Positions 1-30,816 of a stretch of 30,816 nt of DNA are shown here, piece by piece (within the stretch, counting starts at the first letter, position 1; each line of letters begins with the position of its first letter). Made by a program: the position numbers and the translations under genes. The notes under the pieces were generated by a model. The model saw nothing but the letters and a program-made list of their open reading frames with translations. It was not told where the DNA came from and ran no database searches. Origin of the DNA: a virus; IMG/VR virus record IMGVR_UViG_3300025630_000035, positions 1 through 30,816 of that record, one strand, 5' to 3'.

Positions 1-3000
1 TTCCTGAACACACCCACCTTGGGCTTGATCGCCAGCTTGGACATGAACGTCTTGGCGATCATCTTGGCCTTGCCCAGATTAACCGGGGACTCCACCTTGT
101 CGAGACCTGCCAGCTTCGGACGACCTGTATCGCCCGTGGGCGAGTCCTTGCGTACTACCCGCGTCTTGCCATCCACCGTCTTCGTATTGAAGAACTGGGG
201 TCCGCCCTTCACGTACTCGCTGTAGTGCACCCCGCCTATGGACTGCTTTTTCCGTAGTTTGTCTGCTTCGGCTTTGTTCTTCGCTTTAGCCAGCTGCTCC
301 CTCATGGCTGTGTGCGCCCTGTTGAGCTGGTTCAGCACGTCGCGGGTAACCCTAGCTGTGGTCCCGCTCGCGTTAACCGCGTCCATAGCGCTCTTTACAG
401 CGGTGAGGGCTTTCACCTCCGCAAAGTAGGCGTTGATGGCGTCCCGGGCAGAGAACCCTTCTGATGCCTGCGACAGCCTCTCGCGCTTCGCCAGTATTCT
501 GGCGGTCTCCACCTGCTCGGAGAACTCGACATCTACTGAACCGTCGTCGCGTACCGTCTCCCCCACGAACTCCTCTGCCAGCCTCTTGGCTTCCTTGGCA
601 GGTCCGGATGCGTCCTCAGGCAGTTTCTTGTCCGCTACGCGCACCACGTCGGACAGATAGAATATAGCTTCCTCATCGGACTCGGTGCTCCTAGCAGCGT
701 CGATCAGGTCGCGCATAGCTTCTACGGGATCGTCACCGACACCGTCGATGTCATCGTCATCGTCAACGTCAACGTCGGTGTCTGGCGCGTCCTCTATCGT
801 CGCGCGGCGTCCGGGGCCGGCCCTGACAATTACCGGCGCAGCGCCCGCACCTGAGCCCGTGGGCTCCAGCTTGTACTCCCCATTATCCTCGACCACGGTG
901 TAGTTTCCGGTGGCGCTGCTATCTGCGGCCTTGGCCGCGTGGTTCATGGCCTGCTGTATCTTGGCTTTGGCTTTGTCGATGAGGCCAGTGGCTTGGGTGA
1001 TGAGTTTCTCCAACCCGGGGGTTTCCTCGGTGCCCGTCAGATCCTTTTCCGCAATCCGCACATCCGTCTGCGATGCGATGTCCGCAGCCAGCGTCTCTAT
1101 ATCGTACACCTTGGTCTCGGCATCCGACAGTGCGTCTTCCGCCGCTGTCACGGCCTTGCTTGCATCGTTTTTGTGCGGACGAGAGCGCTTCCTGTCACTG
1201 GGGTCGTCCAGCTCAACAGCTGTTTCGGCCAGAACCTCGGCTCTGGTAGCTAGTTCGTAGGCTTCCTTGGTCTCGGCAATACGCTGGTTCAGTGGCACCG
1301 TTGCTTTGCGGGCCCGCTCTGCCATATCGGCTATAAGCCCCTTGGCCACCACTGCTGCAGCGGCATCGCGGTTAGCCGCAGCTGTGGTATCGCCTGATTG
1401 GACGCGACCCTTGAAGCCCTTCTCTTCCGCCGCCTGCTGCCGCTCGGTGCGCTCAAGCCGACTGTCTACCTGCTCGTTCGTGCGGGTAGCCGCATTGCGT
1501 GTCTTGGCCGGGGTGCCCAGCGCCTTGGTAACGCGTCTGTCATCCCCCTTGGTGAAACCACCCGCCGGGCGGTCGTCGCCCGCACCGGCACGGTTCTGGG
1601 CCTCGAGTGCGTTCACGCTAGTGTCTTCATCCGGGGCGGATTCCCGGGTTTCGGTTACATCTACCTCTGAAGTCGCATCTGCCTCACTGTCCGAGACTTC
1701 GCTAACCGCAGCTATAAAGTCCGCCACTAGGGCCATGCCTTCGGGTGTGGTTCCCCCCGCTGCCACGTAGGCTTTCTGTGCTTCCTCTAGGTTGTTCTGA
1801 GCACGCTCGTGCGTAGACTCCAGTTTCTTGAGCTTGTCCGGGTTTAGCCCCGTCGCATCATCGAGAGCCTTCTTGGCTGCCCTCTCCTCCTTGGTGGCCT
1901 CGTCCAGTTTCTCTTTGGCGTTTTTGAGCGCCTTCTGTTTATTGCTAGTGACGACCTTGTTGTCTTTGTCCGCCACAATCTTCCTGATCTCGGCGGTCTG
2001 TTTGGCGCCCTTGGCCGCCTTGTCGGGCTCCTCCTTCAGCGTATACTTGGTCACCAGAGGGGCGGCAGCGGGCTTCTCAGCAGGTTCTGCCTCGGACTCC
2101 GGTGTGGGCTTCTCAGCGGTCTTCTCAGCAGGTTCTGCCTCGGACTCCGGTGTGGGCTTCTCAGCGGTCTTCTCAGCGGACTTCTTCTTCTTCTGCTGGG
2201 CTCTCAGCTTGTTAGTAGCGGTCTTCTTGGCCTTCTCAGCAGCAGCCTTATCAGCAGCAGCCTTATCAGCAGCAGCCTTATCAGCAGCAGCCTTGGCCTC
2301 CCTGCGCAGATTAGCCGCTTGCACACTTACCCTTGTGCGTAGCTTCTTGTACAGCTCCGCATTCGCAGTCCCTTTCTGCACCGCTTCCTGCCACTGGGCC
2401 TTTGCTGGTGCAGTCAGGTCTTCAAACGGCCTAAGGTCGGTGCCCTGTAGTTTAGAGGGGTCCTTCCCGTCGATCACTTCCTGCCGTATATCTTCCCACA
2501 CATCCGGGGCATTGGCCTCCGCTGAGCGCCTCTTTATCTCGTCTCCAACCTTGGACTTTCTGACCCTTCCGCGCATGGTTTCGTACATATTGCCCAACAC
2601 CGTAGGCGATTCATTCGCGGCTACAGCGGCGTTCCACTCCATCTGGGCATTCTTGTTGAGGTCGCCATATTCGCGTACAACCCTGCCCTTCAGCAGGTCC
2701 TTTTGGGTATCGTCCCATGCAGCTTTGCCATCAAACGCACTACCTGCTTGTTTAGCACGCTGCTTCTCAGCTGCGTCAACCTCTGTCTGCCGCTGTGCCG
2801 ATGCCGCAGCCTCTGCTTGCTGAGCCTGCCTAGCAGCCTCCGCTGCCTGCTCAGCCGCTGCTTGCTGAGCCTGACTAGCACGCATAGCCTCTGAGAACGC
2901 ACTGCCCATGGTCGTAGGGGTGTCGAAGTCGAACGCCTGCTGTCCGAGAGCCTCAGCCTCGGCACGGCTAAGCTCCTCCGGCTGGGGGGCCACAGGGCGT

Positions 3001-4661
3001 TCCAGCAGCGGGAGACGTTCTCCGGTGATGCGGGCGCGAGTGGCCACATCCTGCCCGACCTCGGACGGTGTGAACGGCAGCTCACCCTGACCGGGGAACA
3101 AGTCAGCCTGACGCTGCTGCGGGGTGGTATCCGGGGGGATGACCGGCGGGATCGGGCCAGCAGGCCGCACACCAAGCTGCTGTGTCGTGGGGAACATCTC
3201 CGCCTGCGGAGCTTCTTCGGTGAACCCCGGTGTCGTCGGGCGTGGCGGAGTCGGGATGTTCGTTGACGGAGGCGCACCATTGGGAGTGCCCAGCAAGTTG
3301 ACCGGCTCGCCCGGGTCCATGGCTGCCTGTTCGTCGCGCGGCTTGATGGTGATGCCGCCTTCGAGCCCGTTTGCTTCCTTGTTGTCCCTGCGGATTTCCG
3401 CCAGCTTGCCAATGCCGCTGGCAGGGCCAGCCATACCAGCGCCAGCCAAGAAGCTGATGGCTACTTCTTCGCCATACTTGGCCATTACCAGTGGTGCGAG
3501 GATAGCCAGTTCGTAGTCGTTGAGCTGCTTGCGCAGCTCAGGGTCAAACACGACCTTGTCGGCAACCAGTGCCAGTGCTTCGGCGGTGCCTTCCGCCGTC
3601 GCACCGCCAGCGGTCGCCAGTCCGACTTTCTTGAGCCGCTTAGCCCCTGTCACCTTCTTCGCGGTCGACTTGGCGATGGCAGAGGTCAGACCTTTGCTAG
3701 CGGTCTGCCGGGTGGCGTCCGTGACCAGCCGCTTGAACATGGGGCTTACGGCCTTGACCACCACACCAGCGCCGACCGACTGTACAGCAGTCTTGAACAC
3801 AGACGTGTTGATGATGTCTGCCTGAACGTCGGGGTTATCCGTGTCCAGACCTCTGGTCTTGGCCTCCTCGAACGAAGAGTTGTACTCACTCGGGAAGATG
3901 GACAGCGCCAGACCAATAGCGCCACCGGCTACAGTGCCTATGGCCGTACCAACCGGCCCAGCGATAGTGCCGATGGCACCGCCCAGCTTGGCGAATGCCA
4001 GCGATGAGCCCACGGCGGTTACAAGTGACGGTGCGCTACCCTCGATGGCGTCTTGCACCTTGCCGCTGAACGACCTGTTGGCGTCGATGGCTGCAGAGCG
4101 CGCCTGCTCGTCTTCGGACAGGCCGATACTCTGTCCTGCTTCGATCAGGTCAGCGCCGGTCTCGGGAGCACCTTGGCTGTCGAGAAACTGCCCCGCACCT
4201 GTTACATAGCTGGACGCCAAATCCTGCGCGCCGGTAGCAATCTGATCCAGTGTTCCGCGCGGCTCTGCAATACTGCGGAGGTAATTGCTGTAGTCGGTCA
4301 GCGGCACCGGCATCCAGTCGGCGGCTGGCGTCTTGGGGGCATTGGGCTTGTTGATGAGCGCCTGACTGTCGAGCGCTGCCTTGTACTCATCGCGCCCGAA
4401 CTCCACGCCCCCCACGGAGAACTTGCCGAGGCTACGGCTGTAGAGCACTCCGCCGACGTTCTTTGCCGGCGTCTTCAGCCCTGCACCCCTGATCTGGTTG
4501 AGCGCGCGCTCTCCGATGAGGGCGGCGTCCGCAGTGTTAGGCGCTACGCCAGTGGCCCCCAGTGACGGGAGGTTGCTGCGCAGGCCCGGGCGGCCAGTGT
4601 ACAGGTCGTTGTCCATGGCGTTCCTCAGCGTTGTGCCGCTCTGGAGGGTGCGATCTACCAT
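1..4661 (-). CDS. Giant phage protein, N-terminal part (putative polyvalent / internal virion protein); runs off the left edge
   Basis: An open minus-strand frame starts with ATG at 4661, directly after the stop of the upstream gene (TAGATG), and stays open to base 3, giving at least 1553 codons; the C terminus lies outside the window. I translated it from the sequence. Residues about 222-257 are a Gly/Ala-rich hydrophobic stretch and 340-420 another Gly/Ala-rich helical region. Ala/Gln/Glu-rich coiled coil covers about 594-634. Lys/Ala linkers hold four copies of a 5-residue repeat (789-808) and two copies of a 16-residue repeat (831-862). A very acidic run lies near 1292-1309. The last residues (KPKVGVF) resemble segments I remember from giant polyvalent phage proteins that carry helicase, methylase, ADP-ribosyltransferase or peptidase domains further on, but no catalytic domain is visible here. 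Its place after the internal virion genes suggests an ejected protein. Coding is certain; function is inference. Confidence 0.85.
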   Translation of the reverse strand, partial: MVDRTLQSGTTLRNAMDNDLYTGRPGLRSNLPSLGATGVAPNTADAALIGERALNQIRGAGLKTPAKNVGGVLYSRSLGKFSVGGVEFGRDEYKAALDSQALINKPNAPKTPAADWMPVPLTDYSNYLRSIAEPRGTLDQIATGAQDLASSYVTGAGQFLDSQGAPETGADLIEAGQSIGLSEDEQARSAAIDANRSFSGKVQDAIEGSAPSLVTAVGSSLAFAKLGGAIGTIAGPVGTAIGTVAGGAIGLALSIFPSEYNSSFEEAKTRGLDTDNPDVQADIINTSVFKTAVQSVGAGVVVKAVSPMFKRLVTDATRQTASKGLTSAIAKSTAKKVTGAKRLKKVGLATAGGATAEGTAEALALVADKVVFDPELRKQLNDYELAILAPLVMAKYGEEVAISFLAGAGMAGPASGIGKLAEIRRDNKEANGLEGGITIKPRDEQAAMDPGEPVNLLGTPNGAPPSTNIPTPPRPTTPGFTEEAPQAEMFPTTQQLGVRPAGPIPPVIPPDTTPQQRQADLFPGQGELPFTPSEVGQDVATRARITGERLPLLERPVAPQPEELSRAEAEALGQQAFDFDTPTTMGSAFSEAMRASQAQQAAAEQAAEAARQAQQAEAAASAQRQTEVDAAEKQRAKQAGSAFDGKAAWDDTQKDLLKGRVVREYGDLNKNAQMEWNAAVAANESPTVLGNMYETMRGRVRKSKVGDEIKRRSAEANAPDVWEDIRQEVIDGKDPSKLQGTDLRPFEDLTAPAKAQWQEAVQKGTANAELYKKLRTRVSVQAANLRREAKAAADKAAADKAAADKAAAEKAKKTATNKLRAQQKKKKSAEKTAEKPTPESEAEPAEKTAEKPTPESEAEPAEKPAAAPLVTKYTLKEEPDKAAKGAKQTAEIRKIVADKDNKVVTSNKQKALKNAKEKLDEATKEERAAKKALDDATGLNPDKLKKLESTHERAQNNLEEAQKAYVAAGGTTPEGMALVADFIAAVSEVSDSEADATSEVDVTETRESAPDEDTSVNALEAQNRAGAGDDRPAGGFTKGDDRRVTKALGTPAKTRNAATRTNEQVDSRLERTERQQAAEEKGFKGRVQSGDTTAAANRDAAAAVVAKGLIADMAERARKATVPLNQRIAETKEAYELATRAEVLAETAVELDDPSDRKRSRPHKNDASKAVTAAEDALSDAETKVYDIETLAADIASQTDVRIAEKDLTGTEETPGLEKLITQATGLIDKAKAKIQQAMNHAAKAADSSATGNYTVVEDNGEYKLEPTGSGAGAAPVIVRAGPGRRATIEDAPDTDVDVDDDDDIDGVGDDPVEAMRDLIDAARSTESDEEAIFYLSDVVRVADKKLPEDASGPAKEAKRLAEEFVGETVRDDGSVDVEFSEQVETARILAKRERLSQASEGFSARDAINAYFAEVKALTAVKSAMDAVNASGTTARVTRDVLNQLNRAHTAMREQLAKAKNKAEADKLRKKQSIGGVHYSEYVKGGPQFFNTKTVDGKTRVVRKDSPTGDTGRPKLAGLDKVESPVNLGKAKMIAKTFMSKLAIKPKVGVFR
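2074..2169 (-). repeat. Two tandem 48-bp repeats inside the giant gene
   Basis: Two exact adjacent 48-bp copies (2074-2121 and 2122-2169) encode a 16-residue Ala-Glu-Lys-Pro-rich unit twice. The exact identity suggests a recent in-frame duplication in a flexible linker. Confidence 0.9.
2236..2295 (-). repeat. Four tandem 15-bp repeats inside the giant gene
   Basis: Four consecutive 15-bp units (plus-strand unit tcagcagcagcctta, the last with one change) encode AAADK/AAAEK-type peptides on the minus strand. They form an Ala/Lys helical linker and keep the reading frame. Confidence 0.9.
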
Positions 4662-6497
4662 CTACTCGTCGTCCGCCTCTTCGTCAGGGAACGGGGTGTA
4701 TCCCGCAGCGCTTCCGTCGAACGGGCGGAGCACCGCCTGTAGACTATCGTCGTCGCCCTCTTGCACGTCGGCCACGAACAACCTGCCCCCCACACGGACC
4801 ACCAGCTCGCCGTTTGGTGCGGTGCCCATGGGCTTGTGCCCCTGCTCGACCAGCGCTGCCCTGACCTCCGCCAGCCGCTCGGCTGCCGCTGCCTTGAGCG
4901 TGGCTTCTAGGGACACGATCTGCACCTCCCGAGCGTGTTCGGCGTTTTTCGCTACGATCTGCGCTTGCATCTGTGCGTAGGCCGTGTCGTAGGCAAGCCG
5001 CATCCGGGTGACCGCCTGCTCCATGGGGATGGCTTCTTCCGTGAGTACGCCGTCGCGGTACACGTCGATCGTGCCGTCGGAATATGGCTTCACCTCGACC
5101 ACCGCGTCCGGATCATTCTCCTGCAGGAACTGCTGGTACGGCCCGAAGTTCTGGTTGCTGTGCATCTCCGAAATCATGACCATGCCCTCTGCGAACATGA
5201 GGTCCGCGTCTATCCCACTCAGCACGTTGTAGGCTTTCATGGCCGAGCTCACGTCACCCACCGCCGCGTAGTACTCCGCCGCCGCCCGCGTTGCCCGGCG
5301 GGAAGCGATGGTCTTGTCGAGCACCGACTGCGCCAGACGTGGCTCGCCAACAAACGCCGCACTCAGGTCGCCCGGCTGCAAGCCAGTCTTCTTGGCAGTC
5401 TCAGCTACCTCTGTCTTCGAGTCCACGACTTCGAGGTCCCCGCCGAGCACCGTGGTTGCCGAGGTAATCTCGGACTCAGCCGAGGCCAAGGTGGCTGCGG
5501 TCGACACCCCCGACTTGGAGGTCTTGACCGGCTCAGGGCCACCAGCGGGCCTCGGCCAGTCCTTGGGCGGCACACCTTCTGCCTTCATGGCACCATAGAA
5601 ATTCTTGTACCCACCGTAGGCAGCCACGATCTCGTCGAGCTTGTCGTCGTACGCCTTGGAGGCAGCCGAGCCGGTGCCCTTTGCCTCTGCTGCAGACTTG
5701 AGCGAGCGCAGGGTCTTCAGGTCCTGCTGCGGACCCAGAGTCACCGGAGGCACAGCCGCCGACTGCGGCATGGCCTGCAGATCAGAGGGCGTAAGAGCGT
5801 ATGGATTAGCTGCGGCGGGCGCACCGACCTGTGTAGCTGCGGCGGGCGCACCGACCTGTGTAGCTGGCGCAGGCAAGTTGTCGTAGAAACCGCCCACGGC
5901 AGTAGTCAAAGGCGACCCCGCCCGCAGCGAGGGGGCAACCTGCACCCCGGGGGCATACATACCCGGAGTACCCGGGCCAGAAGCCGTCGGCGTATTGTGC
6001 ATGAGTGCTTCGCGCATGGTCACGGTGGAAGTCATACCGTCCACGCCCGGGCTACGCCCGACCGGGCGAGCCTCCGCAGCAGCCGCCGGAGAGGTAACCC
6101 CTACTTTGCCCGCACCGGGAGCGCCGCCGGGAGCTGCCGTGCCGCCTTTTGTCGATGGGGCGGTCACAGACGCGATCGGCCCGCCACCCTCCACAGTAAA
6201 CTTGATGTTCGGGTACTTACCAGACACGGGTTTACTAGGGTCGAGCGGCTGGTACGCCGCCTTGCCCTCAGCAGCATACTTTGCCGCCGCAGCCTTCTTC
6301 TCCGCTGCATCCCGCATGGCCTGCTCACCAATCTTGACCCTCAGTTTGGTGGCGTCCGTAGCCGCTTTCTGGGCCTTGCGATTGCCTTCCCGCGTCGTGG
6401 CGTCGATCAGGGCTCCGCCCACGCCCACGCCTGCACGGCGTCCCGGTCCGCCCAGAACCCGCGACCCACGGCTCATGTTGGTGACAGTGACAGCCAT
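4662..6497 (-). CDS. Putative internal virion / structural protein, 611 aa
   Basis: The gene lies between two internal-virion-type genes, ends flush with the start of the giant gene (TAGATG) and has an AAGGA ribosome site before its ATG. The N terminus is Gly/Arg-rich, followed by a short Ala/Lys helical region at about 35-80. The middle is rich in Pro, Ala, Gly and Thr and includes two copies of the 9-residue unit ATQVGAPAA. The C-terminal third is helical (residues about 350-560), ending in a compact segment (LVVRVGGRLFVADV) and an acidic tail. I recognise no enzyme motif. By position it resembles the DNA-ejection proteins of short-tailed phages, such as T7 gp14-gp16 or P22 gp7/gp16/gp20, but no specific similarity can be claimed. 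It could instead be a minor tail component. Confidence 0.8.
   Translation of the reverse strand: MAVTVTNMSRGSRVLGGPGRRAGVGVGGALIDATTREGNRKAQKAATDATKLRVKIGEQAMRDAAEKKAAAAKYAAEGKAAYQPLDPSKPVSGKYPNIKFTVEGGGPIASVTAPSTKGGTAAPGGAPGAGKVGVTSPAAAAEARPVGRSPGVDGMTSTVTMREALMHNTPTASGPGTPGMYAPGVQVAPSLRAGSPLTTAVGGFYDNLPAPATQVGAPAAATQVGAPAAANPYALTPSDLQAMPQSAAVPPVTLGPQQDLKTLRSLKSAAEAKGTGSAASKAYDDKLDEIVAAYGGYKNFYGAMKAEGVPPKDWPRPAGGPEPVKTSKSGVSTAATLASAESEITSATTVLGGDLEVVDSKTEVAETAKKTGLQPGDLSAAFVGEPRLAQSVLDKTIASRRATRAAAEYYAAVGDVSSAMKAYNVLSGIDADLMFAEGMVMISEMHSNQNFGPYQQFLQENDPDAVVEVKPYSDGTIDVYRDGVLTEEAIPMEQAVTRMRLAYDTAYAQMQAQIVAKNAEHAREVQIVSLEATLKAAAAERLAEVRAALVEQGHKPMGTAPNGELVVRVGGRLFVADVQEGDDDSLQAVLRPFDGSAAGYTPFPDEEADDE
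5808..5861 (-). repeat. Two tandem 27-bp repeats in the 611-aa protein gene
   Basis: Positions 5808-5834 and 5835-5861 are exact copies. On the minus strand they encode ATQVGAPAA twice, within a Pro/Ala-rich linker. Confidence 0.88.
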
Positions 6498-6508
6498 TGC
6501 AGTATCCT

Positions 6509-7555
6509 TTACGCGACCGACCCAAAGAGCTTGGGCGCTACACCAGCAGCGATGTTGACCAGATCTTCCCGCGTCTGCCGTTTGCGCTCCGCCAGCTGTT
6601 CTGACAGGGCGAGCTGCAGCCCGCCCGCCTTATCGGGAGCTGCCTTTGGCAGAGCGTTCAAGCCAGCCGCCTGAAGGTTGAGCTGCGTAGCCCTGCCGCG
6701 CCGCTCTTCGGCTGCCGCTGCGGTAGCCCCTGCCTGAGCACTGCCGATACCGGCACGTCTGCGGGCCGCACGAGCTTCGTCGTCTGTGACGCCACGAGTG
6801 TTATCTGCCAGCTGCCGCTCCGCTGCGATCTTGGTTTCGGCAAACGCCTGCTGTGGGTTGGGGGCCTGCTGCTTGGCTTGCTGCAGGAAGTCTCTCGCGC
6901 CCTGAAGCTGCTCTTCGAACAGAGCCTGATCTGTCGCCGCCAGCTGGTTCAGCTCTTGGCGGCGTTGCGCCACCAGTGACCGCTCTTGAGATGTCAGGCC
7001 GTCGTCCTGACCAGATGCCGCCAGCAACGTGATGCGCGCCAGCGTGCTGGGGTCGGTCAACGCGTTGATACCTGATTGTAGAATGCCGTCGGCACCCTGC
7101 TGCAGAGCAGAGCCCAGCCCAGCGCCAGCGCCTGCACCGACCGCTGCGCCGTTAGCCGCCACGGCGGCTGCACTGGGAGCCGCTACACTAGCGGATACCG
7201 GGGGCAGCCCTCCCGCGACTGCGGTGCCGCCTCCACCTGCTGCGCCTCCTGTTGACCCGGCAACGCTAGCAGGAGAACCGAACCCGGCGGCCCCAGCTCC
7301 AACTGCGCCGAACAGGGCACCTCTGCCCACGTTCCCGCCAGTCAGGGCAGCGTTGGCTGCGCCGAGTCCAGCTCCCACGAGCCCCGCGCCGACCACGCCT
7401 CCTACGGTTGCAGCAGTGGCGGCACTCAGGCCGGCCGATGCTGCAACACCGGCAACAGCGCTGCTGAGCCCTATAGAGGCCGCGATAGCGGGCGCTGCAA
7501 ATGGGATGGCTACAGAAGCGGCCACGCCCACGACAGTCAGTAGACCTTTGCTCAT
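6509..7555 (-). CDS. Putative DNA-ejection / internal virion protein with hydrophobic N terminus, 348 aa
   Basis: An AGGAGG site six bases before the ATG at 7555 fixes the start. Residues 1-110 are almost entirely Gly, Ala, Val, Ile and Leu with no charge clusters, a composition typical of small internal phage proteins that insert into the cell envelope during DNA ejection. Residues about 190-300 are polar, Gln/Ala/Arg-rich and likely coiled coil. The gene is sandwiched between the GNAT-like gene and the 611-aa gene, a position that matches the internal-protein block of short-tailed phages. No enzymatic motif is visible. The role in ejection is inferred from composition and neighbours only. 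Confidence 0.8.
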   Translation of the reverse strand: MSKGLLTVVGVAASVAIPFAAPAIAASIGLSSAVAGVAASAGLSAATAATVGGVVGAGLVGAGLGAANAALTGGNVGRGALFGAVGAGAAGFGSPASVAGSTGGAAGGGGTAVAGGLPPVSASVAAPSAAAVAANGAAVGAGAGAGLGSALQQGADGILQSGINALTDPSTLARITLLAASGQDDGLTSQERSLVAQRRQELNQLAATDQALFEEQLQGARDFLQQAKQQAPNPQQAFAETKIAAERQLADNTRGVTDDEARAARRRAGIGSAQAGATAAAAEERRGRATQLNLQAAGLNALPKAAPDKAGGLQLALSEQLAERKRQTREDLVNIAAGVAPKLFGSVA

Positions 7556-7564
7556 ACGGACCTC

Positions 7565-8005
7565 CTAAAGAGCCATTCTTACATATGAGCACGAGTTGGT
7601 GAAGCCGAATCTGCTCATGTAGATTTTCGCCAGTCGGTGCGGTGCATACGCACTGACGTGTGTGCACCCGTTGGCCTTCAACCAGTCTAGTACGAACTGC
7701 CAGTATGCAGCCTTGAACCGCATTAGGTGCTCACCAGCCATGGTTATGATTTCCGCACCTTTGTGCCCGTTGGCCTCGGTGAATTGCAGGGCTATTACGC
7801 ACCCGGGTTCGTCGTCCACAGTCCCGACGAATATAGCACACATACCGGCCACGGCCAGCGCGTACACATCTCCGGGGCATATGTCGTTATAGCCTAGATC
7901 ATTGCCTTCACAGGCTGATTGGACCATAGGCTCTAGCTTGGGCCACAGCTCCATAACCTGCTCGGGTTCGAGCATATCAAGTCTTAGCGTTGCCACCTTT
8001 GCCAT
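7565..8005 (-). CDS. GNAT-like protein (T7 gp13-like position)
   Basis: This 146-aa product has the outline of a GNAT fold. A central strand pair sits around residues 55-75 (AIFVGTVDDEPGCVIALQF). A helix covers the segment around HLMRFKAAYWQFVLDWLKANG, and the C terminus is GCTHVSAYAPHRLAKIYMSRFG followed by a last strand. The acetyl-CoA pyrophosphate loop (Q/RxxGxG/A) is not obvious, so catalytic activity is doubtful. In T7 a GNAT-like protein of similar length (gp13, 138 aa) is needed for virion assembly and lies between the nozzle and internal core genes. The same order here suggests an assembly role. The start overlaps the upstream gene by 29 bases, so the two are probably translationally coupled. 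Confidence 0.7.
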   Translation of the reverse strand: MAKVATLRLDMLEPEQVMELWPKLEPMVQSACEGNDLGYNDICPGDVYALAVAGMCAIFVGTVDDEPGCVIALQFTEANGHKGAEIITMAGEHLMRFKAAYWQFVLDWLKANGCTHVSAYAPHRLAKIYMSRFGFTNSCSYVRMAL

Positions 8006-8684
8006 CGCCCTCGTAGTTGGCCAACATCTTGTCGAAGAACTCGCGCCCTTTCATCTCCACCACATGCTTGGGGATGACGTACTCGCCCTCGTGCGCAGTG
8101 ATGGGCACCGGCGCATCTGACGCGCCGCGTACGGTTCCACCGTCTTCCAACGACTGCTGGGGTTTCGCCCCCTGTTGCGCGGCACGGCCAGCGATGATGA
8201 TGGCGATCATGAGCCCTTGGTCGTACTCCTGCGGGGCGTCCTGCTCGGCTACCACGCCCTGCGCAATGGCGAACTGCCTGATCTGCGGGTAGGTGCCGGG
8301 GTTGCGCAGCACAGCCGTAGCAAGCTGTAGCAGCGTGTTGAGCTCCTGCATCGTAAGTTCGCCGGACGCCACAGCCTGATCCACAGCCATCTTGATCTGC
8401 TGGACCATCTGCGGGTTGTTGGCGATCATGTCTTGGATCTCGCGCTCCACGATCTCGGGAGACATGGGCTGCGGTGCCTGCCCCTGCTGGAGCCCGGGGC
8501 GCGCAGCGGGGTAGCCGCCGGGGCCTACCGCACCGCCAACCTCGTAGGAAGGGGGCCGCTGAGTACCCATGGTCGCGCCCATCGCCTGCCCCAGCCCAGA
8601 CCCCGGAGCCTGTACGGGCGGAGTGGGGGTTGCCCCCGCTTCCTGCAGGGCGCGGAAGAACCCCTGTCGTACGTTATTCTGCAT
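7977..8684 (-). CDS. Virion-associated protein with C-terminal EGEYVIP motif, 235 aa
   Basis: Residues 1-90 are Pro/Gly/Gln-rich and probably disordered. Residues 90-170 are helical (EIVEREIQDMIANNPQM onward). The C terminus carries DGGTVRG...PVPITAHEGEYVIP...GREFFDKML. Versions of this 'EGEYVIP, GxxFFDKL' motif recur at the C termini of many phage structural and tape-measure-type proteins; its function is unknown to me. The gene lies between the nozzle-associated 118-aa gene and the GNAT-like gene and overlaps the latter by 29 bases. It is probably a tail or internal virion component. Confidence 0.78.
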   Translation of the reverse strand: MQNNVRQGFFRALQEAGATPTPPVQAPGSGLGQAMGATMGTQRPPSYEVGGAVGPGGYPAARPGLQQGQAPQPMSPEIVEREIQDMIANNPQMVQQIKMAVDQAVASGELTMQELNTLLQLATAVLRNPGTYPQIRQFAIAQGVVAEQDAPQEYDQGLMIAIIIAGRAAQQGAKPQQSLEDGGTVRGASDAPVPITAHEGEYVIPKHVVEMKGREFFDKMLANYEGDGKGGNAKT

Positions 8685-8689
8685 GTTCC

Positions 8690-9046
8690 TTATCCTCTCA
8701 ACTGCACGATCAGGACTTCTAGGGTAGCGCGGATATTGGCCACGTCGTTGGCCAGTGATTGTATATCCTCAAGCGCTTTGACGTAGTCTTCCAGTACGGG
8801 AAGGTTCGTCCCGCTTATGGTGACACCCGAACCGCCGGCAGATAGACGAGTCATCCTCTGCGCTGGCGGGGTAGATACCGTCAGGCTGGCCCGCGTCAGG
8901 GCCGCGCTGGCCAGATCGGATTCCCCACGCTGCGCGGTCAGTAGCTCGACATTCTGCTTGATCGCATCAAGCATCTGCAGCTGCCACAGATCTACGCCCG
9001 TCTGCGGAGGCGTGGGGATAGCGGCATACTTTGTTGATAGAGCCAT
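8690..9046 (-). CDS. Small structural protein downstream of the nozzle, 118 aa
   Basis: The ATG at 9046 overlaps the stop of the nozzle gene by one base (TGATG). The product has a helical N-terminal half (VDLWQLQMLDAIKQNVELL), a middle segment rich in Thr and Ser with VTISGTNLPVLEDY, and a C-terminal helix (LANDVANIRATLEVLIVQL) with heptad-like spacing. I recognise no family. Tight coupling to the nozzle gene suggests a tail-tip or trimeric accessory protein; this is inference. Confidence 0.72.
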   Translation of the reverse strand: MALSTKYAAIPTPPQTGVDLWQLQMLDAIKQNVELLTAQRGESDLASAALTRASLTVSTPPAQRMTRLSAGGSGVTISGTNLPVLEDYVKALEDIQSLANDVANIRATLEVLIVQLRG

Positions 9047-11472
9047 CAGACGGTCCTGAGACTTGTTGGGGTTTCCGCGAACTTGGCGCTCTTGACGCGC
9101 ACAGAAGCATACAACCCAAACTCGAAGGAGTCACTCTTGTAGCCGGTAGGTAGCCTGAACAGCGCACGGCTACTGAGCGCCTGCTCGAACACAAGAGTGC
9201 CGTCGACCCACAGTTTAAGAGTCACACCGCCATCGGCATCCCACAGTGTGGCAGCGGTCTCCCACGTATCGGTGTAGCCCTCCCATACGGGAGAAGTAGC
9301 GGCGTAGTCCGCATCTACACGGCCCGCCCCGATATTAAGGGGGTTCTCCGTTTCAACAATCTTGGATACCCAGCTATACTGCTGATTAGGTTGTCCTAGC
9401 TGATCCCACTCATACACGTCTCCAGCGATGCCGGACGCGAAGAACAGCCCGTCGCTGCGATAATCGTACCACATGGCCGTTGGCAAGTCGTCCGTGGTCA
9501 GATCGACCAGTACGCCGCCCGTCTGCAGTCGCTCGAACGTGAAGCCCGCCGTGCTGTGCCAAGCGAGGTATTCGTCCCTGTAGGCCGCAGCGAATATGGT
9601 CGATGGGTCCAGCAACGTGTTCCATGTGTCCGTGTCGTGCAGCGCATCAGTGATTAGCTGGGGTCCAGCCACCGTGGAGTACGCAGCGAGCCCACCATGC
9701 GTGGAGTACACCACGCCGTAACCCATGTTGGTGATGCTACGCTTGCTGATGCAGGGGAACCGGGCATCTACGCGTATGACACTGAGCACAGCCGGGTCCG
9801 TGCCAGCCACGATGTACGGGTAGCTCTCCGTCATCACCAGCAGCTGCCCGGAGAACACGGCCAACCCCACTATGTCGTAGGGTATGGTTTGGACGTAGGA
9901 CCTAGGCCACGCATGGTACTCCCGGGGCTCCGAGAAGAACAGCTGGTTGCCTACAAACCCTACCAAGGTGTCGTTGTTATACGTCACCAGTCCGGACAGC
10001 GTTGGCGGGGGGGCCTCGAACTCGTCTGTGTCCAGTATATTGAGGAGGCTGGTGACTGCGAAGTCGTCCGTGAAATCGAACGACGATTCACCCCAGTACC
10101 TAGCTGTGGTCGTACCCGGGTTTTCCGACACGTCCTGAAACAGGCTACCAGTAACTGTAGCGACAGCGGAGTCCGCGTCCGTCTGAGCGTATGTGAACGT
10201 GTAATCGTCCACGATGGACGCGGGGGTAGCGTCAGCAATGTCGAACGACGCATCCGAGCAACCACCGATCTTGAACACGCTGGTCAAAGACAGGTTGTGT
10301 GGCTCCGTCGTAGTCATGGTCACAACGTTGCTGGCTCGTGCGGCCGTGGCCAACGCCACGGGGAACCACAGTGTAGCCAAACGGAGGAAAGCCGTATCCG
10401 AGGTAGTCGACAACGTCCGGTACAGCCGGATGCCCCGCACGAAATTCTTGCCCGTAGGCCCAGTAGTAGGCAGGTTGGATACGGTCACCACCTGCCCCTC
10501 GCGGATGAACAGGGGCTCAGAGGGCTCAGAGCCAATAGATTCTTCGTTCCACGGGGTGAACCATGTGTACAGGTACGTTCTGGCTTGCGTCTCCCCCGAC
10601 AGGTCAACGCGCCCGTCGGAGCTGGTCGTAGTGGATGCCTGAAACCCCGGACTGAAGTACGAGAACGACGTATCCGACAAGGACGTGATCTCGATCGACG
10701 TAGCGTTGAGGTTGGTTATATCCCACTCGACGTTGCCGCTCGTCGTCGCGGACGTGCTCGACTCCACCTCGAAGTTGTTGGCATCGACTACGGTCGTGAC
10801 CGTGAACAGTGTGCTGACGCTCGACCCACTGGTGAACCGCAGGAACACCTGAGAAGACGTTGACAGGCCGTGAGCTGTTATGGTCACGGTTATCGTGGTG
10901 CCCGACTGGCTGTAGGTGCCAGCCACGTTGGTGAACCCGCTCACGTTGACGAACGCCCCGTTCTTCAGCCCGTGGTCCGTCGATGTGACGATGGTGACCA
11001 CGCCTGACGAGTCTCTGGCATAGGAGCTGGTGGTCTTGGTCGTGAACGCCGCCGCCGACGTAGTAGGGATCGTATCTGGCAGGGGCAGCCCCAACGTGAA
11101 ATAATCGACGGGGAACGGCTGCGATCCGGTCGTGGCAAGGGTGTAGTTGGACACCCGGGGCTCGCCGTCACCCGTATAATAGAACCGCTGTTCATCGGAG
11201 TCGTCTTCGCCGGCAGGCGTGGCTACGTCCACGTCGGTGTCCCACGCGAGAAACACTCTGGCGTCTGTGTCGGGGTCGTACAGGCCGTACAGGGTCTTAA
11301 CCTCCGAGCCGGTTAGCCCGTGGTTATCCACCACAACGGGAGCCGGATATGGGATAAGGTCCCCGGAGAACAGCTTGACGTTTGTTGCCGTCTGCGCGTT
11401 CATGGACGGCAATTGCTCGGGTGCCACCCTTGGTGCGATACCTTGGAATTTTTCCAGCTTAAGTCCGGGCAC
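9046..11472 (-). CDS. Tail nozzle protein (T7 gp12 / tubular B-like beta-propeller)
   Basis: This 808-aa product begins MPGLKLEKFQGIAPRVAPEQ and continues with text typical of short-tail nozzle proteins, in which a chain of beta strands forms a propeller platform. The central core includes NNDTLVGFVGNQLFFSEP, HAWPRSY, then ALVxG-type repeats (FSGQLLVMTESYPYIVAG), CISKRSI and GGLAAYS, the hallmark order of this family. Residues about 150-290 hold an inserted Thr/Ser-rich beta region. The length matches T7 gp12 (about 794 aa). It would form the distal tail channel beneath the adaptor ring. It is separated from the upstream pyrophosphohydrolase gene by three bases and coupled to the next gene by TGATG. 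A P22 gp10-like role is the alternative. Confidence 0.85.
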   Translation of the reverse strand: MPGLKLEKFQGIAPRVAPEQLPSMNAQTATNVKLFSGDLIPYPAPVVVDNHGLTGSEVKTLYGLYDPDTDARVFLAWDTDVDVATPAGEDDSDEQRFYYTGDGEPRVSNYTLATTGSQPFPVDYFTLGLPLPDTIPTTSAAAFTTKTTSSYARDSSGVVTIVTSTDHGLKNGAFVNVSGFTNVAGTYSQSGTTITVTITAHGLSTSSQVFLRFTSGSSVSTLFTVTTVVDANNFEVESSTSATTSGNVEWDITNLNATSIEITSLSDTSFSYFSPGFQASTTTSSDGRVDLSGETQARTYLYTWFTPWNEESIGSEPSEPLFIREGQVVTVSNLPTTGPTGKNFVRGIRLYRTLSTTSDTAFLRLATLWFPVALATAARASNVVTMTTTEPHNLSLTSVFKIGGCSDASFDIADATPASIVDDYTFTYAQTDADSAVATVTGSLFQDVSENPGTTTARYWGESSFDFTDDFAVTSLLNILDTDEFEAPPPTLSGLVTYNNDTLVGFVGNQLFFSEPREYHAWPRSYVQTIPYDIVGLAVFSGQLLVMTESYPYIVAGTDPAVLSVIRVDARFPCISKRSITNMGYGVVYSTHGGLAAYSTVAGPQLITDALHDTDTWNTLLDPSTIFAAAYRDEYLAWHSTAGFTFERLQTGGVLVDLTTDDLPTAMWYDYRSDGLFFASGIAGDVYEWDQLGQPNQQYSWVSKIVETENPLNIGAGRVDADYAATSPVWEGYTDTWETAATLWDADGGVTLKLWVDGTLVFEQALSSRALFRLPTGYKSDSFEFGLYASVRVKSAKFAETPTSLRTV

Positions 11473-11475
11473 GGT

Positions 11476-11835
11476 TTACTCTCCGGTCAGCCTAGCAGGG
11501 CGGTCATCGTTCAATGACCCTGCGGCTTGTGCGTCAAGGATTATGGCCATGCACGCCATGACGTGCGCTTGGTGCGGCTCACCACTCTCGGGGTCGCTGT
11601 CTTCCCCCTCCCACATAGCCATCAAATGCCGCATGGCAGCATCGTAGTAGACGGACATCGTGACCCGGTCGTCGCGCCAGTTATACGGGCCGTACTTGTC
11701 CGCACCACCACGCATCACCCGGCCCAGAGGTCTCAGAGCAGTCGTGGGCACCAGATGCATCGGGTCCTTCCTGACACCGAAAGCAGTCTTGGGGTTCCCA
11801 TCGGGCAGCCGCCCACCGTGCCCTACCTGCTCCAT
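11476..11835 (-). CDS. DUF5664 / MazZ-like dATP/dGTP pyrophosphohydrolase domain protein
   Basis: This 119-aa protein shows the all-alpha NTP-pyrophosphohydrolase layout of the 'dATP/dGTP diphosphohydrolase, N-terminal' (DUF5664) family. KYGPYNWR lies at 47-54, YYDAAMRHL at 63-71, the acidic WEGEDSDPESG at 75-85, and His88 and His91 precede a helix. The Glu/Asp cluster and histidines are the expected metal and substrate ligands. Members hydrolyse dNTPs to dNMPs; in Z-genome phages MazZ supplies dGMP for 2-aminoadenine synthesis. No purZ-like gene is seen here, so nucleotide-pool adjustment is the safer reading. A GGAGGT site precedes the ATG. The location between holin and nozzle genes is unusual for a nucleotide enzyme. 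Confidence 0.82.
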   Translation of the reverse strand: MEQVGHGGRLPDGNPKTAFGVRKDPMHLVPTTALRPLGRVMRGGADKYGPYNWRDDRVTMSVYYDAAMRHLMAMWEGEDSDPESGEPHQAHVMACMAIILDAQAAGSLNDDRPARLTGE

Positions 11836-11838
11836 GTG

Positions 11839-12273
11839 TTACCTCCGCATTATCTTGTCGCGCATCCCCTGCATGGTCCGCTTGTCCATGGTGCGCGCCA
11901 CACCATACCCTAGATAACCAGCGCCGAACAGGGCCCAAAGCGCATCGGGTATAGCCATGAGCATGGACTGGATGCCGATCGCCGCCGACTGTACGTGGTC
12001 GGGCCACCAGACGCTCAGGATGCCGCCGACGAAACACAGGATGATGACGGCATACATCACATACAGGAAGGTCGGGCGGGCACGGCTGGTCCACGGGTCG
12101 CTGCTCTGGGCTTCTGCCATGATAGCGCCCATGGAGATCTTGGCCTCTTCCAGTCGCCCGGTCTGCTCCGCCTGCATGATCTTGACGCGGGCAGCAGCCT
12201 TTTCCTCATCGGTCTCGAAGAGGTTGTCGATGACCGTGTCAGCCAGTTTGGCCAAAGGGGACAGGAAGTCCAT
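11839..12273 (-). CDS. Holin, GTA-type three-transmembrane family
   Basis: The 144-aa product starting at the ATG at 12273 matches the outline of the 'Holin of 3TMs, for gene-transfer release' family. A charged, helical N-terminal region (residues 1-60) precedes DPWTSRARPTFLYVMY, and a first strong membrane helix follows at about 68-90. Two further hydrophobic segments cover about 93-127. The C terminus is basic (RTMDKRTMQGMRDKIMRR). Such proteins permeabilise the inner membrane and let the endolysin out. The endolysin gene lies one base upstream, giving an endolysin-holin pair. A longer upstream frame to 12426 exists, but it would overlap the endolysin deeply and adds only Arg/Ser-rich residues, so it is rejected. 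Confidence 0.87.
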   Translation of the reverse strand: MDFLSPLAKLADTVIDNLFETDEEKAAARVKIMQAEQTGRLEEAKISMGAIMAEAQSSDPWTSRARPTFLYVMYAVIILCFVGGILSVWWPDHVQSAAIGIQSMLMAIPDALWALFGAGYLGYGVARTMDKRTMQGMRDKIMRR

Positions 12274-12274
12274 G

Positions 12275-12649
12275 TCAGTAATCCCAGATTGTGGGGCGGG
12301 GTATCCCGCTGCCGAACAACGTGTCCAGATGGATGAACCGCTTGCTGCCCTTCTGGTTGATACCGATTCCGGTGAACTTGCCATCCAGTGCGTTGAGCAG
12401 GGCCCACGCCTTTTCGCCCTGTACACCTATGTCAGCCGCCTTGCCAGAAGCGTGCGTCTGGGTAAACCCCCGGGCGGTGTTGTACTCTTCGCAGCGATAG
12501 CCGCTCGTGATCGGGAAGGGGAAGTCGAGATTTGTGCGCAGGTGCTGGAGCCTGAACATGAAATGGTCGTCCATGTCGGCCCGGCCACATCCGCATCTGC
12601 ACTCGAACTCGGCGCGGGAGAAATTGGGGTAGGCAGCCCAGTCGGTCAT
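12275..12649 (-). CDS. Endolysin, peptidase M15 (D-Ala-D-Ala carboxypeptidase-like)
   Basis: The 124-aa product has the complete zinc site of the M15A family: His66 and Asp73 in HASGKAAD, and His107 in RFIHLD. It also has the family's N-terminal FSRAEFxCxCGCG segment (about residues 10-22) and the SGYRCEEYN segment (49-57). Such enzymes cut the peptide side chains of peptidoglycan. The length is normal for a single-domain phage endolysin. There is no signal peptide, so export depends on the adjacent holin. The ATG overlaps the stop of the upstream membrane protein gene (ATGA), which favours this start over a longer frame reaching 12889. Confidence 0.9.
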   Translation of the reverse strand: MTDWAAYPNFSRAEFECRCGCGRADMDDHFMFRLQHLRTNLDFPFPITSGYRCEEYNTARGFTQTHASGKAADIGVQGEKAWALLNALDGKFTGIGINQKGSKRFIHLDTLFGSGIPRPTIWDY

Positions 12650-13095
12650 AGCGTCAGCCCCGCCAGTGCGCCGAGCACATACAGGGCGACAACCGTCCCG
12701 ATCATTATCGGCCAGTAAAAGGTTGGCTCCAGCGTGCCGATCACCCGGCGCGTCATCAGCCTCGCATACGGCTCGATGTGGATCATGTAGCCCGCGACAA
12801 TTCCGGCAACCGCGAAGATCAGCCAGTCGGCCCAGCTCACGAAACGTTCCGCGATACCCGGCTCGTCGATGGACAGGAACAGCCGCCATAGAAACCAGAA
12901 GCCCCTATGAATGGCGAGGGAACCCGACACCAGCATGATGCCGAAAGCCATGCGCCCTGCCCGGTCGCCCGGTGGCGCGTTCAGCCAGAACCGGCCATAG
13001 ATAACGCAGACCAGCAAGCCGCCGATCAGGGTGACGAAGTTCTGCCCCATGACGGCCGCGTGACCAGTGAAAAGGTGTGCTAGTAAATCAATCAT
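12646..13095 (-). CDS. Four-helix membrane protein of the lysis region, 149 aa
   Basis: Predicted membrane helices lie at about residues 15-37, 49-73, 86-106 and 124-147 (the last being MIGTVVALYVLGALAGLTL), joined by short loops. I chose the ATG at 13095 because the longer version needs a TTG start; the ATG start overlaps the upstream stop by eight bases (ATGATTGA). The stop overlaps the endolysin ATG. It may be a second holin, an antiholin or a membrane anchor of the lysis complex. The sequence alone cannot decide. Confidence 0.75.
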   Translation of the reverse strand: MIDLLAHLFTGHAAVMGQNFVTLIGGLLVCVIYGRFWLNAPPGDRAGRMAFGIMLVSGSLAIHRGFWFLWRLFLSIDEPGIAERFVSWADWLIFAVAGIVAGYMIHIEPYARLMTRRVIGTLEPTFYWPIMIGTVVALYVLGALAGLTL

Positions 13096-13273
13096 CTCTG
13101 CGCCGCCCCAGTTTTCCAAGTGTCTTGCGGATTTCCTCGTCGGCCTTCGTGAACCGCTCCAGTTCCTTCCGCATGGCCCGGCTTTCCTCGGCGCTTTCCT
13201 CGGTATGACCCACGCACTCGTCCAGCAGGCTCAGAGTCCGCTTGTATTTCCGATTGCCGCCAAGCCAGTTCAT
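13088..13273 (-). CDS. Small charged helical protein of the lysis region, 61 aa
   Basis: The product is highly charged and almost entirely helical from residue 17 on (EESAEESRAMRKELERF...EEIRKTLGKLG), with heptad-like spacing. It has no membrane segment and no motif I recognise. The ATG overlaps the upstream stop (ATGA) and its stop overlaps the next ATG by eight bases, so it is translated as part of the lysis cassette. Its function is unknown. Confidence 0.68.
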   Translation of the reverse strand: MNWLGGNRKYKRTLSLLDECVGHTEESAEESRAMRKELERFTKADEEIRKTLGKLGRRRDD

Positions 13274-13515
13274 GCCCCCTGCCCCCGCGCGACTTGCTGC
13301 AGCATCAGGTCCGTCCGTTCTTTGAAGGTTTCCCGCATCGCGCGGAGGGTCGCCGTGTTCTCCGAAGTCGTCTGGGTCTGGGCCAGTGCCATTTCATAGA
13401 GCCGGTCTGTCAGCTTCTCGACGCGGCGGTTGCGGTCCCATGCGAAGGCCAGCGCTGCCGCCGTCACCAGCCCCGGCAGACCGTACTCGGCCAAGAACGG
13501 AATCAGTTCAATCAT
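13270..13515 (-). CDS. One-helix membrane protein with coiled coil (inner-membrane spanin candidate), 81 aa
   Basis: The ATG at 13515 lies within an eight-base overlap with the upstream gene, which favours it over a longer frame. Residues 4-25 form an N-terminal membrane helix (FLAEYGLPGLVTAAALAFAW), followed by a basic stop-transfer (DRNRR) and about 50 residues of predicted coiled coil. This is the topology of an i-spanin, although i-spanins are usually longer (100-170 aa). A small lipoprotein is encoded two genes upstream. A holin-regulator or generic membrane anchor role is the alternative. Confidence 0.72.
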   Translation of the reverse strand: MIELIPFLAEYGLPGLVTAAALAFAWDRNRRVEKLTDRLYEMALAQTQTTSENTATLRAMRETFKERTDLMLQQVARGQGA

Positions 13516-13903
13516 TCCAGAGCCTCCAGACGCCCGGCTGATCCAGCCGCATGAAGCGGTCGAAGCGGTATCCGGTGTTATTGATTTGGCGCGGGCCATC
13601 CTCTTGGTAGGCGTCACCACAGGTCATCAGGCCCAGCTCATCGACCATCACCAGACAGACAGCGTGGTCGTAGCCGTCCGAGCCCTGCGTGTGGCAGAGC
13701 ACGAAGCCAATATCCTCCCGGTCGACCCCGGCGCTCAAAAGCCCGTCCATGGCCCTGTCGGCCCACTCCTCACAGTCACCGACCGCCTTGCCGTCCTGCC
13801 ACGTCACAGCGCCCCACACGTCCCGCCCGTCAGGGTCCGGAGCGTAGATCGCACCGTCCCATACCGAACGATGGACACGCTGGACGATGGCCACGTCAGT
13901 CAT
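13508..13903 (-). CDS. BTLCP-like (transglutaminase-fold) cysteine peptidase, 131 aa
   Basis: The product has the order and spacing of a papain/transglutaminase-like triad: Cys44 in VGDCEEWA at a helix start, His80 in YDHAVCLVM, and Asp97 in CGDAY. The pattern GDCE(D/E)W.....LL..G is typical of the bacterial transglutaminase-like cysteine proteinases (BTLCP). There is no signal peptide. Both ends overlap neighbours (ATGA upstream, eight bases downstream), so it belongs to the lysis cassette. It may trim envelope peptides or process a phage protein; substrate unknown. A non-catalytic role is possible, but the intact triad argues for activity. Confidence 0.72.
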   Translation of the reverse strand: MTDVAIVQRVHRSVWDGAIYAPDPDGRDVWGAVTWQDGKAVGDCEEWADRAMDGLLSAGVDREDIGFVLCHTQGSDGYDHAVCLVMVDELGLMTCGDAYQEDGPRQINNTGYRFDRFMRLDQPGVWRLWND

Positions 13904-14061
13904 CCCGGCCTCGGGTTGCTGCAGTGGTCAGGGTGCCAGCGAGCCGGGTCAGCGCAGCGCGCCAGCGCCGCAGCAGGCGGCACGATGACCGGGCCTGATG
14001 GCCATTCCGTAACCGGGCCATGACACGCCGCCAAGACCAGCAGGAGCGGAAGCAGGCGCAT
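13900..14061 (-). CDS. Small proline-rich lipoprotein (outer-membrane spanin candidate), 53 aa
   Basis: I translated this short frame by hand. It reads from ATG at 14061 (overlapping the upstream stop as TGATG) to TGA at 13900-13902 (overlapping the next ATG as ATGA), so it fills the only gap in the cassette. Residues 1-12 are MRLLPLLLVLAA, followed by Cys13, a perfect signal peptidase II lipobox (LAAC). The mature part of about 41 residues is rich in Pro (VIVPPAAA, NPRPG) and has two further Cys residues. Size, lipobox and proline content match Rz1-type o-spanins, which bridge to an inner-membrane partner to fuse the membranes at lysis. The spanin role is inferred; the lipoprotein call is strong. 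Confidence 0.75.
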   Translation of the reverse strand: MRLLPLLLVLAACHGPVTEWPSGPVIVPPAAALARCADPARWHPDHCSNPRPG

Positions 14062-14264
14062 CACGTGCCGTGGCGGGATGCGTAGCTTTCGGCGGCGCGC
14101 GACATCACAAACTGCACGTATGCCGCGTCGGTCGCCTGATAGTCCGCGTGGTCTTCAACGCTCTGCCCTGCGGACAGGACCAGTGACGCGTTATGCGCCG
14201 TGCGGTCGGCGGTGATTCCCGCGAGTGCGGATGCGTCGGTGATGGTGACGGTGAACTGTGTCAT
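14061..14264 (-). CDS. Small hypothetical protein, 67 aa
   Basis: The product begins with a beta-like segment (MTQFTVTITDASALAGI), followed by a helical part ending DAAYVQFVMSRAAESYASRH. The Thr/Val-rich start resembles small phage proteins with an 'F.VT.SDA..LAGIT.AR' pattern found near fibre genes. I know no function. The stop overlaps the lipoprotein start, and the ATG at 14264 is six bases from the upstream gene. It marks the transition from structural to lysis genes. Confidence 0.7.
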   Translation of the reverse strand: MTQFTVTITDASALAGITADRTAHNASLVLSAGQSVEDHADYQATDAAYVQFVMSRAAESYASRHGT

Positions 14265-14269
14265 GGGTG

Positions 14270-14452
14270 TTACTCCTGTTCCTGCGCCGCAACCAGCGCG
14301 TCGGTGATTTCCTTGACGGACTGGAGACGGCGGACCGCCTCCGCAATGTCCTCGACGGGGGTCTGGGACTGCGCCAGCGCGTTGCCATAGGCCCGCGTGG
14401 CGATTTCCAGATGGGACGCGAGCGCGCCCTGCTGTTCTTCGGTTAGGTCCAT
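14270..14452 (-). CDS. Small helical hypothetical protein, 60 aa
   Basis: I chose ATG at 14452, which overlaps the upstream stop by one base (TGATG), over a GTG one codon earlier. The product (MDLTEEQQGALASHLEIA onward) is predicted to be two amphipathic helices and ends in acidic residues (AAQEQE). No motif or membrane segment is visible and the function is unknown. It may be a chaperone or accessory protein for the fibre-like protein encoded just upstream. Confidence 0.68.
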   Translation of the reverse strand: MDLTEEQQGALASHLEIATRAYGNALAQSQTPVEDIAEAVRRLQSVKEITDALVAAQEQE

Positions 14453-15132
14453 CACGACACCACCGCGATCTTGCGGCTGGTCCCGCCTGCGTCCTTGATG
14501 GTGATGTATCCGGTGACAGACTCCCCTCCGAGCGTAGTGTGTGCGCCGAACTTGACGACGCCGGTCCCGGCTGGTGTCAAGGCGAGGTCGATATTGGCCG
14601 CCCCCGTTCCCGCGCTCTCCACCGTGATGGCGTCACGGGTGATGGCAAGACGCTCGTAGTTGCTGGAATTCGTGTAGGTGCCGTAGACGCGATACGTCTG
14701 TGCCGTGGTCGAGTTGCGCAGGGCAAGGGTGGCCGCAGCATCCCGATACAAGAACACATCCCCGCCCCCGTTGACGTTCGCATTGCCCCACTGAAGCGGG
14801 AGCGTACTTTTCAGCATCATGCCTTGATTAAACTTGAATGATGCGACTCCGGTGCCGTTGGACACCATCGAGACAAGCGTATTGTTCACCAAGGACATGC
14901 CGGTTTCAAAACCCGCAGCCTTGAATGAAGGGGCCGAGAACGAGGCGGACTGAGGAACCTCCACGTCACCGCGCTTGTTGACGTTGAACATGGAAGAACC
15001 GCCGACCTGAAGGTCAAGCAGGAGTGATGCCGCGTTGGACGCCGTGTCCGTCACGTCGAGGCCGATGGCGGTGAACGTGGTTCCTGCGTCGTTCCACGTC
15101 TTGGCCATGGCCGAGATATTGACTGTTGCCAT
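14452..15132 (-). CDS. Fibre- or appendage-like structural protein, 226 aa
   Basis: The product is dominated by short beta strands with Asn, Gly, Thr and Ser turns. It contains NIDLALTPAGTGVVKFG, a version of the 'l.l.P.GtG.v.fg' repeat common in phage tail-fibre and virion appendage proteins, and segments such as SLLLDLQVGGSSMFNVNKRG that precede it in those proteins. The C terminus (GYITIKDAGGTSRKIAVV) closes a small beta domain. A trimeric fibre role is likely by analogy. It is coupled to the 60-aa gene by TGATG. Confidence 0.75.
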   Translation of the reverse strand: MATVNISAMAKTWNDAGTTFTAIGLDVTDTASNAASLLLDLQVGGSSMFNVNKRGDVEVPQSASFSAPSFKAAGFETGMSLVNNTLVSMVSNGTGVASFKFNQGMMLKSTLPLQWGNANVNGGGDVFLYRDAAATLALRNSTTAQTYRVYGTYTNSSNYERLAITRDAITVESAGTGAANIDLALTPAGTGVVKFGAHTTLGGESVTGYITIKDAGGTSRKIAVVS

Positions 15133-15144
15133 TTGTCTGGCCCC

Positions 15145-15345
15145 TTATGTTGCGTCGTCGATGATGATGAACGCGCCCTCGTCAGCGGTCGCGTTGTCCA
15201 GTACGATGGCCTCGCCATCCACTGCTGGAGAGGTCGCGTTGTCGATGACGATGGCGTTGTCGGGGATGGAGGCTGCGCCCCCCAACGCACCAAAGGGCGA
15301 CTTAAACCCGAACGGCGACCTCGTCTCGAAGGGGTGCCGCCGCAT
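15145..15345 (-). CDS. Small protein with three IDNAT-type repeats, 66 aa
   Basis: After a basic N terminus with two SPFG motifs (residues 10-13 and 16-19), the product has three near repeats of eight residues: AIVIDNAT (31-38), AIVLDNAT (46-53) and FIIIDDAT (59-66). The last one ends the protein exactly. The start overlaps the upstream stop (TGATG). Such short hydrophobic-acidic beta repeats occur in tiny phage proteins near fibre genes, but I know of no function. It may be a virion decoration or a beta-solenoid fragment. Coding is supported by coupling to the upstream gene and the lack of overlap with other genes. Confidence 0.65.
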   Translation of the reverse strand: MRRHPFETRSPFGFKSPFGALGGAASIPDNAIVIDNATSPAVDGEAIVLDNATADEGAFIIIDDAT

Positions 15346-15656
15346 CAGGCATGGTCCACGTACACTGTAGCGCCTGAGCCGCCGTCCCGGCGGTCCAGAG
15401 CCCGGGCCCAGAGCCGCACAACGCTGGACAGGTGGACGATGGCGGACAGCTCCACGTTGCGCTCACCGTACCCGTTCTCGTAGATGATGCCCTTCTCGGA
15501 CCCCGACGGCTCGGTGGTGTTGATAGTGGCGTGGACCTCCACAGACCCGCTCCGTACTTGGAACGTGATGGTGCTGCCCGCGCCAACGTCTCCGTTGGTA
15601 AGCTGCGTCCAGCCAGTCCCGGTAGCGACTTCCACGAGTGCCTGATCTCTTGCCAT
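15345..15656 (-). CDS. Small virion-type protein, 103 aa
   Basis: The product is predicted to be mostly beta: GWTQLTNGDVGAGSTITFQVRS..., then VEVHATINTT, then an RNVELSAIVHL...VRLWARAL segment, ending near GGSGATVYVDHA. This resembles small phage beta-sandwich proteins found among fibre genes. No catalytic motif is visible. It overlaps the next gene by one base. The structural role is inferred from neighbours. Confidence 0.7.
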   Translation of the reverse strand: MARDQALVEVATGTGWTQLTNGDVGAGSTITFQVRSGSVEVHATINTTEPSGSEKGIIYENGYGERNVELSAIVHLSSVVRLWARALDRRDGGSGATVYVDHA

Positions 15657-15678
15657 GTTGGCCTCCTATATACCCGTG

Positions 15679-16467
15679 TCAGACGGTGCCGACTACGAGG
15701 AACGCAAAATCCATATCCGTGGGGCTACCGCTGGAGTTGTTGGTGGTGATCGTGAAGGTGGTCGTAGTCTTGGAGCTAACCTGAGCGAACGCGTCAACAG
15801 CAAAGCCGCTGACAAACACACTGTAATTGGCAGAGCTCATGGTGACGTTGAGCGTTACGTCGGCTACGCCCACACCCGTACGCACAACGTCGGACAAGTT
15901 GTTGAAGTCGGGCACCGTCAAAGTGCCGTTGTTGGCCACTGTCCCTCTGGCCACCGGGATGTAGCCCGTTGACTGTAGTGCAGTAACCACCTGCGTGGTC
16001 GTCAGATCCTCAACATCCCCAGACCCTGCGGTGACGCGCCCACGTATGCGGTTAGTGGCTATGTCAGCCAGTTTTGCGTTGGTGACGCTGCCGTTGGCCA
16101 GTTTTGCCGTGGTCACATTGGCGTCGAGTATTTTCGCTGTAGTGACGCTGTCATCCAGCAGCACCGCATCAGACACGGCGTCCTGCACAGAGGCGGCGTT
16201 CACCCGCAGGCTAACGGCGGTCCCGGCCGCAAAGCCGGAAGCCGAGGTCCCGTCCTGAGCACGCGTCACTGTCAGAGCGTTGCCTGAACGGGCAGTGACC
16301 TTAACGATCTCCGTGGTGCCGGCGGTCGTATAGAGCGTAGCGTAGAAATACTCGCCAGAGGTCAGAGTAGGGAACTGGCTGCCGTCGACCACGGTCAAGC
16401 CAACATCAGACGCTGTGGCGGCTGTGGCCAGCGTGCTGTCGGCGTTATTGCTTAGCTTGACACCCAT
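15679..16467 (-). CDS. Two-domain fibre-like protein with domains shared with neighbouring genes, 262 aa
   Basis: I chose ATG at 16467 (MGVKLSNNAD) because the paralogous gene at 16475-16801 begins at the same point. Residues 1-100 match that 108-aa protein throughout (LSNNADSTLATAAT against ITNNATTTLAAAIS; VTARSGNALTVTRAQ against VTARTDDAMTITRAQ). Residues 109-133 are three copies of a 10-residue S/NVTTAKL-type repeat. Residues about 129-262 match the C-terminal domain of the 389-aa protein at 19363-20532 (NAKLADIATNRIRGR against NAKLAHMATNTIKGR, and both ending in TDMDF.F.V). It is a modular virion surface or fibre protein. Confidence 0.8.
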   Translation of the reverse strand: MGVKLSNNADSTLATAATASDVGLTVVDGSQFPTLTSGEYFYATLYTTAGTTEIVKVTARSGNALTVTRAQDGTSASGFAAGTAVSLRVNAASVQDAVSDAVLLDDSVTTAKILDANVTTAKLANGSVTNAKLADIATNRIRGRVTAGSGDVEDLTTTQVVTALQSTGYIPVARGTVANNGTLTVPDFNNLSDVVRTGVGVADVTLNVTMSSANYSVFVSGFAVDAFAQVSSKTTTTFTITTNNSSGSPTDMDFAFLVVGTV

Positions 16468-16474
16468 GTCGGCC

Positions 16475-16801
16475 TCACAGAAGCAGGAAATCAAGACCGT
16501 CGATGTGGTCCTGAAGGTTGGCTGCGGTGACGCGGATTTCGAACCTGCTGTTCACAGGAAACGCTATGGCCAATGTGCCTGCCTGAGCCCGCGTGATAGT
16601 CATAGCATCATCGGTGCGTGCAGTCACGCTAACAATCTCATAGTTGTTGTTGGTGTCCTGCAACGTAGCTTGGAAGGAGTCACCAACGCCCAACGATGGG
16701 AACAGTGCCCCCGTACCCGAAGCGACCGTCACAGCCGTATCCGTACTGGAAATCGCCGCAGCTAAGGTAGTCGTAGCATTGTTGGTTATCTTGAGTGCCA
16801 T
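16475..16801 (-). CDS. Small virion protein, paralogous to the N terminus of the next gene, 108 aa
   Basis: The ATG at 16801 gives MALKITNNA. The fold appears to be a small beta domain with VTVASGTGALFPSL, a YEIVSVTAR strand and MTITRAQAGT, followed by an R(V)NAA..LQD-type C terminus. The whole length is similar to residues 1-100 of the 262-aa protein immediately downstream, so the pair arose by duplication. This domain type is common in phage structural clusters. Its function is probably attachment to the virion or a fibre base. Gaps to both neighbours are seven bases. Confidence 0.78.
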   Translation of the reverse strand: MALKITNNATTTLAAAISSTDTAVTVASGTGALFPSLGVGDSFQATLQDTNNNYEIVSVTARTDDAMTITRAQAGTLAIAFPVNSRFEIRVTAANLQDHIDGLDFLLL

Positions 16802-16808
16802 GCCATCC

Positions 16809-17579
16809 TCACGCGAATTTGGGCCCTGAGGCCACCATGACGCCACGCCCGGCGTTCAGATTGGCCTGAGCGCGGCGCATACCGACCTCACGCACAAGCT
16901 GCTTGGAGTGGTACGCGGCCAGCTCCCTATCCGCCCACTGCACGTTCGGGATAACCAGCAAGTGCTGCAGCGCCCCGTGGATGATGGTGTCCTCCAGATC
17001 GTCCAGCACGTCTTGGTCCATGCCAGTTGCCGTGCGGGTTGGTTTTACGGCGTATATCATGCGCATAGTGTAGGTGCGCTCGTTGTCCGGCATAGGCAAC
17101 ACAACGTATTTGTCTGGAGTGAGCTGAGTGATTGCTCTGGGCGTGGATGCGTCGGCCACGACTGCGTCGGGCAGCACGAACGTCGGGTTCTCGTTGAACA
17201 CCGCTTCGTTGTAGCTATCGGTGTTGTACGCACCATCGGGCGTGGAAGACCACAAGGTGGAGGCCGCCTGTCCGCTGTACAGGTCCGCCCACTCGGGGAA
17301 CCGGTATAGGGCGTCTTCCAGTGGCAGCCGGTCCAGTGGGTAGTCGTTGACGAAGGCGGCAAACAAGATGTGCACATCCGTGTCGGCAGGCTTCTCGAAT
17401 GCGTATTCGGGTACCCCGGGCAACAGTGCAAATGTGGGCTGGGCCACGCGCCACAGCAACGTGCGCTCACACGCCCGACGGGCCGCATCTGCTAGATACT
17501 GCAGCATCATCTTGTTGGGGCAGCCGGGTACACTGGGGGCCAGACGCGGCAGCAGGTCACTGAACAGGCGAGTGGGCAT
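16809..17579 (-). CDS. Putative adaptor / tail connector protein, 256 aa
   Basis: The product starts MPTRLFSDLLPRLAPSVPGC, with a helical region (MMLQYLADAARRACERTLLWR) and then alternating strands (PEYAFEKPADTDVHILFAAF). It closes with long helices (TIIHGALQHLLVIPNV, ELAAYHSKQLVREVGMRR) and GVMVASGPKFA. The mixed beta body between helices and its place between the DUF6682-like adaptor and the nozzle-side genes suggest a connector or tubular-A-like component. The family is familiar to me only as an uncharacterised virion protein. It is coupled to the upstream gene by TGATG. Confidence 0.72.
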   Translation of the reverse strand: MPTRLFSDLLPRLAPSVPGCPNKMMLQYLADAARRACERTLLWRVAQPTFALLPGVPEYAFEKPADTDVHILFAAFVNDYPLDRLPLEDALYRFPEWADLYSGQAASTLWSSTPDGAYNTDSYNEAVFNENPTFVLPDAVVADASTPRAITQLTPDKYVVLPMPDNERTYTMRMIYAVKPTRTATGMDQDVLDDLEDTIIHGALQHLLVIPNVQWADRELAAYHSKQLVREVGMRRAQANLNAGRGVMVASGPKFA

Positions 17580-18223
17580 CAGCTAACCTTCTCCTTGTCC
17601 AGCCCGGCGTATTCGTCGTCGGTCGTTTCTCTGGACCCAGCGGACAGGGCAAGGCCCTGCGTAAACGAGTCGAGGAACAGTTTGGCCCTGTTTGAGTTGA
17701 CGTGTTCGTCGTCGATCGACGCAGCCAAGAACGTAGTCCCGTCTACCACGACGGAGAAGTAGGCGTCGGAGGGGGCCGTTATGGTGTCGTTCAGGCCATA
17801 TTCTGTTGGTATCTGTGCGTACTCCGCCAGCACGGTCGTACCAGACGTAGGCGGGGGGTACAGGAAATACGTGTTCGGAGACCGGGGGTGCCGCATGAAG
17901 TTGACCGGGGTGCCCGATGCCTCGGCACGCCACCCGGGCAACACCTTGTCAAGCGTTTCGCGGCTGACCTCCGTGATGGCGTCCCCGCCCGTGACGCTGA
18001 AGATTTCGACCAAGCGAACCGAGTCCGACGGCATGGTCTGGACGGTCGTGTCAGCGGTAGTGGCTATATCCCCGATGGTGGAAAACAGATCCGGACGCAA
18101 ATTCGCCACCCGCTTCAGAGTCTGGTTCACAAACCCCAGAAGCAGTGTGTCCGACATACGAACAGGGACAGACGAGTCACTGACCAGTCGTCGAACCTCG
18201 GTTATGACCTGCGTCGGTGTCAT
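17579..18223 (-). CDS. Head-tail adaptor, DUF6682-like, 214 aa
   Basis: The N terminus (MTPTQVITEVRRLVSDSS, then DTLLLGFVNQTLKRVANLRPDLF) has the pattern of the phage adaptor family DUF6682: a helix, a turn and a second helix ending in RPDLF. The middle is beta-rich (SVRLVEIFSV, FLYPPPTSGTTVLAEYAQIP). The C-terminal helices (AASIDDEHVNSNRAKLFLDSF) complete an adaptor-like ring subunit. These proteins sit under the portal and connect it to the tail. TGATG overlaps at both ends imply stoichiometric expression with its neighbours. Confidence 0.78.
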   Translation of the reverse strand: MTPTQVITEVRRLVSDSSVPVRMSDTLLLGFVNQTLKRVANLRPDLFSTIGDIATTADTTVQTMPSDSVRLVEIFSVTGGDAITEVSRETLDKVLPGWRAEASGTPVNFMRHPRSPNTYFLYPPPTSGTTVLAEYAQIPTEYGLNDTITAPSDAYFSVVVDGTTFLAASIDDEHVNSNRAKLFLDSFTQGLALSAGSRETTDDEYAGLDKEKVS

Positions 18224-18504
18224 CAGTCAGTCGCCAGTCCTTGCGAAGCATCGGCCGAAATCTCTGGGGCCACGTGGGTAGTATCGGGTTCTTTGGTCTC
18301 CAGAGCAAGCCCGGTACTCTTACGCCGAGCCCTAGACCTCTTTGCCTTGGTGACCTGCTTCTTGTTGACGAACTGCTCCGGGAATGCCTGTAGCCCGGTA
18401 ACCTCTTCGCACATAGGGTTTGCCGCCTGATAGCGGTTCCACCTGTAGATGGTACCATCCCTCTTGTTGCGAAGGAACAACTCGTCTTCTGCAATGGTTC
18501 CCAT
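18223..18504 (-). CDS. Small basic hypothetical protein, 93 aa
   Basis: The N-terminal 45 residues form a compact segment (LFLRNKRDGTIYRWNRYQAANPMCEEVTG, quoted only in part here: GTIYRWNRYQAANP). It is followed by a basic stretch (KKQVTKAKRSRARRKS) and an acidic/polar tail. Similar short proteins with a 'dG.iy.w....a.np..e.vt' start are found among head-completion genes of other phages, without known function. Its stop overlaps the adaptor start. It may be a minor head or neck protein. Confidence 0.7.
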   Translation of the reverse strand: MGTIAEDELFLRNKRDGTIYRWNRYQAANPMCEEVTGLQAFPEQFVNKKQVTKAKRSRARRKSTGLALETKEPDTTHVAPEISADASQGLATD

Positions 18505-18515
18505 GCGTCCTCTCC

Positions 18516-19346
18516 TTAGCTTGATGCGCCCTTGATGATGACGAAGCTCAGCACAGGGGCGTCAGTGCCTGTTGTTGGCAAGGTACCACCGCCCAGATTG
18601 TCCACGGATATGTCGGCCCGGCCGGTCTGTATGTCTACGACCTGCACGGCGTACTGCTCCGGGTTGGCCGCCGTGGTAGTGCGAATATTGACGATAAGAA
18701 CGTCGTCCGCACCGATATAGCTGTTGGTCAACGTGAAGATGTCTGCCCCACTACCCGATATGGTGCCGTCGAACAACGTAATAGCCCCCGAAGGAGCATC
18801 CAGTGTGACCCCTGTTGTGCGGCTCGTGGCCTGCACGACAGTCCCGCCGTTGCCAGTGGTTACACCGATCGAGCCATTGGCGAGAATATTGGTCCCCGTT
18901 ACTGCCGCCGGAGTGCTACCGCCGATGACAATGTCATTGATCGTGCCGCCAGTGAGCGCCACCGCATCGGACGCCTGCGTGGCAATAGTGCCGAGGCCCA
19001 GATTCGTGCGGGCACCAGAAGCCGTGGATGCCCCGGTCCCTCCGTCTGCGATGGCAATGTCAGTGATGCCCGTAATGACGCCGCCTGTGAAGGCCACGTT
19101 AGCACTTGCCAGTGCCCCAGTGCCATTAGGCGTTACAGTCACATTGCCGTTAGTGTCGATTGACGAAATGACGTTGCCGTCGATGCGGATATTGTCAACG
19201 CTAGCAGAACCAGTCCCCACCTTGAGCGCCGTAGCGGTACCCACGGCGCTGAGCACGGACTTCTCCGTAGCCTCTGGGCCACCATCTACATGCAGCAGCT
19301 GGTCGAAGGTGTCTTTGATCTCTGTGGCTGACAGGTTCGTAGGCAT
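18516..19346 (-). CDS. Fibre-like virion protein with GGTGASTASGAR motif, 276 aa
   Basis: The product has the low-complexity beta signature of phage fibres: IDGNVISSIDTNGNVTVTPN, then IADGGTGASTASGARTNLGL, a motif repeated in countless tail-fibre and head-fibre proteins. The C-terminal domain (FTLTNSYIGADDVLIVNI, ending LSFVIIKGASS) looks like a small jelly-roll. The N terminus (MPTNLSATEIKDTFDQLLHVDGG) is a common attachment segment in this protein class. It probably forms a homotrimer on the virion. Receptor binding cannot be judged from sequence. Confidence 0.8.
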   Translation of the reverse strand: MPTNLSATEIKDTFDQLLHVDGGPEATEKSVLSAVGTATALKVGTGSASVDNIRIDGNVISSIDTNGNVTVTPNGTGALASANVAFTGGVITGITDIAIADGGTGASTASGARTNLGLGTIATQASDAVALTGGTINDIVIGGSTPAAVTGTNILANGSIGVTTGNGGTVVQATSRTTGVTLDAPSGAITLFDGTISGSGADIFTLTNSYIGADDVLIVNIRTTTAANPEQYAVQVVDIQTGRADISVDNLGGGTLPTTGTDAPVLSFVIIKGASS

Positions 19347-19362
19347 GGATCAGTCCTAATGG

Positions 19363-20532
19363 TTATGCTGGCGTGCCGTGGACCACGAAGAAGAAGTCCA
19401 TATCCGTAGCCGCCCCGCCGGAGTTGTCCGTACGTATAGTGAAGCCGGTAGTGGACTGCGCCGTGATGTTGACGAAGGCGTCGAAGTTCACTGCCATGGC
19501 ATGGATTGTGTAATCAGACGAGCTCAGCGTAGTGTCCAGAGTCACCGCTATGATGCCTGTTCCCGTCCTGTTGATGGATGTGACACCCACGCTCTCGGTT
19601 ATGGACGCGCTTCCGTTGTTGGCGATCTTGGCCCTAGCCGTAGCCATAAGCCCCGACGACTGCAGGATAGTGATGACCTGTGCTGCCGTCAGGTCTTCCA
19701 CGTCGCCTGTACCGGCGGTGGTGCGTCCCTTGATGGTGTTAGTGGCCATGTGGGCCAGCTTGGCGTTGGTAACAGCCTCGTCCGCCAAGCCCGTGCTGGT
19801 GAGTTCCTCGTAGGCCGGATCCGCGCCCGCACCGTTCGTGACCAGTGGGAGGCCGTCTGTGCCGGCAGCCAGCTCGGTAGGTGTGCCGGTAGAGGCATAG
19901 TAGGGTATCCCACCTTGAGTGCCGTGAGACCACTTGGCAAGCGTGACGCTGTTGTCCGCCACAAACGTAGTGGCTGACTGCCACGCCGCTCCGTCCCACA
20001 CCTTCAGGACCCCAGCGGTCGTGTCGAAGAATAAAGCTCCTGTGGCCAGCGCATCCCCATCGTTGTCGACGGACGGCTCACTGGACTTGGCTCCGAGGTA
20101 GGCATCGTCGAAGCTATCGTAGGAAGCGGCAGCAGCTGCGGCCGAAGCGGCTGCGTTGGTCTCCGCTGTCTCTGCGTTGGTCTCCGCTGTCTCTGCCGCT
20201 GCTTGGGCGGCCACAGCCGCATCACGCGCAGAGATAACGTTGTCGATATTCACCCAAGCCGCGCCGTCGTACACCCCGTATTTATCAGACACGGTGTTGT
20301 AGTAAGCGTCCCCCTCTTGCAGGGAAGAGCCATCCAGACGTTGCGTCGGGTCGGAGGTCAGTGTTCCCACGAAATACTGCACGGCCAGATCGCCCTGCAG
20401 GCCAGCAGCCAGCTGCGAACGGGAGATACGCTTCGTGGTATTAGCGTCGGTATCGAAGATAAGGATGTCGTCGTCGTTGGCACTGTTGGCCCCGGACAAC
20501 GCCGTCAAACTAGAGATTCTCGTTCCGGGCAT
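19363..20532 (-). CDS. Tail- or head-fibre protein with coiled-coil and YDSFDDAYLGAK motif, 389 aa
   Basis: The N terminus (MPGTRISSLTALSGANSAND) is a typical virion-anchoring start. Residues 108-137 are an Ala/Glu/Asn/Thr coiled coil with repeated AETNAE units, followed by YDSFDDAYLGAK (138-149) and GDALATGALFFDTTAGVLKV, an order seen in many podovirus fibre proteins. Residues 255-389 are a beta domain shared with the 262-aa protein at 15679-16467. GGAGG lies eight bases before the ATG. A UUCG-capped hairpin separates this gene from the head genes. It is likely trimeric. Confidence 0.83.
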   Translation of the reverse strand: MPGTRISSLTALSGANSANDDDILIFDTDANTTKRISRSQLAAGLQGDLAVQYFVGTLTSDPTQRLDGSSLQEGDAYYNTVSDKYGVYDGAAWVNIDNVISARDAAVAAQAAAETAETNAETAETNAAASAAAAAASYDSFDDAYLGAKSSEPSVDNDGDALATGALFFDTTAGVLKVWDGAAWQSATTFVADNSVTLAKWSHGTQGGIPYYASTGTPTELAAGTDGLPLVTNGAGADPAYEELTSTGLADEAVTNAKLAHMATNTIKGRTTAGTGDVEDLTAAQVITILQSSGLMATARAKIANNGSASITESVGVTSINRTGTGIIAVTLDTTLSSSDYTIHAMAVNFDAFVNITAQSTTGFTIRTDNSGGAATDMDFFFVVHGTPA

Positions 20533-20553
20533 ACAGCAACCCTCCAGATAGCG

Positions 20554-20575
20554 GTGAGGCCCCGAAGGGCCTCAC
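20554..20575 (-). other. UUCG-capped hairpin between head and fibre genes
   Basis: A perfect 9-bp stem (GTGAGGCCC with GGGCCTCAC) closes a TTCG loop as read on the minus strand, the very stable C(UUCG)G tetraloop. No T-run follows, so it is not a classic terminator. It may stabilise the 3' end of the capsid message or attenuate transcription into the fibre genes. Confidence 0.8.
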
Positions 20576-20580
20576 ACACC

Positions 20581-21003
20581 TTACGACGGCAGCAGCGGGA
20601 TGGTGAACCAGTTCGTGGCGTCGATGGCCACAAACACGGCGCTGGTCTTGGCCGCCATGCTGATCGCACCAGTGGTAGCTGTACCACTGTTGATGGAGTC
20701 ACTGGCACCCGGATAGACCTTCAGGATGGCGTTGGCGGCGTCAGCGTTCTTGAGAAAGATGACGCTTCCAGCCACGGCGGTCGGGAGCTTGACGCCCTTG
20801 GTGCCGTCAGCACCAGTGGCATGGACAATGCCGTAGTCCGTGATCGCTGTCGCGTCACTGTTGGAGCTGCCGGCAGATGCAACAGCCGCCACCGGCATGG
20901 TGATGTTGCCAGTGACATCGCCGGTGACAGCACCGGCAACAGTATCGGCTTCGACGGCGATCGCCTTCAGCCGAGAGTAGGTAACCCCGGGATTAACAGC
21001 CAC
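20581..21003 (-). CDS. Probable head decoration / minor structural protein, 140 aa
   Basis: The product has an Ala/Val/Gly/Thr-rich body with strands such as VIFLKNADAANAILKVYPGA and ISMAAKTSAVFVAIDATNWF, ending TIPLLPS. The pattern 'lKN.d.a...LkvYP....sin......is....tsa.F.a.d...W' occurs in small phage head proteins that follow the major capsid gene. It lies two genes after the capsid gene, between two UUCG-capped hairpins. Decoration or head-fibre base is the likely role by position. Confidence 0.75.
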   Translation of the reverse strand: MAVNPGVTYSRLKAIAVEADTVAGAVTGDVTGNITMPVAAVASAGSSNSDATAITDYGIVHATGADGTKGVKLPTAVAGSVIFLKNADAANAILKVYPGASDSINSGTATTGAISMAAKTSAVFVAIDATNWFTIPLLPS

Positions 21004-21031
21004 GATGGTCTCCTTTCCTTTGAGGTAGGTA

Positions 21032-21051
21032 TAGGGGGCCGAAGCCCCCTA
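21032..21051 (-). other. UUCG-capped hairpin between two head genes
   Basis: On the minus strand TAGGGGGC pairs with GCCCCCTA around a TTCG loop, an 8-bp stem with the C(UUCG)G cap. It begins just downstream of the 148-aa gene and precedes the ribosome site of the 140-aa gene. No T-run follows. Confidence 0.8.
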
Positions 21052-21054
21052 CCC

Positions 21055-21501
21055 TTATTCGCCCACGTCGGCCATGACCACCCAAGCGCGGATGACTGCA
21101 TCGGTCGGCATCGCCGTGGCGAACGACAGATCCAGCGTATCAGCAGAGCTGTACAGCGTCGGGTTGGCCAGATTGGAAGCCGAGAACGCCAGAGCGTTAT
21201 TGGCGACACCAGTGGCGTAGGTGACGGAACCGTCGGTGAGCCCGAAGGTGCCGGTCGTATTGGTCGACTCCACGGTGGTGACCTCGAGGCCGGCAGTCAG
21301 CACGACAGAGCCCGCCGGGATGCGAAGCACCTGCAGCGTGTCCGAAGTGGTGAGCGCCGAGACTCCGGCGGTGGCACGATCAGCGATGATGGTAGCGAAG
21401 TTCAACTCCACATCCAGCTTGGTGACCGACCACGTACCGCTCTCGGGGAACGCGTCGGCGTTCCCCTTGTTGAAGCCGTGGGTATCAGTATATGCAACCA
21501 T
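21055..21501 (-). CDS. Probable capsid decoration protein, 148 aa
   Basis: The gene lies directly after the major capsid gene, where decoration or capsid-stabilising proteins are usual. AAAGGAG precedes the ATG. The N terminus is polar (MVAYTDTHGFNKGNADAFPE), and the rest is beta-rich: TLQVLRIPAGSVVLTAGLEV, then FGLTDGSVTYATG, and a final IRAWVVMADVGE. The 'lrIPaGs.Vl.agl.V' segment is familiar from phage structural proteins with a small jelly-roll. No other motif is visible. Confidence 0.77.
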   Translation of the reverse strand: MVAYTDTHGFNKGNADAFPESGTWSVTKLDVELNFATIIADRATAGVSALTTSDTLQVLRIPAGSVVLTAGLEVTTVESTNTTGTFGLTDGSVTYATGVANNALAFSASNLANPTLYSSADTLDLSFATAMPTDAVIRAWVVMADVGE

Positions 21502-21520
21502 AGTCGTAACTCCTTTCTGC

Positions 21521-21546
21521 GTTCAGAGGACGCTTATCCTCAGAAC
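21521..21546 (-). other. Hairpin at the end of the major capsid gene
   Basis: On the minus strand GTTC-T-GAGGA pairs with TCCTC-T-GAAC around a 6-base loop, giving nine base pairs with one T-T mismatch. It includes the capsid stop codon and precedes the ribosome site of the decoration gene. No T-run follows, so transcript protection is more likely than termination. Confidence 0.55.
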
Positions 21547-22463
21547 GAGATGACGGCCTGAGCGATGGCTTCCGGCTTCACAACCTTGTAGCCGTACACC
21601 TGCAGCCCACGGATGATGTTCCCGAAGGTATTCTGCGAACGCAGAGTCTCCATCTCCGTCATCTGGGATGCGAAGGTGAAGCCCATCTTGTGGCCGGCGA
21701 TGATGTTGTACTCGCCACCAGACACAGACAGGTTGTGGGACACATAGACCATGAAGCGGTCGATCATGCCGAGGCGGCCGTTGCGGAGCACCGACACGCC
21801 GTCACCGGACAGCGAGGCATCCTTCAGCTCGGACTTCTTGATGAGCCCCGCCATCTTCGCCGGAATGACGAGGTAGCGATCCGACTCCGGAGCGTTGGCC
21901 TCATCCAGCACGGTGCCCATGTCGACGATCAGGTCGGTCACGGCGGTCGTGCTGCTTGCACCGTCGTTGGTGACCGTCAGCGGCGAACCCGTCACACCCA
22001 GATTGAACGACGAGGTCTGCGCACCAGCGGTGGTTCCCTTGTTGCTCGAGCTGATGTCGGTCAGCATGTCGGTCAGGACACGAGAGTCGATGGCGATCTT
22101 CATACGCTCGGAAGCGTCCTTGGACCACATATCCATCAGCTTGATGTCCGACTGGACCTTGTCCACGTCGTCTTCGATGCAGGCGAAGTATTCGCCCTTG
22201 TCGATGAGGAGCTGCAGCTTCGGCTTGTCGGGGTTCTCGACGGTGAGCGCCTGACCCTTGACGTAATCACGGATCGTGATCTCCGGCGTGGTGCGGATAT
22301 TCACGGTATCACCGTGGGCCTTGATCTCGCCCTCGTAGTCCGTGTTGGAAATCCAGCTCAGGACAGTCGCATCGTAGAAATTCTCGATGAGCTTGCCCGA
22401 CCAGATCTCGGGGATGAAGTTGCCGCTATAGTTCGGGCGACCTCCAGCAGTGGGAAAAGACAT
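21540..22463 (-). CDS. Major capsid protein (HK97-fold, P22-coat-like group)
   Basis: The 307-aa product has the typical text of a short-tailed-phage coat protein: a start with PEIWSGKLIENFYDATVLSW (residues about 18-37), NTDYEGEI, GDTVNIRTTPEITIRDYVKG, and LLIDKGEYFACIEDDVDKVQ. A mid-protein YLVIPAKM segment, a DRFMVYVSHNL strand and a C-terminal GLQVYGYKVVKPEAI follow. These mark the N-arm, E-loop/P-domain and A-domain order of HK97-fold capsids. It follows the scaffold gene by 20 bases. It assembles the icosahedral shell around the scaffold. Confidence 0.93.
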   Translation of the reverse strand: MSFPTAGGRPNYSGNFIPEIWSGKLIENFYDATVLSWISNTDYEGEIKAHGDTVNIRTTPEITIRDYVKGQALTVENPDKPKLQLLIDKGEYFACIEDDVDKVQSDIKLMDMWSKDASERMKIAIDSRVLTDMLTDISSSNKGTTAGAQTSSFNLGVTGSPLTVTNDGASSTTAVTDLIVDMGTVLDEANAPESDRYLVIPAKMAGLIKKSELKDASLSGDGVSVLRNGRLGMIDRFMVYVSHNLSVSGGEYNIIAGHKMGFTFASQMTEMETLRSQNTFGNIIRGLQVYGYKVVKPEAIAQAVISF

Positions 22464-22483
22464 GGGATTACTCCGGTTTCACG

Positions 22484-23497
22484 TCATCCATTGACAATGC
22501 GACCATCCTGCTGTGCAGCGAAGATGTCGCGCTCAACAGCAGCGCGTTCGTCATTCCGCCCAGCATACTTCCCAGAGCTGACATCCCGGTAGAACGCGGC
22601 AATGTCTTGTGGTGTGTATGTCTTGGGCTCGCTGGTTTGGCTGCCACTGCCCGAGCGACCCCGCCCGGGAGAGACCTGCTTTTCCAGCTCGGAACTGGTA
22701 CGCGCTGCCCGATTTTCACGAGCAGCCGGCACCGAGTTACCCTTCCACGCTGTGAAGAACGCAGCAACACGCTTGGCATCGAGATTCTGCTGGGCAGCCT
22801 CCAGATGAGTCTGGCGTGCGATCCCCGTCAGGGGGTCTGTGTCGAGCAACCACGACTGAAAGTCGGGGTCATCGTTCGTCGTCTGCCAATCGGGTACATA
22901 CTGCTGTAGGTCATCCCAGAACTTCTGACCGCTGTTGACGGTGTTCTGCTGAGACAGCTGGTTGACAGTTGGCACGACCGTAGTCTGCATCTGCCGCACC
23001 AAGTTGGTAAGCTCGTCAATGGTCTTCTGCTGCTGCCTCGCCTCTTCCTTGTAGACCCGCCGCATGACATCAATCGAGTCACCGTAGTCTTCAATGTCCT
23101 CCTCTGTGAGGAGGGGCTTGGCATCATCTTCCTGACCACCCGTCTGTGTCGAGCTGCTGTTTATGGTCTGCAGCAACTCTTCCATCTGGGTAACGCGCTT
23201 GTCCAACTCCTGTTTCTCAGCACGAAGCCGGGGAACCTCAGCGTTGTACATGCCCTGAAGGGTACGATAACGCTGCTCGAAGCTGTTGTCTCCACCACCG
23301 TCCGACTGCCTATGCTCTTCGGCAGCAGGTTTGGATGCAGATTCCTTTGGTGTAGCAGTGATCGTCGGTCCGGCATCCGCAGGCGCAGCCGAGGTATCCT
23401 TGTCGGCAGTGTCACCACCGCCTTCCTCGCCATTCTGGCCTTCGAACATCTTGTCGACCGCTTCTTTCTGCTTCTGGATCTGCGCGGGTAGTGCCAT
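22484..23497 (-). CDS. Scaffolding protein, 337 aa
   Basis: The gene lies between portal-side genes and the capsid gene, the standard scaffold position. The product is charged, poor in Cys and mostly helical. Residues 1-70 are acidic/polar and probably disordered. Residues about 70-110 are coiled coil (YRTLQGMYNAEVPRLRAEKQ), and about 145-180 another helix (VYKEEARQQQKTIDELTNLV). The C terminus has helical segments ending FYRDVSSGKYAGR...IFAAQQDGRIVNG, a pattern common in phage scaffolds. No protease motif is evident. It would direct procapsid assembly and be lost on maturation. Confidence 0.85.
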   Translation of the reverse strand: MALPAQIQKQKEAVDKMFEGQNGEEGGGDTADKDTSAAPADAGPTITATPKESASKPAAEEHRQSDGGGDNSFEQRYRTLQGMYNAEVPRLRAEKQELDKRVTQMEELLQTINSSSTQTGGQEDDAKPLLTEEDIEDYGDSIDVMRRVYKEEARQQQKTIDELTNLVRQMQTTVVPTVNQLSQQNTVNSGQKFWDDLQQYVPDWQTTNDDPDFQSWLLDTDPLTGIARQTHLEAAQQNLDAKRVAAFFTAWKGNSVPAARENRAARTSSELEKQVSPGRGRSGSGSQTSEPKTYTPQDIAAFYRDVSSGKYAGRNDERAAVERDIFAAQQDGRIVNG

Positions 23498-23541
23498 TTG
23501 TGTACGCTCCTATCGGTATGCGTGGTGTACCGGCTATCCTG

Positions 23542-23757
23542 TCAGGATTTTGCCGCTAGATCAGGGGCCTTGTGCAACAAGTTGCGGAGCTCTTTGAGTA
23601 CTTGGCACCGCCCCTGCGCGTGTGCCACGTTCTGCCCAACATTGGGCAGTTGCTCCAATTCATGCATGTACCACGAGTCTACCCACGTATACAAGTGTGG
23701 GAATTGCCTGACTACCGTGGCCATGGCCTTTACCGTGTCGGGGTCTGGCTGTTTCAT
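23542..23757 (-). CDS. Small conserved-type protein between portal and scaffold, 71 aa
   Basis: The ATG at 23757 overlaps the portal stop (ATGA). The product (residues 14-66: TVVRQFPHLYTWVDSWYMHE, then AHAQGRCQVLKELRNLL) follows a pattern of small phage proteins, 'FP.l..W...w...EL..LP....n...aQGR.qvL.eL...L', that often occupy this spot. The function is unknown. It may help portal or scaffold assembly. Confidence 0.75.
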   Translation of the reverse strand: MKQPDPDTVKAMATVVRQFPHLYTWVDSWYMHELEQLPNVGQNVAHAQGRCQVLKELRNLLHKAPDLAAKS

Positions 23758-25802
23758 GCCATGCCCGCTGCCGTGTTGTTATCCTGCCCGCCCTTAGGGG
23801 TACCGTCAGGGTGCATGGGCGTAGCTGTCTGAGGCTGCTGGTTTCCCATAGCCTGCTGGGCCAGCTGCTTGGCCTGTTCGCGGCTCTGGCTGGACATGGC
23901 CTCCCTCGAAGGCACTACTTGGTCTACAGGCATCTGCAGACCCTTGGCGATCTCCCGAAGGATAGCCGCCCGGCCATCGGTGCCGATGATCTCTGCATCC
24001 AGCGGGTTGGCCGTAGCGTTGAGGAACTCGACCCGCCTGACGTTGACCGTCTCCTTGACGGCCAGATTGATCGCACCACGCGGTATGATGTCCAGATCAC
24101 CCTTGATGCTGGGATCCGGCAGGTAGCGCATGTTGTACACGAACTGCCTGTGCACCACCGGGAACGTGATGTCGTTGTCGATGTGCATGACGACCTGCCG
24201 AATGCCCTTGCCGGCAGACCCCATGAGCATGGACAGCCCTGAAGCCGTACGCCCGGCACCCTGCACGTCGAGGTCGCCGTACACATACGCAGGAATGCCG
24301 CTGTGATCGTCAGCCAGTCGGGAGAACTTGTCGTAGACGCCCATCAACTCGTTGGCACGGGAGTCCGGCTGGTTGAACCGGACAGCGGGAGCCGAAGACC
24401 CCATGGGGTCGTTGATGACCTGCCAGATCTTCCACGGGTGCATCTGGGTAATGTCTTCGTTGGGCGGAATGCGATCGACGTTGATCTCTACCTGCGGTCC
24501 GGACGCAATGCCCATGTTGTTGACCAACCCACGGGCCGCTGCATTGCACACGCCCTGCAGGTCCTCGATGATCTCGGGGATGGCCCGCCCCCAGAACGAC
24601 CCGGGAGTCTTGATGAAGCTGGTCTTGGCGTAGGGCTTCTCGCCCAGCGGGTCATAGTTGAGGACAGCCTTGATGGTGTGGTTGCCCACGATCCAGACGT
24701 TGGCGTCGTATTCCCGCGCCTCGTCGGGGACCTCTTCCTCGGACATGCCCCACTCACGGAGCATGGCCCCGCTGACCTTGCCCCAAAACTCCAACGTGTC
24801 GAACATGTCCGTAGGCGTCATGTAGGCGTGGAACTTACGCTCCTCTTCCTCCTTCTGAAGCCGTACGTCCTCGTTGAACCATGAGTTGGTGTTGCCGTTC
24901 TTGAGCACTTCGCGGATAGCATCGTCGTCGTACCCGGGTACGCCAATCAGGTCAGCCAGATCAGACCGGCTCATCCTGTGGTGCTCGAACAGGTACCCGT
25001 CGCTGAGCCTAGTCACGCCGGGCTCCGGATAGATGCTGAAGGGGTCCACGCGTTCGTACTCGGGGCCGAGGCGATCCTTGGGCACCACGTTGACGGTCCC
25101 GTCGGGGCCGGGCTCGTACCCCAGCGTGCGCTGCCTGCGTACAACGGGGCCCTTGAGGAAAGCCGCCGGGAACGTGACAAGGTCGCTGATGAACTCGTTG
25201 AAGGCTTCCGGCCAGCCACCCTGCACGAACTGATCCCGGATCTTGGTCTTCATGCGGTTGGCGGTATCCTGCGCTTCCTGCAGCAGCGCGAACCGGTAGT
25301 CCTGCTCCGTGGTGCTGCGCAGCTCACGCATCCGGTCCAGCGCCGGAGCTTCACCACTGGCCTCGAGCTCACGCACAACGCGTTGAGAGAACAGCGCCTC
25401 GATCTCGGCAGCGCTGTCGGGGTCCAGCTCGGGGATGGGCGTGGGCGACAGGTCCCACGGTGGCGACCCTTGGTCGAGGAGGATGTCGCGCAGCCAGCTC
25501 TCGGCCGCCCGGCACTTGACCTCGGTCAGCATCATGAAGACTTCGGAGCCACCAGCTTGGCGTATGCTGTTCAGTTTCTCCGGCTCGTACTCCCCGTTGC
25601 GCTGCCGCAGGGCCTTGAGCATGATAGTCTCGATGGGCTTCTTGGCGATACGCGCCGCATCCCAGCACCGGCGCATGTACGCCGTTATGCCCAGTACAAG
25701 TTCGTCGTTCTGACGGTCACTTGCTTCCTTGCGACGACGGTCGGATTCTTCCCGCTCGATAGCGTCGTTAGGAACAACGCGTAGCATTGTCAGTCCAGCC
25801 AT
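23754..25802 (-). CDS. Portal protein, 682 aa
   Basis: The length and text are those of a large podovirus-type portal. The N terminus has a charged helix (NDAIEREESDRRRKEASDRQ) and a segment (WDAARIAKKPIETIMLKALR). The clip/wing region follows with PPWDLSPTPIPELD, DLVTFPAAFLKGPVVRR and YERVDPFSIYPEPG, the 'v.p.d.ypdP.a' hallmark. The stem/crown region includes PEIIEDLQGVCNAAARGLVNNMG and a C-terminal Gln-rich barrel (EQAKQLAQQAMGNQQPQ). It forms the dodecameric vertex through which DNA enters. Its ATG at 25802 lacks a strong ribosome site; an internal ATG at 25787 is a weaker alternative. A terminator and probable promoter lie just upstream. Confidence 0.92.
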   Translation of the reverse strand: MAGLTMLRVVPNDAIEREESDRRRKEASDRQNDELVLGITAYMRRCWDAARIAKKPIETIMLKALRQRNGEYEPEKLNSIRQAGGSEVFMMLTEVKCRAAESWLRDILLDQGSPPWDLSPTPIPELDPDSAAEIEALFSQRVVRELEASGEAPALDRMRELRSTTEQDYRFALLQEAQDTANRMKTKIRDQFVQGGWPEAFNEFISDLVTFPAAFLKGPVVRRQRTLGYEPGPDGTVNVVPKDRLGPEYERVDPFSIYPEPGVTRLSDGYLFEHHRMSRSDLADLIGVPGYDDDAIREVLKNGNTNSWFNEDVRLQKEEEERKFHAYMTPTDMFDTLEFWGKVSGAMLREWGMSEEEVPDEAREYDANVWIVGNHTIKAVLNYDPLGEKPYAKTSFIKTPGSFWGRAIPEIIEDLQGVCNAAARGLVNNMGIASGPQVEINVDRIPPNEDITQMHPWKIWQVINDPMGSSAPAVRFNQPDSRANELMGVYDKFSRLADDHSGIPAYVYGDLDVQGAGRTASGLSMLMGSAGKGIRQVVMHIDNDITFPVVHRQFVYNMRYLPDPSIKGDLDIIPRGAINLAVKETVNVRRVEFLNATANPLDAEIIGTDGRAAILREIAKGLQMPVDQVVPSREAMSSQSREQAKQLAQQAMGNQQPQTATPMHPDGTPKGGQDNNTAAGMA

Positions 25803-25832
25803 CTTGGTACCACCCGTGTATGCATAAACGTC

Positions 25833-25866
25833 AATGTATTATGCGTAGATGATACAGGCAACACAA
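25833..25866 (-). promoter_or_regulatory. Probable sigma70-type promoter for the head operon
   Basis: On the minus strand TTGTGT (25866-25861), 17 bases, CATAAT (25843-25838) lies right after the terminator T-run. A second reading, TTGCCT-17-TACATT, overlaps it. Both lie 30-60 bases before the portal start. Also present is an inverted repeat with 6-base arms (GCATAA/TTATGC) just downstream, possibly an operator. Confidence 0.5.
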
Positions 25867-25900
25867 AAAAGCCCCCGCGCCATGGAGACAACGCGGGGGC
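25865..25900 (-). terminator. Rho-independent terminator after the large terminase gene
   Basis: On the minus strand a perfect 9-bp stem, GCCCCCGCG (25900-25892) with CGCGGGGGC (25879-25871), encloses a 12-base loop and is followed directly by six Ts. It lies about 100 bases beyond the terL stop and separates packaging genes from head genes. Confidence 0.88.
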
Positions 25901-25999
25901 CCAGTTGAGGACATCTACAGAACTACCGAGTCGAGGAGGGAGGGGCCTCGTCACGATGTGTAGAAGGTAAACCCTCAACGTTCGGTGTGTCAATACCGC

Positions 26000-27394
26000 T
26001 CATGTCCACGCCGCAGCGCTCACCTGCCGGACCTTCCTAGGCCCTGCCACAAGGGCTCCGTCCTGAGCGTGGCTGACGTGCAGCATCATGTACTGCAGCG
26101 CCTCCGCGATGTGGGAGTGCTTGCCGGCCTTGCCGGTCTTCTCGATCCCGCCATTCTTGTCGAACCGGTACCCACCCATCATGGCAGCCTTGAGCTGGGT
26201 GCAGCGTGGATCGACCAAGAAGGCGCTGTCGCCATCGACCTGCCGCATGAGGAAGTCATCGACAGCGTTGAGCCGCGCACTGGTCCGGTTGGTCTTGGCC
26301 GGAATGACCTTGAGCCCCTCGGCCCGGATGATGTCCACGGCGCTGCGCTCGTCGGTCTGCGCCCGCTGGATGCCCGCTGGATCGACCACTATCAGGATGG
26401 GGGCTGCGGGAAAGCGCTCGTACAGCTTGGGCTTGAGCAGCGTGCGCACGAACCGTTGCACGCCCATGTCGAAGCTCACGAGCTCGTCAAACACCAAGGC
26501 CCGGCCCCTAGGGTCCTGCTGGCCGATCACCGCAGCAGGTGTAAGCCCCAGATCCATCCCGACGATGACAGGGCGTACGCCATTGATAATAGGCCGCAGC
26601 GGCGATGTCGCCATGTGGTAATCGGGCCGGAAGTACTGATACACAGGTTTTCCAGATGAGCTGAGTCCGTACTCTCCGTCAATGAAGACGCGTATGTACT
26701 CTTCCGATCGTCCTTGCGTGTCATAGTAGCCCTCCGGCAGGTTCTCGATGTTCTCTGCGTGTACGCTGCGACCCGACGGCTGGACGAACACATCCCAACC
26801 GTTGTCGTTCGGACTGACACCATCCTTTGGATCGAGCTTCTCCATCTGGTAGTACCACCATGTGTCCATGGTAGGCGGGTTGGTATCCCCCCACATCCCG
26901 AACCACGTGGGGCCCCCATCCTTGGATGACGGGAACCGCCCGATGCGCTTGGACATGGCGTCCACGATCTCGGGGTGGATGTCACGGCACTCGTTGAACC
27001 ACGCGAACGTCAGCTCCAGCGAGTTGAGGTTGGCCACGTCGTCCGCGTCATCGAGGGCGCGGAACATTATCTCGCACTCTACGTCGCCAACGGCAAAGAA
27101 GTATGTCTTCGTTGTGCGCATGTACCTGCCGCAGGGCCCCGGCGGGAACCAGTCGAGGAAGGTCTTGATGGTGGTGTCCATCAGCTGCCGGGCCGTCTCG
27201 CGGACGACAGCAGCCCGCGTCCTGCGCTTGCCGGTAGCGTCAGGGGCCTGCAGGGAAGCCCTGCGCACGATCTCGAAGCAGCAGGTGACGGACTTGCCCG
27301 AACCGACGGGACCACGGAGCGTGCGCATCCGTGCATCGGACTCCATGAATTTCCGCCCCGTCGGAGGGGGCGTGTAGTTAATCTGTAATGACAT
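26000..27394 (-). CDS. terL: Terminase large subunit
   Basis: The 464-aa product has both enzymatic halves. The N-terminal packaging ATPase has Walker A at residues 28-35 (GPVGSGKS), an adenine-proximal segment (RAAVVRETARQLMDTTIKTF) and a Walker B-like LELTFAWFNECRDI with its catalytic Glu, followed by a coupling-motif region (GMWGDTNPP). The C-terminal RNase H-like nuclease has VGMDLGLTPAAVIG with the first metal-binding Asp, and later acidic residues (VVDPAG, FLVDPRC). It cuts concatemers and drives DNA into the portal. The start overlaps the upstream small gene by 17 bases. The C terminus ends at TGA, 100 bases before the terminator. Confidence 0.94.
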   Translation of the reverse strand: MSLQINYTPPPTGRKFMESDARMRTLRGPVGSGKSVTCCFEIVRRASLQAPDATGKRRTRAAVVRETARQLMDTTIKTFLDWFPPGPCGRYMRTTKTYFFAVGDVECEIMFRALDDADDVANLNSLELTFAWFNECRDIHPEIVDAMSKRIGRFPSSKDGGPTWFGMWGDTNPPTMDTWWYYQMEKLDPKDGVSPNDNGWDVFVQPSGRSVHAENIENLPEGYYDTQGRSEEYIRVFIDGEYGLSSSGKPVYQYFRPDYHMATSPLRPIINGVRPVIVGMDLGLTPAAVIGQQDPRGRALVFDELVSFDMGVQRFVRTLLKPKLYERFPAAPILIVVDPAGIQRAQTDERSAVDIIRAEGLKVIPAKTNRTSARLNAVDDFLMRQVDGDSAFLVDPRCTQLKAAMMGGYRFDKNGGIEKTGKAGKHSHIAEALQYMMLHVSHAQDGALVAGPRKVRQVSAAAWT

Positions 27395-27641
27395 CGTTGA
27401 GCATGGCCCACTGGGTTGCCTGCATGGCCCCTACCATGCTGTAGACGCTCTGTCCTCCACCCACCACGAAGGACCCCAGCCCCTCGTCGTCCGTATAGCC
27501 GCCGAAGACGGCGACCACCTCTCCGGACTCCGCCCGCTCCAGCAGCTGCTTGAGGAACTTGATGACGGGCTCGCTGGGTGTGCCTTCCTGCTGCGGCAGG
27601 TCCACAGGTCCACCATGAATGCCTACGACAGTGTCGTTCAT
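27378..27641 (-). CDS. Small hypothetical protein in the terminase operon, 87 aa
   Basis: Residues 20-50 (PVIKFLKQLLERAESGEVVAV) form a helix leading into strands (VAVFGGYTDDEGLGSFVVGG), ending with a helix (MVGAMQATQWAMLNDV). The pattern 'lL..aEsGev.a.a........g....g' is familiar from small uncharacterised phage proteins. There is no catalytic motif. It overlaps terL by 17 bases and the upstream gene by four (ATGA). Confidence 0.72.
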   Translation of the reverse strand: MNDTVVGIHGGPVDLPQQEGTPSEPVIKFLKQLLERAESGEVVAVFGGYTDDEGLGSFVVGGGQSVYSMVGAMQATQWAMLNDVITD

Positions 27642-27874
27642 GTCTTGTCTCCCGGTTCCCCCAACAGGCCGACGATGATGCGTCTGGGCACTGCCTTGGG
27701 GCGTCTGTGGGTCGTCCCCCTAGGGGGCGCTATGATCGTCGTGTAGGACCACCCGTCCCTCGCAAGCTGTGCCTGCACGCGTTTGCACTCGGCGCTGGAC
27801 AGGAACAAACGAGCGGGCATCCCCCTGTACACCATGTCGAACTCAGGGGGAGTGTTCAATGGTCTTGGCCTCAT
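27638..27874 (-). CDS. Small hypothetical protein in the terminase operon, 78 aa
   Basis: The product contains FDMVYRGMPARLFLSSAECKR, quoted here only in outline, then VQAQLARDGWSY and a basic/proline tail ending in LLGEPGDKT. The C-terminal half is basic (RGTTHRRPKAVPRR). The ATG at 27874 gives a 32-base overlap with the small terminase gene; AAGGAG lies right next to it, which is too close for an ideal site. An internal ATG at 27835 would avoid the overlap. No function is recognised. Confidence 0.6.
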   Translation of the reverse strand: MRPRPLNTPPEFDMVYRGMPARLFLSSAECKRVQAQLARDGWSYTTIIAPPRGTTHRRPKAVPRRIIVGLLGEPGDKT

Positions 27875-28328
27875 CTCCTTCGCGTGATGTGACTGTCATG
27901 GTCTTGGCTTCGTCTCCGAAGTTGATGTTGATCTTGACCCCACCTGCCGCGAGGCCGTTGTCGTCGTCGTTGCGCGCCTCGAGGCCGGCCCACTTGACGG
28001 TGCTCTTGATGAGGTCGGCCTTCACTGCGGCGGACACGTTCGTGTCGTGGATCAAACCCCAAGAAGTTGTCAGAAGCTCTTCCGCTTGGGCCCGGGCCTT
28101 CATGCGGAAGGTCACGCCGTTGTCGCGGATGTCGGCACGATAGTCGTCTACCTGCCGGAGGAACACCGGGTCGGAGTTGTACGACAGGATGTCGGCAGTG
28201 GTGATGCCGTACCTGTCCCTGATCTCGTCCACGGTCTCCCCACTCCCCTCGAGGGCCAGTGCGATGTCGAACGCTACGCGGTTGGTCCACTTGGTGGTGG
28301 TCATGGGGGTGTTCAGCTGAGTGTGCAT
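27843..28328 (-). CDS. terS: Terminase small subunit
   Basis: The 161-aa product lies upstream of terL in the usual place. Residues about 16-50 form a DNA-binding helix-turn-helix (VAFDIALALEGSGETVDEI, then YGITTADILSYNSDPVF). The central helices (FRMKARAQAEELLTTSWGLI, then KADLIKSTVKWAGLE) form the oligomerisation domain typical of phage TerS. The C terminus (GGVKININFGDEAKTMTV) has a beta pattern that binds TerL in relatives. It recognises the packaging site. Neither ATG at 28328 nor the alternative at 28304 has a strong ribosome site, so the start is open. Confidence 0.86.
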   Translation of the reverse strand: MHTQLNTPMTTTKWTNRVAFDIALALEGSGETVDEIRDRYGITTADILSYNSDPVFLRQVDDYRADIRDNGVTFRMKARAQAEELLTTSWGLIHDTNVSAAVKADLIKSTVKWAGLEARNDDDNGLAAGGVKININFGDEAKTMTVTSREGDEAKTIEHSP

Positions 28329-28340
28329 GGGAGGAATGTA

Positions 28341-28955
28341 CTAGCGGGGCGGTAAGTGTGCAAGAGCATCCAGAGCCTGCTCCTTGGTAGGGAACGTCCC
28401 CAGATGTACACGCTTACCGTTCACACTGACCCGCGCCTCCCAGCCCGATTTGGACTTGGCACGCCGGGCACGGACCACGGGTGTTGCGTTGAAGCGCCGA
28501 TCAACGGTCTTGCGGGGATCCGCCTCACGGGCCTCTGCCTCTGTAGCGAAGGTGCCCACATAGTGCCTGCCCACCCACACCTTCCATGCAGTTGGTGACA
28601 ACTGCAACGTAACCGGGTCGTGCGTGTGCTTGCTGCTGCGGGACACGTTGTGCGACAGCGTTACAAGCCGCAGGTTGCTCCACCTGTTGTTGCTGGGGTC
28701 CTCGTCTATGTGGTCGACCACCAATTCATCGGGGGGCGGAGCCCCGGTCTGCATGGTCCATATGATGCGGTGCTGCAGATACGTGACCTTGTCGACGGTT
28801 ACATGCTTGTACCCGGCAGACCCCGCCCCGGGGCATATGGGGCCCTTGGAGCATCTGTGGCTCGTCGGGTTCTTCCAGCGAAGCTCGCCTGTGTCCGGGT
28901 CGTACGACAGCAAGTAACGGAGCCGCTCGGCGGTTGGCAGTGGTTTCTTGTACAT
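28341..28955 (-). CDS. HNH endonuclease with AP2-like DNA-binding domains, 204 aa
   Basis: AAGGAGG five bases before ATG 28955 fixes the start; a TTG one codon earlier is less likely. The HNH core lies at residues 60-105: QHRIIW (His62), VVDHIDEDPSNNRWSNLRLV (Asp81-His82, Asn90, Asn94) and SHNVSRS. Two AP2-like segments follow: AWKVWVGRHYVGTFATEAEA and GWEARVSVNGKRVHLGTFPT. This domain order is typical of free-standing homing-type HNH nucleases in phages. Some phage HNH proteins next to terminase assist cos cleavage, but the AP2 fusion favours a mobile nuclease. It is the first gene after the leftward promoter. Confidence 0.9.
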   Translation of the reverse strand: MYKKPLPTAERLRYLLSYDPDTGELRWKNPTSHRCSKGPICPGAGSAGYKHVTVDKVTYLQHRIIWTMQTGAPPPDELVVDHIDEDPSNNRWSNLRLVTLSHNVSRSSKHTHDPVTLQLSPTAWKVWVGRHYVGTFATEAEAREADPRKTVDRRFNATPVVRARRAKSKSGWEARVSVNGKRVHLGTFPTKEQALDALAHLPPR

Positions 28956-28980
28956 CAAAGCCTCCTTATTATCATTATGG

Positions 28981-29009
28981 GTTATACATTACTGGGGGGA
29001 GGTTTGCAA
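28981..29009 (-). promoter_or_regulatory. Leftward sigma70-type promoter for the packaging operon
   Basis: On the minus strand TTGCAA (29009-29004), 17 bases, TATAAC (28986-28981) lies 25 bases before the HNH start codon. The -10 box matches five of six consensus bases and the -35 four of six. Confidence 0.68.
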
Positions 29010-29133
29010 GCATCGAAAGTCCGCGCTCGCCTACATTAGGGGGGCGGGGTCGAATTGCCAATCCATGTCCCCCCTCCCCCCTCCCGTCTTACGTTACAGG
29101 CCAAGCCCGGAAAGCCCGGAAAACCGGCATGAA
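29010..29133. other. Control region between divergent promoters; no gene seen
   Basis: This stretch between the -35 boxes of the two divergent promoters is GC-rich, with runs of G and C (29040-29048, 29069-29085) and a direct repeat of AAGCCCGGA at 29103-29120. I see no open frame with a ribosome site. It may hold activator or repressor sites. Confidence 0.5.
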
Positions 29134-29162
29134 TTGACCGCTGGTGTAAAGTGTGCTCTAAT
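29134..29162 (+). promoter_or_regulatory. Rightward sigma70-type promoter for the small-gene operon
   Basis: TTGACC (29134-29139), 17 bases, TCTAAT (29157-29162): each box matches the consensus at five of six positions with ideal spacing. It is the best promoter in the window. Transcription would start near 29169. Confidence 0.78.
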
Positions 29163-29170
29163 TAAGGGGT

Positions 29171-29193
29171 CGATGCAGAGACGTACTGCATCG
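29171..29193 (+). promoter_or_regulatory. Inverted repeat at the rightward transcription start (operator or leader hairpin)
   Basis: CGATGCAG (29171-29178) and CTGCATCG (29186-29193) are perfect 8-base arms around 7 bases. Lying immediately after the -10 box, it could be a repressor operator or a 5' hairpin in the RNA. Confidence 0.6.
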
Positions 29194-29228
29194 GCAGGGC
29201 AAGCCGGGCAACCGGCCCGGCCCCCTGC
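29194..29228 (+). other. Second leader hairpin
   Basis: GCAGGG (29194-29199) pairs with CCCTGC (29223-29228), and inside it CCGGGC (29204-29209) pairs with GCCCGG (29215-29220). It ends 36 bases before the start codon, so the leader of the rightward operon is strongly folded. Confidence 0.55.
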
Positions 29229-29264
29229 TGTTGGAAACCCGACGGGGATGTGAAAGGCTGTATC

Positions 29265-29660
29265 ATGGCTGACATGACAGCGAAGTTGTGGGACGGCAAT
29301 GTGTCCGTCGCCGAGACGAAGTTTGATTCCGGGATCTACGGGATCAAGTCTCACAAGGCGGGAAAGCACAATGCCGAGGATCCGGCCGCGATGGTCAAGA
29401 AATTGACTGACGCCAAGGTTCCGGTCGACGGCTGGTCCGTCTGGCTCGACGGTGAAGAATTTGGGTCGTTGCGGCGCCCCAAGGGGCAGTACGGCAAGCC
29501 GTACACTGCAGCCCAGTTCTTGAAGATCGTCAAGCTGGCCGACAAGGTCGAGCTGGTCGCAGTACGCAGGCGTTTCCCGGCGCCGGTGCTGAAGTTCACC
29601 ACCGCCACGGCGGCGGCGCACACGACCAAGGCCAACCCGAACGCACCTCGCGTGCTCTAG
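29265..29660 (+). CDS. Unknown phage protein, first gene of the rightward operon, 131 aa
   Basis: I chose ATG 29265 (MADMTAKLWDG), with AAAGG seven bases before it, over a GTG at 29250. The product has no membrane segment or catalytic motif. Residues 1-75 alternate strands and helices (VSVAETKFDSGIYGIKSHKA, then MVKKLTDAKVPVDGWSVWLD). Residues about 80-100 form a helix (YTAAQFLKIVKLADKVELV). The C terminus is basic and Thr/Ala-rich. I recognise no family. Promoter, leader and position opposite to the late genes suggest an early or separately controlled product. Confidence 0.75.
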   Translation: MADMTAKLWDGNVSVAETKFDSGIYGIKSHKAGKHNAEDPAAMVKKLTDAKVPVDGWSVWLDGEEFGSLRRPKGQYGKPYTAAQFLKIVKLADKVELVAVRRRFPAPVLKFTTATAAAHTTKANPNAPRVL

Positions 29661-29667
29661 GGTCCAC

Positions 29668-29693
29668 GGAGGGGCGGCGCAAGTCGCCCCTCC
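29668..29693 (+). repeat. GCAA-capped hairpin 1 (after the 131-aa gene)
   Basis: An 11-bp stem with one G-T pair (GGAGGGGCGGC with GTCGCCCCTCC) closes a GCAA tetraloop. It begins eight bases after the stop codon and is one of four hairpins with the same cap in this operon. Confidence 0.85.
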
Positions 29694-29699
29694 ACTCTA

Positions 29700-29733
29700 C
29701 CCAGCCGGGCATCCGGTCCGGCTGGGATTTTTT
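29700..29733 (+). terminator. Rho-independent terminator after the 131-aa gene
   Basis: CCCAGCCGG (29700-29708) pairs with CCGGCTGGG (29718-29726) around 9 bases, followed by A and a run of Ts to 29733. It would end or attenuate transcription before the next three small genes; no promoter is obvious between them, so read-through is likely. Confidence 0.78.
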
Positions 29734-29754
29734 CTCCAAAATTGGAGGGTGACC

Positions 29755-29958
29755 ATGCTTCGCATGTTCATTGATACCGATCAGGCCAAGCTTGATCGTG
29801 AGTTCCGGGCCGAAGCGCCCGAAATCCGCCGCAAGCGCACGCTTGCTGAGTTCCGCGACTTTCGCGAGACTCGGATCCCGCGAGGGACTGGCATCGTGGC
29901 CGCCGGCACCGGCCGCCACGGAATGGCTGAAGGTTGCCGCTGGATCAAGGGCGAGTGA
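29755..29958 (+). CDS. Small basic unknown protein, 67 aa
   Basis: GGAGG lies six bases before ATG 29755. The product is helical and charged in its first half (IDTDQAKLDREFRAEAPEIR, then RTLAEFRDFRETR). The second half is Gly-rich (GTGIVAAGTGRHGMAEG). No known domain, signal peptide or membrane segment is visible. Position after a terminator and before a GCAA hairpin matches the other small genes of this block. The strong ribosome site supports translation; the function is unknown. Confidence 0.7.
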   Translation: MLRMFIDTDQAKLDREFRAEAPEIRRKRTLAEFRDFRETRIPRGTGIVAAGTGRHGMAEGCRWIKGE

Positions 29959-29965
29959 CCTGACC

Positions 29966-29989
29966 GCTCCCCGGCGCAAGCCGGGGAGC
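29966..29989 (+). repeat. GCAA-capped hairpin 2, identical to hairpin 3
   Basis: GCTCCCCGGC (29966-29975), the GCAA loop and GCCGGGGAGC (29980-29989) make a perfect 10-bp stem. The 24 bases and some flank (ACC before, ACC and TTCCCCA after) recur at 30173-30196. No T-run follows, so it is not a simple terminator. Confidence 0.92.
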
Positions 29990-30015
29990 ACCTTCCCCAG
30001 AAAGGGAGAACGACC

Positions 30016-30165
30016 ATGGCGAAAGCCAAGAAGCCCTCGAGCCCCACGGCCGAGGAATACCAAGAGCTGGCGAAAGTCGCTCTTGGCCTGACCAAGCTGG
30101 TCGCCCAGCTTAATCGGGAAAACCGCCGGCTCTTGACCCAGCTGTACGGGGTCAAAGAGTCCTGA
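30016..30165 (+). CDS. Small coiled-coil protein, 49 aa
   Basis: I translated this short frame by hand. GGAG lies seven bases before ATG 30016 and the stop is TGA at 30163-30165. The product has a basic start (MAKAKKPSSP) and a helix with Leu/Val at heptad spacing (residues 12-44: YQELAKVALGLTKLVAQLNR, then ENRRLLTQLYG), a likely leucine-zipper-like dimer. No known domain is recognised. Together with the next gene it forms a pair of tiny coiled-coil proteins between hairpins; interaction between them is inference. Confidence 0.68.
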   Translation: MAKAKKPSSPTAEEYQELAKVALGLTKLVAQLNRENRRLLTQLYGVKES

Positions 30166-30172
30166 GCCCACC

Positions 30173-30196
30173 GCTCCCCGGCGCAAGCCGGGGAGC
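30173..30196 (+). repeat. GCAA-capped hairpin 3, identical to hairpin 2
   Basis: The same 10-bp stem and GCAA loop as at 29966-29989, starting eight bases after the stop of the 49-aa gene and followed by TTCCCCA and the next gene's GGAGG site. Confidence 0.92.
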
Positions 30197-30221
30197 ACCC
30201 TTCCCCAACATGGAGGACACC

Positions 30222-30353
30222 ATGACGGTGAACGAAAAAGCTCTGCGGCTTGTCGCGCTCAAGCGGGACAAGGTCCGCAAGATGCGGGAGCTCGAGCGAG
30301 AGATCGCAGCGCTCCGCACCAAGATCACAGCCCTGCACCTCCGTGCAGGCTGA
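30222..30353 (+). CDS. Small coiled-coil protein, 43 aa
   Basis: I translated this frame by hand. GGAGG lies five bases before ATG 30222 and the stop is TGA at 30351-30353. The product (MTVNEKALRLVALKRDKVRK, then MRELEREIAALRTKITALHL) is a single very basic/acidic amphipathic helix with Leu/Ile heptads, suggesting a coiled coil. No known domain is recognised. It is the last gene before a clear terminator. Alone, such a short frame would be doubtful; the strong ribosome site, hairpin context and terminator support it. Confidence 0.65.
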   Translation: MTVNEKALRLVALKRDKVRKMRELEREIAALRTKITALHLRAG

Positions 30354-30358
30354 CCCCC

Positions 30359-30388
30359 ACCCTCCCGGCGCAAGCTGGGAGGGTTTTT
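30359..30388 (+). terminator. Rho-independent terminator with GCAA cap (hairpin 4)
   Basis: An 11-bp stem (ACCCTCCCGGC with GCTGGGAGGGT, one G-T pair) closes a GCAA loop and runs into TTTTT. It ends the rightward small-gene operon and shares its loop and closing pairs with the other three hairpins. Confidence 0.88.
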
Positions 30389-30481
30389 CTTTGCCCGCAC
30401 CACGCGGAACCACAGCCCGGCAGGGCACCACCTGCTCCGCTACGCTCCGCCATACGTTGGGGGCCTGTGGCAGCGACTCTT

Positions 30482-30506
30482 GGTAGGCAGTGTAGGGGGG
30501 CCTACC
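30482..30506. repeat. Inverted repeat with alternative pairings
   Basis: GGTAGGC (30482-30488) pairs with GCCTACC (30500-30506); inside it GTAGG (30492-30496) can pair with CCTAC (30501-30505). It marks the edge between GC-rich and AT-rich sequence. Confidence 0.5.
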
Positions 30507-30685
30507 GCGTAGCGCCTAGCATGTAACACCTCACGTCGTCAAACTATACAGTAAGTTGTTGCGTATTGAGTGTAACAGTAAACGTAACAGTGTATAGTAT
30601 TGTTCGGTTTACATATAGTTTCAGTAAGCCATTGATATTGCTAGTGTTTTTAAGTTTATCCGTGGATTTCCGGCAACTATCTAGT

Positions 30686-30711
30686 AACGTAAGGGTGTGA
30701 GACCTTACGTT
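30686..30711. repeat. Inverted repeat in the AT-rich end
   Basis: AACGTAAGG (30686-30694) and CCTTACGTT (30703-30711) are perfect 9-base arms around 8 bases. No T-run follows immediately, though TTTTT lies 9 bases further on. It may be an operator-like dyad or an RNA hairpin. Confidence 0.65.
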
Positions 30712-30757
30712 GCGTTTGCTTTTTAGATATAACGTATTGGAAAAACCTCAATGAAAC

Positions 30758-30782
30758 CATGGGGTTACCCATGTTACATGGG
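30758..30782. repeat. Three alternating CATGGG / CCCATG boxes
   Basis: CATGGG (30758-30763), CCCATG (30768-30773) and CATGGG (30777-30782) form two overlapping dyads with 4- and 3-base spacers. Regular spacing of 9-10 bases suggests a protein-binding array on one face of the helix. Confidence 0.55.
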
Positions 30783-30816
30783 AATTAACAAATCAGTATA
30801 TATATAGTATCTATAC

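Follow-up and report, generated by a model that had tools for sequence, protein, structure and literature searches.

The window analyzed here is an entire viral contig from IMG/VR, 30,816 bases in length, in which the larger recognizable genes all point leftward, on the minus strand. At its right end, divergent from this packaging and late operon, lies a rightward operon of four small genes (g1–g4), each of which is closed by a stem-loop. The features discussed below are:

23754-25802, leftward: portal/head-tail adaptor gene
26000-27394, leftward: TerL gene
27843-28328, leftward: likely small terminase (TerS) gene, assigned by position only, with no significant terminase match
28341-28958, minus strand: HNH gene between TerS and g1, with a weak AP2 match
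29134-29162, plus strand: promoter-like element, TTGACC-17-TCTAAT
29169-29264, plus strand: structured g1 leader, with a 10-bp stem at 29169-29195 and the loop AGACGTA
29265-29660, plus strand: g1, 131 aa, first gene, from an uncharacterized phage family
29668-29693, plus strand: hairpin h1, 11-bp stem, GCAA loop, -24.2 kcal/mol, 7 nt past the g1 stop
29700-29734, plus strand: intrinsic terminator h1b, 11-bp stem at 29700-29726, loop ATCCG, then ATTTTTTC
29755-29958, plus strand: g2, 67 aa, ribosome site GGAGGG
29956-30015, plus strand: linker 2, comprising the g2 stop, h2 and the g3 ribosome site
29966-29989, plus strand: hairpin h2, 10-bp stem, GCAA loop, -23.6 kcal/mol, 7 nt past the g2 stop
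30016-30165, plus strand: g3, 49 aa, ribosome site GGGAG
30163-30221, plus strand: linker 3, comprising the g3 stop, h3 and the g4 ribosome site
30173-30196, plus strand: hairpin h3, 10-bp stem, GCAA loop, -23.6 kcal/mol, 7 nt past the g3 stop
30222-30353, plus strand: g4, 43 aa, ribosome site GGAGG
30359-30392, plus strand: hairpin h4, 11-bp stem at 30359-30384, GCAA loop, -23.0 kcal/mol, 5 nt past the g4 stop, tail TTTTCTTT

A near-identical contig (L003, 99.8%) reaches 2.4 kb further right, through an AT-rich stretch and into additional rightward genes. This non-coding stretch (window positions 30500-30816 and L003 positions 3950-4290) carries short CTATCTA-type repeats, precedes the next rightward genes, and is a candidate origin. 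Two motifs flanking the operon recur in relatives: a C-rich motif, TCCATGTxCCCCCC (around 29062-29085, between TerS and the g1 promoter), which is possibly a packaging or regulatory site, and CCATACGTYGGGGG (around 30447-30465), directly past the operon terminator. Among the relatives examined, no close counterpart of the HNH gene was found at the same place. A host search via genome contigs returned two MAG contigs only, which gave no information on the host. Cultured phages with a related TerL are Rollin, Hodr, MEP301 and RHph_TM3_14A.

The promoter-like element upstream of g1, described as near-consensus in a first-pass annotation of this DNA, indeed matches the consensus at 10 of 12 positions, and a similar element (TTGACA-17-CTTAAT) precedes g1 in some relatives, among them L156 and L158. 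It is the only promoter-like site that we saw in the region. A stricter sigma-70-like consensus scan of positions 28400-30816, which demands an A at the second position of the -10 hexamer and covers promoters of the sigma-70 type only, did not report the element at 29134-29162 and yielded no site, in the linkers or elsewhere.

Open reading frames and in-frame codon usage agree on the four small genes proposed earlier; codon usage is positive for each of them (0.38 bits per codon for g1), while long antisense open reading frames were rejected as real genes on their negative codon score. The ribosome sites, which had been called good throughout, are strong before g2–g4 but weaker before g1, where we found only GTGAAAGG. 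None of the four proteins scored above the curated cut-offs of Pfam, and none had a significant match in PHROGs. The sole match to g2 came from the near-identical contig, and g3 and g4 have no known relatives and no significant family match. Compared with annotated phages at E ≤ 1, g1 had no relative except for one weak match of 43 residues; its moderately confident AF2 model (pLDDT 70) had no match in the PDB at E ≤ 0.001 and matched one unnamed protein in BFVD (A0A516LIA4, E 4e-4).

As had been reported, a GCAA-capped hairpin follows every one of the four stop codons, although a second hairpin after g1, h1b, had been overlooked. All four GCAA stems are perfectly paired over 10–11 bp, and h2 and h3 are, as previously noted, identical over 24 nt. 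When a 1.2 kb transcript was folded, almost every stem pair that was checked had a probability of about 1, the lowest value (0.79) being that of the outer pair of h4. Linkers 2 and 3, in which h2 and h3 are embedded, are 82% identical over 56 nt without gaps and 88% identical with gaps. We rejected a host or mobile repeat as the source of the hairpins, because the contig contains just two copies of the 24-nt hairpin and stems vary between phages; the ordinary host intergenic repeat without a conserved link to these genes, which the first-pass annotation had named as the finding that would undo its proposal, is thus not what we see. Two intergenic UUCG hairpins without a U-tract are also present in the late operon (20554-20575 and 21032-21051, minus strand), directly past stop codons and with a spacing of stop, hairpin and ribosome site like that of the g1–g4 operon.

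At the hairpins, Rfam returned only sub-threshold matches, to the BjrC68 and sX6 sRNAs, and a known RNA family was therefore rejected. These matches, together with the stable stems that bound each short cistron, are what could be said for hairpin-bounded small RNAs, as suggested earlier, or for RNase III processing sites. However, the Rfam scores fall far under gathering, the intervals between the hairpins are coding by codon usage and carry ribosome sites, and stems of 10–11 bp are short for RNase III. We consider this explanation highly improbable, and the earlier suggestion of small RNAs found no support.

We searched a g1 HMM against 80 fetched TerL-related loci. Homologs of g1 share 23–42% identity, lie upstream of TerS, are nearly always divergent, and were found in 26 of the 52 TerL loci whose upstream sequence spans 1.9 kb or more. 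Ten of these 26 g1-bearing loci contain two matches; usually the second is a further copy 1.2–1.7 kb beyond the first (L090, L098, L105, L108, L119, L121, L123, L136 and L143), followed directly in several cases by a U-tract terminator, while the two matches in L114 are fragments of one region. An equivalent of h1 follows g1 in nearly all relatives, with stems that differ in sequence, and most equivalents of h1–h3 have no U-tract.

The hairpins are not chance occurrences. A stem of at least 7 bp follows the stop codon in 39 of 43 members of the g1 family, compared to 76 of 2150 dinucleotide shuffles and 74 of 768 other genes of the same loci, and a GNRA loop is present in 22 of 43, compared to none of 2150 shuffles and 13 of 768 other genes; the 43 loci are related, so that these counts do not represent 43 independent events. 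Among 15 distinct stems, pairing is complete (100%), with changes on both sides at 7 of 9 pairs, in a set that had been preselected as hairpins, which makes the shuffle comparison the unbiased test. In L093 and L072, whose flanking sequences can be aligned, inspection showed that the h1 stems differ by two compensatory pairs. Furthermore, in 16 of 20 relatives without a detectable g1, an operon in the corresponding position shares this layout although its first gene is another one, and 14 of the 16 have GNRA loops. As pairing is maintained although stem sequences differ between phages and DNA homology is poor, selection appears to act on structure rather than on DNA identity. That the position of the hairpin past the stop is kept while stems and neighboring genes change also lends indirect support to the deliberate control of transcript ends that had been proposed earlier.

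The 18-nt core of the hairpin also occurs in unrelated viral contigs, in 58 distinct contexts, 22 of which (about 40%) have a T-tract, and there it looks like a generic stem. Seven of the 36 contexts without a T-tract lie between the stop of an open reading frame and a ribosome site, so that punctuation of this kind may extend past this clade.

The hairpins of the operon fall into two groups. If an intrinsic terminator is taken to be a GC-rich stem followed by a U-tract, h1b and h4 are terminators, and h1, h2 and h3, whose tails are ACTCTACC, ACCTTCCC and ACCCTTCC, are not. The T-rich tail of h4 identifies it as the operon terminator, in agreement with the earlier description of the last hairpin as a true one. 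It has been reported that the efficiency of a terminator 5 bp past a translated stop drops from about 90% to less than 10%, while one 28 bp past the stop works well (PMC4824070). Given this repression, the lack of U-tracts at h1–h3 and their position 7 nt past translated stops favor a role other than termination.

These observations bear directly on graded attenuation, in which the hairpins would be weak or conditional terminators and expression would fall step by step from one end of the operon to the other. Both h1b, which sits between g1 and g2, and h4 are canonical, with U-tracts, and in some relatives a U-tract terminator directly follows g1, so that the attenuation suggested in the first-pass annotation is plausible at h1b (29700-29726). 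It is less so at h1–h3, since these and most of their equivalents in relatives lack a U-tract, and termination is expected to be repressed at a distance of 5–8 nt from a translated stop (PMC4824070). As an account of the operon as a whole, we regard graded attenuation as unlikely.

Spacing is open to another explanation, namely that the stem insulates translation by blocking ribosome sliding or re-initiation, or by keeping the next ribosome site unpaired, so that each gene is initiated alone. The spacing is near-constant, with the stem about 7 nt past the stop and the next ATG typically about 16–30 nt past the stem; hairpins also precede the next start codon by 25–28 nt, a spacing that would equally well suit an effect on how the downstream gene is translated. 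However, behind the last gene the hairpin would have nothing to insulate, and we find this explanation rather improbable.

Linkers also mark places at which gene content differs between relatives. Where L125 and L110 have a single linker of hairpin and ribosome site, L151 and L152 have two copies of it with an additional 64-aa gene in between; L069 exceeds L067 by a 50-aa gene and its linker, and L120 exceeds L144 by a 72-aa gene and its linker. Three related pairs thus differ by the gain or loss of a whole unit of gene plus linker between repeated linkers, while in a fourth (L156 and L160) a 70-aa gene difference lies between two repeats of the ribosome site alone. Linkers within a phage are 79–88% alike in four of eight phages (the window, L151, L113 and L090), compared to 60% on average (sd 14%) for linkers of different phages, while the other four have linkers of their own without a clear excess of similarity. 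We infer that recombination between linkers is the simplest cause of these unit gains and losses, and the hairpin linkers may therefore serve as seams for gene addition and loss.

A stronger form of this proposal, that the linkers are kept primarily for swapping small genes, as has been suggested for PeSLs (see below), with RNA structure being secondary, would be consistent with the clean gain and loss in the three pairs, with the ribosome-site repeat in the fourth, and with the repeated linkers in the window. It does not account for the fact that pairing is maintained although stem sequences differ and linkers of different phages are on average only 60% alike, and we consider it to have little probability. 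Alternatively, the promoterless linkers of hairpin and ribosome site might constitute a modular gene-cassette system in a clade of uncultured phages, selected for structure and not for sequence. As such a linker would protect the 3' end of any inserted gene and supply it with a ribosome site of its own, genes could be added or removed with their neighbors undisturbed; this, too, we hold to be a doubtful reading.

The explanation that we favor, and to which we give about an even chance, is that of a short operon of accessory genes in which U-tract-free hairpins protect against 3'→5' decay and serve as punctuation in the transcript, while the linkers double as recombination seams. Two properties expected of a decay barrier, a stable stem-loop closing an internal cistron at its 3' end and the lack of a U-tract, are found at h1–h3. 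In E. coli, 26 of 34 upstream-stabilized gene pairs end just past a U-tract-free hairpin, and the menBCE operon contains several such hairpins in series (PMC5927463); cistron ratios in C. cellulolyticum correlate with the strength of stem-loops (PMC4423207). Since the layout recurs in many related phages despite differences in stems and genes, the hairpins were probably selected as RNA-stability barriers.

Under this model, the small accessory genes would be transcribed, divergently from the late operon, as one short unit from a promoter of the host type, each gene being closed by a very stable GNRA-capped hairpin with the next ribosome site close behind. After endonucleolytic cleavage of the transcript, h1–h3 would halt 3'→5' exonucleases, so that each cistron would keep a protected 3' end and steady-state levels could differ among the cistrons; we infer both the block and the difference in abundance from sequence features. 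The canonical terminators h1b and h4 would set the transcript ends. Since h1b is placed between g1 and g2, expression of g2–g4 probably depends on read-through, and since it starts 39 nt past the g1 stop, beyond the 28 bp at which a terminator worked well (PMC4824070), g1 is expected to exceed g2–g4 and is probably produced in excess over them. Over evolution, the repeated linkers would act as seams at which whole units of gene and linker are gained or lost.

Related phages that keep the punctuation while swapping genes and stem sequences amount to a natural repeated experiment in operon design. If the hairpins are indeed decay barriers, they represent a compact standard part with which cistron ratios can be set; if the linkers are seams, they show how small accessory genes can build up in a phage while their expression stays intact. 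In addition, the analysis draws attention to an uncharacterized family of first genes, found in half of those related phages whose upstream sequence was long enough to examine.

The statement in the first-pass annotation that no described system has this layout is too strong. As outlined in PMC5927463, which cites Chen et al. 1988, malE-malF, puf and menBCE are likewise cases in which a cistron within an operon ends in a stable hairpin that lacks a U-tract and protects the upstream mRNA, and menBCE and the phage operon share the serial arrangement. The hairpins of the E. coli survey, however, belong to host operons and lie mostly inside the next coding sequence (PMC5927463), whereas those described here come after every gene at a nearly uniform distance, mostly have GNRA loops, and persist throughout a phage clade despite gene turnover.

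Among phages, the promoter early stem-loops (PeSLs) of T4-type phages, stem-loop linkers tied to gene shuffling, are also comparable, as far as they are portrayed in PMC4503421 and PMC3950731 (after Arbiol 2010 and Comeau 2014). In that portrayal, PeSLs are stem-loops within intergenic cassettes that recur between small, variable genes, as are linkers 2 and 3 and their counterparts in relatives, and the cassettes flank genes that are gained or lost, as in L151 versus L125, L069 versus L067, and L120 versus L144. A PeSL as described there combines its stem-loop with a promoter, whereas the linkers of the phage operon have no sigma-70-like site and carry a ribosome site instead. The SAS/ESAS elements of Cluster K mycobacteriophages are also repeats at gene starts with a ribosome-site-like motif; they are found at non-structural genes, and in about half of the cases inverted repeats precede the motif (PMC3203893). 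The ESAS inverted repeats share a consensus and do not pair as RNA (PMC3203893), whereas the stems described here pair perfectly and are free in sequence. Furthermore, the conserved 13-bp SAS GGGATAGGAGCCC is absent from the sequences preceding g1–g4.

Intercistronic CUUCGG hairpins were reportedly described in phage T4 by Tuerk and colleagues in 1988. These are also stable tetraloop hairpins between phage genes, with UUCG loops where the operon studied here has mostly GNRA loops, and the two late-operon hairpins of this phage share the T4 loop type. The parts are of known kinds. Their combination, a GNRA hairpin and a ribosome site after nearly every small gene, in promoterless linkers that persist throughout a clade despite changes of genes and stems, differs from both PeSLs and ESAS.
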